From Lachnospiraceae bacterium (GTDB lineage: Bacteria; Bacillota; Clostridia; Lachnospirales; Lachnospiraceae): a stretch of DNA of 64,000 bases. The notes below the pieces were generated by a model, which was given only the letters and a program-made list of their open reading frames with translations, made no database searches and was not told the DNA's origin. Location of the stretch: NCBI GenBank assembly GCA_910574885.1, contig CAJTDD010000018.1:1-64000 (forward strand). Direction: 5' to 3'. Shown here piece after piece: positions 1 to 64,000 of this stretch. A program made the position numbers and the translations under genes. Within the stretch, counting starts at the first letter, position 1. The number at the start of each line of letters is the position of its first letter.

Positions 1-1
1 T

Positions 2-130
2 AAAGAAAGGTATGCCGGACTATCTATAGGAGAGCTGCTGGCTGTGGTCTGGAAGATTGATATACGCATTTGTCCGGAATGCGGGCGCCACAGGATGCAA
101 CAGGCCGGAAGGACATATGGTTCATCCTGA
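2..130 (+). CDS. C-terminal end of a transposase, IS91-like (partial)
   Basis: The reading frame is open from the window edge and ends at TGA 128-130. It encodes about 42 residues containing YAGLSIGELL and a CPECG cysteine motif near the end. The 'GLSIGELL...CPECG' ending resembles the C-terminus of IS91/IS801-type rolling-circle transposases, which usually end with a short cysteine motif. This is by recollection of the family, not an alignment, and the catalytic part lies outside the window. If correct, an insertion sequence borders the accessory cluster. Confidence 0.42.
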   Translation, partial: KERYAGLSIGELLAVVWKIDIRICPECGRHRMQQAGRTYGSS

Positions 131-143
131 TACAAACTTTTTC

Positions 144-347
144 TTACTGAATAAATTTTTTAAAAGCCTCCGCAAGAAGGCTTGCGAAGCATACCTTTTT
201 ACCGGATATATTTGTAAATCTACACAAAAAACAGATGCTTATGCCAGGAAGTACCTGCAAAATCTGTGCAGTTTCACTAACTGTGAAAAATACTTCCTCC
301 ATACACATATTGGCTAAAGGTCCGCAGTCTGGTACAATCGGAAAGAA
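144..347 (-). pseudogene. Unrecognised coding-like remnant
   Basis: On the minus strand a 67-codon open stretch reads coherently (PDCGPLANMCMEEVFF near its start, FASLLAEAFKKFIQ before the stop at 144-146). It has no good ribosome site and is preceded by an in-frame TGA at 348-350. I do not recognise it. It could be the tail of a gene cut by the transposase-linked rearrangement, or chance. Otherwise the stretch 131-429 holds no gene I can support. Confidence 0.22.
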
Positions 348-429
348 TCACATTCAGGGCAGTTTTATCTTTTGTATAAAGCTGCTCTTTTCGTCTGCCC
401 TGAATCTGATACTTTCCTAAAGAATTGTA

Positions 430-840
430 TCACACTCCACAATGAGCAGCATATTCTCCATCCTTAATTGCAAAAACCTTGATGTATTCTGGGATTTCGA
501 GATGTTTCCCGGCTTTTGCTACCTCCTCGCCCAGTTCTTGCGCAATCTCCTCATGGTTAAAACCACGATATATTACCAATCGCCATTGCCAGGTATCAAT
601 TTTTGAATCCGGAGCATTAAAACGATATCCTTGCAGCAATTGGAAAGAAAGATTACGCGATAAGTCTATTTTCAGAACACTCTGCAAATCCTGGTTTTCA
701 AATCACATACCCCAATCAAAACGCCCCCAATGGAAATGCTCGTTATAGCCGTTATCTGCAACTATTTGAAGAAATTTACTGATTTCTTCGTACTGTCTGT
801 TAAATCGTATGCTATCTTTGTAATTTTCAATTAAATACAT
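430..840 (-). pseudogene. Decayed, apparently chimeric GNAT acetyltransferase
   Basis: An ATG at 838-840 overlaps the stop of the upstream CPBP gene by 4 nt. The first 45 residues (YNEHFHWGRFDWG) resemble the start of one GNAT family. A TGA at 703-705 then interrupts the frame. The same frame continues with IPEYIKVFAIKDGEYAAHCGV, which resembles the middle of a different GNAT family, and ends at TGA 430-432 before the acetyl-CoA loop (RxxGxG) could occur. The gene is therefore truncated, contains a stop, and looks like a fusion of two acetyltransferases. It is probably non-functional. Confidence 0.5.
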
Positions 841-1690
841 TTCTATTCACCCTCTTTTTCCTGCTCTTGTAAACATAAATTGCCAGTACAAAAGCAAAGG
901 AAATTATTTGTGCAGCCATAATCCGGACAATTTGTAATTCGTCTGCACCATTTAGAGAAATGACATGCAGCATATTTGTAGCAACGGTATTATTGAATAA
1001 ATGGTCGCCAAGCCCCGTCCATATATTTCCTGTCATATGGTAAAGAAGTCCCCATTTCATTCCCATAATTCCGGCAAGGATTATATACCCGATACCCATC
1101 AGAACCATTGCCGCAAATGACATTTCATCATCCATACAGCTTCTGACCGGCATTACAATGTGCCAGACTCCGAATAAAAATGCCGCAATAAAATTCGCCT
1201 GCATAAATGATTTCGATTCAGAAAATATTTTAATGAACAGTCCTCGAAAAATGCCTTCCTCCATCCATACATTGAGCACATTGAATACTACACATAACAG
1301 AAAGAAAACAAAATCCGTATTTTTTATCCCGGAACCCGTTAAAGAAAAACTGCTGATATATATTTCTAAATGTGCAGGGTTTCCTTGCAGTGCTAAAATT
1401 GTTAATTCCAACCAATATGAAATAGCAAAGCAAACGCTTCCCAATAACAAACCTTTCAAAATACTGCTTACAAAACCGTTTCTTTGAAATCCAATATCAC
1501 TCCATGTAAGATTTACCCTTTTCAATACCAATGCTAATATGATAATTCCAACTGCTTTATGAAGCACATTTTCTCCAATAGCCGTCCTGTCTGTCTCAAT
1601 CAGAAAATATTCTACAAACCTTGCAGCTAAACAAAGCGTAAATATTGCGACGCACAAACTATCTGATTTATATTTTGTATTTCTTCCCAT
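827..1690 (-). CDS. CPBP-family intramembrane metalloprotease
   Basis: A 287-residue, highly hydrophobic protein with about seven or eight membrane segments. It carries the CPBP (CAAX protease and bacteriocin-processing, Abi) signature: WMEEGIFRG at residues 142-150, where Glu144, Glu145 and Arg149 are the expected catalytic or metal-site residues. His177 follows in FGVWHIV, and a GDHLFNN motif lies near residue 228. Family members are membrane proteases, in some cases linked to bacteriocin maturation or self-immunity; the substrate here is unknown. It ends 4 nt inside the start of the decayed GNAT and lies 6 nt downstream of an intact GNAT, so it belongs to one minus-strand operon. The start is the ATG at 1690; its ribosome site is weak. 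Confidence 0.8.
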   Translation of the reverse strand: MGRNTKYKSDSLCVAIFTLCLAARFVEYFLIETDRTAIGENVLHKAVGIIILALVLKRVNLTWSDIGFQRNGFVSSILKGLLLGSVCFAISYWLELTILALQGNPAHLEIYISSFSLTGSGIKNTDFVFFLLCVVFNVLNVWMEEGIFRGLFIKIFSESKSFMQANFIAAFLFGVWHIVMPVRSCMDDEMSFAAMVLMGIGYIILAGIMGMKWGLLYHMTGNIWTGLGDHLFNNTVATNMLHVISLNGADELQIVRIMAAQIISFAFVLAIYVYKSRKKRVNRNVFN

Positions 1691-1696
1691 TCCAAA

Positions 1697-2239
1697 TCAT
1701 TTCCCTCCTGTACTGCATGATTTTCCTGCTTTATCCAATTCATATAAAAACGTACTGATTAAAATTGGATTACCATTTTTATCATTTTTATATGATTGAT
1801 TATCAAGCCTTCTTATACGTTGAAATCCCAGTCTTTCTAATAGTTTCCATGATGAAACATTCCGCACATCACAATCTCCATAAATTGTACTGATACCCAC
1901 TGATTCAAATAGATAATGAACAAGCGCATTGCCTGCCTCTGTTGCATAACCCTGTCCGCAATATTCAGGATTATAATCATAATCCATACAATAATGTCCT
2001 TCTTCATCTATCCAATAGCCAATGCTTCCTATAACATGCTGTTTTGATTTTAATTCGGCAACAAGACGGTTATCCATATCCTGCCACTCAGTAATTATGT
2101 TTTTTACCTGTTCTCCTGACATTGGATAAAAATCTTCGAATTTGCTGACTTCTTCATCAGAAAAATATTTTATAATATCCTCAAAATCTGTCACTCTATA
2201 ATTTCTCAGAAGTAATCTGCTGGTTTCTATAGTTATCAT
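1697..2239 (-). CDS. GNAT N-acetyltransferase, RimJ/RimL type
   Basis: A 180-residue cytosolic protein starting ETSRLLLRNYRVTDFEDI, the usual opening of RimJ/RimL-like GNAT enzymes. The acetyl-CoA pyrophosphate loop is CGQGYATEA near residues 94-102, and NVSSWKLLERLGF is the conserved C-terminal helix and strand. It should transfer acetyl from acetyl-CoA to an amine on a protein N-terminus or a small molecule; the acceptor cannot be read from the sequence. The start is supported by GGAGAG 9 nt upstream. It is the first gene of the CPBP/GNAT group; 217 bp separate it from the next gene upstream. Confidence 0.85.
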   Translation of the reverse strand: MITIETSRLLLRNYRVTDFEDIIKYFSDEEVSKFEDFYPMSGEQVKNIITEWQDMDNRLVAELKSKQHVIGSIGYWIDEEGHYCMDYDYNPEYCGQGYATEAGNALVHYLFESVGISTIYGDCDVRNVSSWKLLERLGFQRIRRLDNQSYKNDKNGNPILISTFLYELDKAGKSCSTGGK

Positions 2240-2456
2240 CTAAACGCTCTCCTTAAAACGAGAATTTTATAAAATAAGCATTGATTGACCTATATTGTAC
2301 AAAAGGTGCAATACAATAGCTCCCCATAAACAATTTGTTTTCTTATATACAAAATCACATACAAAATGTAATATTATTAAGCATATCACATGATATAATG
2401 ATAAGTTGCTCAAGGAAAAACCACCTACAACCTATTTTCTCCTCCATAAATCCGAT

Positions 2457-2969
2457 TTACAGGGCAATTCTATAAATATCCGCCTGTTCCCCATCCAGTT
2501 CAAAGCTGCGCTCAAAAACTCCGCCGTTCCTAATGATCGTCTTCACTGAGGGTTCATTCATCTTTTCCACGGAAAGATGCAGTTCGTTCATCCCTGCCCT
2601 TTTCGCAATATCTAATAATTGCCGCAGCATTTCCGTAGCATAGCCCTTTCGTCTTTCCGACGGACGAACGCTGTAGCCACAATTGCCCAGATCCTTTAGG
2701 AAGTCGTTGAGCGTATGCCTTAAATCAATGATTCCCACAATTCTGTCATTACTATCAACGGCAAAGAATGTGTCTGTTATCACCCAGTCCGGATTAACCG
2801 TTTCCTCTTTCGTATTTGCGTCTATGATTCTGCACCATTCTCTGTAATCATCCATTTTATCAAGCAATTCACTTCCATTAATTACGAATTCCCCGTTATC
2901 AAAAAATTCCTGTTTGAACTCCAATGCCTGTTTTTTCAGTGCTTCTGTTGGTCTGACCAGTCTAATCAT
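2457..2969 (-). CDS. GNAT N-acetyltransferase
   Basis: A 170-residue GNAT protein with the acetyl-CoA loop RPSERRKGYATEML and the late motif NEPSVKTIIRNGG. The architecture matches YesJ/ElaA-like small-molecule acetyltransferases with an N-terminal substrate arm. The ATG at 2969 is chosen because GGAGG lies 6 nt before it; an upstream in-frame ATG at 3011 has no ribosome site. It overlaps the end of the upstream nucleotidyltransferase by 8 nt, so the two are translationally coupled. Such pairs are common in aminoglycoside- or streptothricin-type resistance loci, but no specific acceptor can be assigned. Confidence 0.82.
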   Translation of the reverse strand: MIRLVRPTEALKKQALEFKQEFFDNGEFVINGSELLDKMDDYREWCRIIDANTKEETVNPDWVITDTFFAVDSNDRIVGIIDLRHTLNDFLKDLGNCGYSVRPSERRKGYATEMLRQLLDIAKRAGMNELHLSVEKMNEPSVKTIIRNGGVFERSFELDGEQADIYRIAL

Positions 2970-4023
2970 TTTTGTCCTCCTTAAAATACCGTTTTTCGTA
3001 ATCCTCCACAAATTCTGTCATACTCTCAAAATGCTTTGGACAAATTCCCACTTTTTCATATTCTGCAAGATACTTATTCAAAGCCTGATCGAAGACATCC
3101 ACATTCTCCTCCAGATTTTTGGGGCTAAATTTATCCATAATTTCAAAATCATCTACTGCGATACATTCTGCAATCTCATAGAACATCCACTGTAAAGACA
3201 GTAAATTCATAAAGGAAGAACACACATCGTCTCTGCCTGCTGCCTCGGTCATTTTGTTTTTCCAGTTAGAATACATTTCCTCATATGTTCCTCGCAGATT
3301 TTCTGCTGAAGGAAGTTTCTTTTTCTTCGGAACCTGCAGATACCCGTCTGTCAAAATGAAAACTTCCGTCAGTCTTTCCCGTATCTTTTCCACCGTCTCT
3401 GCCTGAATGACAGCAAGAATCCCAGTTTCAAGGTCAAAAGGAAGTTTAAGCTGTTTAAGCTCATCCAGAGCCCTTTTCGTTCCTTTTCTGAAATACTGGC
3501 CATTATACAACATTACAGCATTTTCTATAAACTCAATAGCCGCTCCTGCACAGCTTCTTGCTTTTGATAAAGACTGTGCAAGACAGACCTCCGCAAACAT
3601 CTTTTTTGCATCACTATATACCTGTTCAGCCTTCTCATACCGCCTGTCCGACGCAAGCAGCTCTGCCGCCTTTCTTCTGATCTCATCCAACCTTTCCAAT
3701 GCACTTTTATCTTTGCAATAAACGATCCTCGAATCGAACAGCTTAGACAAATGTGCGTGGCTGCACTGCGCATCTTCTTCAAGCATATCCCAACTGGTAC
3801 AGTAAAGGTCATACCCTATATCAACATCATCTATAATAAATCCATCAGCCAGAACCTGTCCGTTTTCGTCATTGATCAGAATCATCAAATCAAGATCGGA
3901 TTTTTCGTACTTATCTCCGGTAATGACCGAGCCATACACACCAATCATTGCCAGGGAATCAGGGCACAAAGCATCTGCCTTTTTTATGATAATGTCTATC
4001 ATTTTTTCATTTATGTCATTCAT
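2962..4023 (-). CDS. Nucleotidyltransferase-fold protein, aminoglycoside adenylyltransferase-like
   Basis: A 353-residue protein with the polymerase-beta nucleotidyltransferase signature near residues 30-47: YGSVITGDKYEKSDLDLMIL, that is GS followed by D-x-D. A long helical C-terminal part follows. This layout is shared by ANT/Lnu-type antibiotic nucleotidyltransferases and by uncharacterised nucleotidyltransferases of Clostridia. It would move a nucleotide monophosphate from NTP to a hydroxyl. GGAGGG before the ATG at 4023 supports the start. It is coupled to the GNAT gene downstream. Resistance is plausible but not proven; a general nucleotidyltransferase is the alternative. Confidence 0.68.
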   Translation of the reverse strand: MNDINEKMIDIIIKKADALCPDSLAMIGVYGSVITGDKYEKSDLDLMILINDENGQVLADGFIIDDVDIGYDLYCTSWDMLEEDAQCSHAHLSKLFDSRIVYCKDKSALERLDEIRRKAAELLASDRRYEKAEQVYSDAKKMFAEVCLAQSLSKARSCAGAAIEFIENAVMLYNGQYFRKGTKRALDELKQLKLPFDLETGILAVIQAETVEKIRERLTEVFILTDGYLQVPKKKKLPSAENLRGTYEEMYSNWKNKMTEAAGRDDVCSSFMNLLSLQWMFYEIAECIAVDDFEIMDKFSPKNLEENVDVFDQALNKYLAEYEKVGICPKHFESMTEFVEDYEKRYFKEDKND

Positions 4024-4084
4024 TCCATACCCTCCAATATAAATCTCAGTTTTTGATTTAGGCAGAACAGGACACTACATTTTT

Positions 4085-4393
4085 CTATTGCACTGTAAAT
4101 TCAGTCCATTCCATATGATTATATTGCATTACATCATTTGCCTTTTTCATACCAAGTTTCTCATAAAACGGGATGGCATTTTCATTTGCTGTCAAATATA
4201 CCGCTATATCTTTTTCGCCGCCTGCTTTATCGTGTGCGGCCTTCATAAGCTGCCTTCCAATACCAATTCTGATTTTCCAGTATGTCAACTGGATTTTAGT
4301 GTTCTCTTTCTATTGAGACATGGAATAAATACATGTCCCACTGAAATCATTACAAATGGCATAATTAAATTTACCGTCAGTAAAGAATACAAT
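4085..4393 (-). pseudogene. GNAT acetyltransferase remnant with internal stop
   Basis: The minus-strand frame after TAG 4394-4396 reads FFTDGKFNYAICNDF and then meets TAG at 4310-4312. Without changing frame it continues with IGIGRQLMKAAHDKAGG and ENAIPFYEKLGM, the acetyl-CoA loop and C-terminal strand of a GNAT enzyme, to the stop at 4085. The N-terminal arm is missing and the core is interrupted, so this is a relic. It is the second decayed acetyltransferase in the first 4.4 kb. Confidence 0.6.
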
Positions 4394-4420
4394 CTAAACC
4401 TCCACTAATATTCCTTATGT

Positions 4421-4570
4421 TTACTTCTTTTGTTCCAAATCAATGATTGTCTTATCCGCTTTTAAAGCCTCCTGTGCTTTCTTTTTTTCTATCTCTTTAC
4501 AGGCTTCCAACATTCCATTTTTGACCGCCCATTTAACCACAAAATATAAAGCAATCAAAACAATAAAGGT
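4421..4570 (-). pseudogene. Fragment of a small single-span membrane protein
   Basis: A minus-strand frame of about 50 codons encodes a hydrophobic segment (FIVLIALYFVVKWAVKNGM) followed by a charged tail (KEIEKKKAQEALKADKTIIDLE). It resembles small Clostridial membrane proteins of the DUF6019 type (from memory). No ATG begins it and an in-frame TAA lies just upstream, so either a TTG is used or the N-terminus has been lost. It sits immediately downstream of the next GNAT gene on the same strand. Confidence 0.35.
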
Positions 4571-4578
4571 TCCTTATT

Positions 4579-5064
4579 TTATTCATCAATCTCAATCATC
4601 CGTTTATATACACCCGAAGATTTTTCGTCAATCATAATTGCGTCTACACATTTTTTATAAAAATCAACAGCGGATTTTGCAGGCCATCCTATAATGGCAT
4701 AAGCATAGCCAAGCTCCTGCATGGATTCCAGAGACTTCAGCAGCAGGGCTTTCCCTATTCCCTTTCTTCTTTCACTTTTCACCACAGCCATAGGACCGAA
4801 AAAATTCCTGGCTGTCGCCTCATAACATGCGAAACCGATGATTTCCTTTTCCCTTGTTGCAATATAACAGGTAATGGGATTATTAGAAAAAGCGTCCTTA
4901 ACTTCATCTGAATAATCATCTTTTGCACATGTCCTGAAGAAAGCAATGATCCTGCTCCTGTCAGGCGCTAATGCTTTTTTGATTCTGATACCACTCTTGA
5001 ATAAATTTTCTTCTATGTCGTGCGAATGAGGTATATTATATAATTTAACAAGCATATCTGCCAT
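4579..5064 (-). CDS. GNAT N-acetyltransferase
   Basis: A 161-residue GNAT protein. ERRKGIGKALLLKSLESM, near residue 110, is the acetyl-CoA loop and helix; AVDFYKKCVDA is the C-terminal tyrosine region. The ATG at 5064 has GGAGG 7 nt upstream and is preferred over the earlier ATG at 5079. The stop is followed within 10 bp by a small membrane-protein remnant. The acceptor substrate is unknown. With the other intact and decayed copies it makes this 5-kb stretch unusually rich in acetyltransferases. Confidence 0.82.
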   Translation of the reverse strand: MADMLVKLYNIPHSHDIEENLFKSGIRIKKALAPDRSRIIAFFRTCAKDDYSDEVKDAFSNNPITCYIATREKEIIGFACYEATARNFFGPMAVVKSERRKGIGKALLLKSLESMQELGYAYAIIGWPAKSAVDFYKKCVDAIMIDEKSSGVYKRMIEIDE

Positions 5065-5097
5065 ATGATTACCTCCCAAAAAATATTGGTTTGCTGT

Positions 5098-5967
5098 CTA
5101 TTGTGCCATATACGCATAAAGTGTAATCCATTTATTCTCTTCGCCAACTTTTCCTGCTTTAAATGCCGGGACACTTTTTGATGCAGTTAACAGGTATCTC
5201 CCGTTATCCAGCCTGTGCCGGTTCAATACCTCATATCCGGCCTGCATCGCTTCAGATTCCCCTGGACATCCCAACACTCTTAATGCATATACAATATTCT
5301 GAACGCCGACTTTAATTGGATCTGACGGATAAAATGTCTCCAGCATCACATCCACCATCGGCGCTTCCCTGTTATCCGTCCGGTAAAAAATATTCCTTTT
5401 GGTGAAATAATGTACTAACGCGCTCTCACACTCACATTCAATCCCTAAAAGATGAAGTTCTGCAACAAGCAGAAGATACTCAACCGTCAGCCTGGCACAG
5501 CTTTTATGTGGTTTCTTTGGGTCATTGATTTTCTTATTACTGCTGATACAGCCAAACCCGCCGTCTTCTTTGATCCTACCAAGCATACATCCTATCTCCT
5601 CTTTCACGATATCCACCTGGTAATATCCCAGTTTCACAAGGTTCCTTAATAAATAAGGCTCGCCGCATAACATTTTAAATCCCGTGCTTTGGATCAGCGA
5701 AAACACTTCTTCGTCGATATCACTTCCGATATCAGCTCTGGTTAATCCCCATTCGGCAAATGCCATAATTGCGTCAAATTTCGCCCAGGGTTTCTCCTTT
5801 TCTAATTTCTTTAATGCCCGCTCATATACTTTGCTTTGAAGTAATTTATTTTTACATTCGATGACTTTTGTATCATCATCACTTAGTTTCAGATACTCCT
5901 TTAATGTCCGGAGCCTGACTTCAGGAGTGTCCTCTTCTAACAGCCATTCTAAAATTTTTTCATCCAT
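5098..5967 (-). CDS. Alpha/alpha-toroid (prenyltransferase/squalene-cyclase-like) repeat protein
   Basis: A 289-residue helical protein. Repeats with a DGGFGC element (residues 135-140) and LDNGRYLL near residue 255 resemble the QW/GG repeats of the terpenoid cyclase and prenyltransferase alpha/alpha toroid. The acidic DxDD motif of squalene-hopene cyclases is not seen, so cyclase activity is unlikely. Many short bacterial proteins of this fold are annotated only as prenyltransferase/squalene-oxidase repeat proteins. GGGAG 5 nt before the ATG supports the start. Lone gene between a GNAT and a small hypothetical, all minus strand. Function unknown. Confidence 0.55.
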   Translation of the reverse strand: MDEKILEWLLEEDTPEVRLRTLKEYLKLSDDDTKVIECKNKLLQSKVYERALKKLEKEKPWAKFDAIMAFAEWGLTRADIGSDIDEEVFSLIQSTGFKMLCGEPYLLRNLVKLGYYQVDIVKEEIGCMLGRIKEDGGFGCISSNKKINDPKKPHKSCARLTVEYLLLVAELHLLGIECECESALVHYFTKRNIFYRTDNREAPMVDVMLETFYPSDPIKVGVQNIVYALRVLGCPGESEAMQAGYEVLNRHRLDNGRYLLTASKSVPAFKAGKVGEENKWITLYAYMAQ

Positions 5968-6011
5968 TTTTACTCCCTTTGTAAAGTTATTTATTCACAA
6001 TTTTTAAGCGG

Positions 6012-6218
6012 TCAGTCAATCTTATGAAAGTGTACCGTCTGTTCTTTCATGGATATTTTCTCAACCTGCCACCCATATTCCGCAAGCTCCTTCTTATATT
6101 TCAGAAAAGAGTGGTCAATCGGTATCCCCGCGATATTCTGAATCTCCTCAAAGGTCAGCCGGAAAGATTCCTTTCCGCTTTTCTGCACATATTCCCATAA
6201 TGCGTTGTATTTACTCAT
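6012..6218 (-). CDS. Small conserved hypothetical protein (DUF7662-like)
   Basis: A 68-residue protein beginning SKYNALWEYVQKSGKESF and containing FEEIQNIAGIPIDHSFL and HFHKID at the end. Short proteins with 'YNALWEYV...LTFEEI...IDHSFL' are widespread in Firmicutes and carry the DUF7662 label (family name from memory). Their fold suggests a small nucleic-acid- or protein-binding module; no function is established. The ATG at 6218 follows AAGGTG, and the gene overlaps the stop of the upstream membrane protein by 8 nt, so they are co-translated. Confidence 0.6.
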   Translation of the reverse strand: MSKYNALWEYVQKSGKESFRLTFEEIQNIAGIPIDHSFLKYKKELAEYGWQVEKISMKEQTVHFHKID

Positions 6219-6630
6219 CACTTTTCACCTTTCCTTTCTGCCATTTCTTTTTCCTATAAACAAGAGTGACGGTATTGATGATACATAACAGCACAAAAAG
6301 ACTCGTAAAATTAATCCAGATATCCCTGTATGCTGTTTTCGCCAAAGGCTCCCGCAGTCCGGTAGACCAGACATATGCAAACGCCAGCAACAGGGATGGA
6401 ATATACGCGGTTACGTATCTGAGAATCAAGGGTTTAACAGGCAGCTTCGTACACAACTCAAATGCCGCTACCCCTATCAGAAGGATCATAGCCCTGTCTA
6501 ATTCGTGCCAGTTACCGCTTGGATCTTCATAAATACCGTCACAAAGATACAAAATGCTGCTTAACAATGTGATTCCTGTATATATAATCGAATAAATCGA
6601 TACGATGCGGATCCATTTTTTCTTATTCAT
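6211..6630 (-). CDS. Four-span membrane protein (DUF6608-like)
   Basis: A 139-residue protein with about four membrane segments (near residues 10-30, 47-62, 70-90 and 103-123), a DGIYEDPSGNWHELDRA loop after the first span and a lysine-rich tail. The loop and the LREPLAKTAYRDIW motif match small Clostridial membrane proteins labelled DUF6608 (recollection). Function unknown. Its ATG overlaps the stop of the upstream glycosyltransferase by 4 nt (AAATGA), and it overlaps the small DUF7662-like gene downstream, so the three form one transcription unit. Confidence 0.6.
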   Translation of the reverse strand: MNKKKWIRIVSIYSIIYTGITLLSSILYLCDGIYEDPSGNWHELDRAMILLIGVAAFELCTKLPVKPLILRYVTAYIPSLLLAFAYVWSTGLREPLAKTAYRDIWINFTSLFVLLCIINTVTLVYRKKKWQKGKVKSDE

Positions 6631-7670
6631 TTCTCTTCTCCAATCGAAGCAATCCGAACGGCTGAAGCCATTCCTCCGTCACCATATGTCGGACTTTCCA
6701 AAAACTCCTTTGACAACCGGCTTATTTCCTGATGACTTCTTATTGCGTGAGTTACTTCATTTTCCCAATGATATAACCTTAAATTTGATATGGTCTCTAT
6801 TCCCAACAATGCATCTGCTAAATGGTCGTGATAGCTGCTAATATGCTTTTCAATCATAAAACGCATAATCTCCAGCCGTTTATCCATGCTTTTTATATTG
6901 GATGAAGCAGGAGCTGTACGATACTGGATCAGCGGCTTATCAACAATCCCAATCCATGCTTCCGGAGATGTTTCTATCATGCTTAAAAAGAAATCCCAGT
7001 CTTCAAAACCAGAACGCATGGATTCATCATATCCTCCACACTGTTCAAATATTTCCCGGCGGAGAATGTGTGTCGCCGGACAGCAATTGCGTGATAAAAA
7101 TGAACTTATATTCCCTCCGGCAGGACAGACAATGGAATCCAAAATCCCAAATGTCTGCATCCGGGAGGAGGCAGCGACCATGGATGGATTGTCACGAAGC
7201 AATTGGCTTACATACTCCGTAAATTCAGGTTCCAGTTTATCATCCCCGTCTAATACTAATACCATTGGCGCCTGTGTTTTCTTTATACCGGTATTTCTCG
7301 CAGAGGATACTCCCCTGTTTTCTTGATAATGTATCATTACCGGAACCTGCAGATCAGCCTTTTTTTCCATATCTTTTAATATACGTATGGAATTCTCTTC
7401 TTTGGAGCCGTCATCAACAATGATTATTTTTTGGGGTAATAATGTTTGGGCGCATAAAGATTCAACGGCTTCAAGAATCATAGTTCCTTGATTAAAACTT
7501 GTTATGACCGCCTCAATGTCTGCTCCAAAACAATCTCTGTTCTTATCCATTTTTATTTTTCCTTCCAATTCCAATGTCCGGTCTGCCTCATATTCTTCAC
7601 AAAAAATGCAATCCCCTACAAGCCTGTATACCAAAAGAATCCTAACTTCCCCGGCAGGTTTTGGAACCAT
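6627..7670 (-). CDS. Family 2 glycosyltransferase (GT-A)
   Basis: A 347-residue protein with a GT2 catalytic domain: AVITSFNQG at the first strand, IIIVDDGS for nucleotide binding, the acidic LVLDGDDKLEP motif and GFEDWDFFL for the acceptor side. It should transfer a sugar from a nucleotide sugar to an unknown acceptor on the cytoplasmic side. No membrane span is evident. The ATG at 7670 has GGAAGG upstream and gives an N-terminal extension with a CIFC motif; the ATG at 7550 (MDKNRD) also has GGAAGG and would give a more typical N-terminus. It follows two coiled-coil genes and precedes two small genes on the same strand. Confidence 0.8.
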   Translation of the reverse strand: MVPKPAGEVRILLVYRLVGDCIFCEEYEADRTLELEGKIKMDKNRDCFGADIEAVITSFNQGTMILEAVESLCAQTLLPQKIIIVDDGSKEENSIRILKDMEKKADLQVPVMIHYQENRGVSSARNTGIKKTQAPMVLVLDGDDKLEPEFTEYVSQLLRDNPSMVAASSRMQTFGILDSIVCPAGGNISSFLSRNCCPATHILRREIFEQCGGYDESMRSGFEDWDFFLSMIETSPEAWIGIVDKPLIQYRTAPASSNIKSMDKRLEIMRFMIEKHISSYHDHLADALLGIETISNLRLYHWENEVTHAIRSHQEISRLSKEFLESPTYGDGGMASAVRIASIGEEK

Positions 7671-7704
7671 ATGGCAGTTCCTTCCTGCTGGGGATGGATT
7701 TCTT

Positions 7705-8205
7705 CTATGCAGAAATTGAAATATTCGTACCGGATTCGGGTCTTGCTTCTTCTCCTGTTTTCGTATAAATTACAGGCTCTGTCATAATAGCATCTGCTCC
7801 TTCTACAGGTGTGCTGCTGTCTGTACCAACCTGAACCGAATCGGATCTCTCACCTGACACGGCCTTCCCGCTTTCGCTGATGCTGACTGTATCCATGTTG
7901 CCACTCCCGCTTTCCGCTATCCTCTTTTCCTGTTCCCCGCGTTCTTCCTTTCGTTTCCGGATCGCGTTTTCCTGCTCTGATTTCGCGTTTTCCCGCGCCT
8001 CTTTTGCCTCTTCTTTCATTCCTTTCTCAATCTTCTTCTGATAGTCCTCTGCTTTGTCTGCAGTCTCACCGACATACCCCATTGCCCGCGCCATGGTGGA
8101 TGTATCGCCTCTCCTCTCTGCTTGTTCATAGACACGGAACGGCGTATTCATCATTTTCATATTCATACTTGCTCCTGCAAGGCCTTCCATTGTTTTCGCA
8201 TGCAT
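7705..8205 (-). CDS. Charged coiled-coil hypothetical protein
   Basis: A 166-residue soluble protein. It starts MHAKTMEGLAGASMNMKMMN, has a Lys/Glu-rich coiled coil in the middle (near residues 60-100) and ends in a low-complexity Ser/Thr/Gly tail. No family is recognised and no signal peptide is seen. The ATG at 8205 has GGAGG 7 nt upstream. It lies 101 bp downstream of another coiled-coil gene and 35 bp upstream of the glycosyltransferase. Placement after the LytTR/GHKL pair and its candidate binding site suggests control by that system (inference). Confidence 0.6.
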   Translation of the reverse strand: MHAKTMEGLAGASMNMKMMNTPFRVYEQAERRGDTSTMARAMGYVGETADKAEDYQKKIEKGMKEEAKEARENAKSEQENAIRKRKEERGEQEKRIAESGSGNMDTVSISESGKAVSGERSDSVQVGTDSSTPVEGADAIMTEPVIYTKTGEEARPESGTNISISA

Positions 8206-8306
8206 AATGATTCCTCCATCCAAATTTTTCCCGGCATAATCTTTTCAAAAATACTGGAAAACAGTATACATTTGCCACCATTTCCCGAAATTCATTCCTT
8301 GTGAAA

Positions 8307-8882
8307 CTATTTCATCTGGGAAAATTCAGCATGCTGCTTCCTGTATGTATCATTGTCTTTCTGGCTTAACTCATTCTCTACCTGTGCCAGTTTTTTCTCC
8401 AACTCCCGGATTTTCTTCTCATCTCCAGAAGCTAACCGAATCTGCTGCTCAAACTGCTGCTTTTTCTCTTTCAGTTTCTTAATTTCTCTGTCAACCTTAT
8501 CCGTATTCCCGACACATTTCTCCGCCGGCTTTCCCTGGCCGTTCCCGTCTACTTTCGACTTTTTGCCATCCTCATCTGCTTTCGGCTCTTCCTTGTTATC
8601 CGCACGGTTTGCCTTATCCGGATCATCAAAAAAGATTTTCCTGCTGCCGTCCTCATCCTGTCCGATCCGATACAGTCCGACAGGCTCTTTTTCTGATTTT
8701 TCACCACGAATGTAAACATCCTGCGGTTCGGACAGTCTGCCTGATCCTTTTTCCCCGGCCGCCTTCTTAGCTTCCTGTGCTTCTTTTGCTTTTTCCGCCC
8801 TTTCCGCAGCCTGCTTCTCCTTCACCTTCTCTGCATAATCAGTTCTGGATTGCGCGTAATTTCCACTAACCTGCATTGCCAT
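8307..8882 (-). CDS. Charged coiled-coil hypothetical protein
   Basis: A 191-residue hydrophilic protein beginning MAMQVSGNYAQSRTDYAEKV. It has an Ala/Glu/Lys-rich segment, a central motif GLYRIGQDEDGSRKIFF and a C-terminal coiled coil (near residues 125-180). No domain is recognised. AAAGGAGG upstream of the ATG at 8882 supports the start. It is the first gene downstream of the GHKL kinase, and a 21-bp-phased direct repeat identical in layout to that before the LytTR gene lies 111-142 bp before its start. It may be the target of that regulator. Confidence 0.6.
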   Translation of the reverse strand: MAMQVSGNYAQSRTDYAEKVKEKQAAERAEKAKEAQEAKKAAGEKGSGRLSEPQDVYIRGEKSEKEPVGLYRIGQDEDGSRKIFFDDPDKANRADNKEEPKADEDGKKSKVDGNGQGKPAEKCVGNTDKVDREIKKLKEKKQQFEQQIRLASGDEKKIRELEKKLAQVENELSQKDNDTYRKQHAEFSQMK

Positions 8883-8981
8883 AAATATGTTCCTCCTTTA
8901 ATCTGATATGATCGGGCAACTATTTCTTACATTTATAAAAACAGCTTCCCCTTTCGTTTTTCGGCTACAAAATGCGGGCGG

Positions 8982-10334
8982 TTAATCCATTTGCTGTGAG
9001 ATGCATTCTGGATGCTGTGGAATGACAAGCAGCACCTGTAGGGCAAATACATCCTCCCTTGTCTCTATGCTCATGGCGCCGCTATATTTTTCAGCTACCG
9101 CCTTTATGTTAGACAATCCCGTTCCCTTTTTCACCGCGCTTTTCCCCCGGAAGCTGTTCTCCACTTCCATCATGAGAAAATCTCCCTGCATACGCCCGGA
9201 CACATGGATATACCCATCCATATTTTTACATGCCTGGACTGCATTATCCAACGCATTCGACAGGACAATGCAGATATCCATGTCTTTAAGGCCGCAGGGG
9301 TATGGCAGGAGAAGGGAACAGTTCACGCGGATTCCCATGCTTTCTGCAATCCCCAGTTTGTTTCCCATTAAGATATCCACTACAGGGTTATTGGTGCTGC
9401 AGGGAAATGACATTTTTTCGGCCATATGGTCCATATCCTCAATATAGCTTACAGCTTCTTTAAATTTCCCGCTCTCTAAAAGGTCTTTTATCACTGCGAT
9501 ATGGTTTCGGATATCATGGCGGAAGGACTTTGTCCTGTCATAGCGGGTCTTCGCTTCCTCCACATACTGGTTCAGGGTATGTTCCTCCTGCTCCAGCAGT
9601 GAAATTTTTGTGTTGAGACGGAAGTTTTGCTGCAGTTTCTTATAAGAGAACAGGATGCAGAACAGGCTTAAAAGCCCCAGAAGATGTATAACAAGCAGAT
9701 GCCAGTGGCTGAACAGGTCTCCGGAAGGCCCGCCCTCCGCTAAAACTTCAAACTGACATTCAAATTCAACCGTATTGATGTACTCACTCATAATAAATAT
9801 CATCAGGATTGGAATGATAACCAGAAACATCTGCTGCATCTCCGCCGCAGAATAGCAGGAAAAATAACGGTACACTACATAATAGCAAAAACCGGACAAC
9901 GCCAATGAAGCCGCCTCACTGACCAGCATAACCGCAATACCGTCCATATCATGGAAAACCACAGGCATCCATGGGCGTAAAAGAGCCAGTATGGATTTCA
10001 CAATTCCGTAACAGAGCAGCATGATTTCAACCGCCAGGGCCGCATACAGAATGGAGGACTTAACATCCGCATGGCACACCAAAATCCCGCATGCCGTAAG
10101 CAGAAAGACAAGCGCCGCAAAGCCTGTGATCGTGCTAGTCGGGACAAAATCGCAGACAATCACCGCACAGACTGCAAAAAGGAAGTAAAAAGGCAGCGAT
10201 ATTTTCTTTTTCAAAATTTTTTCCAAAAAATATAGCTGGAAAGCCATCTCAATGACACCCATAACATATACATTAAAAAAATCTAAATACTCAGCCATTT
10301 TACCTGCCCCCATATGTATAACTTCTGTATCCAT
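8982..10334 (-). CDS. GHKL-type sensor histidine kinase (AgrC-like)
   Basis: A 450-residue kinase. The first 235 residues form about six or seven membrane helices with little outside them, the AgrC-type layout used for peptide sensing. The cytoplasmic part has FRHDIRNH (phospho-acceptor His273), the N box LSNALDNAVQA (about 358-368) and the G box KGTGLSN (403-409), as in the HPK10/GHKL class. The partner is the LytTR regulator 26 bp upstream. No agrB or agrD gene lies nearby, so the inducer may be external or may come from antimicrobial peptides handled by the adjacent ABC system. The ATG at 10334 has only a weak ribosome site; residues 8 and 13 are alternative starts. Confidence 0.85.
   Translation of the reverse strand: MDTEVIHMGAGKMAEYLDFFNVYVMGVIEMAFQLYFLEKILKKKISLPFYFLFAVCAVIVCDFVPTSTITGFAALVFLLTACGILVCHADVKSSILYAALAVEIMLLCYGIVKSILALLRPWMPVVFHDMDGIAVMLVSEAASLALSGFCYYVVYRYFSCYSAAEMQQMFLVIIPILMIFIMSEYINTVEFECQFEVLAEGGPSGDLFSHWHLLVIHLLGLLSLFCILFSYKKLQQNFRLNTKISLLEQEEHTLNQYVEEAKTRYDRTKSFRHDIRNHIAVIKDLLESGKFKEAVSYIEDMDHMAEKMSFPCSTNNPVVDILMGNKLGIAESMGIRVNCSLLLPYPCGLKDMDICIVLSNALDNAVQACKNMDGYIHVSGRMQGDFLMMEVENSFRGKSAVKKGTGLSNIKAVAEKYSGAMSIETREDVFALQVLLVIPQHPECISQQMD
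8993..9024. promoter_or_regulatory. Candidate LytTR double site (copy 2)
   Basis: Read on the minus strand, CATTCCACAGC at 9014-9024 and CATCTCACAGC at 8993-9003 form a direct repeat with a 21-bp period. The same repeat occurs before the LytTR gene at 11176-11207. It lies in the last codons of the kinase gene and 111-142 bp before the coiled-coil gene starting at 8882. Two-turn phasing fits a LytTR dimer. No convincing -35/-10 pair follows at the expected distance. Confidence 0.5.
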
Positions 10335-10360
10335 TCCATACCTTCATAGCTATACACAAC

Positions 10361-11065
10361 TTACCTATTTTTCATATACTGCAGAATAACACCGGAAAAC
10401 TCTTTGCTCCGCAGCCGTGATACAGGAACCTCCCTGCCGTTATCCATATATGCGGTTCCGTTTTTATATCCTTTTAAATGCTTCAGATTGATGAGATAGC
10501 TCCTGTGGCACCGAAAAAAATGACTGCCCAGCTTCGTTTCCAGATTCTCAATCTGCTCATAATAATCAAGAACCTCGCCTGAGGTCAGGTTCAGATATAT
10601 TTTCCGGTCTATGATCTCACAGAAAATAATCTCATCTTTTTGGACAATGCGTCCCTCATACCCCTTTTGTATAAGCATACTGTCTTCACCGGCACTGCGC
10701 ATGGAAGCATAAAGGCGTTCCATGGTTTTCTCAAACTGTTTTTCTTCCACCGGTTTGAGCAGGTAATCGTACGCCTGCACTTCGAAAGACGAAAATACCA
10801 TCTCTTTCAGTACCGTGATAAAGATCAGGAATCCTTGGAATTTATCTGCCCTCAGTCTCCTTGCGGTTTCCATGCCGTCCATACCCTTCATCTGGATATC
10901 TAGAAAACAGATGTCTATCTGCCCGCCGCCGCTTAACAGCTCTTCGCCGCTTGAAAATATCCTAAGACGGATCTCCCTGTTCTTTTTACGGAAAAAATCG
11001 GAGACCAAAGTTTTTATATGATCGGACATATATTTTTCATCATCACAGATTGCAATGTGAATCAA
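10361..11065 (-). CDS. LytTR-family response regulator (AgrA-like)
   Basis: A 234-residue protein with an N-terminal receiver (acidic pocket DDE at 8-10, phospho-acceptor Asp56 in FLDIQM, late Lys in LLKPVEEKQ) and a C-terminal LytTR DNA-binding domain (about 130-234, containing HFFRCHRSYLINL and VPVSRLRSKEF). It binds paired direct repeats two helix turns apart and activates transcription when phosphorylated by its GHKL kinase. The start is TTG at 11065, chosen because GGAGG lies 7 nt before it. A strong promoter with a matching double site lies upstream, which suggests positive autoregulation. Confidence 0.9.
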   Translation of the reverse strand: MIHIAICDDEKYMSDHIKTLVSDFFRKKNREIRLRIFSSGEELLSGGGQIDICFLDIQMKGMDGMETARRLRADKFQGFLIFITVLKEMVFSSFEVQAYDYLLKPVEEKQFEKTMERLYASMRSAGEDSMLIQKGYEGRIVQKDEIIFCEIIDRKIYLNLTSGEVLDYYEQIENLETKLGSHFFRCHRSYLINLKHLKGYKNGTAYMDNGREVPVSRLRSKEFSGVILQYMKNR

Positions 11066-11139
11066 TGTGCCACCTCCCCGTACACAACAGCCAATGGCTA
11101 AATCAAATATAATTTGCCATTGCTATAGGTAGACATTTT

Positions 11140-11207
11140 ATTATATTCTGCCTGAAGCGCCAAAACAATCGAATTGCTGTGAAATGCTTTCTGAATGCTG
11201 TGGAATG
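11140..11207 (-). promoter_or_regulatory. Promoter of the LytTR gene with double LytTR site
   Basis: On the minus strand CATTCCACAGC (11197-11207) and CATTTCACAGC (11176-11186) are spaced 21 bp start to start. Seven bp further is TTGTTT (11163-11168), then 17 bp, then a perfect TATAAT (11140-11145). This is the layout of an AgrA/LytTR-activated promoter. The same repeat at 8993-9024 strengthens the case. Confidence 0.65.
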
Positions 11208-11214
11208 TGAATTA

Positions 11215-13596
11215 CTAAAGCGCCCGCATCTGTTCAATCAGGGACTGTTTTTTCTGCCTATGTACCATCCAGACAGACAAGATCAGTTCCACGACAAACA
11301 GCGCCAGCAGGAACAGCCCCATTTCCAAAACCGGGAATTGATACGGCACAATCTTTCCCGCAAAGGCTATTTTGCTTATTTCCCTGGAAACTACAACGGC
11401 AATCGGAAGCCCCGCAAGCAAGACTGCCAATGCTGTAAAAAGCGCATAACACAGGCCCTCGCAGATGTTCATTTTACATAGCTGTTTTCCAGTCAGGCCA
11501 ATGGAGCGCAAAATACTGTTTTCCCGTTTTCTGGATATCTGGTTCGAAAGGGTCGTGTTTATGAGGTTGATCACACCAAACAGGAATATCAGCCACGAAA
11601 GCGCCTGCATACTGCCGAACATGATCCTGCTTTGCATTTCCTCATATTCCAGACTTTCAGCAAATGTCCATAATGCAAGGTCTCTGTGGTTTGCAGCCAC
11701 ACTTTTTAAACCGGCTTCCACACTCTGCGCCTTTTGGGGATCGCTTACTATATTCCACGAATAATCGAAATTCTCAATTTCAGGGAATAATCCCTGTGCA
11801 AGGTCTCTGGAGAGAAAAACCTGCGTAGAATCCATCGCCAGACTGCCATGCCCGTTTGTAACCTTCTTTGTATCAAAAGTACCTGCTAAAGTAACCAAAA
11901 CGGTCTTCTGTTCCACAGTAAGTTCCATCGTCTGGCCGACCTTGACATCTGCGAATCGTCCGAGGTATTGATACACACTTTCAGCTATTAAGATTTCATC
12001 CTTATCCGCCGGCATACTGCCTTTGACCAAAGCCAGTTCTGCCTCCTGTTCATTTTCCTCATCCAGAATATCACACATACTGGCAACAGGCGTGACCTCC
12101 GAAACAGCAGCCTTTCCTATAAAAGCTTCCCGTTTTTCAATGATATCAGTCACTCCGTCAATAGACAAAATTTCTTCTTTCAACCGGTCATCGAACGGAT
12201 TTCCCCCGGTCATAAGTTCAATTTCGGATTTTTCGGAATCCAGATAAATTTCATAATCCCCGTCAGGAAAAAACTGCCGCGCATACTGCTTGGGCGATCT
12301 TGTTAAAAGAGCAGAAGCAATGATCAGCAGACAAATGCCGCCTAAACTTAAAGAAGCCACAATAGCGATTGTTTTTTTACGGTCACGCATGAAGTTTGCG
12401 ATTCCCATAAAAACGGGATCCAGCCTGATGTGTTTCCTCCGCCTGTAGATGGCGTCTGGCTCCGGCGAAAACCGGACTGCCTCCACGGGAGAAATGCCGG
12501 AAGCTATTTTCATCGGCCTGCGGATGGAGACGAACACCATAAACCAACAGATTACTGCCGCTAAAACAGCGGCTATCGCATAATACAGGGCGTGAAATCC
12601 TTTCGGAAATAGGAGAAAGCTGCCAGACACTCCCAACACTGTTCCAATCAGAGTCCCGATACTGCCAAGCCTTCTCCCCTCGCACTTCACGATCTGTTTG
12701 ATCTGCTTCCTCGTTGCGCCAATCATCCGAAGCTGCCCGAAGCTTTGTATTTTGTCGTTGACGGAGATACGGAAAATGCTCTGGATTACCACATACCCGC
12801 CAATCAGGACGAGCAATGCGATACCGCCGACGACCGTAAAATCTATGGTTCTTTTATAATAAGTAAAATATCTGTTGTTCATTCCCACAGGCGGCAGCCC
12901 GTATTTTTCCGTAATCTCGCGGCAGGAAGCCGTCATGACCGCCTCATCCAGTTTCGTGTCATTCTCAAAATGCACATATGCACGATATCCCGCAGGGTCG
13001 AATCCTGCCCATTCTGTCAATGCAGCCTTTGACAGGACAAAAGGACAGGTATTCATCTCCTTTTCGCCTGCGCTGTCCATAATTCCGGTAACGGTATAAC
13101 CGCCATGAAAACTCTCTGTATCTAAGGTCACCGTGTCCCCAACCTTAGCATTATCTCCATAGGTGGAAAGGAAGTATTTACTTACAGCAACTTCGTTTGC
13201 TTTTTCAGGAACCCGGCCCTCTAGCAGCCTCATCTGGCCACGGGCAGTATCCATCATTTCCCTGTCCATATACACATAGGACGCTGTATACCCTTGTCTG
13301 GAGGGTTCCTGGTCAAGCAGATAGTAGCCGCCCACGCGGGCAAATTCCGGCTGTTCTTTCAGGATTTCAAGATCCGCTTCGTCAATCCCCTGCCAGACCG
13401 CCTCATACGTATCTGCTACCTGATTACGCTGTATTTGTGCCAGAGAAACAGACGCAGTTCCCGCAAAGCAGATCAGGAACGCCGCCAGAGCGACCGCGAT
13501 GATCACCATCCGGTTCCGGCGTTTCTCGCTTCTCATGCTTTTTTTTGCCAGCTTTTTTGTAATGGCGCTGGTGTCGTTCTCAAAAGGCCACGTCAT
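11215..13596 (-). CDS. FtsX-type ABC transporter permease (BceB-like)
   Basis: A 793-residue membrane protein starting [15 protein letters not shown]. It has an N-terminal membrane helix (about 30-50), a large extracellular domain, a three-helix FtsX core near 250-370, then a second extracellular region and a second core at the C-terminus. This two-core layout with eight or more helices is that of the peptide-detoxification permeases (MacB/BceB/YtrF group). The start at 13596 has AGGAGG 8 nt upstream; the ATG at 13605 does not. It is the last gene of the six-gene operon and shares its first ten residues with the other two permeases. One ATPase serves all three. Confidence 0.85.
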   Translation of the reverse strand: MTWPFENDTSAITKKLAKKSMRSEKRRNRMVIIAVALAAFLICFAGTASVSLAQIQRNQVADTYEAVWQGIDEADLEILKEQPEFARVGGYYLLDQEPSRQGYTASYVYMDREMMDTARGQMRLLEGRVPEKANEVAVSKYFLSTYGDNAKVGDTVTLDTESFHGGYTVTGIMDSAGEKEMNTCPFVLSKAALTEWAGFDPAGYRAYVHFENDTKLDEAVMTASCREITEKYGLPPVGMNNRYFTYYKRTIDFTVVGGIALLVLIGGYVVIQSIFRISVNDKIQSFGQLRMIGATRKQIKQIVKCEGRRLGSIGTLIGTVLGVSGSFLLFPKGFHALYYAIAAVLAAVICWFMVFVSIRRPMKIASGISPVEAVRFSPEPDAIYRRRKHIRLDPVFMGIANFMRDRKKTIAIVASLSLGGICLLIIASALLTRSPKQYARQFFPDGDYEIYLDSEKSEIELMTGGNPFDDRLKEEILSIDGVTDIIEKREAFIGKAAVSEVTPVASMCDILDEENEQEAELALVKGSMPADKDEILIAESVYQYLGRFADVKVGQTMELTVEQKTVLVTLAGTFDTKKVTNGHGSLAMDSTQVFLSRDLAQGLFPEIENFDYSWNIVSDPQKAQSVEAGLKSVAANHRDLALWTFAESLEYEEMQSRIMFGSMQALSWLIFLFGVINLINTTLSNQISRKRENSILRSIGLTGKQLCKMNICEGLCYALFTALAVLLAGLPIAVVVSREISKIAFAGKIVPYQFPVLEMGLFLLALFVVELILSVWMVHRQKKQSLIEQMRAL

Positions 13597-13614
13597 GATC
13601 TCCACCTCCTTTTT

Positions 13615-16029
13615 TCAATCTTCCCTAATCGCAGACAGTATACTTGTTTTCTTTAATTCTGACCTGGCATATACAGAAAAAGTCAAATATATGACCGCCA
13701 ACACAGCTGCCAGGGCCAGCAGGAATATCCATGGCAGTTTCAGAGTAATGCAGTGGTTCATCATATCCAGCTGTCTGCATACAATGACGCTTAAAATGCT
13801 GCCGCAAATAAGGGATATTGCCAACGAACCGCCAAGATAGATTCCAATTTCTCTGTCCAGCATTTTATTTAGCTGGTTCTTCGTTGTTCCCACAACCTCA
13901 AACAGGCCAAATTCACATTTTCTGCTCTGGAAATCAACCAGAAACATGTTCATCAGGCTGATACTCCCAAAGATAAATAAAATGGCTGAAATCATATACA
14001 TCGCCCTGATAGACGAATGATATCTGTACTGAATGTTGGCAATCGTCTGCTCAACCGCATTTACCTCTATTGTCCCGTTCCTGTCCGCTATCTTGCGGAC
14101 TGCATCCAGAACCTCCTGAAAATATCCGTCGGAAGCTTTCACAGCGAGGATGCCTGTCTGCTCTGTGATCCCGGTCAGTTTTTTTGCCGTATCATACGTC
14201 ATGATAAAATAAGGGCTTCCCGGTACAACCGGGCTGTCTTCCATCAGATCGGCCCTGTTGTATGTCCCGACTACGACAGCTTCTATATCAAAGCTGCTGC
14301 CGTCTGAAGCCCTTCCCTCGATTTTTAAGGTATCTCCAACTTTAGCCGTTTCTTCTTCCGCTAATATTCCGTTTCTTGCGACCATATCATCATAATCCGC
14401 CGTCCCGTCAGATAAAACGGTCTGCTTCTCTTCTACCTGCTCCCGGTTTAAGGTCGGGAAAAAGTCGGTAATGCTTGTAATTGACCCGCTTCCGCCCGGA
14501 AATGTTATGGTCATATGGATACAATCGCACTCCGTAATTTTCTCTATTCCATCTATTTCTTCCAATTCCTGAAGCAATATCTGGCTTTTCAGCGGATTTC
14601 CCTCCAGCTGCAGCTTTGAGCTTCCGTATGGCTCCGACTCCTTATCAAACGAACTTCCCACCGTGTTTTTTATCTGTATCAGGATGTTCCCATAGGGGTA
14701 GTATTTGAAGTTCGCCTGCTTTTCCGGATCGATTGAACCTGCAGTCGTAGAGGTGACCAGCAGAAGCGCCCCGCTCATCCCAAGCATGAAAAGTGTCAAA
14801 ACTGCTTTTTTTCGATTCCTCTGTATATTCATTTTGGCTAAATTGAACGGTGTAAATCTCCGGTGCAGCCCCCGGCTGTTTTTAACCTTCCCTGTATACG
14901 CAAGATACCTCACCCCCTCTACCGGGGACGTATGCATTGCCACCCGTACAGGCTTAAAAATCGCAATATTCACGGTCAAAAAAGCTGCCGCCGCAACCAG
15001 AACGGCATAAAGAACTGCCGTTTTCACACGAAATCCATCGGGACAGCCGGCAAACCCGATCAGAATGCCAAATACAAGCCCCATCGGGATCCCCATCAGG
15101 GCATACAAACGCCCCTCTTTCCCTGCCATCCTTTTCATCTGCTTTTTTGTCATTCCAATCGTCCGCAGCCGTCCGAACATTTGAACATTCTTTACAATCT
15201 TTGTATAAAAAACACCATAAACAATCGTCGCGGCCAGAACCGCCGTCAGCACAGCCAGAACCGGAACCGGAATGGGAATCCCGGATTTTATTGCCCCCGA
15301 CATAACCGCAAAATATTCTGTAAGGTTGATCTGTTCTTTTACAATGCCTGTATCCCGTATGACCTCTTCGGCAAAATCAAGAATCGCTCCTGAGCTTATG
15401 GCTTTCGTATTCAGCCTTGTATATGCGGTTACCTGAAACATATCTTCTGATAAACTGCGTGCAAGTTCTTTATTTACATAGATGAAATATCCGTCGCTCT
15501 CTTTTGTATCATTCAGGATGCCCGAAAGTATATATTCTGCCTCCTGACCTGTTCCGGTCAGGTCAAGCGAAACCGTATCGCCGGCCTGATAAGATTTTCC
15601 CAGATAATCAATATAATTTTGCGGCAGCATGATCTCATTCACCTTTTGCGGAGTATTCCCCTGCAAAGTCTTTTCTTCCTGATGCAGGAAATAATCCTGG
15701 TTCCCATATGCAACCGTGATGGTCTTGCTATCCACATAAAACAGTCCGATTGCAGAGTACTCGCCAATCCATAAAACATCTCCCTTTTCAAGCAGCCGAT
15801 CCGACTGCTCATCTGTAATTCCCAAAATGCCAATCTGTGCTTTGTTTCTCTGGGTATTTTTATATTTTTCCTGTAAACCTGACGAAATTAAAATGATGGA
15901 AAAGACCATGCAGACAGAAAGCGCAATCGTAAAGAGCAAAAGCAGCCTGCTTCTTTTATCTGCCCTCATGCTTCTGTTTGCCAGTTTCTTTACAACAGAG
16001 CTGGTGTCGTTCTCAAAAGGCCATGTCAT
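13615..16029 (-). CDS. FtsX-type ABC transporter permease (BceB-like)
   Basis: An 804-residue permease starting [15 protein letters not shown], with a membrane helix near residues 30-52, an extracellular domain, an FtsX core near 250-370 ([16 protein letters not shown] cytoplasmic loop), and a second core at the C-terminus ([13 protein letters not shown] loop). It likely pairs with the ATPase encoded just upstream, whose stop overlaps this start (ATGA). The ribosome site GGAGG lies 9 nt before the ATG, just after the 84-bp tandem repeats. Family members sense or remove peptide antibiotics or lipid II complexes; the substrate here is unknown. Confidence 0.85.
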
Positions 16030-16874
16030 GATCTGCCACCTCCCCTGCGAGGCAGCGCCCTCTTTCCGGTTCCTGGCAGCATTTCGTCAGAAGGCTTTCC
16101 TAAATCGCGTCGCGCCTGCCTTCCTCCTTTACAAGGCTGCGCCCCCTTACTAGCGTTCGAGGGCAAGTCGTCGGAAGGCATTTTAAAAGCGCTTCGCGCT
16201 TGCCTTCCCCCTCCAACAATCCTACCATCCTCAATTCGGACTATGCGGTCGGCAAGCTGGGCTATCTCGTTGTTGTGGGTGATCATCACAATTGTCTGGT
16301 TGAACTCCATGCTGGTGCGTTTCAGAAGCCCCAGCACATCGGCGCTGGTCCTGGAATCCAGATTGCCGGTCGGCTCGTCAGCTAAAATGATAGCTGGTTT
16401 GGTAATCAGGGCACGTGCGATAGCGACACGCTGCTGCTGCCCGCCAGAGAGATTGTTCGGCATATTATTAAGCTTATCTTCCAATGCAAGCATCTCCACA
16501 ATCTCATCCATGAATTTCTCATCTGCCGTGTCACCGTCCAGTTCCACAGGCAGGACAATATTTTCATAGACATTCAGGATCGGGACAAGGTTATAGTTTT
16601 GGAAGATAAAGCCGATGTTGCGGCGGCGGAAGATGGTCAGCTCCTCATCATTCTTTTTCGCCAGCTCGTCCCCGCGGACAATGACACTTCCGGAGGTAGG
16701 CGTATCCAGCCCGCCCATCATGTGGAGCAGGGTGGATTTGCCGCTTCCGGAGGTCCCTACCACCGCCACAAACTCCCCCTGTTTCACAGACAGGCTGACG
16801 CCGTCCAGGGCGCGGGTGATATTGGGCTCGCTGCCATAATACTTTTTCAGGTCGATTGTTTGTAATACATTCAT
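16026..16874 (-). CDS. ABC transporter ATP-binding protein (MacB/BceA type) with a repeat-encoded tail
   Basis: A 282-residue ATPase. Walker A is GTSGSGKST (about 41-49), the Q-loop sits in [10 protein letters not shown], the signature is [15 protein letters not shown], Walker B is [11 protein letters not shown] and the switch His is in MITHNN. A typical member ends near residue 225, just after [10 protein letters not shown]. Here about 58 extra basic residues follow, encoded by two in-frame 84-bp tandem repeats (28 residues each). The start is the ATG at 16874 with GGAG 9 nt upstream. It has its own promoter-like repeat upstream and should power the neighbouring FtsX-type permeases. Confidence 0.9.
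16044..16211 (-). repeat. Two tandem 84-bp repeat units within the ATPase gene
   Basis: Read on the minus strand, unit 1 (16211-16128) and unit 2 (16127-16044) are both exactly 84 bp. Each starts GGRGGAAGGCARGCGCGAMG and ends with GGGCGCWGCCT followed by a short stretch. Unit 1 contains a hairpin, AAGCGC-GAA-GCGCTT. Because 84 is 28 codons, the units add two 28-residue repeats to the ATPase and end just before the ribosome site of the next permease. A dispersed palindromic repeat that landed in a gene end would explain this (inference). Confidence 0.7.
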
Positions 16875-16888
16875 AATCAAATACTCCT

Positions 16889-16941
16889 TTTCCTGTTAAT
16901 AAGGACATTGTAAAACTCAAATGTCCGCGAAATGTTACAGC
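16889..16941 (-). promoter_or_regulatory. Duplicated promoter/regulator box before the ATPase gene (box copy 1)
   Basis: The 23-bp box at 16919-16941 is identical to copies at 19403-19425 and 21211-21233. On the minus strand it contains GTAACATTTCGCGGACATTT, in which ACATTT repeats with an 11-bp period, as expected for an OmpR-type regulator. After it comes TACAAT as a -10 at a poorly matched -35 distance, then a stretch shared with copy 2 (about 53 bp in all). It lies 15-67 bp before the ATPase start. Confidence 0.6.
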
Positions 16942-16956
16942 AGCAAAAAAATACAC

Positions 16957-19350
16957 TTATCGCAGAGCTTCCATCATTGATAACTTGCTTTGCTGCTTTA
17001 AGGCGCCTGTTGTAATCAGCACACTACATAAAATAACAATCGCACAATACAAGATTGTAATACACAATGGAAATTGATAATTCAAATAGCTCATTAGGTT
17101 GTTTTTCAAAAATGAGCAAAGAACATATCCAATTCCTCCACCAATTATCACAGATAATACAAGTCCCATGCCGACTACGATCAATCCCTCTTTATGAACC
17201 ATCACGGATAATTGTTTTTGAGACATTCCCACTGAACGCATGAGAGAAAATTCCTTGCGCCTTACGATAATTCCCGTCAAAATTGTATTTAACAAATTCA
17301 TCACAGAAAAACAACCAATTAAAACAATGGCTATTGCAAGGGCTAACTGTGTTCCCTGCAGGAAGTTTTCATTCTGGGCAATCGCAGCAGAAAGTGAATC
17401 CACACTCAGCCGCGGGTTATCTGATACAATTTGGTCTATTTCATTTTCTGCCTGCTGTCCAAAAGAATCCTCTACACGAATCACATACTGATATGTTAAA
17501 TTGTTGTGTGCGATTTTTTGCATGGAATCAACCGGCAATAACAGCATATCTATTTTATCGCCATTATTTCCAATCTTACTTTCGTCAAGAACTGCCGCAA
17601 TCTCAAATTCCAGGTTCTCCGTATGCTGCCCATCAAAAATCTTCAGCGTTACAGACAAGCCAGCCTCTGGATGAATACCAAAATACTTCTCAAAGTCACC
17701 CGGCCTGCCAATCACCATCTGATTCTTAGATGCCATTTGCTCATAATCTGATATTTTTCCATTTAAGAGACAGCTTTGCAGCAAAGTCATATCTGCTTTC
17801 TCAAATCCTACAATTTCAGCATCTGATTCCAGAGCCTGCAGATCATAGGAGACTGGGAGATGCTGATCATTCATAATCTTTTGCACACCTGATAATTGCG
17901 AGAGTTCTTTTTCTACTTTCTCCGTAAAAGGACTTGATTCCTGCAAAATCTCTAAAGGATTTTCCATTAGCTCCTGATTTGAGATTTTTAAAACGAACTG
18001 TCCTCTTGCAAATCCAGATAAAGACATATCTTTTGCATTGATAGAAGAAAGGACAGAGGATAAACCTGACAGCAGAACGCCAGTCAAGACAAGAGAGGCG
18101 ACTGTCAGTATATTCTTTTTCTTATAACGCAAAACTTGATTTACTGCCAAAGACCCCGGCGTTAGTTTGTGCTGCCTATGTTTACATTTAGGCAACTTAT
18201 TTTGTTCATAGCGTGAAGCCTCTATGGGTGAAACGGTCGCTGCTATTTTAGCAGGTTTTTTGATGGACAGGCGTACAGTGGCATAGGTTAACACAACAAC
18301 AATTGGGCATATCCATAGTACATTCCATAGCCCAAATCCATGTGGAATTAAAATATAAGCCACTACAATTCCCGCAATTAGTCCAATAGGTATTGCAGGT
18401 AACATCAGCAAAGTTCCCTCCCTAAGAACAAGTCTTTGAATCTGTTTTGCTGTCATCCCTATTGTGCGAAGCTGTCCATATTCTTTAATTGAATTGATAA
18501 TGGAAATATAGAAAATGTTGTATATTACCAAAATACCAGCGATTACGATAACAACCAGCCCGGCAACAGCCGCCAGAACCATCGGTACCGAAGGCTGGCT
18601 AAGATTCAAATACGCTTCATTATAAGAAGGAGCCGCTTTACAGCCTGCATCAGCCGTTATCTCTGATATTAAGTTTTTTACATCCCCAGAGTTCGTCTTT
18701 GCATCTAAATTTACACGAAGCATTACTGCCGGTGAAAAGTGATTCCATCCATCCATTTCTAAAAAGTATTCTTCAGAAACCATAGCCCCATATAATGAAC
18801 GGTCAGTGCCTTTCGCCCCTGTTTTCAAGTATCCTGTTATAATAAAGGATTTTTCCTGGGCGTTGTTTGGATCTGGCAATAGAATGGTATCTCCAATTTT
18901 TGCATTTATCTTCTGTCGAATTAAATACTCTTGTTCAATCAGTATTTCATTCTCTTTCTCTGGCATTTTCCCCTGGTCAACAGACAGCCCATTTAATGTA
19001 AGTGCATCATTGTTGGAATATGAAATATTAAGACGATCATTTCCAGATTTAACACTGCCAATAGAAGCTGTGAATCCGCATAAATCCACTCGCACATCAT
19101 CAGACAATTCTTGATATTGTTCTTTTTCTATGCCGGAAATAAGAGCATGATAAGACCCTGTTATGTTATTGCCTCCATTTTGGTTCACTGTAATAATTCC
19201 AGAAACCAGAAGCAATACGGATGCCATCAAAAATGTTGCTAATGAAATTGCAATAATCGTAAAAATTTTCTTCAAACGCTCTTTCTTTAATTGAGCAGAC
19301 GCTAATTTTTTAATAATAGCGCTGGTGTCATTATCAAAAGGCCATGTCAT
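16957..19350 (-). CDS. FtsX-type ABC transporter permease (BceB-like)
   Basis: A 797-residue permease starting MTWPFDNDTSAIIKK. Its layout matches the other two: a membrane helix near residues 30-52, an extracellular domain, an FtsX core with the EYGQLRTIGMTAKQIQRLV loop, a second extracellular region and a C-terminal core with RSVGMSQKQLSVM. The ATG at 19350 follows AAGGAGG by 9 nt; an in-frame start at 19404 would add residues encoded by the promoter repeat and is rejected. It is more AT-rich than its two relatives, which hints at separate acquisition. It follows the kinase gene in the operon. Confidence 0.85.
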   Translation of the reverse strand: MTWPFDNDTSAIIKKLASAQLKKERLKKIFTIIAISLATFLMASVLLLVSGIITVNQNGGNNITGSYHALISGIEKEQYQELSDDVRVDLCGFTASIGSVKSGNDRLNISYSNNDALTLNGLSVDQGKMPEKENEILIEQEYLIRQKINAKIGDTILLPDPNNAQEKSFIITGYLKTGAKGTDRSLYGAMVSEEYFLEMDGWNHFSPAVMLRVNLDAKTNSGDVKNLISEITADAGCKAAPSYNEAYLNLSQPSVPMVLAAVAGLVVIVIAGILVIYNIFYISIINSIKEYGQLRTIGMTAKQIQRLVLREGTLLMLPAIPIGLIAGIVVAYILIPHGFGLWNVLWICPIVVVLTYATVRLSIKKPAKIAATVSPIEASRYEQNKLPKCKHRQHKLTPGSLAVNQVLRYKKKNILTVASLVLTGVLLSGLSSVLSSINAKDMSLSGFARGQFVLKISNQELMENPLEILQESSPFTEKVEKELSQLSGVQKIMNDQHLPVSYDLQALESDAEIVGFEKADMTLLQSCLLNGKISDYEQMASKNQMVIGRPGDFEKYFGIHPEAGLSVTLKIFDGQHTENLEFEIAAVLDESKIGNNGDKIDMLLLPVDSMQKIAHNNLTYQYVIRVEDSFGQQAENEIDQIVSDNPRLSVDSLSAAIAQNENFLQGTQLALAIAIVLIGCFSVMNLLNTILTGIIVRRKEFSLMRSVGMSQKQLSVMVHKEGLIVVGMGLVLSVIIGGGIGYVLCSFLKNNLMSYLNYQFPLCITILYCAIVILCSVLITTGALKQQSKLSMMEALR

Positions 19351-19370
19351 AGCCGGCCACCTCCTTACTA

Positions 19371-19425
19371 CTTTTCCTGTTGATAAGGACATTGTAAAAC
19401 CCAAATGTCCGCGAAATGTTACAGC
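19371..19425 (-). promoter_or_regulatory. Regulator box and promoter-like repeat before the third permease gene (box copy 2)
   Basis: The 23-bp box lies at 19403-19425 and the downstream shared stretch at 19371-19402, ending about 20 bp before the ATG at 19350. On the minus strand GGACATT and AATGTCC also form a short inverted repeat around the TACAAT-like -10. The stretch is nearly identical to the sequence before the ATPase gene, so one promoter has been copied within the operon. Confidence 0.6.
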
Positions 19426-19438
19426 GACAAAAAAATTT

Positions 19439-20473
19439 CTATGCTCTGCTGGGAAGAAAAACCGAAAACGTCGATCCCCTGCCGACTTCCGAAGTTACTT
19501 TCATGTAACCGCCCTGCTTTGTGACAATCTCACGTGCCAGATAAAGGCCGATGCCTACCCCTTGTTCTTCGTGCACTTCCTCCTCCCGGTAGAAACGCCG
19601 GAAGATAGACGCCTGATTACTCTCCGGGATACCTTTACCGGTATCGGATACATTAAGCTTCACATACATTTCCCATTGTTCCGCTGAAATTCGGATTGCC
19701 CCTCCCCTCGGAGTATATTTTACCGCGTTATCCAGCAGATTGAATAAAGCCTCCGCCGTCCACTTGCTGTCATGGGAAAGGCGAAGGCCATCCGGACAGT
19801 CCACCGTCACGGAAATGTCCTTTTTCTCCGCTTCATATACAACACCGCTGCAGGCAACCGCCAGCGTATCGATCAGCAGAGTCTCTTTCTTTTCTAACCG
19901 GATTGCCCCGGTTTCCAGCCGTGAAGTCTTCACAAGTGCCTGAAAGAGAAATTCCAGCTTGTCTGTCTGGCTGCGGATGCCCTGCAGGAACTCCCGCCGC
20001 GCTTCTTCTGGAACCGGCCTGGTAAGCAGCGTGTCCGTCACCATCTTCAGGTTGCTTACCGGTGTCTTCACTTGATGGGAAATGTCTGACACCAGCATCT
20101 GCAGCTCCTGGCGTTCCATATCTACCTTCCGCCGGTTCTCCTGCATGATACCAAAAAGCCGCGACAGACGGTAGCTGATACGGGCAAAGAGTGTTTCACT
20201 GTCTGTCACACGCACAGGCTCTTCGCTCCCGCTTATCATCCGATCCATCACTTGGCACAGCTCTCTTGTAAATACAGAAAGCCGTTTTCCAAAAAACTGC
20301 ATCAGAAGGAACTGCCAGATGATGGCACAGACTGTCAGCAGGATACCGGCTGTCAGCACCCAGACTTCGCCTGTCATGGCAAAGAGAACTGCACAGACAG
20401 CCAGCATGGAAGCTACCATACCGCCGCAGATCAAAAGAAATGTCCCTTTTACCGAGATCCGCCCCAGATTCAT
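19439..20473 (-). CDS. Two-component sensor histidine kinase
   Basis: A 344-residue kinase with two closely spaced membrane helices (about 10-32 and 37-58) and almost no extracellular loop, the intramembrane-sensing layout of BceS-like kinases that read the state of their ABC transporter. The H box is DISHQVKTPVS (His133), the N box NLLDNAVKYTP, G1 VSDTGKGIP and G2 GVGIGLYLAR. The start at 20473 has GGAGG 9 nt upstream and overlaps the regulator stop. Neighbouring FtsX-type permeases are the probable signal source. Confidence 0.9.
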   Translation of the reverse strand: MNLGRISVKGTFLLICGGMVASMLAVCAVLFAMTGEVWVLTAGILLTVCAIIWQFLLMQFFGKRLSVFTRELCQVMDRMISGSEEPVRVTDSETLFARISYRLSRLFGIMQENRRKVDMERQELQMLVSDISHQVKTPVSNLKMVTDTLLTRPVPEEARREFLQGIRSQTDKLEFLFQALVKTSRLETGAIRLEKKETLLIDTLAVACSGVVYEAEKKDISVTVDCPDGLRLSHDSKWTAEALFNLLDNAVKYTPRGGAIRISAEQWEMYVKLNVSDTGKGIPESNQASIFRRFYREEEVHEEQGVGIGLYLAREIVTKQGGYMKVTSEVGRGSTFSVFLPSRA

Positions 20474-21159
20474 TTTCTCTCGCCTCCCATCCACTGATAT
20501 CCCATCCCGTAAATCGTCTTAATATACGTGTCGCCCTCTGCCTCAATCTTGCCCCGGATCCGGCTGATGGAGGTTGTCAGGGTGTGTTCGTCCACATAAT
20601 TTTCCTCTGCATCCCACAGCCTTTCCAAAAGCCGCTGCCTTGTCAGAATCTGTTTCGGATTCTTGCAGAACAGATACAGCATTTTATACTCCATGGGGGA
20701 AAGAATAAGGGACTTTCCATTAAGTGCAGCGGATTGTTCTGAAAAATCCAGGAACAGCCTGCCATCATCATAAAAATCCTTTGTAAGTCCCCGGTGTTCC
20801 AGCATGGCGAACATTGCCCGTATCTTCCGAAGCAGCACCTCAATGGAAAAGGGCTTGGTGATATAATCTACCGCCCCGGCTTTATACCCCCGTATCTGGT
20901 CGCTCTCCTGGTCATTGGCAGTCAGAAAAATCACCAGCGTGTCCGGATTCTCCGGCTTTATGAGCCTGCACAGGTCATAGCCATTACCGTCCGGCAGGTT
21001 GATGTCCAGAAGCACCAGGTCAAATTCCGTCCGGGCTAAAGCTTCGGTAGCTGTATCTGCATTCAGAGCCGATACCGTATCGTAACCCTCCGAAATCAGG
21101 TTATAAGTCAGCGTTTTATTTAAAAGGGCGTCGTCCTCTACCAGTAAAATTTTCTTCAT
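20470..21159 (-). CDS. OmpR-family response regulator
   Basis: A 229-residue regulator with a receiver (EDD at 8-10, phospho-acceptor Asp52 in LLDINLPDG, Lys in ITKPFSIEVLL) and a winged-helix output domain (LSPMEYKMLYLFCKNPKQ, ETYIKTIYGMGYQW). It should be phosphorylated by the kinase encoded by the overlapping downstream gene. The ATG at 21159 has GGAG 7 nt upstream. The 23-bp box repeated upstream of this gene, the permease and the ATPase is the obvious candidate for its binding site. Confidence 0.9.
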   Translation of the reverse strand: MKKILLVEDDALLNKTLTYNLISEGYDTVSALNADTATEALARTEFDLVLLDINLPDGNGYDLCRLIKPENPDTLVIFLTANDQESDQIRGYKAGAVDYITKPFSIEVLLRKIRAMFAMLEHRGLTKDFYDDGRLFLDFSEQSAALNGKSLILSPMEYKMLYLFCKNPKQILTRQRLLERLWDAEENYVDEHTLTTSISRIRGKIEAEGDTYIKTIYGMGYQWMGGERK

Positions 21160-21204
21160 GTCCATTCTCCTTTACGACATTATTTTGCCATTCATTATAT
21201 TTTA

Positions 21205-21240
21205 ACAAAAAAATGTCCGCGAAATGTTACAGCGGACAGA
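21205..21240 (-). promoter_or_regulatory. Regulator box copy 3, overlapping a terminator-like hairpin
   Basis: The 23-bp box is at 21211-21233. On the minus strand TGTCCGC and GCGGACA flank it as a 7-bp inverted repeat followed by seven T, directly after the stop of the XRE gene, which looks like an intrinsic terminator. A TATAAT lies 11 bp further on, before the OmpR regulator gene. It may end one transcript and control the start of the next. Confidence 0.5.
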
Positions 21241-21243
21241 TTT

Positions 21244-21444
21244 TTATTCAAAAATAAAAATTTCTTCAATCGGAGCTTCTACAACCCTGGAAATATCAAC
21301 CGCCAGCTTCAATGACGGGTTATACTGCGCTTTTTCCAGGCGCATAATGGTTTCCCGGCGTACGCCTACTTTTTCCGCCAGCTGCCCTTGCGTAAGATCT
21401 TTCATTTGCCGGTATTTTTTTAATCTGCATTCAAATTCTGCCAT
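21244..21444 (-). CDS. Small XRE-family transcriptional regulator
   Basis: A 66-residue protein that is essentially one Cro/CI helix-turn-helix: [20 protein letters not shown], then [28 protein letters not shown]. Such short regulators commonly repress their own operon with a membrane protein. It lies 3 bp downstream of the membrane-protein gene on the same strand. Nested inverted repeats upstream of that gene (22135-22205) are likely operators. Confidence 0.85.
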
Positions 21445-21447
21445 ACC

Positions 21448-22116
21448 TTATTCCTCGCTTTCATCTGCCAGGTCGTCATGGTCATACCGGTACAGCAAAT
21501 ATTCAGAGAGGAAAATCCCCAGAGCTAACGCAACGGAAAGGGTGATAATTGTAGCAATTAGGGTATATTCAAGACTTCCAAAAAGTTTTCCCTGACAGAG
21601 AATGATCAGTGCAATAAGCATGATAGAGAACGAAATTCTATATGCTTTCAGCCTGGCGCGGACCATATTTTCACGGAAGCGCTCATCCATAAATGTCCCT
21701 GACATCCTTCCCTCATAGTAAAAACCAGAAAAACCAAAGAAAAAGAAAAATGCAAATGGAAAGACAGAGCCATCCGCAGAGTATGTAAAGAAACCGGCAA
21801 AACCCAAAAAGCCCAGTACTCCTAACCAGCCCCACTTTGGATTGATCTTGCGCGTGACGCCTGTTTCTTCCACCTGTCTCTGCTTTTCACCTGCATGGAC
21901 AAAAAGCATGGCAAACAGAGAGATTACATAAATGCAAATAAGAGAAATCGATATAATCATCGGCAGATCTTTTGCGCGAAATACATAATCTTTAAAATCC
22001 ATGGGAACTACCAGGCGGGAATCATTGAATGTAACCGCATACCATGTCGATAGAAACAAACTCAAGACACAAAAAATCCCACAGCCAATCCAAATCTTCA
22101 TCTTGTTCGTTTTCAT
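21448..22116 (-). CDS. Six-span membrane protein (DUF3796-like)
   Basis: A 222-residue protein with about six membrane helices and the central motif NPKWGWLGVLGFLGFAGFF, which recalls DUF3796 proteins (recollection) that are often linked to a small XRE regulator as here. It ends in an acidic tail. Function unknown; in other species such pairs sit beside ABC transporters. The start at 22116 has AGGAGG nearby. The promoter region upstream holds two overlapping inverted repeats. Confidence 0.65.
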   Translation of the reverse strand: MKTNKMKIWIGCGIFCVLSLFLSTWYAVTFNDSRLVVPMDFKDYVFRAKDLPMIISISLICIYVISLFAMLFVHAGEKQRQVEETGVTRKINPKWGWLGVLGFLGFAGFFTYSADGSVFPFAFFFFFGFSGFYYEGRMSGTFMDERFRENMVRARLKAYRISFSIMLIALIILCQGKLFGSLEYTLIATIITLSVALALGIFLSEYLLYRYDHDDLADESEE

Positions 22117-22134
22117 AGTACTCCTCCTATTGTT

Positions 22135-22205
22135 GTGATATATTTATCTCTTTACAAGACAAATATATCACTTTATTTTCTTTGTGTCAACAGGAAAGAG
22201 ATAAA
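22135..22205. promoter_or_regulatory. Nested inverted repeats upstream of the XRE operon
   Basis: GTGATATATTT (22135-22145) pairs perfectly with AAATATATCAC (22161-22171). Overlapping it, TTTATCTCTTT (22143-22153) pairs perfectly with AAAGAGATAAA (22195-22205). Both are 11-bp arms in the short region before the DUF3796-like gene. They are candidate operators for the small XRE protein; which arm pair matters cannot be told. Confidence 0.5.
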
Positions 22206-22239
22206 TACATCGCATTTATGATCCAAAGTCAAATATCCA

Positions 22240-22869
22240 TCAGGCAATATCCCGTTTCTGATAGATCTTTACCGCAATCCTGTACGATATAAAAAACCAG
22301 ATCACCGAAATGCCAAGCACAATACCAAACGCCAGAAGGATATTCTCTTTCACCGGAAAAACAAGGTTTATGAGAAGAACAAGCCCCGCAATGATCCCTG
22401 TAGACGCCATGAAAGACATCATGAATACAATCTGCGATTTTTCCGGGTCAAATAAATACGCGCACGGCAGGCTGATACCGCCTGCAAGCAGGCATGCGCT
22501 TATACCGATAGAGCCGTATAGGCATAGGGAATAAAGAGTTACACCCATGCCAAAACAGGCAAGCACGACACACGGAACCAGCGCCGCAACCAATCCCAGT
22601 GCGGCAAGCAGGATATAAAACAAAAACTTCTCGCCGATAATCTGCCCTCTCGATACCGGCATGGTGATGACATTTTTATTCCATTTGGAGGCTGCGTCGC
22701 TGGTGATACTAATAAAGGCTGCCGTTGAGGAAGCCACCGGCGCCAGAACCAGAAGCGCGCTGGTCTCCAGCAGAAATGACAGTCCAAAGCCCAAAACAAC
22801 CAGGCTGACAATGGTTACAAGGATATTGCTCTTTGCAATATAAAGCTCCTTCACTAAAACACCTTTCAT
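22240..22869 (-). CDS. ABC-2 type transporter permease
   Basis: A 209-residue protein with six membrane helices, starting MKGVLVKELYIAKSN and ending KIYQKRDIA. The layout matches six-span permeases paired with YtrB-like ATPases. GGGGAG lies before the ATG at 22869, which overlaps the ATPase stop (TGATG). A related permease occurs at 63240-63893, so two copies of this module type flank the window. Substrate unknown. Its ATPase partner is frameshifted, so the transporter may not be functional. Confidence 0.8.
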   Translation of the reverse strand: MKGVLVKELYIAKSNILVTIVSLVVLGFGLSFLLETSALLVLAPVASSTAAFISITSDAASKWNKNVITMPVSRGQIIGEKFLFYILLAALGLVAALVPCVVLACFGMGVTLYSLCLYGSIGISACLLAGGISLPCAYLFDPEKSQIVFMMSFMASTGIIAGLVLLINLVFPVKENILLAFGIVLGISVIWFFISYRIAVKIYQKRDIA

Positions 22870-23719
22870 CACTTCTCCCCCTTTACATAAAGAAGCATAA
22901 TTTCATCAATGGTTGCCGGGACAACCAGGGCTTTTGGATATTTTTTCTGCGCCCTCTCCCGGTCTGAAACCAGAATCTGCCATTCATAGTCCATTTTACG
23001 GTACGAGATGATATCGGATTTATCCAACGCGTCAAACTGCGCCGCGCCGCACTTGATGATGCCATACCGCTCGGTCAGTTCGTCTTTGGGCTTCTCAAAA
23101 ACCACTTTCCCTTCATGGATAAATACGATATAATCGGCAATCTTCTCCAGATCGCTGGTGATATGGGAAGATACCAGGATGGAATGTTCCTCGTCCTGCA
23201 CGAAATCCAGCAGCATATCCAGAATATCGTCCCGGACAACCGGATCTAATCCGCTGGTTGCCTCGTCCAAAATCAACAGTCTGGAATGATGGGAAAATGC
23301 GGCAGAGATTGCCAGCTTCATCTTCATTCCTTTTGAAAACTGCTTGATCGGCTTATCGTACGGAAGGGAAAACTGTTTCAGCAGTCCGAAATATATCCGT
23401 TCGTCCCATGTCCTGTAAATGTTCTTCATGACCCGGTTTAGTTTCCGCGGCGAAAGGATTTCCGGATAATTGCTGCCATCAAACACAACGCCGATCTGTT
23501 CCTTGACATCCCCATCCAGCTCTTCTTTCCCTAAAATGGAAACCATACCGTCTTCTTTCCCCACCAGCCCTAAAGCGGCATTGATCGTCGTACTTTTCCT
23601 GCACCGTTTTCCCCGATCAGCCCGACGATGGAGCCGCCGGGAACAGTGAATGAAACATGATCCAAAACAAAATCCTGATAAGATTTGGTAAGCCCTGATA
23701 CAACGAAAGCATTTGTCAT
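22869..23719 (-). pseudogene. ABC transporter ATPase with a frameshift in Walker A
   Basis: The ATG at 23719 (GAGGAGG upstream) starts TNAFVVSGLTKSYQDF and runs to GLIGENGAGK; the frame is then lost. The next frame resumes with STTINAALGLVGK and includes the signature FSKGMKMKLAISAAF, Walker B LLILDEATSGLD and VSSHIT. One base is missing at the T-run 23594-23597 (an A-run on the coding strand). Walker A is exactly where the break falls, so no active ATPase can be made unless this is a sequencing error. It belongs to the GntR-regulated YtrB-like group. Confidence 0.75.
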
Positions 23720-23721
23720 CG

Positions 23722-23969
23722 CTAATCCTCCTCATATAATAACGTTAATAAACTGATTAATTGATCAAGTGATATTCCACTCATGCGGGCGATTTCTATC
23801 GCGTCGCCAAAACACCCCTCTATCTTTTTCTGCTGCTCTTCTAAATAGAAATCCTGATTTTGTACAGATACATAACACCCCTTCCCGGCTGTTGTCTCAA
23901 TAAAACCATCCTCCTGCAGGATGTCATACGCTTTCTGTACCGTCAGGACACTGATCTGCAGCGATCTTG
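23722..23969 (-). pseudogene. C-terminal part of a GntR (YtrA-type) regulator
   Basis: The minus-strand frame ending at TAG 23722-23724 encodes LQISVLTVQKAYDILQEDGFIETTAGKGCYVSVQ and a helical tail. This is the second half of the winged helix and the short effector part of YtrA-type GntR regulators, which control exactly such ABC genes. The first half (start codon to the recognition-helix region) is absent; the sequence changes abruptly near 23965-23970 to a MerR fragment on the opposite strand. The regulator has been cut by a rearrangement. Confidence 0.7.
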
Positions 23970-23970
23970 T

Positions 23971-24462
23971 ATGCAGACACTTAAGACCATGGATTTATCC
24001 GAGATCAGCCTGATTGAGAAAAAAGAACGCTGCCTGGTCACGGTAGATATTGACAAAGACACTCCATTTGACAAACAAGTGGAAATGATCATTGAGGAAA
24101 CAAAAAAGTATCAGCTTCGCCGGCTGCATGATGCCTCTTATGGAACCATGATCGCCGCAGAAAGCCTTCGCCAGGGAAATTATGAAGATTACTCCAGGCT
24201 ATTTATCGAGATCCCATTTCCCATAAAGAAAAAGGGGCTGCATATACAGCCCGCCGGAAGATATCTAAGAGCGTTCTATCAGGAGTCTCCCGCAAACGCC
24301 ATCGCCTGCTATCAGAAAATCTTTGAGTTTTCCGGCGAAAATGGATTTGTTTTGTCCGGTTTCTCCTATGAAGTCATTATCAATGAAAATGTCATCAGCC
24401 GGACAGAAGACGCTGTTGTCCAGATCGAAATTCCCATAAAAAAAAATATAGCGAAAGGTTAA
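23971..24462 (+). pseudogene. C-terminal effector-binding part of a MerR regulator
   Basis: About 163 codons from the ATG at 23971 encode MDLSEISLIEKKERCLVTVD and PAGRYLRAFYQES, then a GyrI-like beta domain, as in the drug-binding half of BmrR/TipA-type MerR proteins. The DNA-binding half is missing. The frame is open further upstream only because it crosses the GntR remnant on the other strand. It overlaps the toxin gene stop by 4 nt. It is likely a relic, although a stand-alone effector-binding protein cannot be excluded. Confidence 0.6.
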
Positions 24463-24761
24463 AATTCACTTCCGCTATATTTAACTGTGAGCACAGCAAC
24501 TATTTTTTCTGCATCCAATACTTCATAGATAATAATGTAACCAGAAACAAATAACTGACGATATCCTTTATGGGCATAGAACCCATATTTACGTTCCGCT
24601 CCACGATAAGGCTGCTCTTCTAAGCTAAAAATCGCATCTTCAAGCCGTTGTGCCAGCCTTAATGCATTGTCACCGTAATTATCATTAAGAAGTGTCTGTT
24701 CATAGATTTTGTCTATATCACGATAAGCCTGCGGAAACATCTTAACAGTATATTTATCCAA
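24459..24761 (-). CDS. RelE/ParE-family toxin
   Basis: A 100-residue basic protein with the RelE/ParE fold pattern: FPQAYRDIDKIYEQTLL at the start, LEEQPYRGAERKYGFYAHKGYRQLFVSGYIIIYEV in the middle and VAVLTVKYSGSEF at the end. Such toxins cleave mRNA at the ribosome or poison gyrase; the short form and the final beta strand do not decide between them. The start is TTG at 24761 with GGAGG 8 nt upstream, overlapping the antitoxin stop by 8 nt, a typical coupled toxin-antitoxin pair. Confidence 0.85.
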   Translation of the reverse strand: MDKYTVKMFPQAYRDIDKIYEQTLLNDNYGDNALRLAQRLEDAIFSLEEQPYRGAERKYGFYAHKGYRQLFVSGYIIIYEVLDAEKIVAVLTVKYSGSEF

Positions 24762-25017
24762 AATGTTTCCTCCTCAATTCACTTAGGGCCTCTCTTGCAT
24801 CTAACAGTTCTGCCCCTTTTGACACCTCCTGCTCCGCCTCCAGAATTGATTTGTCAATTCTGTTCATGTTAATCAATTCATCATAAGCTTCTATGCTCAT
24901 GACCACCAAATCTCCATACCCATTTTTTGTAATAAACACCGGCTGCTGCTGCTTATGACAAATTTCAGATATCGCGTTTGTATCTCTAAGTTCCGTAATT
25001 GGTTTAATTACTGGCAT
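24754..25017 (-). CDS. Phd/YefM-family antitoxin
   Basis: An 87-residue protein: IKPITELRDTNAISEICHKQ and PVFITKNGYGDLVVMSIEAYDEL form the Phd/YefM DNA-binding fold, followed by a helical toxin-binding tail. It neutralises the toxin encoded next and represses the operon. The ATG at 25017 has GGAGG 9 nt upstream. A palindrome overlapping the promoter at 25035-25061 is the likely operator. Confidence 0.88.
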   Translation of the reverse strand: MPVIKPITELRDTNAISEICHKQQQPVFITKNGYGDLVVMSIEAYDELINMNRIDKSILEAEQEVSKGAELLDAREALSELRRKHFG

Positions 25018-25034
25018 TTAAACGCACCTCCTTT

Positions 25035-25070
25035 GTACATAATAATAACATTATTATGCACATTTCGCAA
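25035..25070 (-). promoter_or_regulatory. Toxin-antitoxin promoter and operator
   Basis: GTACATAATAAT (25035-25046) and ATTATTATGCAC (25050-25061) form a near-perfect inverted repeat with a 3-bp centre. On the minus strand TTGCGA (25065-25070), 17 bp, then TATTAT (25042-25047) is a good promoter, so the palindrome covers the -10. A related promoter occurs at 34612-34644. Confidence 0.6.
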
Positions 25071-25090
25071 TACGCATATTCTTATTACAA

Positions 25091-25966
25091 TTACGGTTCC
25101 TTATTTGCGATATAAATATAAGCATCCTCAAGCGTTGCCTCACAGGGGCTGCATTTCGTCCGGGGCGGTGCGGCGCTTATCAATCTCACGTGCAATTCAT
25201 CTCCCACATACTGTTTTGATGAAACATGATATCTTCTTTCCAGTTCCCGCGCTTCCCCTTCATCTTTTGTTTTGCAGATCCAGACATGCCCCTTTGCCTG
25301 ATTAAGCAGTTCCCTCATATTTCCTAAATAAAGAAATTCCCCTTTTTTCATAACTGCAAGCTGATTGCAGGTCGCTGTCAGGTCTTCCACCACATGGGTG
25401 GAAAATAAAACCGTACGTCCTTCCGAAAAATCAACCAGAAGATTCCGGATACGGATACGCTCCTCCGGGTCCAAGCCTGTTGTGGGTTCATCGACAATCA
25501 GAAATTCCGGCTCATGCAAAAGCGCCTGAATCAGACCTACCCTCCGTTTCATGCCGCCTGATAACTGTTTCATCTTCTTTCTGCGATGCCCGGACAGGCT
25601 TGTTTTTTCAAGGTAATACTGGATGCGCTTCCTACATGTCTCTTTGGGTATGCCGGAAAGGTCTCCCATGTATTCCAGGCATTCCTGTACGGTCAGGCTC
25701 GGGTACAGGTCAATCTCCTGGGGCAGATATCCGATCTTCTTCTGTATTTTTTCATAATTCCCTTCACTGTAGAGCATACCATCTAACGTTACCGTTCCGC
25801 CAGTCGGCGATAACACCGTCGTAAGCACCCGCATCAGCGTTGTTTTTCCTGCCCCGTTTTCCCCCAACAGCCCAAAGATACCTTCGGGGATTTCCAAATT
25901 TGCATGATTGATCGCTGTTACCTTATTCTTAAATGTGACTGTTAAATCCTCTATCTTAATTCCCAT
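25091..25966 (-). CDS. ABC transporter ATP-binding protein
   Basis: A 291-residue ATPase: Walker A GENGAGKTT, Q-loop GYLPQEIDLYPSL, signature LSGGMKRRVGLIQALL, Walker B FLIVDEPTTGLD, switch His in FSTHVVEDL, then a C-terminal extension of about 80 residues typical of ABC-2 exporters. It is the last gene of an operon with two ABC-2 permeases and a two-component system on the same strand. The likely role is export or immunity against a peptide; the substrate is not known. Confidence 0.9.
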   Translation of the reverse strand: MGIKIEDLTVTFKNKVTAINHANLEIPEGIFGLLGENGAGKTTLMRVLTTVLSPTGGTVTLDGMLYSEGNYEKIQKKIGYLPQEIDLYPSLTVQECLEYMGDLSGIPKETCRKRIQYYLEKTSLSGHRRKKMKQLSGGMKRRVGLIQALLHEPEFLIVDEPTTGLDPEERIRIRNLLVDFSEGRTVLFSTHVVEDLTATCNQLAVMKKGEFLYLGNMRELLNQAKGHVWICKTKDEGEARELERRYHVSSKQYVGDELHVRLISAAPPRTKCSPCEATLEDAYIYIANKEP

Positions 25967-26007
25967 AATCCTAACCTCTTTTCTTTACAATACATTTATG
26001 GCTATAA

Positions 26008-26682
26008 TCACCTGTCTTGCCGCTTCATGATTCCAGGCAATGCCGCCGCTGCCAGGATTCCAATACAAATACAAACCATTTTCCCATATATCCAGCGAAA
26101 ATCGCCGCCGTCTTCCAACTCCCTGAATGTATAGGAAAACAGATTCCATACTCCGAGATATTTGTCGCCAAAACTGGAATTCGTAATCAGCCACAGTATC
26201 AGGCAGCCGCCGATCCCCACCCACATATTCCGGAACAGGCAGGAAAGCAGATTCGATAAAAGCCCCCAGAATCCAAGAGTAACAGCGACAGCCGCAACAT
26301 AGATGAGAAACCGGCCTATCTCACCTGCCGGTCCTTCTGTTCCCATTCTGTCCGTTCGTGGATTCTGGAACAGAAAAAACAATCCATATCCGGCGGCTGC
26401 AACAAACAGCAGAAATACTTCCTGTATCGCCATCCTTCTGTAAATAGCGCAAACTCTCCTTTTCATTGGACATAACCGCCAGATTTCTGACCGTCTGCTG
26501 ATAATTTCCTGGGTATAGGTATCTGCACAGAAGGTCAGGGCAAGCGCCGCCATCGGCGCCTCTAACGCAATCCCTACTTCATCCGAATCAGTCACCCCTC
26601 TCACAAGGCTTAAGATTACAACAAAAAATATAGCATATGCCTGTTTCTGAACGGTCAGGGAGATTTTCATATCCTGTATCAA
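26008..26682 (-). CDS. ABC-2 type permease subunit
   Basis: A 224-residue protein with six membrane helices and a YTQEIISRRSEIWRLCP loop. The preferred start is TTG at 26682, because GGAGG lies 8 nt upstream and the codon overlaps the stop of the preceding permease (TTGA). An ATG at 26703 lacks a ribosome site. It presumably pairs with the larger permease to form the membrane channel for the ATPase encoded downstream. Confidence 0.75.
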   Translation of the reverse strand: MIQDMKISLTVQKQAYAIFFVVILSLVRGVTDSDEVGIALEAPMAALALTFCADTYTQEIISRRSEIWRLCPMKRRVCAIYRRMAIQEVFLLFVAAAGYGLFFLFQNPRTDRMGTEGPAGEIGRFLIYVAAVAVTLGFWGLLSNLLSCLFRNMWVGIGGCLILWLITNSSFGDKYLGVWNLFSYTFRELEDGGDFRWIYGKMVCICIGILAAAALPGIMKRQDR

Positions 26683-27743
26683 TAGACCCGCCTCCTTTTC
26701 CATATCTGCACCGCGAGAAAAATGATGCAGACAGCCGCCAAAATGAGAGAACTCTGATTCAAAAGTGCCATCGGCGGCGGAGACGTATCAAAAAACCCTC
26801 CCGGAAACCGCACCATAATCGCTAACGGTCTGCCGTCATATCCATAAATGCCCTCCGCATTCCGGCTTCCCATATTGGAATACACGATGTAGAGAAGCAA
26901 AAGCGGCACCGCAGGCAGCGGACTTTTACATAACAGTGAAACCAGACTGTAGACACTTACAATCATCAGCATATTCGGCAGGATATATAGGCAGGTTGCT
27001 AATAGAAAGTCTGACAGGCGCACCGTGAATCCGCTGTCCCCCGCTGATACAAGGCATAAACCAAAGAATATCAGATTCAGAATTGCCAGTATAATCAGAC
27101 AGACCGTGAAACCGCCGCCCACTTTCCCGGATAGGTATTTTCCTGCGCTGACAGGCTTTGTATGGAGAAGCTCATAGGTATTCCTCCTCGTATCCTGCAT
27201 AAATAGCATGGATAATAAAACAGTTGCAAAAAATCCCATGAACAACCCTGCAAAATCGGCAAACTTTCTGGAAAAATAGTAGGAAAATGTCTTATTTTTC
27301 AATTTCCCTTCAATAAAAGCATTGATCTCTTCACGGGTTCCTTTGTGATAGGCCGTATTCACATACTCGTAATGTGCATCGTAGAAACCGTATTCTTCCA
27401 GATGTCTGCTCGCTTCTGCAATATCCATTCCTTTCATTTCGTCAATCACAGACTGCGCCTTGGCATCCTCCATCTCAAATTCGGAAACCAGGATTTCCCG
27501 TATCCGTTCCTCCCACATTTTCCGCCGTGGCTCCTTCTCTGTCGGCACATATCCGTCAAAAACATCCCCATCCCGATGCATTTCCGGATAGTCATTCACA
27601 ATGGTTTCCCCTTCCTTAAGATAATGGATATCCAGATAGGGGCCTGTATCCTGGAATATCATCCAGACACCGACTGCAATACCAATCCAGAACAGAGGAT
27701 TTTTCATGTAATTTCTTACCTCTCTTTTCAAAATCGACCACAT
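26679..27743 (-). CDS. ABC-2 type permease
   Basis: A 354-residue permease. A first membrane helix (about 15-32) is followed by an extracellular region of about 140 residues and then five helices (from about 165). The motif NTYELLHTKPVSAGKYLSGKVGG is the usual cytoplasmic loop of ABC-2 permeases. It is the first transport gene after the kinase, 85 bp downstream of it, and overlaps the next permease. Confidence 0.8.
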   Translation of the reverse strand: MWSILKREVRNYMKNPLFWIGIAVGVWMIFQDTGPYLDIHYLKEGETIVNDYPEMHRDGDVFDGYVPTEKEPRRKMWEERIREILVSEFEMEDAKAQSVIDEMKGMDIAEASRHLEEYGFYDAHYEYVNTAYHKGTREEINAFIEGKLKNKTFSYYFSRKFADFAGLFMGFFATVLLSMLFMQDTRRNTYELLHTKPVSAGKYLSGKVGGGFTVCLIILAILNLIFFGLCLVSAGDSGFTVRLSDFLLATCLYILPNMLMIVSVYSLVSLLCKSPLPAVPLLLLYIVYSNMGSRNAEGIYGYDGRPLAIMVRFPGGFFDTSPPPMALLNQSSLILAAVCIIFLAVQIWKRRRVY

Positions 27744-27828
27744 AATTCCGCCTCCTTATTCTTGATAGCTCTATTGTAGAAGCGAAATATCAACAGAAAG
27801 ACAATAAAAAGAAAAAAAGCCGGATCAC

Positions 27829-29028
27829 TTACGCAATCCGACGGAATATCGCTGTCACCACAGCCCCTCCCTGTTCATCATTTCCCAAAACCAGTCTTCC
27901 CCCATGCTTTTCACAATACAGCCTGCTGATATACATGCCCATTCCCGCGTGCTTTAAGCTGTCCTTCACATTCTGCCCGTAGAATGCTTCCGTAATTTTC
28001 TCCGCGTCTTCCCGGAAGCCCCCGCCGTCGTCCCTAACACAAATGCTTAATTCAGAATATCCTGTCTTTACCAGGATCACAATCTGTTGTTTCCCATAGC
28101 GGAAGGCATTTGACAGCAGATTTTCCGTAACCTCCAGGATTATTTCCTTATCTCCGCAGAATACTTCCCCTGATTCCGGCACTTTAAGCAGACATTGTTT
28201 CCCATACTCCTTTTTCAGAATGGCAAGCTCTGAGCAGATATCTTTCTCCAACTGCCCGGCAGAAATATCCCCCGGAACCAGCTCCCGGTTTTCCAGGCTG
28301 CTCATTTTCCGCATGGTCTCTACAAACACGTCCATTCGCTCGATCTGGCGCCCGCTCTCTGACAGCATCTCCATCGCCTGTCCCAGATCGATATCTTCAC
28401 CCGGTAGGTACTCCGTCAACATTTCCTGATACCCTTTCAAAACGGACAGCGGAGCGCGTATATCATGGGCGATAGCCGCCCTTAACATCTTTTCCTCCTC
28501 AATCGTTCTCCATAAGATCTGATTATTCCTGGCAAGCGCCTCCCGCATCCGCTCAAACTCCTTACAGAGTACGCCCATCTCATCCTGATTCTCATAGGCA
28601 ATATGAAAGTCCAGGTGATTTCCGGCAATCTTCTGCGAAGCCTGCGCCAGTTCTTCCATCGGCATTTTCAGCTTGTTCCGGTAAAAGAGGAACACCGCCC
28701 CGCAGCTTCCCGCCATGGACAGGATCAGCACCGTATACGTCTGTAAGAAATCACAAAGCTCTGATACAAAATAATCGGACCGTGTCATCTCATAAGCGCC
28801 CGGCCTTGGAATATCCGCCACATAATCAGGGCCTTCTTTTTCCACAGCTTCAAAATATGCGTCTTCATCCACATACTTCCACCAGACCTGCCTCTGCGTC
28901 TGTCCTGCAATCCTGACAATGACTGCCGAGAGGATAAAACTTCCAAGTAAAGCAGCCGCCATATACAAAAGAATCGTTTTTCTCACGGAAAGATTTCTTA
29001 TTTTGTCCATCGGTATCCCATCCCCCAT
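27829..29028 (-). CDS. Two-component sensor histidine kinase
   Basis: A 399-residue kinase: membrane helices near 17-40 and 100-116 with an extracellular loop of about 60 residues, a HAMP-like linker, H box AIAHDIRAPLSVLKG (His188), N box LLSNAFRYG, G1 VRDDGGGF and G2 GMGMYISRLYCEKHGG. It should phosphorylate the OmpR regulator encoded just upstream and sense a signal linked to the ABC exporter downstream. The start overlaps the regulator stop; the ATG at 29028 and that at 29010 (better spaced from GGGG) are both possible. Confidence 0.88.
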   Translation of the reverse strand: MGDGIPMDKIRNLSVRKTILLYMAAALLGSFILSAVIVRIAGQTQRQVWWKYVDEDAYFEAVEKEGPDYVADIPRPGAYEMTRSDYFVSELCDFLQTYTVLILSMAGSCGAVFLFYRNKLKMPMEELAQASQKIAGNHLDFHIAYENQDEMGVLCKEFERMREALARNNQILWRTIEEEKMLRAAIAHDIRAPLSVLKGYQEMLTEYLPGEDIDLGQAMEMLSESGRQIERMDVFVETMRKMSSLENRELVPGDISAGQLEKDICSELAILKKEYGKQCLLKVPESGEVFCGDKEIILEVTENLLSNAFRYGKQQIVILVKTGYSELSICVRDDGGGFREDAEKITEAFYGQNVKDSLKHAGMGMYISRLYCEKHGGRLVLGNDEQGGAVVTAIFRRIA

Positions 29029-29672
29029 ACGGTTTCAATGTACTCCGTTTCTGTATATTGCCGGAATTTCTTTCGGATTCTGCGGATCAGTTCTGTAATC
29101 ACCCTGCTGTCGCCCTCCGCGTCATATCCGCAGACCTTCTCATAGATCCTGTCCTTATCAAAGACCATTCCCGGATTCATGGCCAGGAACTCAATGATTT
29201 CGTATTCCAGTTTTGTAAGCTCCAGATATTCCGCATGGATCTGCACGGTCTTTGCCTTATAATCAATCGCTAATTCACCCGAAAAGCAGCATTCTGTCTT
29301 TTCTCTGCGGCGCACCTCCCGTTTCAGGTGCGCCGTAATCCTTGCGTCAAGTTCCTTCAGACTAAAGGGCTTTAAAATATAGTCGTCGCCTCCCGAAGAA
29401 AGCCCGTTCACAACGTCCTGCTCTTCCACCCGTGCAGTCAGGAACAAAACAGGGCAGGTTACTTTATCCCGTATCATCCGGCATACCTCTATCCCGTCAA
29501 TGTCCGGCATATTTACATCCAGAAGTATGATATCCGGCTTAAGCTTTATCTTGTTTAACCCTTCTGTTCCATTTTCTGCCGTAATAATCTCATACTTTTT
29601 TATCTCAAAATATTTCTTCAGCATCCTGAGAAGTTCGGTATCATCATCAATAATCAATATCTTGTAGGCCAT
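28998..29672 (-). CDS. OmpR-family response regulator
   Basis: A 224-residue regulator with receiver residues DDD (9-11), phospho-acceptor Asp52 in LLDVNMPDIDG, Lys in LKPFSLKELDARI and a winged-helix domain ending IETVWGMGYRW. It is the first gene of the regulator-kinase-permease-permease-ATPase operon. TATAAT about 55 bp upstream provides a promoter. AAAGGGAG precedes the ATG. Confidence 0.9.
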   Translation of the reverse strand: MAYKILIIDDDTELLRMLKKYFEIKKYEIITAENGTEGLNKIKLKPDIILLDVNMPDIDGIEVCRMIRDKVTCPVLFLTARVEEQDVVNGLSSGGDDYILKPFSLKELDARITAHLKREVRRREKTECCFSGELAIDYKAKTVQIHAEYLELTKLEYEIIEFLAMNPGMVFDKDRIYEKVCGYDAEGDSRVITELIRRIRKKFRQYTETEYIETVWGMGYRWTK

Positions 29673-29754
29673 TTTTGCTCCCTTTCCCCAATATCCCCTG
29701 CCAGCGATTAAAGATGATTATACTACACAAATCACAACAAATAAACAATGAACC

Positions 29755-30123
29755 CTATTCCATCTTTTTTATCTCATATACGGTCGGGTAATAATAGGGT
29801 GTTTCTTCTGTAAATGCATCCTTGAGTTTTACTGTAACTGCATTCCCTTGTTGAAAATCATCAATTGACAGTTCTTCCCCATCTTTACCAAGCAGTTTTG
29901 TATCTTCGCTAATGCCAAGTGAATTGACCGGACTACCGTAGACTTCTGTTGTCCGTTCGATCACCAGCCGAATCTCTCCATCCGGCTGTGTGACAGTTTC
30001 CTGGACAATGGCCTTAAATGATTTTTCAGACCATCTGGGGGACTGGCTGACCACCGTTACGCCAACGACAATGGCCGCCAAAATTATCATAATGCCTATA
30101 ACCATTCTTTTTTTCTTTCTCAT
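29755..30123 (-). CDS. Small membrane-anchored hypothetical protein
   Basis: A 122-residue protein: a basic start (MRKKKR), one membrane helix (about 8-26), and an extracellular domain with VIERTTEVYGSPVNSLGI and a beta-rich tail. No lipobox cysteine follows the helix. It is the last gene of the ATPase-permease unit, 11 bp after the permease. It may be an accessory immunity or chaperone protein of that exporter, but no family is recognised. Confidence 0.6.
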   Translation of the reverse strand: MRKKKRMVIGIMIILAAIVVGVTVVSQSPRWSEKSFKAIVQETVTQPDGEIRLVIERTTEVYGSPVNSLGISEDTKLLGKDGEELSIDDFQQGNAVTVKLKDAFTEETPYYYPTVYEIKKME

Positions 30124-30134
30124 ACATTACCTCC

Positions 30135-31361
30135 TTACGCAACCTGATGTTTCTTAAATCCCAACCTTGCTAACGACAACATAATTACAGTTAAAACAGT
30201 ATAGAGTACTGCCCTTACGGTGAGTACATCAAAAACCATACCGCCGAATTGATACGAAATATATTTGCCAAATTCCGGCATTGTCGAACGGTAGGGCAGT
30301 AAAAATAGCAGCAGATTATATGCCCCTGTGGTTCCGTTAGGCGTTAAGAACATAGGGATGAACAGGAGCGGGACAAGAATAATCAGCACAGCATACGGGC
30401 TTTTCATCTTTGCGGACAAAAGAAGCGTCACCCCGATCATTGCAAGCAGTACCAGGTAAATAACGCCAATATTTATTAACGCCGCCTGTAAAAATGTGTA
30501 TGGGTAAGGGATTGTGGTATTTGCAATCTGAAGCGGCAGATTCCATCCATCTGTCCCAAACGCTGCAAGCGGCAGGCCGCACGCCACAACAACATGGAGG
30601 ATAAATGCCGCCGTTCCAAATAAAAGCGATGCTGCGATCTTTGCTGTCGTCAGCTTTGTCTTCCCATACTTTGCAGACAAGATCACCGCATCCGTTCCCG
30701 CCTGGTATTCGCCGGAAAAGACAGGGGCAATCACAACGCAGATGGCCAGCAATGCAAACATCAGAAGCTCAAAGCTGCTTATAATGATCTCCCATCCCCC
30801 ATGATATCCATACTGCAGCGGTATACCTACCTTGTCAGCCATACCTCCCCAATACTCTTTTTGCTCATCGGTCAATGCCCGGGACGGACTGTCGAGCAGG
30901 GTCTGTATCTTCCCTTTCATCGCCTGGTAAAAGGGGTTTTCCTCTTTTACCTCCACCTCAGGAAGATGATTGTAGCCCCAACTGTCATTTGGGCTGCTGT
31001 AAGTATCGGCAATCAGGTTCAGCAGTTTTTCCCTTGGCGCAACTCCGTTCCAATAGGCGTCGCCGACTAAGAATTGCTCGTTTCCGTCCGTTCCGACATT
31101 ATCCGGATCTTCAAACAACCCCTGCACTTCCCGGATTGTTTCGGCAACATATTCTTCGGATAAAGGGACAGATAAATCTGCAAACTGCTCCTTTTCATAC
31201 GCGATCCCCTTTGCCCCTTTTATCACGCCGTCCTGATTGTAGATCTGGAACTGTATCATGGGCAACCCGAAAAGGAATCCTGTCAAAACCAGACTGACCG
31301 CCATCACGATTAACGTAGATTTTTTACGCAATATTTTCAAAAACTCATATTTTACCAACAT
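30135..31361 (-). CDS. ABC-2 type permease
   Basis: A 408-residue permease. The first helix (about 20-40) is followed by a large extracellular region of about 160 residues with AYWNGVAPREKLLNLIADTY, then five or six helices including a PVFSGEYQAGTDAVILSAKYGKTKLTTAKI-type cytoplasmic loop. The start at 31361 is chosen because the ATPase stop lies immediately before it and GAGG is near; an in-frame ATG at 31445 would extend the protein into the ATPase gene. It works with the ATPase encoded 1 bp upstream. Confidence 0.8.
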   Translation of the reverse strand: MLVKYEFLKILRKKSTLIVMAVSLVLTGFLFGLPMIQFQIYNQDGVIKGAKGIAYEKEQFADLSVPLSEEYVAETIREVQGLFEDPDNVGTDGNEQFLVGDAYWNGVAPREKLLNLIADTYSSPNDSWGYNHLPEVEVKEENPFYQAMKGKIQTLLDSPSRALTDEQKEYWGGMADKVGIPLQYGYHGGWEIIISSFELLMFALLAICVVIAPVFSGEYQAGTDAVILSAKYGKTKLTTAKIAASLLFGTAAFILHVVVACGLPLAAFGTDGWNLPLQIANTTIPYPYTFLQAALINIGVIYLVLLAMIGVTLLLSAKMKSPYAVLIILVPLLFIPMFLTPNGTTGAYNLLLFLLPYRSTMPEFGKYISYQFGGMVFDVLTVRAVLYTVLTVIMLSLARLGFKKHQVA

Positions 31362-31362
31362 A

Positions 31363-32247
31363 TTACCTTTCCTCCTGTTGTTCAGCTTCTTCCCCAAAAT
31401 GATACAGAAATAAATCTTCCAGGCTCGGCTCCACAGCCTGTGCATCTTCCCCCGGCGCCGTTTCCTCTATCATGCGTAACCTTACCATATTGTTTTCATG
31501 GTGAAGATTCACAACAGAAAATTTCCTGCTGTATTCTGCCGCCGTCCTTTCATCAACCAAAAGCTCCCATACCTTGCCCCTGATACTGTCTGTAACCGTA
31601 CTCATCGGCTCCTGCAGAAGAAAATGCCCCTCCTTCATCATCAATATGGTATCCGCAATATAAGAAACATCCGAAACAATATGTGTGGACAGAATCACGA
31701 TCTTTTCTTTTGCAAAATCAGAGATCAGATTGCGGAAACGTACTCTTTCTTTTGGGTCAAGCCCTGCCGTAGGCTCATCCAGTATCAGAATAGCCGGGCT
31801 GTTCAGTTCTGCCTGCGCAATCCCCAGACGCTGCTTCATGCCGCCGGAGTAGGACTTGATCTTCTTATCCGCCACATCAGAGAGATTGACCATATGAAGC
31901 AGATTTTCTGTCCGTTTTTTTGCCAGTTTTTTATCAAGGCCCTTCACTGCCGCCATATACAGCATAAATTCGCGGGCGGTGAAATCCGGATAAAAGCCAA
32001 AATCCTGCGGCATATATCCCAAATGGGTATAATACTGCTCGCCTAACTGTTCCACCGTCTTTCCATTCAGGCAGATACTACCCGAAGTTGGTTTCAAAAC
32101 GCCGCATATCATCCGCATGAGCGTCGTCTTGCCTGCGCCGTTTGCGCCAAGCAGCCCATATATCCCCGGCGCTAAATTAGCGCTCACATTGTTGACGGCA
32201 CATTTCTCACCGTACTGTTTTCTTAAATCCTGTAACTGTAATTCCAT
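31363..32247 (-). CDS. ABC transporter ATP-binding protein
   Basis: A 294-residue ATPase: Walker A GANGAGKTT, Q-loop GYMPQDFGFYPDFT, signature YSGGMKQRLGIAQAEL, Walker B ILILDEPTAGLD, switch His LSTHIVSDV and a C-terminal extension. The ATG at 32247 has AGGAGG 7 nt upstream; an in-frame ATG at 32277 lacks one. The gene follows the regulator-kinase pair after a 203-bp gap holding a terminator and a candidate regulator site, so it probably has its own promoter. Confidence 0.9.
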   Translation of the reverse strand: MELQLQDLRKQYGEKCAVNNVSANLAPGIYGLLGANGAGKTTLMRMICGVLKPTSGSICLNGKTVEQLGEQYYTHLGYMPQDFGFYPDFTAREFMLYMAAVKGLDKKLAKKRTENLLHMVNLSDVADKKIKSYSGGMKQRLGIAQAELNSPAILILDEPTAGLDPKERVRFRNLISDFAKEKIVILSTHIVSDVSYIADTILMMKEGHFLLQEPMSTVTDSIRGKVWELLVDERTAAEYSRKFSVVNLHHENNMVRLRMIEETAPGEDAQAVEPSLEDLFLYHFGEEAEQQEER

Positions 32248-32357
32248 ATAAAACCTCCTATTCATTTTCATAGCCATCTTCCTCCTAGTGGTTTGCCAAA
32301 GACAGTATCTGCCTGATATGCATGCCTGGCTAAGTTTCCTGCGGATGCATTACTGCA

Positions 32358-32397
32358 TAAAAAATAGATGACTTAGCTCTTAGCATAAATCATCTAT
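32358..32397 (-). terminator. Intrinsic terminator after the kinase gene
   Basis: On the minus strand an imperfect stem (ATAGATGATTTATGCT pairing with AGCTAAGTCATCTAT, about 13 of 15 pairs) ends in a run of T encoded by the A-run at 32358-32363. It follows the kinase stop at 32451 by about 55 bp and precedes the ABC genes, so it may separate or attenuate the two halves of the operon. Confidence 0.6.
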
Positions 32398-32419
32398 CTT
32401 AGGCAGTGCTTTTCTGTAT

Positions 32420-32455
32420 CTTAAGTTAACCTTAATTTATCTCTCTTAAGTTATG
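32420..32455. promoter_or_regulatory. Candidate OmpR-type direct-repeat site
   Basis: CTTAAGTTAAC (32420-32430) is followed at once by CTTAATTTATC (32431-32441) and then CTTAAGTTATG (32445-32455). The first two units are phased at 11 bp, as bound by OmpR-family regulators. The site lies between the kinase and the ATPase gene and overlaps the kinase stop codon. Confidence 0.4.
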
Positions 32456-33860
32456 GATTTCCCAAAGAAAGAATAATCGTAAAACATGTTCCTTCACCTA
32501 ATCTGCTCCTGACATCAATATTGCCGCCATGGAGTGTGATAATCTGCTTTGCAATCGCAAGTCCAAGACCGCTCCCTTCTGGTTTCTCCTTCGTGTTTGT
32601 CCCTCTGTAATACCGATTGAAAAGCTTCGACTGCTCCTTATCACTCATGCCTGTCCCGTTATCAGAAATACAGATCAACACATTCTTCTCTGAATCGGAA
32701 TCTATACGAATCGTCACTTCTGTTTCCGGCGGGTTATGCGTCAAAGCATTAATGATAAGGTTATTCACCGCACGGCGGAACAAGCCGATATCAAGACTGA
32801 CCTGGCATTCCTGTATATTGCTTTCAAACCCAATCCTGCGGTTTGCAAAAGCAGGGTCATTTACAATATCAATGACCAGCTCTTTTAAGAAGCGGACAAG
32901 GCGTACCGTCTGCGGATGATATGGAACTGCACCTGAATCTAGCTGATAGGTCAGCTTCAGGTCATTCATCATTTTCTCTGTGTGATTGGCACTTTTTAAA
33001 ATAATCCCGCCATATTCCCGTACTGCTTTCTTATCAGGGGTAGGGGTTCCCATAAGCAGCTCCGCATAGCCTTTAATGGGTGAGAGCGGCGTCTTTAGAT
33101 CGTGGGTAATATTTACAATCCATTCTCTGCGGAGCCGTTCCGTATCCTCCTGGACCTTATCACTCTTGCGGAGCTCTATATCCATCTGATTGATCGCCCC
33201 GTAGACTTCGCCAAACACTCCTTTTTCGGTCAGCGGAACATAGGAACGCAGGGAAATATCCCCGATACCTTTTGCGATCCTGCCAAGATGCCTGGTAAGC
33301 CAGAAGCCATACCAAACCATGAACAGAAGAACGAAGCACAAGATAAAGGAGATTCCCATGAGGAACAAAAACGAAAGCCGTCCGACATGCTCCCCGTTGT
33401 AATAAAGCATATGTTTTCCTATGGCATAAGGAAACCCGATCAAATAACTCCATGTTCCTTCAAGACTTTCATAACTGCTCACAAAAACTGTATATCCCTG
33501 CTCATAAGCACCCCCGGAAAGTGAAATCAGTTCAGACGCAGAGTATCTTGCCGGGTAATTCTCGGGCTTGTTGCGGGAGAAAACTTCCTGCCCTGTCTCA
33601 TCAATGACCTGAAGCCACAGCCCATATTCATCCAGCCGTTCAAGCCCTATTTCTTCTATCTTGATCTCGCCGTTATCGTTCCCCATCCATATGGAAAAAT
33701 TATCCGTAAACCGATTCGGCCATGAAGCAAGGCTTAAGCCCTCCGGCTCAGTGATTCCGAAAAAATAATAAAACATGCCGATTGCGGCAGCGGCAGCGAT
33801 GAGAAGTAATACTGCCACGAAAATGAAGATTCGTAAAAATGGATTCTTTTTATTTTTCAT
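32451..33860 (-). CDS. Two-component sensor histidine kinase with extracellular domain
   Basis: A 469-residue kinase: membrane helices near 10-34 and 165-187, an extracellular sensor of about 130 residues, a HAMP domain, H box NITHDLKTPLSPIKGY (His253), N box LIINALTHNPP, G1 ISDNGTGM and G2 GSGLGLAIAKQIITLHGG. It overlaps the regulator gene by 11 nt. Unlike the small kinase at 19.4-20.5 kb it can bind a ligand outside the cell. Confidence 0.9.
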   Translation of the reverse strand: MKNKKNPFLRIFIFVAVLLLIAAAAAIGMFYYFFGITEPEGLSLASWPNRFTDNFSIWMGNDNGEIKIEEIGLERLDEYGLWLQVIDETGQEVFSRNKPENYPARYSASELISLSGGAYEQGYTVFVSSYESLEGTWSYLIGFPYAIGKHMLYYNGEHVGRLSFLFLMGISFILCFVLLFMVWYGFWLTRHLGRIAKGIGDISLRSYVPLTEKGVFGEVYGAINQMDIELRKSDKVQEDTERLRREWIVNITHDLKTPLSPIKGYAELLMGTPTPDKKAVREYGGIILKSANHTEKMMNDLKLTYQLDSGAVPYHPQTVRLVRFLKELVIDIVNDPAFANRRIGFESNIQECQVSLDIGLFRRAVNNLIINALTHNPPETEVTIRIDSDSEKNVLICISDNGTGMSDKEQSKLFNRYYRGTNTKEKPEGSGLGLAIAKQIITLHGGNIDVRSRLGEGTCFTIILSLGNP

Positions 33861-34554
33861 ATGGATTCACCAGTTTATAGCCTAATCCTTTCATCGTGAT
33901 AATATATTTGGGCGCCGCAGGGTTTTCCTCTAATTTTTCTCGAAGATGACGGATATGCACCATCATCGTATTATCACATCCAAAGCTATCCTCGCCCCAG
34001 ATCGTTTCATACAAGCGCTCCCGGCTGATCACTCGTCCCAGGTTCTCCGCCAGATACCGCAAAATCTCAAATTCCCGCGCAGTCAGCCCGATTTCTTTTC
34101 CATTCTTCACAACCCTGCAGCCGTCAGTGTCTATCATCAGTTCGCCGATTTTAACAGAAAAATCCCGGATTGGAGCTTGCCTGTATTCTGCGCGGCGTAA
34201 CTGTGCTTTTACCCTGTATGCTATCTCTTTCGGACTGAACGGTTTTGTAACGTAATCATCGCCTCCGACAGCCAGTCCAAGTATTTTATCCAGTTCATCA
34301 TTTTTTGAAGAAAGGAACAAAACAGGGCAGTGGGAAAACTCCCGGATCTGTTTACACACTTCATACCCGTCTATATCCGGCAGCATGACATCTAAAACCA
34401 TCACATCCGGCTCCATTTCCCTGCATGTGGTTACAGCAGAAAGCCCATTGTCAATTTTCGTGATATTGTAAAACCCCTCTATGTTTAAAGCCCTTTCCAA
34501 CAAATCCAATATAGCCGGCTCATCATCAACAAGCATAATCTTATACTGATTCAT
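33850..34554 (-). CDS. OmpR-family response regulator
   Basis: A 234-residue regulator: acidic pocket DDE (10-12), phospho-acceptor Asp55 in VLDVMLPDIDG, Lys in VTKPFSPKEIAYRV and a winged helix with LTAREFEILRYLAENLGRV and IITMKGLGYKLV. It pairs with the overlapping kinase gene and probably controls the ABC genes at 29.8-32.2 kb. GGAGGA lies 9 nt before the ATG, inside a 14-codon reading frame that ends directly before this start. Confidence 0.9.
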   Translation of the reverse strand: MNQYKIMLVDDEPAILDLLERALNIEGFYNITKIDNGLSAVTTCREMEPDVMVLDVMLPDIDGYEVCKQIREFSHCPVLFLSSKNDELDKILGLAVGGDDYVTKPFSPKEIAYRVKAQLRRAEYRQAPIRDFSVKIGELMIDTDGCRVVKNGKEIGLTAREFEILRYLAENLGRVISRERLYETIWGEDSFGCDNTMMVHIRHLREKLEENPAAPKYIITMKGLGYKLVNPYEK

Positions 34555-34611
34555 TTAACAGCATCCTCCCACAGCATCATATTGTCCCAATTTAATCATC
34601 TCCTCCTTTTT

Positions 34612-34644
34612 GTACATAATAATATTACTATGCTCATCATGCAA
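34612..34644 (-). promoter_or_regulatory. Promoter of the regulator-kinase pair, related to the toxin-antitoxin promoter
   Basis: On the minus strand TTGCAT (34639-34644), 17 bp, then TATTAT (34616-34621) form a good promoter. The adjoining GTACATAATAAT (34612-34623) is identical to the left arm of the toxin-antitoxin operator at 25035-25046, and the flanking ribosome-site sequence is also similar. Downstream a ribosome site and a 14-codon frame (MIKLGQYDAVGGCC) precede the regulator gene. Confidence 0.5.
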
Positions 34645-34707
34645 TACCCATCCTGGTGCTGTTTTTAAGAAAGTTCAAAAAATTTTTGTTTTATGGTATG
34701 ATTCCTC

Positions 34708-34738
34708 TTGCTTTGAAGTGCGCTTCATAGTTTATTCT
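34708..34738 (+). promoter_or_regulatory. MerR-type promoter with 19-bp spacer
   Basis: TTGCTT (34708-34713) and TATTCT (34733-34738) are 19 bp apart. The spacer holds GAAG-TGCG-CTTC, an inverted repeat. The over-long spacer with a centred palindrome is the hallmark of promoters twisted open by MerR regulators, here probably the MerR encoded just downstream. Confidence 0.6.
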
Positions 34739-34761
34739 ACAAAATGAATGGAGGATTTGAA

Positions 34762-35184
34762 ATGTACTCAGCAAAAGAAGCTGCTAAGATCACTGGCCTT
34801 TCTACCGCAGCGTTAAGATATTACGAGAAAGAAAGTTTATTGCCGCCAGTAAAAAGAAATGACCAAAAGTATAGGCAATACACAGATGAAGATATTGAAT
34901 GGATTCGAATGATCCAATGTATGCGCATGGCTAATATTCCAATCCACTCTATCAAGGAATATGTTTCTTTGTTGATACAAGGTGGAAAAACGCTTGAACA
35001 GCGCTATGAGATGGTTCAAGAACATATAGAAAATATCATGGGGCAAATAGCCAATTTACAAAAGGCATTGACTTTGACACAAAGTAAATTAGCCTTTTAC
35101 GAAAAGATTTTGAAAGAGCCGCTGCACCAAGACATAACGTATGCTGAGGAATGGAAAATGTTTAATCATGGAGGCCATGTATAA
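34762..35184 (+). CDS. MerR-family transcriptional regulator
   Basis: A 140-residue protein starting MYSAKEAAKITGLSTAALRY with YEKESLLPP, the MerR helix-turn-helix and wing, then a coiled coil (about 85-125) and no effector-binding domain. Small MerR proteins of this type respond to redox or electrophile stress and often control SDR or tautomerase genes, as found next to it. The ATG at 34762 has GGAGG 7 nt upstream. No conserved metal-binding cysteines are seen. Confidence 0.85.
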   Translation: MYSAKEAAKITGLSTAALRYYEKESLLPPVKRNDQKYRQYTDEDIEWIRMIQCMRMANIPIHSIKEYVSLLIQGGKTLEQRYEMVQEHIENIMGQIANLQKALTLTQSKLAFYEKILKEPLHQDITYAEEWKMFNHGGHV

Positions 35185-35240
35185 CACAAATTCTGTTTCT
35201 GACATAAATGCAACAACACGAAATGAAAAGGAGAGATAAT

Positions 35241-35450
35241 ATGCCCTATATCACGGTTGAAAGCGGGAATTTATCAGACGCCCAAAAAGAGGAACTGATA
35301 AAGCGGTTGACGGAAGTATCTTCCGAAATTATGAAAGTACCGCAGGAGTTTTTTGTTACCACGATCAAAGAAGTGCCTGATAAGAATTTTGGTATTGGCG
35401 GGAAAACGATTGATAAAGTTAAGGCTGAATATATTCGGGCACATCAATAA
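35241..35450 (+). CDS. 4-oxalocrotonate tautomerase-like protein
   Basis: A 69-residue protein beginning MPYITVESGNLSDAQKEELI. After Met removal Pro1 is the catalytic base of the tautomerase superfamily, and the length matches 4-OT monomers, which form hexamers. It would interconvert enol and keto forms of small molecules; the substrate is not known. GGAGAG precedes the ATG at 35241. It lies between the MerR and SDR genes in one plus-strand operon. Confidence 0.82.
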   Translation: MPYITVESGNLSDAQKEELIKRLTEVSSEIMKVPQEFFVTTIKEVPDKNFGIGGKTIDKVKAEYIRAHQ

Positions 35451-35511
35451 ATTTTGCACATCGGAGATACATCCAGATGTGAGTTTATTCCAACGCAAAG
35501 GAGAAGGTGAA

Positions 35512-36282
35512 GTGGACACTGTTTTGATTACAGGTACTACAAGCGGGATTGGAGCCGCTTTTGCTGAAAAATTTGCAAGAGAAAGAAATAATCTCGTTCT
35601 TGTATCAAGAAGTAAGGCAAAACTCCAGCGGCAGCAGGCAGAACTACAATCACGCTATCAAGTTTCGGTTGAATGTATTTCCTGCGATTTGGCAGAGAAT
35701 GGGGCAACCGAGTTAATTGCGAACAAGGCCAGAGAACTTGGATTGTCTGTTGATGTTCTTATCAATAATGCTGGGTTTAATGAAACAGGATATTTTACTG
35801 ACACGCGGCTCTCCGAAGAACTTGACATGATACAAGTACATATTAAAGTTTTGACAGCTTTAACAAAGCTGTTTTTGCCCGGAATGATAGAGCGTGGGTA
35901 TGGACGAATCTTGAATGTGGGTTCTACGGGAGCATATATGCCCTGTCCATGCGATACGGTATATGCTGCCACAAAAGCCTATGTCCTCTCTTTTTCAAAT
36001 GGGCTTTATCAAGAACTTAAAGGAACTGGTGTTACTGTTACTTGTTTGTGCCCTGGTGCAACAAAGACCCTTTTTGCAAGCAAGGCAAATATTGAGAACA
36101 CACTGCTTTTCAAGCTCTTTGTAATGCAGCCAGAAGATGTTGCGTCCATCGGCTATAAAAGTCTGATGAAAGGAAGGCGATCAACAACTGCTGGTTTATA
36201 TAACAAACTGCTGGTGTATTTCTCTAAACTGCTTCCTATTTCTGTTATCAGCCCCATCGTTCAATGGATGTTCAAAGAGTAG
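35512..36282 (+). CDS. Short-chain dehydrogenase/reductase
   Basis: A 256-residue SDR: dinucleotide loop TGTTSGIG (about 7-14), NNAG motif, catalytic Ser in NVGSTGAY and YAATK (Tyr-xxx-Lys). It should reduce a carbonyl or oxidise an alcohol with NAD(P); the SRSKAKL segment after the second strand suggests NADP(H). The start is GTG at 35512, chosen because AAGGAG lies 8 nt upstream; the frame is open further upstream but overlaps the tautomerase gene. It is the third gene of the MerR operon. Confidence 0.88.
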   Translation: MDTVLITGTTSGIGAAFAEKFARERNNLVLVSRSKAKLQRQQAELQSRYQVSVECISCDLAENGATELIANKARELGLSVDVLINNAGFNETGYFTDTRLSEELDMIQVHIKVLTALTKLFLPGMIERGYGRILNVGSTGAYMPCPCDTVYAATKAYVLSFSNGLYQELKGTGVTVTCLCPGATKTLFASKANIENTLLFKLFVMQPEDVASIGYKSLMKGRRSTTAGLYNKLLVYFSKLLPISVISPIVQWMFKE

Positions 36283-36306
36283 AGGGCAACGATACCAGGT
36301 CTTGTC

Positions 36307-36654
36307 TCATTCGCTAAAAAGATTTTTTGAAATAGCAACTTGATAATTTGTTCCCCAATCGCACAGCGACTTCAAAACGGGACAAATACTTTCACCAAGT
36401 TCTGTCAAAGCATATTCTACTTTTGGTGGGTTTTCTGGGTAGACTGTTCTCTGAATGATTTTCTGATCTTCCAGTTCACGAAGCTGCTGCGTCAGGGTCT
36501 TGGTGGTGATCTTGCCTAGACGCCGCTGCAATTCGTTGAACCGCACCGCTCCTTTGGAAATCTGCCACAAAATTTTCAGTTTCCACTTCCCGCTTAACAC
36601 ATTGAGACCGATCTCCATTGGGCATTGTTCCGTAACAGCGATTGATTTTGCCAT
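36307..36654 (-). CDS. HxlR-family transcriptional regulator
   Basis: A 115-residue winged-helix protein: CPMEIGLNVLSGKWKLKIL, then FNELQRRLGKITTKTLTQQL and YALTELGESICPVL. HxlR/YodB proteins often use a conserved N-terminal cysteine (here in EQCPM) to sense quinones or aldehydes. The ATG at 36654 has GGAGG 7 nt upstream. It is divergent from the amidohydrolase gene and probably controls it. Confidence 0.88.
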   Translation of the reverse strand: MAKSIAVTEQCPMEIGLNVLSGKWKLKILWQISKGAVRFNELQRRLGKITTKTLTQQLRELEDQKIIQRTVYPENPPKVEYALTELGESICPVLKSLCDWGTNYQVAISKNLFSE

Positions 36655-36675
36655 AAATTTTCCTCCATAATGCAC

Positions 36676-36739
36676 TATCAAAAAAGACACTACATATCAA
36701 AAAAGTGCGTACTTGTTCACCCTTCCTGCCTGTGATATG
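36676..36739. promoter_or_regulatory. HxlR/amidohydrolase divergent control region
   Basis: TATCAAAAAAG occurs at 36676-36686 and again at 36695-36705, a direct repeat with a 19-bp period, next to the HxlR start. Further on, TTGTTC with a 17-bp spacer and TATGCT (about 36714-36742) form a plus-strand promoter for the amidohydrolase gene. The repeats are candidate HxlR sites. Confidence 0.4.
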
Positions 36740-36780
36740 CTTGATCTTGTCATATAAGAGCAAAGAAAGGAATGGATACC

Positions 36781-37584
36781 ATGATTGTAGACAGTCACCA
36801 ACACGTTATGCTCCCCACATCCATGCAGATTAAGAAAATGGATGATGCCGGAGTGGACAAAGCAATCTTGTTTACAACGACCCCTCATGTTGAGAGGGCC
36901 GCAACTGCGACTTTGGATGCAATCGGCGCAGAAATGCAAGTGCTGTACCAACTCCTGTCCGGCAGCTATTCTCCCGAAACGCGAATATCAAAAATGAAAG
37001 ACACCATTCTGGAGCTGAATCAGGCTATACGGACTGCGCCAGATCGGTTCTACGGTTTTGGCCCGATTCCGCTGGGGATTTCCGAACAGGCAACAGCAGA
37101 GTGGGTATCCCAACATATCATTGGGAACTCTTTCAAAGGCATTGGCGAATTTACCCCAGGTTCTGAAACGCAGATTGAGCAGTTAGAACCTATATTTAAG
37201 GTTTTGGAAGATTATCAAACTCTTCCCATTTGGGTACATACCTTTAACCCGGTTACGCCAAACGGCATAAAAGCCCTCATGGAACTGTGCCGGAAACACC
37301 CTGCTGTGCCGGTTATCTTCGGACACATGGGCGGCTCAAACTGGATGGATGTAATCGCCTTTGCAAAGGAGCATGGACAGGCATACTTGGACTTGTCCGC
37401 AGCTTTTACACCGTTGTCAGTCAAAACGGCCCTGACGGAAGTACCGGAAAAATGTCTGTTTGGTTCTGATGCGCCGTTTGGGGAGCCGCAGTTATGCAGA
37501 CAGCTTATTGAATTTGTCAGTCCATCCCTTTCTGTCACAGAACTGGCTTTGGGCGGTAACATAGAAAGGCTGCTGCAGATTTAA
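36781..37584 (+). CDS. Amidohydrolase-family metal-dependent hydrolase (TIM barrel)
   Basis: A 267-residue protein: DSHQHV at the start gives the HxH metal ligands, then IWVHTFNP, VIFGHMGGSNW and FGSDAPFG with further His and Asp ligands, the pattern of COG2159 amidohydrolases/decarboxylases. The substrate is unknown; relatives act on aromatic acids or lactone-like compounds. The start at 36781 is preferred to 36772 because AAAGGA is correctly spaced only for the former. The stop overlaps the end of a convergent MerR gene by 4 nt. Confidence 0.82.
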   Translation: MIVDSHQHVMLPTSMQIKKMDDAGVDKAILFTTTPHVERAATATLDAIGAEMQVLYQLLSGSYSPETRISKMKDTILELNQAIRTAPDRFYGFGPIPLGISEQATAEWVSQHIIGNSFKGIGEFTPGSETQIEQLEPIFKVLEDYQTLPIWVHTFNPVTPNGIKALMELCRKHPAVPVIFGHMGGSNWMDVIAFAKEHGQAYLDLSAAFTPLSVKTALTEVPEKCLFGSDAPFGEPQLCRQLIEFVSPSLSVTELALGGNIERLLQI

Positions 37585-37958
37585 GGCTCACCCTCCCGGC
37601 GACACTCAATCTCCTGCCGGTAAAAAGCGATTTTTTCGTCCAACATGGCCTCATGTTCCTGCAGTTGCCTGATCCGCTCATCCAGGGATTGGCGGTGCTG
37701 CATCAGCATTTCCATACGTTCGGAAAGAGTAACATCCCCTTTGGCCCGTAACGCCGCATATTTTTTGATTTCCTTAATTGGCATCCCCGTTGCTTTTAGA
37801 CGCTTAATAAAAGCAATCCAGGCAATATCTTTTTCCGAATAGCGGCGGCGGTTGCTGGAGTTCCGTAACGGGATAATCAGGTTTTCATGCTCATAGTAGC
37901 GCAGGGTATGTATCCCCAGCCCCGTGGCCTTTGAAAATTCTCCAATGGAATAGTCCAA
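37581..37958 (-). CDS. MerR-family transcriptional regulator
   Basis: A 125-residue MerR protein: YSIGEFSKATGLGIHTLRYY, HENLIIPLRNSSNRRRYSEKD, then a coiled coil with QHRQSLDERIRQLQEHEAML. No ligand domain is present. It is divergent from an SDR gene, and the shared 81-bp gap holds a MerR-type promoter with a 19-bp spacer, so it is likely to be the activator of that SDR. Confidence 0.88.
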   Translation of the reverse strand: MDYSIGEFSKATGLGIHTLRYYEHENLIIPLRNSSNRRRYSEKDIAWIAFIKRLKATGMPIKEIKKYAALRAKGDVTLSERMEMLMQHRQSLDERIRQLQEHEAMLDEKIAFYRQEIECRREGEP

Positions 37959-37976
37959 AAAACTCCCTCCATCCTC

Positions 37977-38007
37977 TTGACGTAGAGTTTACTCTACATT
38001 GTATGCT
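37977..38007 (+). promoter_or_regulatory. MerR-type promoter of the SDR gene
   Basis: TTGACG (37977-37982) and TATGCT (38002-38007) are separated by 19 bp. The spacer region carries GTAGAGT-TT-ACTCTAC (37982-37997), a perfect 7-bp inverted repeat. This is the typical MerR-activated promoter layout, facing the SDR gene at 38040. Confidence 0.72.
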
Positions 38008-38039
38008 CTTATTATACTTGATGAATGGAGGGATTGCAA

Positions 38040-38828
38040 ATGAAGCCAACAAAAAAATACACGGTTGTTACCGGGGCCAGTTCCGGGATCGGAAGGGAAA
38101 CCGCAAAAGCCTTTGCGAATCGGGGGAGGAATCTGATTGTCGCCGCCCGCCGCACAGAAAATCTTGAAGCCCTAAAGCGTGAAGTCACAGAGCGGCACCC
38201 CACACTGGATGTCGTAATCAGGACTGTTGACCTGTCTGTGCGGGAGAATGTATATCAGTTTTATTCCGATTTAAAGGACTTCCAACTGGAAACCTGGGTC
38301 AACAACGCAGGCTTTGGAAACTACGACAGCGTGGCACAGCAGGACTTGGGGAAGATTGACACCATGCTCCGGCTGAATGTTGAGGCTCTCACTATCTTGT
38401 CTTCGCTGTTCGTTCGTGACTATAAGGACGTTCCCGGAACACAACTTATCAATATATCTTCGGCGGGAGGATATACGATTGTCCCTACTGCTGTTACCTA
38501 TTGTGCGACAAAATTCTATGTCAGTACGTTTACCGAAGGGCTAGCTTGGGAGCTGATTGAAACAGGAGCAAAAATGCGGGCCAAAGTTCTGGCTCCTGCG
38601 GCAACAAAAACGGAGTTCGGGAAAAAGGCCAACAACGTGGATGCCTACGATTATGACAAAGCGTTTGGCACTTACCACACAAGCCGGCAGATGGCGGAGT
38701 TCCTGCTGAAGCTATACGACAGCGACAGCACTCTCGGCATCGTGGCCAGAGAGACTTTCCAATTTAAACTGCAGCCCCCGGTGTTCCCTTATGCAAACAG
38801 CTCTACTCATAATCAGAATCCAAACTAA
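38040..38828 (+). CDS. Short-chain dehydrogenase/reductase
   Basis: A 262-residue SDR with TGASSGIG (about 11-18), NNAGFGNYD, INISSAGGYTI (Ser) and YCATK (Tyr-xxx-Lys); basic residues AARRTE after the second strand favour NADP(H). It resembles the DltE-like/yohF group. The ATG at 38040 has GGAGG 8 nt upstream. It is a second SDR controlled by its own MerR, about 2.5 kb from the first such pair, suggesting a duplicated function in detoxifying carbonyl compounds (inference). Confidence 0.88.
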   Translation: MKPTKKYTVVTGASSGIGRETAKAFANRGRNLIVAARRTENLEALKREVTERHPTLDVVIRTVDLSVRENVYQFYSDLKDFQLETWVNNAGFGNYDSVAQQDLGKIDTMLRLNVEALTILSSLFVRDYKDVPGTQLINISSAGGYTIVPTAVTYCATKFYVSTFTEGLAWELIETGAKMRAKVLAPAATKTEFGKKANNVDAYDYDKAFGTYHTSRQMAEFLLKLYDSDSTLGIVARETFQFKLQPPVFPYANSSTHNQNPN

Positions 38829-38993
38829 GTAAGGATTTTTCCATTGAACGGCAGCCAGAGGGTAAGGTCTTTCCTTGCCCATTGACTGCCCATTCATGCT
38901 GAACAGTCCGCAGAAATTGTAGGTTCTACCATAATTCCATATACGTTTCATACCCATCTGGTGTTATTCTATGGGTGCAAGGAGGTGCTATTT

Positions 38994-39233
38994 ATGAATT
39001 TCTATTCTGTATGCGATTTAAGAACCGAAACCAAAAACCTATGGGATAATCTTTCCGCAGACGGAGAAGTGGTCATTACCAACAATGGAAAACCGGCTGC
39101 CTTAATGATCAATATCCCTACGGACTGCTTTGACGAGGTCGTGCAAGCTGTCCGTCAGGCAAAAGCCATGATTGCTTTCAACAATATGCGAAGCAAAGCT
39201 GTTTCCCGTTATTTTGGTGTTGGACACCAATAA
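38994..39233 (+). CDS. Phd/YefM-like orphan antitoxin
   Basis: A 79-residue protein: MNFYSVCDLRTETKNLWDNL and GEVVITNNGKPAALMINI form the Phd/YefM fold, and a helical tail follows. GGAGG lies 8 nt before the ATG at 38994. No toxin gene follows; a terminator lies 23 bp downstream. ACCCAT...ATGGGT around 38950-38976 is a possible operator. It could be an orphan regulator, or it could protect against a toxin elsewhere. Confidence 0.75.
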   Translation: MNFYSVCDLRTETKNLWDNLSADGEVVITNNGKPAALMINIPTDCFDEVVQAVRQAKAMIAFNNMRSKAVSRYFGVGHQ

Positions 39234-39255
39234 ATATAAATACAAGCAAAAAATA

Positions 39256-39300
39256 ACCCGCTAATCCGAATACTGCATAAACAGTATCGGATTAGCGGGT
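39256..39300 (-). terminator. Strong intrinsic terminator
   Basis: ACCCGCTAATCCGA...TACTG (39256-39275) pairs with CAGTATCGGATTAGCGGGT (39282-39300), a stem of about 19 bp with one bulge. On the minus strand it is followed by TTATTTTTT, so it ends the 39307-39735 transcript; it may also stop plus-strand transcripts from the antitoxin gene. Confidence 0.8.
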
Positions 39301-39306
39301 GTACTA

Positions 39307-39735
39307 CTATTCCATCAATGTCTTCTGAACAATCTCTGATTCGAAAAACTCTTCAGAAAATTCCCGGCTCGATACACTATATTCTTCGTATATATCTACA
39401 AAACCGTATTTTAACTGATCTAATTCTACCTCTCCCAACCTATAATCCCGCTGAAAGATTTCCCATGACTCTTTTTTATTATCGCTTTGGTACAGCATAT
39501 CGCCGGTTTTTATTTTTGATCCAACCATAATATAGATTACATTCAGATCCATTGATCCCCTGCCTACCTGCCCATCCTTTAACATGACCTTGATACCTCT
39601 GGTATGAACCGGCCGGTTAGTAAGTATCCTGTCCACGTACCCCTCTGTCAGCTTACCTGATTTCTGATCCTTCTTTAAAATGATTTTTACCCGGCTTCCC
39701 GGTCCGATATTCCCCCGATACATATGGTTCTCCAT
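39307..39735 (-). CDS. YwbE-like domain (DUF2196) fused to an unknown C-terminal region
   Basis: A 142-residue protein. Residues 1-60 (YRGNIGPGSRVKIILKKDQ, GKLTEGYVDRILTNRP, HTRGIKVMLKDGQVGR) match the small YwbE/DUF2196 fold, which normally ends near residue 65. Here a further 80 acidic residues (IVMVGSKIKTGD-like start, QLKYGFVDIYEEYSVS) follow with no recognisable family. The ATG at 39735 has GGAGG 7 nt upstream. It may be a fusion created near the border of the replicon region. Function unknown. Confidence 0.6.
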   Translation of the reverse strand: MENHMYRGNIGPGSRVKIILKKDQKSGKLTEGYVDRILTNRPVHTRGIKVMLKDGQVGRGSMDLNVIYIMVGSKIKTGDMLYQSDNKKESWEIFQRDYRLGEVELDQLKYGFVDIYEEYSVSSREFSEEFFESEIVQKTLME

Positions 39736-39906
39736 ATATCCACCTCCCTTTTGTTATCCATTTTACAGTAACTTCTCTCTTCTTACAACCAGGCACATCT
39801 GATTTATTTGTTCCATACTGATAGCTGCTGTCGGAAAAGTTTGCATATTTTTTCCCTTTATAATATAATAAGAAAATAGACGCTTGCTGTTACGGAGGTG
39901 AATAAG

Positions 39907-41565
39907 ATGTCAGATATGATAGATAGCAACCAATATGAGAAATATGAAAAGATAGCATTATTCATCCAGCCAAATATCCACAAAAACCTGATTGCCACTT
40001 ATGAGAAGTATATCAGGGGTAAAAAGCCAGAGTTATATATAGATGAAAACTACATCAAAACCACAAAACCTTTATCCAGGGCATCAGATACGGAGCCTTC
40101 TTCCCAGGACAAAAAAGATTCCCGCAGAAAGTCCGTATCACTGGAGGATATTATCACCGTCTGTACATATATTGCACTTTCCAAGGAAAATATTGAGCAG
40201 TCGATTCGTACCTACCGCGAGAACCGGCGCGTATATAAAAGGAACTGGTTCAACAGTATCAAGGAAGAAATGGGGCCTCCAGAGAAAATGAGGCCAAAAA
40301 ATCCCCGGTTATTGAGAAAATATGCGGAATCCACGTCATTAATCAATAATATGGACCGTTCACAGGATGATGACCGGACCATTGAGGAGATCATGCTCGA
40401 CAAGTACAATGAAATTGACAACTGGCGTTCCGATACGACCGCTCCTATTACAGATTTTTCTTTTACGGCCCAGAAGCCGACCAAGACTCTGGCCAACGCT
40501 TTCATCAATGACATCACCTTCGAGTCCCTTCTAATTATAAAGGATGCCTTTGGCGGATCGATTGAAGGCTTTAATACAAAATACCCCACCGAATTCAACG
40601 AGCATCCACTATTCTCGTTCCGAAGCACGGTAATGGATTTCGAGCCGCAACTGTTAGAAAATGAACTTACCTTTTTCAACCAGTACAGCTATAAGGACGA
40701 AGACAAGGGGATAGAAGGCGACATTACGGTAAAATATAATCCGGACGTGGATCTTCCAAGTACAGTCACGGAAAAAAATCTCTCTAAGATTATGAAAGAG
40801 TTCCAGATTAACCTGAAACAGCGGGAACTGGATATGAAAGACCGAGAGATTATGACGCAGCTCTTTAACCTGATCAATGGAGAAACGCTTTCAACCCAGC
40901 ACATCCGGGTTGATTTAAGGGAATTTACAAGAAGGGTTTTCAATATCCGGGTTCCAAAGAAAAAACACTATGAAGACATTGGAAACCGGCTGGAAAAACT
41001 GAAAAACTATGATTATACGATTACTGTGCGGAGCCGGGAGACCGGTGAACTTATTGAAACAACATCCCTTGGATTGCTGAATTACCTGTACATCAACTTC
41101 CAGGAGAATTATTTCCAATACACCCCTTCTGAGCAGTGGATCCGCACCTATGTCCAGAAAAAGTACATCAATATTTTAACAGACTCCTATAAAAGTGTTG
41201 ACTCTCCGCAGACAAAGGGCATCATGATGATCCTTCAACAGGAGCGCCTTACGGAATATGCAAAGAACTCCTATACCAAGACCCTTCCGCTGAATTATTT
41301 CCGCCTTCACATGAAACTTCAGAAAATCGGAAACGCTGCCCTGGTCAAAGAGCTGACAAACCATATGTCCATATTGAAATCAGAGCAGATTGTAATTAAA
41401 GATTTTGAGTTTATCAATAAAAACTCTGCTGTTACAATCCAGTTCCTCCCACTGGACTCCAAAGAACTGATTGCTTATGAGTTTAATACAAAAGCGCTTG
41501 ATGATCCTTCAAAGATTATTGATGTAGAATGTGTCGATATCACAAAAACCGCAGGAGCAGATTAA
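39907..41565 (+). CDS. Plasmid-type replication initiator protein (two winged-helix layout)
   Basis: A 552-residue basic protein. An N-terminal region without known domains is followed by two probable winged-helix modules: near 300-370 (LDMKDREIMTQLFNLINGE, then EDIGNRLEKLKNYDYTITV) and near 420-500 (MMILQQERLTEYAKN, then ELTNHMSILKSEQIVIKDF). This order resembles iteron-binding initiators of the Rep_3 kind, though the protein is longer. An array of iteron-like repeats begins within 140 bp of its stop, which supports the role: binding the iterons and opening the origin. The ATG at 39907 has GGAGG 8 nt upstream; the GTG at 39898 does not. Confidence 0.62.
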   Translation: MSDMIDSNQYEKYEKIALFIQPNIHKNLIATYEKYIRGKKPELYIDENYIKTTKPLSRASDTEPSSQDKKDSRRKSVSLEDIITVCTYIALSKENIEQSIRTYRENRRVYKRNWFNSIKEEMGPPEKMRPKNPRLLRKYAESTSLINNMDRSQDDDRTIEEIMLDKYNEIDNWRSDTTAPITDFSFTAQKPTKTLANAFINDITFESLLIIKDAFGGSIEGFNTKYPTEFNEHPLFSFRSTVMDFEPQLLENELTFFNQYSYKDEDKGIEGDITVKYNPDVDLPSTVTEKNLSKIMKEFQINLKQRELDMKDREIMTQLFNLINGETLSTQHIRVDLREFTRRVFNIRVPKKKHYEDIGNRLEKLKNYDYTITVRSRETGELIETTSLGLLNYLYINFQENYFQYTPSEQWIRTYVQKKYINILTDSYKSVDSPQTKGIMMILQQERLTEYAKNSYTKTLPLNYFRLHMKLQKIGNAALVKELTNHMSILKSEQIVIKDFEFINKNSAVTIQFLPLDSKELIAYEFNTKALDDPSKIIDVECVDITKTAGAD

Positions 41566-41579
41566 GCTTTCTGCGGTTT
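41546..41579 (+). terminator. Hairpin at the end of the initiator gene
   Basis: AAACCGCAG (41546-41554) pairs with CTGCGGTTT (41571-41579) across the stop codon. The following sequence has few T, so it may be a weak terminator or a boundary hairpin before the origin repeats. Confidence 0.45.
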
Positions 41580-41592
41580 CTTGCCCTTAAAA

Positions 41593-42160
41593 CTTTGTCG
41601 CTATCTCAATCCGGAACTTTGTCTCCATCTTCCATCACCTATACCGCATATCTCGATTTTGTCGTTATCTTTTGCTGATATACCCCTCATTTTTATCATT
41701 TAGTCCGCTTTTTTGGGTGCACTTTTTATCTCTATATGCTCCGATTCATCATTTAGTCCGTTTTTGAGGGTATGTTTTTCTGCTACTCTTTATACCAAAC
41801 TTACTTTTAGTCCGCTTTTTACGGCACATTTTTTCAGTCTGTACACATTCCCGGTTTCTATTTAGTCCGCTAATCCGGGTGCATTTTTCATGAATCTGTA
41901 TCCCTGCCCCTTTATTTAGTCCACTTTTTCAAGCTCATTTTTTCTATCCATTCCGTTCTCGTTCCCCCATTTAGTCCGCTTTTTCAGGTGTTCTTTTTCA
42001 CGGAAGGCTGCCGCCATCTGCACCGGATATCACAATAACTGCCGCCATTTAAATACAAATTTTAATTTTGTCGCTATCTTTATCATTCTGTACCAGATAA
42101 ACTGATTTTGTCGCTATCTTTTTGTTTCAGATAGCAGATCCATTAATTTTGTCGCTATCT
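41593..42160. repeat. Origin repeat family 2 (TTTTGTCGCTATCTT)
   Basis: Six copies of a TTTTGTCGCTATCTT-like motif begin at 41593, 41617 (degenerate), 41656, 42064, 42105 and 42146. They lie in two groups of three that flank six copies of the first iteron family. All face the same way. They are probably a second binding site for the initiator or a partner protein. Confidence 0.65.
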
Positions 42161-42700
42161 TTCCCACGATTCACCCCACAAAAAATGAATTTAGTCCGCT
42201 TTTTTAGGTGTTTTTTTCTATTTTTTTTCATTTAGTCCGCTTTTTAAGGGTACTTTTTTCTTTCAAATTTATTCAGTCTGTTATTTTGGGTGTATTTTTT
42301 CTGATTTTTTTATTCAGTCCGTTTTAAAGGGTACACTTTTTTCATTGTATGATTTCCCCCAAAAAATATATCTTTCCCCCAATACAGATCTTTTGAGGAA
42401 AATTTGAGAACTCAGCCCTGATTCCTGTTAAAATCTTCTATTTAGTCCGTTTTTTACGGCTTCTTTTTTATAATCTATCATGATTTCCCAATTTAGTCCA
42501 TAAAAAATGGCTCATTTTTATAAAAAATTTTTTTCACTTTTTTTCTAAAAAGTCCCGAATCCTTAAAAACCCCGTAAAATCAAGGCTTTTCCGCATTTTC
42601 CCATTTTCTTGTATCATAAATTTGCAGAAAAAATATATTTAAAATCCCCTTTAAACACATAGTTTTTTCAATTTAGTCCGCTTTTTCGGGTGCGACTTTT
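41699..42700. repeat. Origin iteron array (TTTAGTCCGCTTTTT family)
   Basis: Thirteen same-facing copies of TTTAGTCCGCTTTTT, each followed a few bases later by a GGTG- or GGGT-like step and a T-run. Starts: 41699, 41752, 41806, 41861, 41915, 41970, 42190, 42231, 42271, 42312, 42441, 42492 and 42672. The first six are 53-55 bp apart, about five helix turns. The stretch 41566-43042 (about 1.5 kb) is AT-rich, has no gene, and is best read as the replication origin. Confidence 0.75.
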
Positions 42701-42751
42701 TGATTTTACAAATCCCAAAATATGTAGTATATTTAGAATGTTGATAAAAAA

Positions 42752-42800
42752 ATGTGAATAACTTTGTGAAATTTGGCGGTTTCAAAAAAGTTATTCACAT
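42752..42800. other. Inverted repeat carrying two DnaA boxes
   Basis: ATGTGAATAACTTT (42752-42765) pairs perfectly with AAAGTTATTCACAT (42787-42800). Each arm contains TTATTCACA, one form of the DnaA box TTATNCACA, in opposite orientation. The 21-nt loop contains TTTGGCGGTTT, and GGCGGTTTAGC follows at about 42833. It sits at the right edge of the iteron array next to very AT-rich DNA, a sensible opening site. Confidence 0.65.
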
Positions 42801-43042
42801 CGAATATAAAATATACTTACAGTAGCTTTTCTTGGCGGTTTAGCTACTACTACAATATCAATCAGAGATCAATCATATATACTGCTATTGACCAATGGCT
42901 GATACTGCATTAATATTATAGACTATTCTTTCTCTATTTTCAAGTATTATTGCCGAATCAGTCAATATTGGGTGTTTTTGTGGTACAGTCACATATTTTT
43001 ATTGTTTGTCCTGAATCAATATTCTGACATGAGGTGATTAGC

Positions 43043-44287
43043 TTGGAATTATCAAAATATGCACGGATTGGTAAAGCTCCTTTTATCAAAGCAATCGGAA
43101 TTCAGAAAAACCATAAAGAAGTCATATATACAGAAAGCCAGGAACTGGATTATGCAGCGTCTGGCTGTTTTGCGTGCGATAATTACAAGAACATTGATTT
43201 TTATGAGTTTATGCCGGAGGAGATTCAGAAAGAAGCCAAGAACCGTTGTAAGAACTGCCCCTGTGCCGTTTACAAAACAGTTGTACATGAAACGTGTAAA
43301 AGCGTAAACGAGAAAAATATCTTTGGAAATGCCAAAAGGTTAAAATCCATAGCCTTAAAGCTGCTGCTCATCTATCATTTTGCCAGTCCTGATGAGCATG
43401 GCTTAGTTCGCGGCCTTTCCCCCAGAGAGCTGGCCGGCATGCTTGATTGCACCGTCCGTTCCGTTAAAAATGCTAATTCTGTATTGCAGGAATATGGATA
43501 TATTATGTGTTCATCTGATGGACTTTCTAAAAAAAGGATCCAGGTCATCCTGACCGAATATGAAACATATTCTCTTCCTGCTGATAAAGGCGGCCGGGGA
43601 TATGCCACATTTAATTATGAATGTCTGGAGAAGCTGATTCAGATTACAGACCTGAACCAGCTCCGGATTTTTCTGCGCGCTGCTTTAGATATTGATACGA
43701 ACCGTAATCCGGAAAAAGAACTGACTGTCACGCAGGATTATGATTTCCTGCGCCGTTTTCTTCCTAACTACTGTAAGCCAGGAATCATACGGCATGCTTT
43801 ATCTTCTGTTTCGGAGCTTTTTTCGGTCGCTTTTGACGGTGACGAAGAACATATCCATTTAAAAATGAATCCCCTCTGCCATGGCCGCAGGAATTATGAT
43901 AAGAATGTTGCACAGAATACTTCCCTTATAAAAGATTACATTTCCAGCCTCGATAAAGCAATGGACTGTATAAACCAGAGTATCCTTACAAAAATCCGGC
44001 CCGACGAGGCTGACGCATCCTTTTTGGCCCAGGAGGGAATTCTGACCAAAACTCTGACAAAGCTGGATAAATCCTTATTTGTTCCTTTCCACTTATCCGC
44101 AAAGGAATATAAGGACTTAGGGGTTCTCTGCACTACATATACATTTGATGCAGTCAAAAACTGTATCGGTTATGTTTATGAAAATTATAACTCACAGTTT
44201 AAAGTCACAAGCATAGGTGCCCTTATACGGACCATTCTCCACGATAAGAATAACCGGCAGGAATCTTCATTATTCCAGACGGCATAA
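43043..44287 (+). CDS. Winged-helix, cysteine-cluster protein of the replicon (unknown function)
   Basis: A protein of about 414 residues. Near residues 37-75 are CFACDN and RCKNCPCAVYKTV, a CxxC plus CxxCxC cluster likely to bind zinc. A helix-turn-helix follows at about 105-165 (LLLIYHFASPDEHG, LSPRELAGMLDCTVRSVKNANSVLQEYGYI). The C-terminal 200 residues are helical with no recognised family. GAGGTG lies 6 nt before TTG at 43043, the preferred start; GTG at 43034 is the alternative. Its place beside the iterons suggests a copy-control or second replication factor. I do not recognise the family. Confidence 0.55.
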   Translation: MELSKYARIGKAPFIKAIGIQKNHKEVIYTESQELDYAASGCFACDNYKNIDFYEFMPEEIQKEAKNRCKNCPCAVYKTVVHETCKSVNEKNIFGNAKRLKSIALKLLLIYHFASPDEHGLVRGLSPRELAGMLDCTVRSVKNANSVLQEYGYIMCSSDGLSKKRIQVILTEYETYSLPADKGGRGYATFNYECLEKLIQITDLNQLRIFLRAALDIDTNRNPEKELTVTQDYDFLRRFLPNYCKPGIIRHALSSVSELFSVAFDGDEEHIHLKMNPLCHGRRNYDKNVAQNTSLIKDYISSLDKAMDCINQSILTKIRPDEADASFLAQEGILTKTLTKLDKSLFVPFHLSAKEYKDLGVLCTTYTFDAVKNCIGYVYENYNSQFKVTSIGALIRTILHDKNNRQESSLFQTA

Positions 44288-45066
44288 TGGGTCTTTTTGT
44301 TGTGCCCTTTTTTATTTCCAGCCAGTGATTCCCCTTCTTTTAGCCGGAAAATCAATAAATCTATTCCATTTTTGAAAGGATAACTTTTCCTTACCCTATA
44401 AAAACTATTTTGCGATTCATCCATATCTATTGTTATGGGAACAAAATGGAAAATTTTCATCCACAAGTGAAAAATATCATTCTTCTGCGAAAATTTTCAT
44501 CTACATTATAAAAAAAACTTCCACAGAGGCATACTTTCATCCTCACTGGAAGTTTCTCTCCCGTCTATAATTCCATTTTCCCTTGTAAATACGGGGTTTT
44601 TCATATTCAGCATTTATCAATTATATATATAACTATATATGAATTATATTATGATAAATATATTTATATAAGGTTTTACTCCCCTCCCCATACATATATC
44701 CACAGAATAATTTTATCAGATTCATAGAACGATTTTAGTATAACATGTTTTTACATTAAATTATAGTTTATTTTCAGAATACCCCATAATCCCATAATCA
44801 TAGATGAGGTATTCTGAACTACTTAACGTATATATTCTATTTTACAAAAAAACAACCCACAGACATCTATATATTTTGCTGCAATCACGTATACAGGATA
44901 CAGATTTGTCTTAAAAGAATAGGAATCAGACGTTCTTTCACAGCATTCCAGAATTGTTGCAAATAAGAAATGTTTTCTCTTCGCATTCTTATATTTCCAT
45001 TTATAGTAACCTGTCTGGGAAAATATATAGCTATAATCATACCATACAGCAGGAAGATTGGCAGAG
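44288..45066. other. Gene-free AT-rich region with repeats
   Basis: No gene is seen in these 779 bp. GAAAATTTTCAT occurs at 44449-44460 and 44489-44500. A hairpin (44516-44554, AACTTCCA...TGGAAGTT) followed on the minus strand by eight T is a probable terminator for leftward transcripts. TTCAGAATACC (44773-44783) and GGTATTCTGAA (44818-44828) form a perfect 11-bp inverted repeat. A very AT-rich tract lies at 44615-44680. Confidence 0.5.
44509..44554 (-). terminator. Probable terminator downstream of the clamp-loader operon
   Basis: On the minus strand AACTTCCAGTGAGG pairs with CCTCTGTGGAAGTT (about 12 pairs with a central mismatch) and is followed by a run of eight T. It lies about 510 bp after the end of the DnaX-like gene, with no gene between. 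Confidence 0.55.
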
Positions 45067-46440
45067 TTAAAGATGACCTCCGAGTAAGCTTAGTATATAA
45101 TCATCCATTCCGTCATCGGTCTCTTCCTTCACATCCTGTGCCGGAACCAGGCCGGCCTGCTCATTTTCAAATGTTTCTGTGTCAACTGTAAATGGATTTT
45201 CATCCATGTCTGAGCCTGTATGAAAACTGTCATCGGAATCATTGACGATGTTATCGTTTAATTCAATTTTGTCGGAATCTTCTTTATGCACAGAACCGCA
45301 TTCATGACTGAGTATTTTTTCCTCCAAAACACTGATTCGTTGAAGCAACACTGCTGTGTCACTTTGAGGGAGTTTTATGTTGCAACATTTTATCAGGTAT
45401 ACAAGGACGTCCATATAAGGATTCAGACTGTTCCTTATTTTTTCACGAAGAATACTGAATTGCTCCACATACCAGAATAATATTTCAATTTGGCAGGAAC
45501 TAATTATTTCATACAGTGCATCCTGATATTCTTTTGTATTATATAAAGCTGCAGTTCCAGATGATGCAGAAAGAACGATCCCATCCGTACAGCATTGGAG
45601 TATATGATCGACCAGCTGCACCAAATTTTTCCCTTCTTCGCAGATTCTCTGAAGCAAGAGGATTGCCTGCCTGCCGTCACCATTTACAAGCGAACGCATG
45701 ATCTGCAAAGCAACCTCGCTATCCATAAGGCAAAGGGATTTCATCACATGCTCTACTGTTACTTTTTCACAGGAGATCATTAGCTTTTCTGTGATACTGA
45801 GGGCATCCCTCATAGACCCGTCAGCCTGTTTTGCGATCAGCTTTATGGCATCATCCTCATACTGTTTTCCCATTTCAGTTAAAACGAAGGACAGTCTGCC
45901 GCAGATGACATCAATTGATATAGTCCGGAACTGGTAAATAGAACATCTGGAACGTATAGTTGCAGGAATTTTATGCATTTCTGTCGTACAGAGTATGAAC
46001 AGACAATGTTCCGGCGGTTCCTCGATTGTTTTCAGGAGTGCGTCAAATGCAGCTGCTGAAAGATTATGTACTTCATCTATGATATATATCTTTTTCGGCA
46101 ATATGGTAGGCATATACTGGGCTGATACAATAAGTTCCTTTATGTCTGTAATAGAGTTATGCGATGCCGCATCCATTTCAATACAGTCTAATGTTTTTCC
46201 TTCCAGAATCGACCTGCAGTTTTTGCATTGATTGCAGGGACCGTTTTCACTTGGGGCCTCACAGCATACTGTTCTTGCAAGGATACGTGCAATGGTCGTC
46301 TTTCCTGTTCCCCTGTGGCCTGCAAAAAGATAGGCAGAATCAAATTTTTTTGTTTTACACTGTTCTTTCAGCGTTAAGATATTATTTTCCTGCCCTACTA
46401 CTTCTTTGAATGTTTGCGGCCTATATGTTGAGTATAACAT
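45067..46440 (-). CDS. DnaX-like DNA polymerase III gamma/tau subunit
   Basis: A 457-residue AAA+ clamp-loader protein: YRPQTFKEVVGQ opening, Walker A GHRGTGKT (41-48), a zinc cluster of four cysteines (Cys60, Cys69, Cys72, Cys75), Walker B IYIIDEVHNL (about 118-127), sensor 1 LCTTE and the SRC arginine finger. It would load the sliding clamp onto primed DNA. After the collar domain (to about 370) there is only an acidic tail, so this is a gamma-like form without the tau regions for polymerase and helicase. It is the last gene of the operon. GGAGG precedes the ATG at 46440. A chromosomal dnaX would normally be accompanied by recR, which is absent here. Confidence 0.85.
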   Translation of the reverse strand: MLYSTYRPQTFKEVVGQENNILTLKEQCKTKKFDSAYLFAGHRGTGKTTIARILARTVCCEAPSENGPCNQCKNCRSILEGKTLDCIEMDAASHNSITDIKELIVSAQYMPTILPKKIYIIDEVHNLSAAAFDALLKTIEEPPEHCLFILCTTEMHKIPATIRSRCSIYQFRTISIDVICGRLSFVLTEMGKQYEDDAIKLIAKQADGSMRDALSITEKLMISCEKVTVEHVMKSLCLMDSEVALQIMRSLVNGDGRQAILLLQRICEEGKNLVQLVDHILQCCTDGIVLSASSGTAALYNTKEYQDALYEIISSCQIEILFWYVEQFSILREKIRNSLNPYMDVLVYLIKCCNIKLPQSDTAVLLQRISVLEEKILSHECGSVHKEDSDKIELNDNIVNDSDDSFHTGSDMDENPFTVDTETFENEQAGLVPAQDVKEETDDGMDDYILSLLGGHL

Positions 46441-46453
46441 AAAATTCCTCCTT

Positions 46454-46666
46454 TTATTTTATTTGGATTATATATCGTATCAGATTGAAATAATCGTTTT
46501 TCGTATAGGAACGTTGAGCCATGGATAAATGCTCCAGTCCATATTCCATGATTTCTAATGCTTGTGCTCTTGTATATAACGTATCCGGGAAGGGATATCC
46601 CTTACTGGGAACTTTCCGGGGAGATTCTGCTAAAAACTGATAAAAAGGATATAAGAATGTATTCAT
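46454..46666 (-). CDS. Small hypothetical protein of the clamp-loader operon
   Basis: A 70-residue protein, MNTFLYPFYQFLAESPRKVP...YTRAQALEIMEYGLEHLSMAQRSY, with no recognised family. GGAAGG lies 5 nt before the ATG at 46666. It overlaps the end of the delta-prime-like gene by 65 nt in another frame and ends 13 bp before dnaX, so it is probably translated with them. A structural link to the clamp loader is possible only by position. Confidence 0.5.
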   Translation of the reverse strand: MNTFLYPFYQFLAESPRKVPSKGYPFPDTLYTRAQALEIMEYGLEHLSMAQRSYTKNDYFNLIRYIIQIK

Positions 46667-47228
46667 TTATCCCTTCCATAGATGCAGTAATGGAATAAGG
46701 AGCATTTTCCGTTAAAAAACCTACGAAGCCAATACAATCCTTATCAATTTTTAATTCCTTCAGATATTTTTCCATCGCTTCTTCCCTAAGCGGGTGAAAA
46801 AGGACAGAATAACAGCGGCTTTTGATGGTATCGAGCAGGCTGTCTTTTTCCGAGACAATAATCAGCTTATTACTTGAAGCTCTGTCTTCTAATAGTTTTA
46901 AAAGACGGTTTTGTGCTGTCCTCGATACAGTATGGGCACAAAAAAGAATAAATACTTTTACATCTCCAATACTGTTACGGCGGCTCGCTTCGAGAAGCTG
47001 TTCAATATCATCTACTTTCAGGGCCGATTGGGTTGTCTGGTAATAGTCGGGATTTTTTTCTAAGTCTGACTCCTGGCACTTTAGAAGCTTTGCAGCTATA
47101 TATCTTGCCGCAAGCTCTTGCCCAAGCCCTGGAATACCCTGTAGTATAATACCCGGCGGTTCGGTCAGTGAGAGATAATTTTCAATCTCGTCCATTGTAT
47201 CTTTATTTATGTATAGATGTTGGTGCAT
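46602..47228 (-). CDS. Clamp-loader delta-prime-like subunit
   Basis: A 208-residue protein with a degenerate Walker A (GIPGLGQE in place of GxxGxGKT), a helix with CAHTVSRTAQNRLLKLLED, IIVSEKDSLLDTIKSRCYSV (sensor and SRC motif), the usual signs of delta-prime (HolB), which does not hydrolyse ATP but supplies the SRC arginine. The ATG at 47228 has GGAGG 8 nt upstream; the TTG at 47234 is less likely. It overlaps both neighbours. It is short (typical HolB about 320 residues), so the collar domain is reduced. Confidence 0.75.
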   Translation of the reverse strand: MHQHLYINKDTMDEIENYLSLTEPPGIILQGIPGLGQELAARYIAAKLLKCQESDLEKNPDYYQTTQSALKVDDIEQLLEASRRNSIGDVKVFILFCAHTVSRTAQNRLLKLLEDRASSNKLIIVSEKDSLLDTIKSRCYSVLFHPLREEAMEKYLKELKIDKDCIGFVGFLTENAPYSITASMEGINEYILISFLSVFSRISPESSQ

Positions 47229-48216
47229 TTCCAATTCCTCCTTGTAGGTTCGTTTTAGACAAATATAAATAGTTATTGAGTTTTGAAACGTATACTGCCC
47301 CGCTTTTCTGCTGGTTTTCTGTCATATAAAATTCCATATTACTGATCTGCAAATAAGATGTGTATGCAAGGTTCAATATTAATGCTTCCCGGTTCATAGC
47401 CTTCCATCTTTCCTTTTTATAAGCAGTTTGGATTACATTATAAAGAAGATTTTTATCTTCTGTCGAAATATGGTGTTTCATTTCTTTTATATATGATTCA
47501 ATGATCTGTATGCTTAGGATATCTTTAGGGAGCAGCGCATACTCACTGACTTTTTCCGCTTCGGGAAAAGGTGTATAAAGGTTTGTAGTTCCGATGCCGA
47601 ACAGAAGGGAGCCAGTGATTAGCAAGTCTTCCTGATATGGAATCTTGAGGTCCGGATGGTATGCGTACATCTTTTGTGAACGTATAATCTGGATTGCAAT
47701 GCTTGTGACAGATACGGTCTGGACGAGCAGGGCGCCGTTATATGCGCCCGAACAGGTCAGGCCGGCAGGAGTTTCAGCCAGCCTGTTTTTTTGACCTTTC
47801 AATACCAGATTTAATAGTTCCCGGAAGGGGGCATGTGTGACTAAACTGCTCTGTTTATCTAGCAGGTTTAAATAATGTTCTTTTTCCAGCTCATTTAAAC
47901 CGTCAATAAAGCTGCTGAGTGAATACTCGGTTACAGGGCTTATTTTTTGAATTGTGAACTCTAACTGGTTCTTGTAGTTTTTTAGCACCTCGCCCCATAT
48001 TTTGATGACTTTGCCTTTAAATTGAAGGTATCTCTCGTCTATATTATTTTCCCATATCCGTCCGTAGATAACGCCGGTTTTATCCTGGAGTTTCAGGAAC
48101 AGATATGGGATTCCATTTCCTTCTGTATAGCTTAAGGCAATTTCCTTTAGATAAAACTCTTCTTCCAGTTCTTCTGCCAGATGTTCAGACAGATGCGATA
48201 TGTAGATCTTTTTCAT
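47203..48216 (-). CDS. YhaM-like protein with OB fold and degenerate HD domain
   Basis: A 337-residue protein. Residues 25-95 (YLFLKLQDKTGVIYGRIW, FKGKVIKIWGEVLKNYKNQLEFTIQKI) match the OB fold of YhaM-type 3'-5' exonucleases. The following part aligns by eye with the YhaM HD domain, but the key residues have gone: CSGAYNGALLVQT (155-167) stands where the family has HHAYRGGLLEHT, and LLFGIG (204-209) stands for LLHDIG. Nuclease activity is therefore unlikely; nucleic-acid binding may remain. It overlaps the genes on both sides. The start is the ATG at 48216 (or 48222). Confidence 0.6.
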   Translation of the reverse strand: MKKIYISHLSEHLAEELEEEFYLKEIALSYTEGNGIPYLFLKLQDKTGVIYGRIWENNIDERYLQFKGKVIKIWGEVLKNYKNQLEFTIQKISPVTEYSLSSFIDGLNELEKEHYLNLLDKQSSLVTHAPFRELLNLVLKGQKNRLAETPAGLTCSGAYNGALLVQTVSVTSIAIQIIRSQKMYAYHPDLKIPYQEDLLITGSLLFGIGTTNLYTPFPEAEKVSEYALLPKDILSIQIIESYIKEMKHHISTEDKNLLYNVIQTAYKKERWKAMNREALILNLAYTSYLQISNMEFYMTENQQKSGAVYVSKLNNYLYLSKTNLQGGIGNAPTSIHK

Positions 48217-48835
48217 ATACATCTTCTCCTATTTTATAAGATATATTTTTCATTCTGTCTAATAAGTTTGTATAATATTCCCCAATCATACTGTTTAGGA
48301 TTTTATCATCCGGGTAAGCGAAATAATGGGTTTCTTCAGGCTTTAGAAGGGAACTGACAATGTGAAGATTGCGGAATAAATGTATTTCGCCACACCGTGC
48401 AAAAATCTCACACTTTCTTAGAAAATAGTTAAGATTATATTTTCCCTTTTTTGGCAGAATTTCCTTTCCATCCTTGCGTTCTTTTTCTACAGAAGATATC
48501 AGAAGCTGCTGATATTGCAGTGCAACCTGGTCAAATTCACATTTCATGGACAGGTCGCCGAGCATATCATCGAGCATATGAAAATATTCATGGATAAAAG
48601 ATGTTGGATGCCTGAAATCAACTACCATAGTATCGATGGAGGGATAATACAGACCAGTTGCATGGTGTTTACCAAGTTTCCGAAAACGCAGAGCAACGTT
48701 TTTGTTCATATAGCCATTGAAAATATTTTGATTTAATTTCTTGAATTCTTCCGTTATGGAATCAACCAGATTCAGGTCTACATCTTCGTCAAATTCGATA
48801 AAGCCGAAATATGTGTTTAATTCTGAGGATTTCAT
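48185..48835 (-). CDS. HExxH metallopeptidase-like protein
   Basis: A 216-residue protein. FIHEYFHMLDD contains HEYFH at 82-86 (zinc ligands His82 and His86, catalytic Glu83), and CEIFARCGE near 142-150 supplies a possible third ligand (Glu143). The order HExxH...(Y)xxRxxEiFAR resembles the small peptidase domain of large polyvalent phage and plasmid proteins (recollection). The ATG at 48835 directly follows the stop of the upstream gene. A protease within a replication operon is unusual; the target is unknown. Confidence 0.6.
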   Translation of the reverse strand: MKSSELNTYFGFIEFDEDVDLNLVDSITEEFKKLNQNIFNGYMNKNVALRFRKLGKHHATGLYYPSIDTMVVDFRHPTSFIHEYFHMLDDMLGDLSMKCEFDQVALQYQQLLISSVEKERKDGKEILPKKGKYNLNYFLRKCEIFARCGEIHLFRNLHIVSSLLKPEETHYFAYPDDKILNSMIGEYYTNLLDRMKNISYKIGEDVYEKDLHIASV

Positions 48836-49924
48836 TTAATGTACAACGTGCTTTGGAATATTTTTCTTGGTTTGGTAGGCACGTGCGACTATCCTTTTTA
48901 GCTCATTTCGATGTTTTTCTTCCTCTGCAAGATCATGTATGTTTGCGATATAATGCCTTAATGTCATGAATATGTATTCTCTGTAATAGTAAGGCAGGTC
49001 TATCATGGCAGATTTTCCGGAAACATTTAGTAAAATATCATAAGACAGATAGGAATCCCCATATACAAAAGAAAGTAGGTTAAACACTTCGGAATGGCTT
49101 TTGAAATAATCCTTATAGAGTGTTGAAGGTTTGCTTTCGGAACCGGCTGCTTTGATATAACAGTTATGTATTGTATCCTCCTGATAACCACAATCGATCA
49201 GATAGTTGGAAAACCATTTTGGAAGATCAGTCATATCCCATTTATAATTTTCCAATATTGATACTAAGTCACGAATCAGGTGCTTCATGGTATCTTCGAT
49301 ATCCGGATCGTCAAAAGAATCCATTTTCAGCTGGTTAAGCCAGTTTATTCCGAACAAAGGATAAAAAAAGTTTTCGGCATGGTACATATGGATGAAATGA
49401 CGAGGATTTGATTTGTAATGATAGCTGCCATTAGAGAAACGTTTCCCAGGACTGCATGGAAGATAAAATGTTGTGTCTTTTATTTTAATTGTTAAAATAA
49501 TGTTCGACCGGCTGACATCCCTGGCTAATCCTTTTTCAAATAAGTTGGATGCAGATTCGATTTTGCAGCCATAGTTTTTATTAACAAAGTGCAATAAAAA
49601 AGGAATGCCTTTGCTACTTAGACATTCCTCCGTTTTTATTTCTTTTAGATTTTTTTTGATTTCTCTTTCTATAGCACTTTGTATTTGCTGCTTGGCTTTA
49701 TATTCTTCCACATCAAGCCGGGGATATTTTAAATCGCACAACCTAACCGTTAGGTTATGAGTTTTAAAAACGACCCGTTCTTTTTTCTCCCTTGCTAATG
49801 ATAATATTCTTTCCCCTTCTGACAAGTAATTCATGCAATCCTTATCTTCTTGACTTTCATTGGATTTATCTGGTTTATCCTCGATAAGTCCAAGCATAAT
49901 AAATAGATTTGTTGTTTCGTTCAT
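48836..49924 (-). CDS. Unknown protein, first gene of the clamp-loader operon
   Basis: A 362-residue soluble protein that I do not recognise. The N-terminus has a short conserved-looking stretch (NLFIMLGLIEDK), followed by a charged helix (about 75-105) and a central beta-rich part with FYLPCSPGKRFSNGSYHYKS; the rest is helical. The ATG at 49924 has AGGAGG upstream. One of the parS-like palindromes (49742-49754) lies inside the gene, which is unusual for a coding region. It leads a six-gene, fully coupled operon ending with dnaX. Confidence 0.6.
   Translation of the reverse strand: MNETTNLFIMLGLIEDKPDKSNESQEDKDCMNYLSEGERILSLAREKKERVVFKTHNLTVRLCDLKYPRLDVEEYKAKQQIQSAIEREIKKNLKEIKTEECLSSKGIPFLLHFVNKNYGCKIESASNLFEKGLARDVSRSNIILTIKIKDTTFYLPCSPGKRFSNGSYHYKSNPRHFIHMYHAENFFYPLFGINWLNQLKMDSFDDPDIEDTMKHLIRDLVSILENYKWDMTDLPKWFSNYLIDCGYQEDTIHNCYIKAAGSESKPSTLYKDYFKSHSEVFNLLSFVYGDSYLSYDILLNVSGKSAMIDLPYYYREYIFMTLRHYIANIHDLAEEEKHRNELKRIVARAYQTKKNIPKHVVH
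49742..49754. promoter_or_regulatory. parS-like palindrome 1
   Basis: CCTAACCGTTAGG, symmetrical about a central C/G. First of seven copies of CCTAACSGTTAGG around parA/parB; this one lies inside the coding region of the gene at 48836-49924. Confidence 0.6.
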
Positions 49925-50187
49925 GTTTTCCTCCTTTTAAAATAAAAAAGACATCAATGGATGTCTGCCTACATAGTATATCAAAACTTATTTCACCTAT
50001 CGCTAGGGATTGAAAGAAACGGAAAACCAAAGGTCATCCGGGATCAAAAAACAAGTTTTTTAAAGTATATCAATCATGTGTCAGATTGTCAATTCATATG
50101 TATGTCTGAGAAAATATTTCGTTACGGTTCAGCTTTTTGATCCATTTATAGTTCGCTTCGCAAAGGGGTGGATTTTTTTGCTGTCAC

Positions 50188-50200
50188 CCTAACGGTTAGG
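50188..50200. promoter_or_regulatory. parS-like palindrome 2
   Basis: CCTAACGGTTAGG, flanked as ACCCTAACGGTTAGGTT. It is in the gene-free region, 500 bp before parA. Confidence 0.62.
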
Positions 50201-50269
50201 TTCTGTGTTTTATACGAAATGTGGTATGGCCCTATGGTCAGGGATAACAAAATGTTTTTTTAGAATGAC

Positions 50270-50282
50270 CCTAACGGTTAGG
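50270..50282. promoter_or_regulatory. parS-like palindrome 3
   Basis: CCTAACGGTTAGG with the same ACC...GGTT flanks as copy 2, 82 bp further on. Confidence 0.62.
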
Positions 50283-50439
50283 TTTTATGATTCCGTAACT
50301 GCTTCAGAGTAGCTTTAAAAGCATGCGGAAATACAGACGGCTGGTAAATAAAATTATATAAAGAGATACAATGTATACAAAATACAGTATACAATAATAA
50401 TATTAAGCATAAATAAAGTGAATAGAGTAATTATCAAAA

Positions 50440-50452
50440 CCTAACCGTTAGG
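50440..50452. promoter_or_regulatory. parS-like palindrome 4
   Basis: CCTAACCGTTAGG in the opposite orientation of its odd base (AACCTAACCGTTAGGGTT). Confidence 0.62.
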
Positions 50453-50665
50453 GTTTTGGCTTTTACCTGTTTAAACTCTCAGAAAATTAATTCGAGGAAA
50501 ATGTCGGAATTTCTGATTTTATTTCTTCTGTGGTAAAGCCAGATAATTTAAATTGAAAAATATATTTTTAAAATCTATAAAATATTAATTTGTTCTTAAA
50601 GATAAAATTTAAGTTGAAATTATAATTCATATGTGTAATAATAAGAAAAGTAATAAAATATGAAA

Positions 50666-50678
50666 CCTAACGGTTAGG
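50666..50678. promoter_or_regulatory. parS-like palindrome 5, at the parA start
   Basis: CCTAACGGTTAGG lies between the parA promoter and its ribosome site, 22 bp before the GTG start. Binding here by ParB would also control the operon. Confidence 0.65.
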
Positions 50679-50700
50679 TTGTGCAAAAGGAGGAAGCGGC

Positions 50701-51549
50701 GTGGCTATTGTAATAGGGGATTATAACAGAAAAGGGGGCGTGGGAAAGACCAGTTCTATCATCAACCTGGCAGCCGAATTTGCATTAGCGGGAAAAAGGG
50801 TTCTGCTGATTGACGGGGATTCCCAAATCAATCTGACTCAGTTCTTCTATGAAGACAATGAAGATATTCTGGAGAACGGAAGAGTAAAAGAGGGGATTGA
50901 TACACTTTATAATTTGTTGGAGGAAGATCTGAATATTCATAATCATATCAGGACCTGTGAATTTTCCGCTCGCAGGAAATGGAGAAACAAATTCAGGAAA
51001 ATCAATTTAAAACTGGATATTATTCTCGGAAGCGGAGATATGGATTATTACAGTGGAACCGACATGAATCTTCTGAAACGCAAACTTGATATGTTGGATG
51101 GATATTATGATTATATATTTATAGATTTTCCGCCCGCACATAATATGGTGACAATGACCTACCTGGTAGCCTGCGATTATGTAATTGTTCCTCTGCATCT
51201 CGCCAAGAACACCAGTACGCATGGATATGAAGACGTCATTGACAGGTGCCGCGAAGCGCGGGAGGAATATGGGAACAAGAGACTGCAGGTACTGGGGTTG
51301 TTTTATATAAGTACACAATTATATAAAGGGGATCAGAAAGCCTTATATGAATACAGCATGGAGGATGAAACAAGGACTTCCATGCGGCTGTTTCGGACAA
51401 CGATCCGCCATGATTATTCGAGTATGCAGATTAGCGAGTGGGAGAAAAGGCCGCTTTGCATCAGCTGTGGAAGCAGTGAGATTGCAAAGGATTATAAAAT
51501 GCTGATGAAGGAGATGGAGGAGAGAATTCAGGAAGAAAGGGGAATATAA
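50701..51549 (+). CDS. parA: ParA-family partition ATPase
   Basis: A 282-residue protein with the deviant Walker A NRKGGVGKTSS (9-19), an IDGDSQINLT segment (A' motif) and Walker B YDYIFIDFPPAH (about 134-145), as in type Ib ParA ATPases without an N-terminal DNA-binding domain. It forms ATP-dependent gradients on the nucleoid that move ParB-parS complexes. The start is GTG at 50701 with GGAGG 7 nt upstream. The stop is followed at once by parB. Confidence 0.92.
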   Translation: MAIVIGDYNRKGGVGKTSSIINLAAEFALAGKRVLLIDGDSQINLTQFFYEDNEDILENGRVKEGIDTLYNLLEEDLNIHNHIRTCEFSARRKWRNKFRKINLKLDIILGSGDMDYYSGTDMNLLKRKLDMLDGYYDYIFIDFPPAHNMVTMTYLVACDYVIVPLHLAKNTSTHGYEDVIDRCREAREEYGNKRLQVLGLFYISTQLYKGDQKALYEYSMEDETRTSMRLFRTTIRHDYSSMQISEWEKRPLCISCGSSEIAKDYKMLMKEMEERIQEERGI

Positions 51550-52596
51550 ATGGCAAAGAGGAGTTTGGCAAGCCAGGCGCTTACAAAACGTAATACGATG
51601 CAGAAAGCAGCAAGTAAATCAGAAGATTTCCAGAAGGAGATAACGGATGAAACGAATGTAAATGAACTTCCAGACGAAGTAAAAGAGAAGATAAGGTATC
51701 TGGAAGATAACATGCTGGAAGATGATCCTTATAATCTTGAAATATACGGTGAATCTGAAGTGGAAATGCTGTCCCGATCCATGAAGGATTATGGTTTCCA
51801 GGGGATCATTCTGGCATATCCGCATGAAGGGAAATACAGGATAGAATCCGGGCACCGCAGGAGAGAAGCGGGGCGGCTGGCCGGTATTGATAAATATCCG
51901 GTTCTGGTTACAGAAGCACCAAAAGAGGAATGGGAGCGAAGGATGCGGCTGTTTCTTGGCAATCTGCATGGCAGAAAGGAAAAGCCAATGATTCTGGCAA
52001 GACTTGCTCAGGGACTTTTTGAGGCCCATGAAATGGAGATTAAGCATAAGAAAAGGGAAGGGTTGCTCAAAGAAGGGGAGATAACGGCAATTAATGAACT
52101 GGTCGCTATTGACATGGAACTGGATATCAAATCCGTTGAAAAGTACCGGGCGCTTTTGAAGCTGATACCGGAGTTGCAGACAATGGCAGATTCGGAGGTT
52201 TATTCCTGGTCCGGACTTTCCAGTGCAAGTACATTGAATGAAGAGAAGCAAAGAAGCCTTGCAGAGATGATACGGAAACAGACGGAAAAAGAAGGAGCTG
52301 AAAGTGTAAAAAAGGTTCGGATTTTAGAAATGATTAGTAATCTGAAATTAGAACAGCTTTCATCCGATGTGAAATCTGCTGTTGGAAGAAATGAAAAGCC
52401 AGAGCAAAAAACGGGTGTGCGCGTCAGGCGTAAAAACGGGACTAAAATAATCATGAAGTGTGCGAAGAGCCTCCATGAGGTATTAGATGAGGAGTCCTTA
52501 ATCAAGGACAACGAAGTCTCGGTGGTCATCGAAACGCTGGAAGGGCTGAAAAAGAGCATTGATGAGAAGATTGATGCATTAAAAATGGAAACCTAA
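51550..52596 (+). CDS. parB: ParB-family partition protein
   Basis: A 348-residue protein. The ParB/Srx domain contains SRSMKDYGFQGIILAYP and the CTP/DNA-loading box ESGHRRREAGRLAG (about 99-112). A helix-turn-helix region follows (INELVAIDMELDIKSVEKYRALLKL). It should load at palindromic parS sites and spread as a clamp. It begins immediately after the parA stop. Its own stop codon lies within a parS-like palindrome (52592-52604). Confidence 0.9.
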   Translation: MAKRSLASQALTKRNTMQKAASKSEDFQKEITDETNVNELPDEVKEKIRYLEDNMLEDDPYNLEIYGESEVEMLSRSMKDYGFQGIILAYPHEGKYRIESGHRRREAGRLAGIDKYPVLVTEAPKEEWERRMRLFLGNLHGRKEKPMILARLAQGLFEAHEMEIKHKKREGLLKEGEITAINELVAIDMELDIKSVEKYRALLKLIPELQTMADSEVYSWSGLSSASTLNEEKQRSLAEMIRKQTEKEGAESVKKVRILEMISNLKLEQLSSDVKSAVGRNEKPEQKTGVRVRRKNGTKIIMKCAKSLHEVLDEESLIKDNEVSVVIETLEGLKKSIDEKIDALKMET

Positions 52597-52604
52597 CGGT
52601 TAGG
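52592..52604. promoter_or_regulatory. parS-like palindrome 6, overlapping the parB stop
   Basis: CCTAACGGTTAGG; the TAA inside it is the stop codon of parB. A terminator hairpin follows after a few bases. Confidence 0.6.
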
Positions 52605-52607
52605 GTC

Positions 52608-52638
52608 TGAGAGGATGGGTACACCATCCTCTATTTTA
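52608..52638 (+). terminator. Terminator after parB
   Basis: AGAGGATGG and CCATCCTCT form a 9-bp stem with a GTACA loop, followed by ATTTT. It ends the parA-parB transcript and may act on the convergent primase-like gene too. Confidence 0.75.
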
Positions 52639-53988
52639 AACTGGAAATACCTGAGGCTTTACCCCAAGTACCAGAATGTCATCTAATCCTTTTCCGAAAC
52701 CTGGATTCCAGCTGCCGATATACGTATGAAATGAATGATTTTTTAAAAGTGCTACTAATTTTTTTTCATGCCGATGGACATGCTCATTAACATTTTTATC
52801 GACGTCATAGGCAACAACCGCACTCTTGCATCCTAGTGTTCCATCCGGTCAGAAATCGAACTCCTGAACTGATTGGTTCGCACCATTGCGTCGTTAAAAG
52901 TTCTAGTCGATGCGCCCACATCGCCGTCGAACTTTTGCCTAGCACTGGCACGAACCAGACAGCTCATTCGTTCAATTTCTGACCGGATGGAACACTAGAG
53001 TTTTCAAAAAATCAAGAACGGATCTACCGGATTTGTCCGTTTTGGTTAATTTGGCATGTGAATTTACACCGGGAAGCGAGATTACAATGCAACGCAGAAA
53101 ATAGTTTGCAACGATTGCTTTTTTCTCACCCTCTGTAATATAGCATACGCCAGGGTCATCTGTGGAAGGGTGAAAATAGAACCCGATATGGCTGCCGGCC
53201 CGGCAGCCATTAAGATATTCATTCGAAAGAATGTTATTGCTATCTTTTGAAGGGTAAAATGAAGAAAAGTTTTTATACTTATCCTTTTCCTTCCCTTTCT
53301 CATCTTTTCCTGGATGGTCGAGGCGCAGCCGGATACGGTACAACATTCCGTCAGTATCATAGATAGGTATCAGCATTCCGGGGTGTCCTGTGAAAGTCCA
53401 TTGAAGATCAGCTTCCTGATAAAAACCAGGAACTCCCTTCAGAGTTTTGTGTTTTTTCAGCAAAAGCTGGCAAATCCTGTGTCGTTCCACATGGTCACTG
53501 TAGAACCCTTTGACACTGTCAAACTTTCTTGGAAAAGACAGGGAACGTATAAAACTATCTCTGATTAAATCCTTTGGCCATCTCTCGGATCGCAATCCTG
53601 CATAGTGCTTCTTTGATAAGCAAAGCAGGTTCATAAAATCTGTATAAATTAAATCCAGATCGTTGTTAGGCAGAGGAATGGTCCCATAGTCGGCTGGCGG
53701 GGCAGGGGCTTCCTGTGCGGGACGATAGGTGTAACCAAAAGACTTTTCAGATACCCGGCCTCTTTTCTCAATATCAGAATAAAGGCATGAACTGTCAGGA
53801 AGCTCCTTTATGTAGTAGTAGGTTTTGCCGTTGACTGGACTCTGTGCTTCGGGAGAGTGGATTCTCCGGCAGACGTAAAGAAGCTGTCCGGGATAAGCGG
53901 CGTTGTCCGGGATGAGAATGCTGCACCAGTCGGATTTGCCGCAAATTGGACAAGGTTCTGCCTTAGAGACATTACGAAATGTACCCAT
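52636..53988 (-). pseudogene. CHC2/TOPRIM primase-like gene (DUF3854-type) interrupted by a MITE
   Basis: The ATG at 53988 (GGGAGG 6 nt upstream) starts MGTFRNVSKAEPCPICGKSDWC, with a zinc finger (Cys13, Cys16, Cys22). The frame runs to CYITEGEKKAIVANYF, the first TOPRIM motif (catalytic Glu), then to KTL and enters the insert, where it stops after HPVRN. Beyond the 158-bp insert the original frame resumes with GCKSAVVAYDVDKN, the second TOPRIM motif (DxD), and ends at the TAA at 52636-52638. Removing the insert and one CTAG copy restores one protein of about 396 residues. The insert separates the two halves of the metal site, so the enzyme is inactive. It was probably a plasmid primase or helicase-loading type protein. 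Confidence 0.85.
52837..52994. mobile_element. 158-bp MITE-like element with 4-bp CTAG target duplication
   Basis: The element begins TGTTCCATCCGGTCAGAAAT and ends with the perfect inverted copy of these 20 bp (TGTTCC...GGAACA). Internal parts continue as an imperfect palindrome over nearly the whole length. CTAG flanks it on both sides (52833-52836 and 52995-52998); the intact gene would have one CTAG. It has no coding capacity, so it must have been moved by a transposase elsewhere. CTAG duplications occur with IS5-type (YTAR) elements, but the family is not proven. Confidence 0.85.
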
Positions 53989-54256
53989 ATATACCTCCCA
54001 TGGCTTTATAGCCTGTGGCTGCAAATGCAGTCACAATAGATCATATCAACCTGTAATATGACTGCATAATGCAGAAATGGTGGAAGATGGACAAAAGCCC
54101 CGGTTCCATCCTGGCATAAAGCAAAAAATAAATTTTAAAAATTATACCATAATAACATGGCATATATTAATGTGAAAAGTATAAAGCGTAAAGGAACAAA
54201 AATAATAAGACAAATTTTTAGTGAACAATACAAATCCGATAATTTTGCTGTGAAAC

Positions 54257-54269
54257 CCTAACGGTTAGG
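54257..54269. promoter_or_regulatory. parS-like palindrome 7
   Basis: CCTAACGGTTAGG, 10 bp after the end of the winged-helix gene at 54279-55283 and 4.5 kb from copy 1. It marks the far end of the cluster. Confidence 0.6.
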
Positions 54270-54278
54270 TTTTCCCTT

Positions 54279-55283
54279 TTATCCATGGCAAAGTGAAGCA
54301 GTCATTCCCAAAGAAATCTTGCTGATTTTACATCTTCCGGAGTCTTCTTCGATTTCACATTGGTATAATGCATCAAACAACGGTTGAACCAGTACGTTTG
54401 TATCCAAAGTAAAATAAAGTGGATACAACGAATCTGTAATGCCTGTTTTACCCGACATATATGGATTGCGAACCTGAAGATAAACTGGGGGAATATCAGA
54501 GATACTCTCTAACAGAAGCAAAATCATATGGCAAGGATATTCCTCTTTGCGCCGGTCAAGCCAGCAAAAGAGCAGGCGGCTGCGAAGAACTATATCAGCA
54601 TAATTGTCCCCGTTATCCCTTCCGCATAAAAGAAACAGATGGACAGCAGGAGAGGAGCTGTCCCCCTGGCTGGCGGAATAACGGATGTATGCATCCAGAA
54701 GGAGCAGATGAGAGCCAATCTGTTTATGCAGATTAAAAAGGATCTTTTTTACGGAATTGCGGTAGGATGCCTGAAAACGAATCAAAAGCTGTGCGGCTGC
54801 CATCAACTCAATGCTCCGGTAAGCAGGCAATGTCTGGTTGGAGATATATGGGACTTCCATAAGGGAAGAAATATAACTGCGCGCTCCGGGGGATAAGGAA
54901 TAAAACCGTAAAGGGGAAACAATCTGACAGGCGCTGCCCTCGCCGTCAGTCTGCATACAGATGGAATGCTTAAGGAGAATTCCGGCATCTGACAGCTTTT
55001 TCAAATTTCTTTTGTAATCTTGTTTTCGGTAATTTTCCGGAAGAGTGTGGTTTAAAGCATAGTTCAGGTTGTGGGTGTTGACATAGCAGTAGGTTCCGAG
55101 AAGCTTCAGGATTTCAAAGTCAACAGAGTTTAACAACCCTTTTAATGCAAGGGTGTCGATTTCGGTGTGCGAGCAGTTTTTGTTCCTATTTTCAATCTGT
55201 ATTTGGTATCCTTCTTGAAAATGAAATGGACTGTGGATCATAAAGGCGTCGGTTTTATAATTTTTTAGTTTTTTTATTGCCAT
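54279..55283 (-). CDS. Winged-helix replication-relaxation-like protein
   Basis: A 334-residue protein. Residues 50-130 form a winged helix (FEILKLLGTYCYVNTHNLNYAL, NLKKLSDAGILLKHSI, FYSLSPGARSYI) like the Replic_Relax domain of plasmid and phage proteins that sit beside coupling proteins. The C-terminal half has beta strands (VHLFLLCGRDNG, MILLLLESI) of a nuclease-like fold but no clear active site. GGAGG lies 5 nt before the ATG at 55283. It lies 28 bp downstream of the TraG/VirD4-type gene on the same strand. The frameshifted gene at 57654-58964 looks like a second member. Confidence 0.6.
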   Translation of the reverse strand: MAIKKLKNYKTDAFMIHSPFHFQEGYQIQIENRNKNCSHTEIDTLALKGLLNSVDFEILKLLGTYCYVNTHNLNYALNHTLPENYRKQDYKRNLKKLSDAGILLKHSICMQTDGEGSACQIVSPLRFYSLSPGARSYISSLMEVPYISNQTLPAYRSIELMAAAQLLIRFQASYRNSVKKILFNLHKQIGSHLLLLDAYIRYSASQGDSSSPAVHLFLLCGRDNGDNYADIVLRSRLLFCWLDRRKEEYPCHMILLLLESISDIPPVYLQVRNPYMSGKTGITDSLYPLYFTLDTNVLVQPLFDALYQCEIEEDSGRCKISKISLGMTASLCHG

Positions 55284-55311
55284 AATATCCTCCTACTATA
55301 TTAGGGTGTAA

Positions 55312-57654
55312 TCAGAATAAACCGTCTAAAGATTCGCTGCCATCGGGTACAGGCGGCCGGGATTCCTGCGTCTGGGAAGGAGACGGCATTTTTGGCGCTG
55401 CACTGCGTCTGGTTTCGGAAGAATCAAAATCATAACAACAGTATTCAGAAACAAGTTCTCTTCCAGAAAATGCAGCACAGCTGTTTCCGGCTAAGGATGA
55501 GGCGGGGGTGGCAGAAGATGCAGGGCCAGTATATGGCCTGAAAATTTCAGCAGAGAAAGACTCTCTTTTTTGGGGAGACCAGTCTTCGGGCTTTAAAAAT
55601 TCGACTCTTGCATGCAATGGCGGGAGCGGACGGCCATTCTTGGTGGTAAAAAGAGTGATTTCCTGAAAATCCTTCATACGGATATCTGTCTCCTCCACCA
55701 GATTTTTCTGCGTACATGTCTCTCTTGAAGAATAAGAGAGAGAAGGCGAATCATCTGACAGGGCTGTCTCAGAAACGGTTGACTGTTCCTCCACCTCATC
55801 ATGGATTCCTGCCATTGCAGAAAATACTTCCATATCTGACAGTGAAGAACGTCCGAATACAAAAATATGGGCGCAGCCTAAGATTACGCCTTTCAGATAC
55901 TTTGTGATTTCGTTTTTCTCAAACTGGTCTAAAGTCTGGATTGCACAGAACATGGCTACCCGGAATTTCCTGAATAAGGAGAAATTTTTCTCTAGAGAAC
56001 TGTGGATCAGCACAGGAAGCTCGTCAACATAGAAGAAGTGCGGAATCCTTGTTTTTTCTGTTCCTGGACGGGACAATACCGCATTGTTGAATGAGAGCAG
56101 AAAAAACAGACCGAATGCAATCGCGTTGCTGTCACCGGAGGCAAGGTCGTAATTGCAGACTGTAATCTCCCCGTTTTCAAGAATCTGGTCAAAGTCAATG
56201 GAGGCTTGCGCACAGTAGACATCTTTGCTTTCTGGCATCAGTAAAAACTCATTGATGATATTCCTGGTACCACGGCTCTGATCCTCCATCTTTGGACGGC
56301 CTTTCCCAAGGAGGTCCTCCCGGATATATTGGGAGATAAAGGAATAACGCTTCTGCTCCCTGTCAAGCTCGTCCAGTTTGCTCACATAAGGCGGCAGGAG
56401 GTCGAAGTTGTTAATGAGCAGCTGCAGGTCAGCAGGGGTGGCCTGGCGTTTGTAAAGGACAGGAACCGTGTTCATGACAAGAATGGCCAGGTTTGCAAGC
56501 ATCTGCCTGTTGAGTCCGGTGAAATAGGAATCTGCCTTCCCCTTCAGATCGGTAATTACCTGCATGACATCTGAAAAGATGACCGCTTTTTTAACAATAG
56601 CCTGATGGAGTGCATTGCCGCTTAGAGAAGGTGATATAAAAAATGGGTTCATGCCAGTCCAGTTTGGCTTGAGTGTTCCTTCAAAGGTGTGTGTTGCGTC
56701 AATTCTGTGATAGGGAATGCCGCGTGCCTCACACAGCCTGCATACGTCATCTGTCAGAGAATCCTCCGGTGCCAGAACCGTAATTCCGCAGACCGGATAC
56801 TGCATGCGGATAGATTCGGGAGAGGCGTAAGTGGCGGTAGTTTCGGTGCAGCTGTCCGGCATTGCTTCTTTGGCAGGACGAAAATTGGACAGGGAAAAAT
56901 ATGAGAAAGAGCCGGTATAGGTATATAGGCCGTCCTGCACAAGCTTGTGCATAGCCTTTATCTGTTCCTGCTCTGCCTGACAACGCATATCCAGATCGTC
57001 ACGGATTGCGGGCAGAATCGTGGAAGACGTTTTCCCGGTTCCACTGGTTCCGTCTACCAATGTATGCAGAAAACGGTCTGTTTCTGATATGGTAATACGT
57101 TTCCCGCTGCGGATGTCCCTGGCGATAGACAAAGGATACTGGATCCTTCTTTTTTGCTTTCCGGTTTGCAGATAATAGGTCAGCTTAAAGGAAAGAATAA
57201 CACTGCGGCTTTTTGCGTCCCTGGCTGGGCGGAGGAAAGACTTCATCAGTATATAAAAAAGCGGCAGGAGAGGGAGCTCTGTAATCAGGCGGGCAAGAAA
57301 AAGAACCATGCCCTTTGTAAAGATTTCGTCTGTCTCAATCGCAAGAACAGAGGGAAGGAATAACTTTGATAAAAGCTGAAATACAACTGTAATGATTATG
57401 AGTGTTTCGTAATACAGGGTTGCAATATAGGCGGCAAGCTTAAAACGGTGATAGTTAAACGCTTCTGAGACGGTAGATAAGAGCCAGAGAAGTATCGGAA
57501 GCGTCATAGCGCAAAAACGATAAACAAAGCCGCAAGGGAGCAGTGAATAGTCGATTCGGTACAGTGCAAAGATAAACCGAAGGCTGTACGCAAGCAGATG
57601 GCAGAGGAACAGACCATAGGCAACTGCAGGAAAAGAACGGTTTGTTTTATTCAT
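55312..57654 (-). CDS. TraG/VirD4-type coupling ATPase
   Basis: A 780-residue protein. Four membrane helices lie in the first 145 residues, then the P-loop DGTSGTGKTSS (201-211), a long ATPase core and Walker B FFYVDELPVLI (about 540). The RHS-like C-terminus is Ser/Pro-rich and probably disordered. Type IV coupling proteins of this kind feed plasmid DNA to a secretion channel during conjugation or mobilisation. The N-terminal four helices instead of two are unusual. The ATG at 57654 has GGAGA upstream and overlaps the previous gene. No relaxase is present in the window. Confidence 0.8.
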   Translation of the reverse strand: MNKTNRSFPAVAYGLFLCHLLAYSLRFIFALYRIDYSLLPCGFVYRFCAMTLPILLWLLSTVSEAFNYHRFKLAAYIATLYYETLIIITVVFQLLSKLFLPSVLAIETDEIFTKGMVLFLARLITELPLLPLFYILMKSFLRPARDAKSRSVILSFKLTYYLQTGKQKRRIQYPLSIARDIRSGKRITISETDRFLHTLVDGTSGTGKTSSTILPAIRDDLDMRCQAEQEQIKAMHKLVQDGLYTYTGSFSYFSLSNFRPAKEAMPDSCTETTATYASPESIRMQYPVCGITVLAPEDSLTDDVCRLCEARGIPYHRIDATHTFEGTLKPNWTGMNPFFISPSLSGNALHQAIVKKAVIFSDVMQVITDLKGKADSYFTGLNRQMLANLAILVMNTVPVLYKRQATPADLQLLINNFDLLPPYVSKLDELDREQKRYSFISQYIREDLLGKGRPKMEDQSRGTRNIINEFLLMPESKDVYCAQASIDFDQILENGEITVCNYDLASGDSNAIAFGLFFLLSFNNAVLSRPGTEKTRIPHFFYVDELPVLIHSSLEKNFSLFRKFRVAMFCAIQTLDQFEKNEITKYLKGVILGCAHIFVFGRSSLSDMEVFSAMAGIHDEVEEQSTVSETALSDDSPSLSYSSRETCTQKNLVEETDIRMKDFQEITLFTTKNGRPLPPLHARVEFLKPEDWSPQKRESFSAEIFRPYTGPASSATPASSLAGNSCAAFSGRELVSEYCCYDFDSSETRRSAAPKMPSPSQTQESRPPVPDGSESLDGLF

Positions 57655-58964
57655 TAACAGGTCTCCTTTCTGGTGACGATCCGGAGCTGGCCGTCAAATT
57701 CGTCACATTCAAAAATAACGGGAAGCTTGCTGCCGTCAGCCAGAAAAATAGCTGGCGGCGGGTTAAGATGAAGAGGGCGGCTGCAGTCAATCATCAGTAC
57801 AGTAGTGTTTTTGCCAGGTGTTTTGCAGAGGGATTCTATATCTGTAAGATTCTGGACGGATGAAAATAAAAGCAGGAAAACCGGTGTTTTGGCATCGGTC
57901 CCGGACTGGAAAAATTTCTGAATACGGATACGGGAGCTTAAATCTATAGTAAGATGTTCACACGCTATATAGCCGTATTTTTTATGGCAGAATCCTTGGA
58001 AGAAACGGAGCTCTGTCTGATCCTGGCGTATGATTCGCAGTGGGTGCTGATATTCCCAGCCATCTGTATTCAGCCCGTTAAATAAGAGACATTTCAGGAG
58101 CTGCTCTGGAAAATCATATTCATAGGGCATAATATACGGCTGGTAAAGAGGAGCCTGTGATTGGGAACGGTGAAAATCGGATTTCCATTTAAAGCGTGGG
58201 ACACGAGCGAAGGATGTTCGCTGTAAACACGCCGGAAATGTGAATGCACCCGTTTTTGAAACAGTTCATCCATATCCAAATCCTGCATATCAGAATAACT
58301 GGTATCATCTAGATACATTTTCTTCAGGGTATATACATCTGCGAGGCTGTCCATTTCCGGATGGCGGCTGTGCAGGCTCTGGAAGACTTGGATTTCATTC
58401 GCCGAGATCGTTCTTTTCAGCGCAGAACATTCCAATACCTGGAGGAACTGCCGGTAATCCAGCGGTACTTTGCAGTCTTCCTCAAAGATAGACCATATTT
58501 TCGTAAAATGCAGGAGAACACGGTACAGGGAGAAGGAAGGCTTTGCAGTGAGGGAGCATTTGTGTGGAAAAGCAAGACAGAAGATCAGGATGTTTCCGGT
58601 CTCGTTTTCTCTGAGGATGCCCGCCTGCCGGTAAGCGTTTTTCCAGACTTATCTGCAGGTATTCCAGAAGAATAGGAGGAAAAAGCGATTTCAGTATGGA
58701 GCGTCCTTTTGGGGTAAGGAAATAATATTTATTTTGATGTTGGTTTGGCAGTTTTCTTGACTGGATAAGCCCGTCTTTTTCCAACGTCTTGAGAGAAAGC
58801 CTTCCGGCGGTCTCTGTTTTTCCATGAAGATTGCAGAGGGCAAGTTGTCTGTAGGTAATCAGGCCGGTCTGTGACAGCAGGAACAGGTCTGCCTGTTTCT
58901 TTTGCAAAGAAAAAAGCCCGGCGCTTTCGCACAGGCTTTTTTCAAAATATGTCTTTATCTGCAT
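57654..58964 (-). pseudogene. Winged-helix gene broken by two frameshifts
   Basis: The ATG at 58964 (AAAGGAG upstream) starts MQIKTYFEKSLCESAG and a winged helix (GLITYRQLALCNLHGK, SLKTLEKDGLIQSRKL, YYFLTPKGRSIL). At the A5 run on the coding strand (58638-58642) the frame must change, after which ENETGNILIFCLAF and SLYRVLLHFTKIWS follow with no start codon. A second change is needed between 58257 and 58130; the last frame (PYEYDFPEQLLKC ... FECDEFDGQL) runs to the stop at 57654. One gene of about 436 codons explains all three pieces better than three genes. Sequencing error in homopolymers cannot be excluded. Confidence 0.62.
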
Positions 58965-59119
58965 GTTTTCTCCTTTCGTTTGATAATGGTTTCGTGTAGA
59001 ATCAAAAGACCTGTCTCCAGGAATTGCTAAACGAATGTTTCCGAAAGGAAATAAACTGAAAAAGTATCTTAAGTATAACAGTAAAAGTTGAGGCAGGCAA
59101 GTTTTATAAAGAAATAATT

Positions 59120-59153
59120 TGTAATACATTGTATTACAATGTAGTGTATTACA
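59120..59153. promoter_or_regulatory. Operator-like repeats between divergent genes
   Basis: TGTAATAC (59120-59127) and GTATTACA (59131-59138) form a perfect palindrome around ATT, and a third GTATTACA copy lies at 59146-59153. The region is between the winged-helix gene (minus) and the coiled-coil protein gene (plus). The protein encoded at 59243 has a DNA-binding N-terminus and may bind here. Confidence 0.55.
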
Positions 59154-59242
59154 TTTATTTATAATAGCTTATTATCAAGGTTGTATTAATAGAATTCACG
59201 TGTTACAATCAGATGAAAGAGAAAATAACGGAGGAAAGTAAC

Positions 59243-60124
59243 ATGGCTGAGACAAAACCCAAATCGTATCGGATCGATGAAGAGACCGCCGAGCGGATAC
59301 GGCAGATTACAGAGGAGATCGGGGAAGGGCAGCAGGCGGCGTTTGCCCGGATGATAGAGGCATATTCACTCCAGAAGGCAAAGGTGGTACTGGTAGATGA
59401 CAGGGAGAATCTGGAGCAATTTGAGAATTATGGCAGTATCTTAAACCGGATGTATATGGATGCGGTGGAAGGAAAGCATAATATGAAAGAAACTGTCCGG
59501 GCGGAGTATGAGCTTTTGCTCCGGTCAAAAGACGAGACGATTTCAGACCTGCAGATAAAGAACCGGACGATGGCAGAATTAAAGGATGAAAATTATAAGA
59601 GGATCTCTGCGCTGCAAAAAGAAAATGAAGAGCTCGTTGAAAAAATCCATGCACAGGATGCAAAGATTATGGAACAGCAGGAAGATTTTCGTAGCAAACT
59701 GGCTGATAAAGATGCCTTAAACCGGAATTTGAGCGAGTCATGCAGTGATTTGCGCAATAAAATTGCCAGTATGGAATCGGCCGTTCAGAAGACAGAAAGT
59801 ATTCTGGCAGAGAAAGAGGAGCTTGCAGACTCCAATACAGAGCTTCAGAAACGCATTGAAAATCTGGAACGGCTGCAGAAGGAAGCAGAGTTGGAGAAGA
59901 AGCGTGCGCTCATGGAGCAGGAAGAAGCGCACAAAAAGGCAGTCGCCGAGATGGAAAGCAGACTGGCAGAGTCAGCCCTGTCGGGTGAAAGGGAACAGCT
60001 TAAGTTAAAACAGCAGCATTCGCAGGAAATCGAAAAATTAAAAGAAAAAATGCAGGAGAAGGTAGATTCCTACCAGAATAAATATATGGAATTATTGGAG
60101 AAGCTTGGAAGTGAAAGTATATAG
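59243..60124 (+). CDS. DNA-binding protein with long coiled coil (KfrA-like layout)
   Basis: A 293-residue protein. The first 45 residues (KPKSYRIDEETAERIRQITEEIG) look like a ribbon-helix-helix or short helical DNA-binding head. The rest (about 90-290) is an almost unbroken coiled coil rich in Glu, Lys and Gln. KfrA-type plasmid proteins have this head-plus-coil plan and stabilise plasmids, but there is no proof of homology here. The ATG at 59243 has GGAGG 8 nt upstream. Palindromes upstream suggest self-regulation. Confidence 0.6.
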   Translation: MAETKPKSYRIDEETAERIRQITEEIGEGQQAAFARMIEAYSLQKAKVVLVDDRENLEQFENYGSILNRMYMDAVEGKHNMKETVRAEYELLLRSKDETISDLQIKNRTMAELKDENYKRISALQKENEELVEKIHAQDAKIMEQQEDFRSKLADKDALNRNLSESCSDLRNKIASMESAVQKTESILAEKEELADSNTELQKRIENLERLQKEAELEKKRALMEQEEAHKKAVAEMESRLAESALSGEREQLKLKQQHSQEIEKLKEKMQEKVDSYQNKYMELLEKLGSESI

Positions 60125-60171
60125 ATAAGGGAACAGCCCTCTGATGTTCAGTAAGGAATTATAGGGGAATT

Positions 60172-60921
60172 ATGTATAATATTATAATTTGTGATGATGA
60201 TCGAGCGTTTGTTGATTATATAAAAGGAGTTATGGCAAAAAGCGGAATGGATAAGGGAGAGATTCTGTTTAGCGAGTATTATTCAGGTGAAGAGCTTGTG
60301 CAGGGAATCCGGAACAGAAAGAGGTGCGATCTGCTGATTCTGGACATGCAGATGGAGGGGCTTGACGGACATGAAACGGCGGCAAGGTTTCGGGAGGTCT
60401 TTCCCAGGAGTATCCTTGTATTCTGCTCAGGTGTACACATGCCCACGGATGAGTCGTTTAAAGCGACACCGTTTCGTTATCTGCTTAAAAGTTATTCTGA
60501 GGAACGGATGATTTCAGAGATGTGTGCAGTGGTCAGGCAGATTAAGGAGAATCAGAATGTTCCCTGTATTGTTGGGAATTATTACCATAACAGCGTAGCC
60601 CTCGTTCCGGATGATATATTATATATTGAGAATACAAAACATGGGAGTAGGATTCATGTGGGCAGGGAACAGATAGAGTATTCTTTTGAACATAAGCTGA
60701 CCACAAGGCAGAAGCTTGGGGAACTGTATGAGATTCTGCACCCCTTTGGGTTTGCATACGCACATAACAGTTATATTGTCAATCTGAGGTATGTGGTCAA
60801 GATGTGCTCGGACGGGGAGATGAAATTAAAGGATGGCACGATTCTGACGATTTCCCGCTCCAGACTAAAGGAATTCCGGAGTTATTTTGCAGAATGGGTC
60901 AGCCGCAAATATATGGAGTGA
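60172..60921 (+). CDS. LytTR-family response regulator (AgrA-like)
   Basis: A 249-residue protein: acidic pocket DDD (8-10), phospho-acceptor Asp58 in LLILDMQMEGLDG, then a LytTR domain (about 140-249, with FGFAYAHNSYIVNLRYV and LTISRSRLKEF). It pairs with the GHKL kinase that begins 4 bp after its stop. A 21-bp-phased direct repeat before the ABC ATPase gene at 62384 is a likely target. It is the second LytTR/GHKL system of the window and belongs to a separate plus-strand operon. Confidence 0.88.
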   Translation: MYNIIICDDDRAFVDYIKGVMAKSGMDKGEILFSEYYSGEELVQGIRNRKRCDLLILDMQMEGLDGHETAARFREVFPRSILVFCSGVHMPTDESFKATPFRYLLKSYSEERMISEMCAVVRQIKENQNVPCIVGNYYHNSVALVPDDILYIENTKHGSRIHVGREQIEYSFEHKLTTRQKLGELYEILHPFGFAYAHNSYIVNLRYVVKMCSDGEMKLKDGTILTISRSRLKEFRSYFAEWVSRKYME

Positions 60922-60925
60922 TGCT

Positions 60926-62239
60926 ATGAATAGTATGAACTTTATTGATAAATATATATTACTGGTGTACTGTATCGTGGAGATATATCTTGTCTATACC
61001 TTTTTTGAATGTTTTTTTGAAAAGAAGTCCTGGGCGCTGGAACCTAAGAAGCTTTGTCTTACGAATGCAGGGGCGGTGTTCAGCCTGTATGCGGTGAATC
61101 TGGTGGGGAAACGGGAGCTGAACCTTGTCATGTTCATAGTCATAAGCTTTGTCTTTGTGATGGTTTTATTTGAAGGAAAGACGGGGAGCAGGGTTTTGTG
61201 CTACGTAGTCGCATATTCCATTATATTCGTGAGTGAGTGTCTGTTTGCAATTATCTTCAACCAGACGAATGAGAAGAATATGCTGATGTCAAGGGTTCAT
61301 CTGGAGATCCTGTCCCTGAAACTTTTAACCTATATTATGTTTGTACTGGTAGAACAGTTTATCGGGACATCAAAGAGGAAGATGGATAATCATATCTTTT
61401 TGGAATATCTGTGCCTGCCGGTGGCCGGTTTTGGTATCATGGCAGGAATTTTCTATTCGGGTTTTGATTTTGGTACGAATGTCTATGTAAAGGTACTGAT
61501 CACCGTTTGCTTCAGCCTTCTGCTGACCGGGAATATCCTTGTGTTCTATGCATTTAACAGATATTCGGAAGAAATGTACCAAAATGCGGAAAATCAGATT
61601 CTCATTACAAAACAGCAGGCAGATTTAAAATATTATACGCAGATGGACGAAGTGCAGGGAAGCCATAATGAGTTCGTTCATAATATGAACCATTACCTGT
61701 CTATGATTCATAATTTTGCAAGGCAGGGCGACTGTAAAAGTATTATGAAGGCAGTGGAGGAGATGAACGGGCATATAGAGGACAGTGGGACGGAAATATT
61801 CTGCAGCCATCATGTACTGAACATGATATTATCCGAGAAAAAAGGACGGGCGGAAAAGAACCAGGTTGAATTTGATGCTTATGTGGAGCCGGGAGTAAGA
61901 TTAGAGATGATTTCCGATATTGATCTGGTCGCATTACTGGGAAATCTGCTGGACAATGCGCTGCGTGCCGCCGGAGAATGCCGGGGGCAGAAATATGTGA
62001 AGGTACGTATTTTTATGCAGGATGTCGGAGGGTTTTGTGTCTTCAGGATTATAAATGGATATTCAGGGGAGATTGCCGTGCAGGGGGATACGCTCCTGTC
62101 AACCAAAAAAGAAAAAGGTCTGCATGGCCTGGGGATTGGCAGCGTAAATAAGATGGCGGAAAAGTATGGGGGTTATCTCTCTTGTAAAGTAGAAAAAGAT
62201 GTATTCACAGCAGTACTGTTATTGTCAACACAGGATTAG
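60926..62239 (+). CDS. GHKL-type sensor histidine kinase (AgrC-like)
   Basis: A 437-residue kinase. About six membrane helices fill the first 200 residues. A coiled segment leads to FVHNMNHYLSMIHN (H-box His), then LLGNLLDNALRAA (N box) and KGLHGLGIGSVNKM (G box). The partner is the regulator encoded just upstream. The ATG at 60926 has GGAG 7 nt upstream; the reading frame extends further upstream but overlaps the regulator. No peptide precursor gene (agrD-like) is seen nearby. Confidence 0.87.
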   Translation: MNSMNFIDKYILLVYCIVEIYLVYTFFECFFEKKSWALEPKKLCLTNAGAVFSLYAVNLVGKRELNLVMFIVISFVFVMVLFEGKTGSRVLCYVVAYSIIFVSECLFAIIFNQTNEKNMLMSRVHLEILSLKLLTYIMFVLVEQFIGTSKRKMDNHIFLEYLCLPVAGFGIMAGIFYSGFDFGTNVYVKVLITVCFSLLLTGNILVFYAFNRYSEEMYQNAENQILITKQQADLKYYTQMDEVQGSHNEFVHNMNHYLSMIHNFARQGDCKSIMKAVEEMNGHIEDSGTEIFCSHHVLNMILSEKKGRAEKNQVEFDAYVEPGVRLEMISDIDLVALLGNLLDNALRAAGECRGQKYVKVRIFMQDVGGFCVFRIINGYSGEIAVQGDTLLSTKKEKGLHGLGIGSVNKMAEKYGGYLSCKVEKDVFTAVLLLSTQD

Positions 62240-62280
62240 AAGTTGAAAAATAGAATGCCTGATAGCAGGAGATCCTTTAA

Positions 62281-62351
62281 CTGCAAATATGGCACCTCAT
62301 TCTGCAAAAATGGACAACCTTGTTGCAGGAGAAAGGTAGGGTTGATAAACT
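62281..62351 (+). promoter_or_regulatory. Candidate LytTR-controlled promoter of the ABC genes
   Basis: CTGCAAATATGG (62281-62292) and CTGCAAAAATGG (62302-62313) are direct repeats with a 21-bp period. After 9 bp comes TTGCAG (62323-62328), 17 bp, then TAAACT (62346-62351). The layout matches that of the promoter at 11140-11207 although the repeat sequence is different. Confidence 0.55.
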
Positions 62352-62383
62352 TATATTGCGTTTCTGGATACGGAGGACAGATC

Positions 62384-63271
62384 ATGGATGAAATATTGCA
62401 GATTAAGGATTTGACAAAGAAGTATGGGGATTTTAAACTGGATCAGGTTTCCTTTTCAATTCCTAAAGGTTCCATTATGGGATTAATAGGAGAAAACGGG
62501 GCCGGAAAAAGCACAACAATCAACGCCATTCTGGGTCTTATAAAAAAAGATAAGGGAACAGTAAGATTCTGGGGGAAGGAACTTGATTCGACAATACAGA
62601 TCAAAGAAAATATAGGCGTTGTATTTGATGGGATTAATTTTTACGAGACACTGACACCAGAAAAAGTTGGAAAAATTTGTGCTGCAGCATATAAGCAATG
62701 GGATAACCCTACATATCAGAATCTCCTGGAGCGTTTCAGTATTCCACAGATAAAAGAAATTAAAACCTTGTCCAAAGGGATGAAAATGAAATTGAGTATT
62801 GCTGCTGCATTGTCGCATCGGCCGAAGTTGTTAATTCTGGATGAGGCAACGAGCGGACTTGACCCGGTTATGCGGGATGATATTCTTGAGATATTTGCAG
62901 GATTTGTCAAAGAAGAGGGGCGTTCCATCTTGATGTCGTCGCATATTACTACAGATCTGGAAAAAGTGGCAGATTATATTACATTCATTCATCGTGGGAG
63001 GGTTATCTTCTCTAAGAGGAAAAGTGACCTGTACAATGGTTACGGGGTAATTCGATGTGAGTCAGGCTTGTTTGAGAAAGTTGATAAAGCAGATATCTTA
63101 GCGTGCCGGAAGGATGGGACCAGATGGAACATACTTGTTGGGGATAAGGAAAAGGCAAAAAGAAAATATAAAAATGCTATGGTAGATACAATATCGATAG
63201 AAGATATGCTTTTGATGTATGTAAAGGGGGAGCAGTCAAATGAAGAGTCTCATTTTAAAAGATTTATATAA
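62384..63271 (+). CDS. ABC transporter ATP-binding protein
   Basis: A 295-residue ATPase: Walker A GENGAGKST, signature LSKGMKMKLSIAAAL, Walker B LLILDEATSGLD, switch His MSSHIT, and a C-terminal part ending VKGEQ. It is closely similar in layout to the frameshifted ATPase at 22869-23719 and can be used to judge that gene. The ATG at 62384 has GGAGG 8 nt upstream; the frame is open 47 codons further but is not needed. It overlaps the permease gene by 32 bp. Confidence 0.9.
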   Translation: MDEILQIKDLTKKYGDFKLDQVSFSIPKGSIMGLIGENGAGKSTTINAILGLIKKDKGTVRFWGKELDSTIQIKENIGVVFDGINFYETLTPEKVGKICAAAYKQWDNPTYQNLLERFSIPQIKEIKTLSKGMKMKLSIAAALSHRPKLLILDEATSGLDPVMRDDILEIFAGFVKEEGRSILMSSHITTDLEKVADYITFIHRGRVIFSKRKSDLYNGYGVIRCESGLFEKVDKADILACRKDGTRWNILVGDKEKAKRKYKNAMVDTISIEDMLLMYVKGEQSNEESHFKRFI

Positions 63272-63893
63272 TATTGGTCATAATGCAAAGTCGATGCTGT
63301 TAATCTTACTGGTGTTTGCTATTGGTTTGATTATGGTTTCGGGGGTGGAAAGCTATATTATTTCATCAGGAGTGTTATGCAGCATGATGATTGTAACAAC
63401 GTTTACGTTTGATGATCATTGTAAATGGTCTAAATATGCTTTGGTTATGCCGATATGTAAAAAAGATATAGTTAAGGCCAAATTTATTGTTCTTATTATT
63501 TTCTGTATTGCTGGTATTTGCGTAGGAACCATTTTTGGTGTGGCAGGGGGAGTGGCTATGCATAAGATGGCGTTAAGTATGGAAGGGATAGTAACAATGC
63601 TTTTTATGGGATTTGTCGGACTCATCGTCTCGGTTATTTTCGGAAGTATGTCTATTCCATTGGTCTTTAAGTATGGTGCGGAAAAGGGGCGTATGCTTTT
63701 ACTGATTTCATTTGCTGTTCCTTTGGGAATATGTTTTATGGTGTATGAAATATTAATGATGCTCGGTGTGAAAATCACGGATCAGCTTATTTTTACAATT
63801 TTATGTGCGTCTCCCTTGATTGCGGCGATCTGGATTTACACAATGTATAGAATAAGCTGCAGAATATTTTATAAGCAGGAAATAAACGGGTGA
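63240..63893 (+). CDS. ABC-2 type transporter permease
   Basis: A 217-residue protein with six membrane helices, starting MKSLILKDLYNIGHN and containing CKWSKYALVMPICKKDIVKAKF, a loop also seen (as KWNKNVITMPVSRGQIIGEKF) in the permease at 22240-22869. It pairs with the ATPase encoded upstream. The ATG at 63240 lies inside the ATPase end with GGGGGAG just before it. The following gene starts by overlap (TGATG). Confidence 0.85.
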   Translation: MKSLILKDLYNIGHNAKSMLLILLVFAIGLIMVSGVESYIISSGVLCSMMIVTTFTFDDHCKWSKYALVMPICKKDIVKAKFIVLIIFCIAGICVGTIFGVAGGVAMHKMALSMEGIVTMLFMGFVGLIVSVIFGSMSIPLVFKYGAEKGRMLLLISFAVPLGICFMVYEILMMLGVKITDQLIFTILCASPLIAAIWIYTMYRISCRIFYKQEING

Positions 63894-64000
63894 TGAAAAG
63901 AGAATTTAAGAGAAGAAAGTATATATTTATGCAAAATGTATCCAGCCTTTTCTTTATGGAGTCAAAGTGGTACAGAATAGTCCGGTATGGTATGAGGAAT
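63893..64000 (+). CDS. Start of a further gene in the ABC operon (partial)
   Basis: The ATG at 63893 overlaps the permease stop and reads MKREFKRRKYIFMQNVSSLF to the window edge (36 codons). It is basic at the start and likely continues the ABC operon. It is too short to identify. Confidence 0.5.
   Translation, partial: MKREFKRRKYIFMQNVSSLFFMESKWYRIVRYGMRN

Follow-up and report, generated by a model that had tools for sequence, protein, structure and literature searches.

A partial clamp-loader locus between Rep and parAB on a Lachnospiraceae plasmid

The general view is that plasmids rely on their host for the complete Pol III holoenzyme. Here we analyzed a 64,000-nt stretch of DNA from a Lachnospiraceae bacterium (hereafter the window), in which genes of the DnaX and delta' type lie on the minus strand between an iteron/Rep region and parAB, and asked what such a replicon would do with loader genes of its own. 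Both this arrangement and the ORF coordinates agreed with an earlier note on the same DNA. Our preferred reading, to which we give a probability of about 0.6, is that the operon is an accessory, host-dependent partial clamp loader encoded by the plasmid and eroding in this copy.

The replicon and the loader genes of its host

First, a database entry titled as a Sporofaciens musculi plasmid contains near-identical DNA, indicating that the replicon is separate. The Rep-like protein (417 aa; 43034..44287, plus strand) matched phrog_13905 (E 5.6e-8), a family of unknown function, and its position suggests a role in replication. Iteron arrays (41591..42702, plus strand) comprised 12 copies around ATTTAGTCCGCTTTTT and 6 around AATTTTGTCGCTATCT, and two inverted sites (42753..42799, no strand assigned) resembled the DnaA-box consensus. 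ParA (50701..51549) and ParB (51550..52596) followed on the plus strand, together with seven parS-like CCTAACGGTTAGG palindromes at 49742..54269, one of them inside gene 1 of the loader locus (49742-49754). This palindrome gave 14 matches on both strands (7 sites) against 0.83 expected, and none of 100 shuffles had as many. A coupling-protein-like gene was present at 55312-57654 (PF10412, 25.5 bits; cut-off 20.5).

Second, the earlier note had allowed that the contig might prove to be the host chromosome, with no other dnaX or holB in the genome. This is not the case, because dnaX, holB, holA, dnaN and Pol III alpha genes of the source genome lie on other contigs. The other dnaX was 38% identical to the plasmid DnaX, which fell outside the Lachnospiraceae host clade in a 19-row tree; thus, the plasmid loader genes are not housekeeping copies. 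In S. musculi (G777), a second DnaX and delta' were located on plasmid contig C1, and the matches to delta, clamp and Pol III alpha were all on chromosome contig C2.

The four genes and their decay

The locus occupies 45067..49924 of the minus strand and runs, from the parAB side to the Rep side, through gene 1, a YhaM-like gene, delta' and DnaX. The six fully coupled genes described previously were not supported: P0005 and P0004 form one ORF elsewhere, as P0002 and P0006 form one delta', so there are ancestrally four genes, two of which are broken in the window. Besides gene 1, delta' and DnaX, the ancestral operon encodes a YhaM-like protein that lacks nuclease residues.

DnaX (P0001; 457 aa; 45067..46440, minus strand) is of the gamma type, with intact ATPase, zinc and SRC motifs. 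It exceeded the cut-off of TIGR02397 (363.2 bits; cut-off 250) and just that of NF004046 (400.7 bits; cut-off 400), and its best solved chains were DNA polymerase III gamma/tau subunits, which together with the zinc cysteines bears out the proposed gamma-like DnaX with a zinc cluster. Walker A, Walker B, the four zinc cysteines and SRC, presumably with their usual roles in DnaX, were invariant in a six-row alignment (A4). The C-terminal tail is shorter than in the host copy (457 vs 526 aa for the whole protein). In the phage collection, 443 records matched P0001, and three of these, unannotated, served as tree rows only. The few changes in DnaX gave omega up to 0.81 (3 nonsynonymous, 1 synonymous).

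Delta' is represented by two pieces. P0002 (46602..47234, minus strand) has the AAA+ domain and SRC motif of a HolB-like N-terminal part and lacks the Walker A lysine. It passed PF13177 (56.9 bits; cut-off 27) and missed the TIGR00678 holB cut-off (69.9 vs 180.6 bits), and we therefore filed it as delta'-like rather than HolB. An ATG at 47228, preceded by GGAGG, reads as the likelier start of this ORF. The 70-aa ORF P0006 (46454..46666, minus strand) is the C-terminal remnant, lying in another frame after a 134-nt deletion, and aligned with the delta' C-terminus at an hhalign probability of 99.6 against the delta' set. The protein is a single one of 303 aa in the copy L010, and a single ORF also in L046. 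The 134-nt deletion is common to the window and copy L009 and absent from L010; the window and L009 thereby lack a full-length delta' with its C-terminal collar domain, and in L011 a 930-nt deletion covers delta'. Thus, what had been taken for a naturally shortened delta-prime and a 70-aa unknown are the halves of a 303-aa protein, although the small piece could in principle complement the fragment.

The YhaM-like protein (P0003; 339 aa; 47203..48222, minus strand) shares the OB-fold and HD layout of the YhaM/Cbf1 3'-5' exonuclease but has lost its HD-nuclease motifs. It scored 40.8 bits with YhaM NF010007, well under the cut-off of 460, and a three-row profile matched the solved chains 9h3f and 9o7t. 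The HD residues (HH, H, HD, HH and D positions) were lost in the window and the related genome G353 and kept in all 12 other YhaM rows, which were 12 of the 28 loci L015-L042. Hence the term degenerate, applied earlier to this protein, is apt for every HD-nuclease residue checked. Between the window and L010 its omega was 0.11. According to PMC7196914, an old report described Cbf1/YhaM as a plasmid replication factor in Staphylococcus aureus, to which a dead relative on a plasmid offers a tie.

Gene 1 (48185..49924, minus strand; ancestrally 579 aa) is interrupted in the window by an in-frame stop (48836-48838), which leaves P0005 (362 aa) and P0004 (216 aa). L010 and L011 carry it as a single 579-aa ORF and L046 as one of 585 aa, and the window alone among five copies has the stop, past which P0004 could be produced by reinitiation. 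The C-terminal part carries HEYFH and EIFARCGE, a putative zincin-like motif; the pair recurred unchanged in L010 and a G349 fragment, and as HEYLH and EIFARCGE in L046. P0004 matched LPD1 weakly (E 0.013, below cut-off). Gene 1 had no NCBIfam match, no convincing PDB match and no resemblance to host clamps (hhalign 0.7) or delta' (0.2); P0005 had no match in the plasmid collection, and folding the L010 gene 1 product as a single sequence gave an unusable model (mean pLDDT 34). Searches with gene 1 gave matches in 3 of 397 Lachnospiraceae genomes and, across the class, in 2 of 391, counted before rejection by eye of G092 (E 4e-4; an unrelated ATPase) and G591 (E 8e-4; a permease), respectively.

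The earlier note had also proposed that one of the unknown genes could act as delta (HolA). With hhalign, gene 1 scored 0.2-0.4 and the YhaM-like protein 0.8 against delta, compared with 84.7 for the L102 delta and 17.4 for the L055 delta (66.5 with the L102 delta in the profile) as positive controls. Neither non-loader protein resembles delta, and no plasmid delta was found in the window plasmid.

Upstream of gene 1 we observed a promoter-like TTGACA-17-TATACT (50064..50092, minus strand; 11 of 12 matches, with TG before the second hexamer), largely kept in relatives, and a leader (49940..50060, minus strand) that closes with a terminator-like hairpin (49949-49966) just ahead of gene 1. The leader folded better than shuffles (z -2.85; z -3.29 in L046, with a partly different fold) and matched nothing in Rfam at the gathering score; it is a candidate attenuator.

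How much does the replicon need the operon? In the sister plasmid L012, Rep, ParA and ParB are all intact and the loader operon survives only as fragments (L011 and L012 have MGBC contig names and titles of Lachnospiraceae isolate assemblies, and are assumed to be metagenome bins). The operon is thus not needed at this origin, which speaks against the earlier suggestion that it replaces the host loader there. Each of three comparisons covered 1046 codons of Rep, ParA and ParB and showed no nonsynonymous change, whereas the loader genes do change. Relatives of Rep occurred in 8 of 397 genomes, with DnaX beside Rep in 2; five of the others had no DnaX in the stretch fetched, and one (G179) stopped at a contig end. 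A weak delta' match in L078 (E 0.02) fell in an ORF judged by eye to be integrase-like.

Because gene 1 and delta' are broken in the window, any loader activity that remains there must borrow the host delta'. Two broken genes of four, and mere pieces in L012, might instead mean that the operon has lost all function in this plasmid. We consider such a relic rather improbable, though ahead of the other alternatives: the DnaX and YhaM-like ORFs are intact in the window, the omega of the latter is low, and the window, L009 and L010 share an identical or almost identical promoter-like site and leader.

Loader genes on other mobile elements

Bacterial DnaX (gamma/tau) and HolB have in common with the plasmid loader the AAA+ domain with zinc cluster and the SRC motif; the window pair differs in being plasmid-borne, in a delta' that is broken and under the holB cut-off, and in the missing plasmid delta. 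Judged from titles and abstract starts, none of the open-access papers retrieved describes a plasmid-borne DnaX/delta' operon; PMC12153180 concerns diverged clamp-loader subunits in ocean data rather than plasmid operons. Such pairs do occur on other plasmids. On Lysinibacillus pSSII-1 and a 628-kb Rossellomorea plasmid, dnaX and delta' are neighbours as in the window, but in the order dnaX then delta', and the 19-row tree places their DnaX with Bacillus. The Clostridioides plasmid pESS17301a (NZ_CP067354) also has loader genes beside its replication initiator; these are a delta-like gene (PF21694), DnaX (37% identical to that of the window) and SSB next to RepA, and the annotation of that stretch lists neither delta' nor YhaM. 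'Plasmid' dnaX genes of C. difficile (two), B. subtilis and Monoglobus lay in chromosome-like blocks where dnaX adjoins ybaB and were not counted. Streptococcus phage Dp-1 likewise has a mobile-element DnaX, 34% identical to that of the window (which matches phrog_5846, E 2.9e-71), but phage clamp loaders such as this one stand outside a Rep/parAB plasmid context.

Another parallel was the related genome G039, with two Lachnospiraceae T4SS-bearing elements (C154 and C17) on which, as in the window, delta' lies just upstream of DnaX; the VirB4-like genes on both contigs all scored below NCBIfam cut-offs. The DnaX proteins of the window, G353 and these elements formed a four-row set (97/93) in the 19-row tree, C17 being a long branch. 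Unlike the window, C154 also encodes delta and a clamp-like protein within this row of genes. The YhaM-delta'-DnaX order recurs on the diverged C17 (DnaX 33.5% identical), where YhaM has retained most HD residues and, about 5 kb away, there is a relative of the C154 clamp. The L102 clamp-like protein matched phrog_947 in PHROGs nearly over its full length (E 7.1e-16), with no support from Pfam, NCBIfam or hhalign against four host DnaN; the C17 one is identified by 27% identity to it, with no PHROGs or NCBIfam match of its own. Since PF00712 misses the G039 element clamp, family searches can overlook diverged clamps. A profile of such clamps, covering only relatives of the two G039 ones, found nothing in G000, G776, G777 or G353.

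Some of these neighbourhoods point to conjugation. Instead of supporting vegetative replication, the loader could act after transfer, when the recipient synthesizes the complementary strand, and gene 1 could act like a polyvalent zincin protein of conjugative elements. The coupling-protein-like gene, the G039 elements, and a Rossellomorea dnaX-holB only 5 kb from TrbC/VirB2 and PrgI genes are all in line with this, as are the HEXXH of gene 1 and its weak LPD1 match, since zincin and LPD domains are described in conjugative elements (PMC5512222). However, parAB separates the loader from the coupling-protein gene, the operon adjoins Rep, and both pESS17301a and the Rossellomorea plasmid are typed non-mobilizable. 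We regard a transfer-linked loader as unlikely.

Proposed role of the locus

Under the preferred reading of an accessory, host-dependent partial loader, plasmid DnaX and delta' would assemble with the host delta, and the hybrid would place the host clamp on plasmid DNA, which may aid synthesis of the lagging strand or help the plasmid to establish itself once it has entered by conjugation. The YhaM-like protein would be a non-catalytic OB-fold binder of nucleic acid or of the replisome, and gene 1 a zincin-type accessory. What remains of the loader in the window copy would have to take delta', too, from the host. All four close copies retain an intact DnaX, even L011, where delta' is gone; this could mean a role without the plasmid delta', or only a recent loss. 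A DnaX that poisons or modulates the host loader in the plasmid's favour, with no need of a plasmid delta', would fit this persistence beside a delta' broken or missing in three of the four, as well as the shorter tail, but is improbable, given that L010, G353 and both G039 elements retain delta' beside DnaX and that the DnaX omega allows relaxed selection.

More tentatively, and with odds clearly against it, there may be a Lachnospiraceae clade of conjugative plasmids with its own loader lineage, partly independent of the host replisome at establishment. At one end would stand the full delta-clamp-delta'-gamma set of G039:C154, at the other a reduced delta'-gamma pair with a dead YhaM as loader accessory (window and G353), and the window would show this machinery while it is being dismantled. 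With loader genes that occur naturally in intact, reduced and decayed form at one and the same Rep/parAB site, it becomes testable why plasmids carry loaders, and whether replicon and host can share one.

The earlier call for profile searches of the products yielded the DnaX, delta'-type and YhaM matches above. Viral contigs held no relative of P0003, P0005, P0001, P0002 or alignment A1, and anti-phage defence models (PADLOC, eight proteins) gave only partial matches (E 0.004-0.01) in P0001 and P0004. P0009 had no match in the phage collection; in the plasmid collection, P0013 matched only 3 weak HD-protein records and P0008 matched 16 partial records.

A four-gene loader operon and its decay

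The contig carrying the window (C18) is 104 kb long (the window covers its first 64 kb) within a 5.3-Mb assembly. Near-identical DNA occurs on a 287-kb record named as a Sporofaciens musculi plasmid (L010) and, in Dorea sp. 5-2, on a contig of 262 kb (L009). Six minus-strand ORFs span 49924 to 45067 in the order P0005, P0004, P0003, P0002, P0006 and P0001, flanked on one side by iterons, two DnaA-box-like sites and Rep, and on the other by ParA, ParB and seven parS-like palindromes. The earlier note had described here a six-gene clamp-loader operon with a shortened delta', and its basic observation is real: a DnaX (P0001) over curated cut-offs and a delta'-like protein (P0002) do lie between Rep/iterons and parAB. 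The gene count and the short delta' had to be revised. First, P0005 and P0004 form a single ORF in relatives (579 aa in L010 and the close copy L011, 585 aa in the more diverged copy L046), and one in-frame stop divides this gene, hereafter gene 1, in the window. Second, delta' is a single protein in L010 (303 aa) and L046 (306 aa), and 134 nt are missing from it in the window and L009, leaving P0002 plus P0006 in another frame. Read against these relatives, the row is one of four genes rather than six, and both earlier features are the outcome of two mutations.

Decay was also seen in two other copies. L011 has lost 930 nt covering delta', and L012 retains only operon fragments, including a delta' remnant with three stops, next to full-length matches to Rep (86%), ParA (98%) and ParB (94%). 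DnaX is intact in the window, L009, L010 and L011. Among the window, L009 and L010 there were no nonsynonymous changes in Rep (416 codons), ParA (282) or ParB (348). For the operon, where every omega value rests on few changes, we obtained 0.11-0.25 for the halves of gene 1 across the three pairings (0-0.38 with L011), 0.11 for the YhaM-like gene, 0.27 and 0.41 for the delta' piece (one further comparison had no synonymous change) and 0.27-0.81 for DnaX (six comparisons, L011 included). The operon looks to have been under purifying selection, though less strict than that on the replicon core.

Identity of the products

P0001 conserves the ATPase, zinc and SRC residues of DnaX, and P0002 passed the PF13177 cut-off but missed that of the holB model. 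P0003 is related to YhaM, its profile matching the solved YhaM/Cbf1 chains 9h3f and 9o7t, and a family-model scan gave no family over cut-off for P0004, P0005 or P0006. The suggestion that a product of the operon might serve as delta was not borne out: profile similarity to delta was absent for gene 1 and the YhaM-like protein (0.2-0.8, versus 84.7 and 17.4 or 66.5 for the positive controls); the predicted fold of gene 1 was unusable. All 12 YhaM rows compared, drawn from the 28 loci L015-L042 of other genomes, kept the HD motifs, whereas the window and the family genome G353 keep none; a fragment in G349 is intermediate, and in the YhaM of contig C17 in G039 the HH, H, HD and D positions are present and the HHG motif is absent. 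Because of this loss in the window and G353, the window protein is likely a binding protein rather than a nuclease. In PMC5627055, loss of yhaM in B. subtilis is reported to cause no mutator phenotype.

Relatives, known plasmids and host partners

Relatives of Rep occurred in 8 of the 397 family genomes, and the operon adjoins Rep in the window's own genome and G353. In G349 (L075, contig C91, 3-1456), Rep is accompanied by part of gene 1, a decayed remnant of YhaM and an ORF resembling the DnaE C-terminus (NF005298, 76.4 bits where the full-length model has its cut-off at 1260), as though the cluster had once included a polymerase gene; the only two PF13177 matches of that genome, holB- and dnaX-sized, are on other contigs. 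No loader genes were found by tblastn in the stretch fetched around Rep in G110, G336, G008 and G019. A match at E 0.02 in that search was dropped. The G179 contig stops 3.6 kb beyond Rep.

Two distant elements occur in G039. On C154 (L102, 6288-10536 minus), a row of co-directional genes beside VirB4-like genes encodes delta (TIGR01128, 94.1 versus cut-off 80), then a clamp-like protein (phrog_947, E 7.1e-16), delta' and DnaX, and reads as a putative complete set of clamp and loader genes carried by a mobile element; the clamp query matched only G039 among the 397 genomes. On C17 the genes run YhaM, delta', DnaX; a ParA gene is near, and the contig also carries genes resembling VirB4 and VirD4 that score under cut-off. 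About 5 kb away lies a 380-aa protein (L117, 9887-11029 minus) 27% identical to the C154 clamp-like protein, with no family support of its own. In a 19-row DnaX tree, both G039 copies grouped with those of the window and G353 as a four-row set (97/93), in which the C17 DnaX is a long branch of unsure placement.

DnaX genes on plasmids are not confined to this replicon: DnaX matched 171 plasmid records. Of the eight whose context was read for the DnaX match, four were chromosome-like blocks and four showed other contexts. The blocks, with dnaX beside ybaB, are in PLSDB records from C. difficile, B. subtilis and Monoglobus that are labelled as plasmids, and this labelling inflates dnaX counts in plasmid sets. 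DnaX accompanies a PolC-type gene in pCY186, a delta-like gene and SSB in pESS17301a, and delta', as in the window operon, in a Rossellomorea plasmid and pSSII-1; in a cyanobacterial plasmid with a delta' match, holA adjoins.

A plasmid partial loader would have to borrow delta and clamp from its host. The window's genome has another dnaX on C14 (38% identical to P0001), holB on C3, delta on C4 and the clamp on C33; matches to Pol III alpha with the sizes of DnaE and PolC lie on C2 and C24. In S. musculi (G777), the 5.4-Mb contig C2 holds dnaX, holB, delta, clamp and Pol III alpha matches, and C1 the extra DnaX and delta'. Since PF00712 detected only one clamp in G039 and missed the element clamps, we also searched with a profile built from these two clamps; it matched G039 only, with none in G000 (the window's genome), G776, G777 or G353. 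For the iteron plasmid RK2, PMC4980987 describes a requirement for the clamp loader, along with Rep-clamp contact. With a probability of roughly 60%, the window's system is best explained as an accessory partial loader that must take delta and clamp from the host and whose genes are eroding in this lineage.

The leader of gene 1 and neighboring features

Upstream of gene 1, a strong promoter-like site precedes a leader of about 120 nt (49940-50060 minus), which folds better than shuffles (z -2.85 in the window, -3.29 in L046) and is closed by a terminator-like hairpin 5' of the start codon. It carries the motif CCTA-NNNN-TAGG, with GCGA, GTGA or GAAA (all GNRA) as the loop in relatives; the motif forms a hairpin in the window fold, a pairing that the best L046 fold does not show. 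No Rfam match reached the gathering score. We infer that this leader may act by attenuation, although promoter-like (29 versus 22.5 in shuffles) and terminator-like sites (4 versus 3.7) show no clear excess in the region, and the L046 best fold shares the terminator-like hairpin but differs upstream.

One parS-like site (49742-49754) lies within the gene 1 reading frame, and ParB spreading could affect the operon. Elsewhere in the window, a GA-cis RNA (Rfam RF02987) was found at 16131-16215 minus (58 bits versus a gathering score of 34.7), and the region 8982-33860 (ten ORFs scanned), with FtsX-type and ABC transporter genes and four sensor-kinase-like genes, reads as a regulated transport cargo block.
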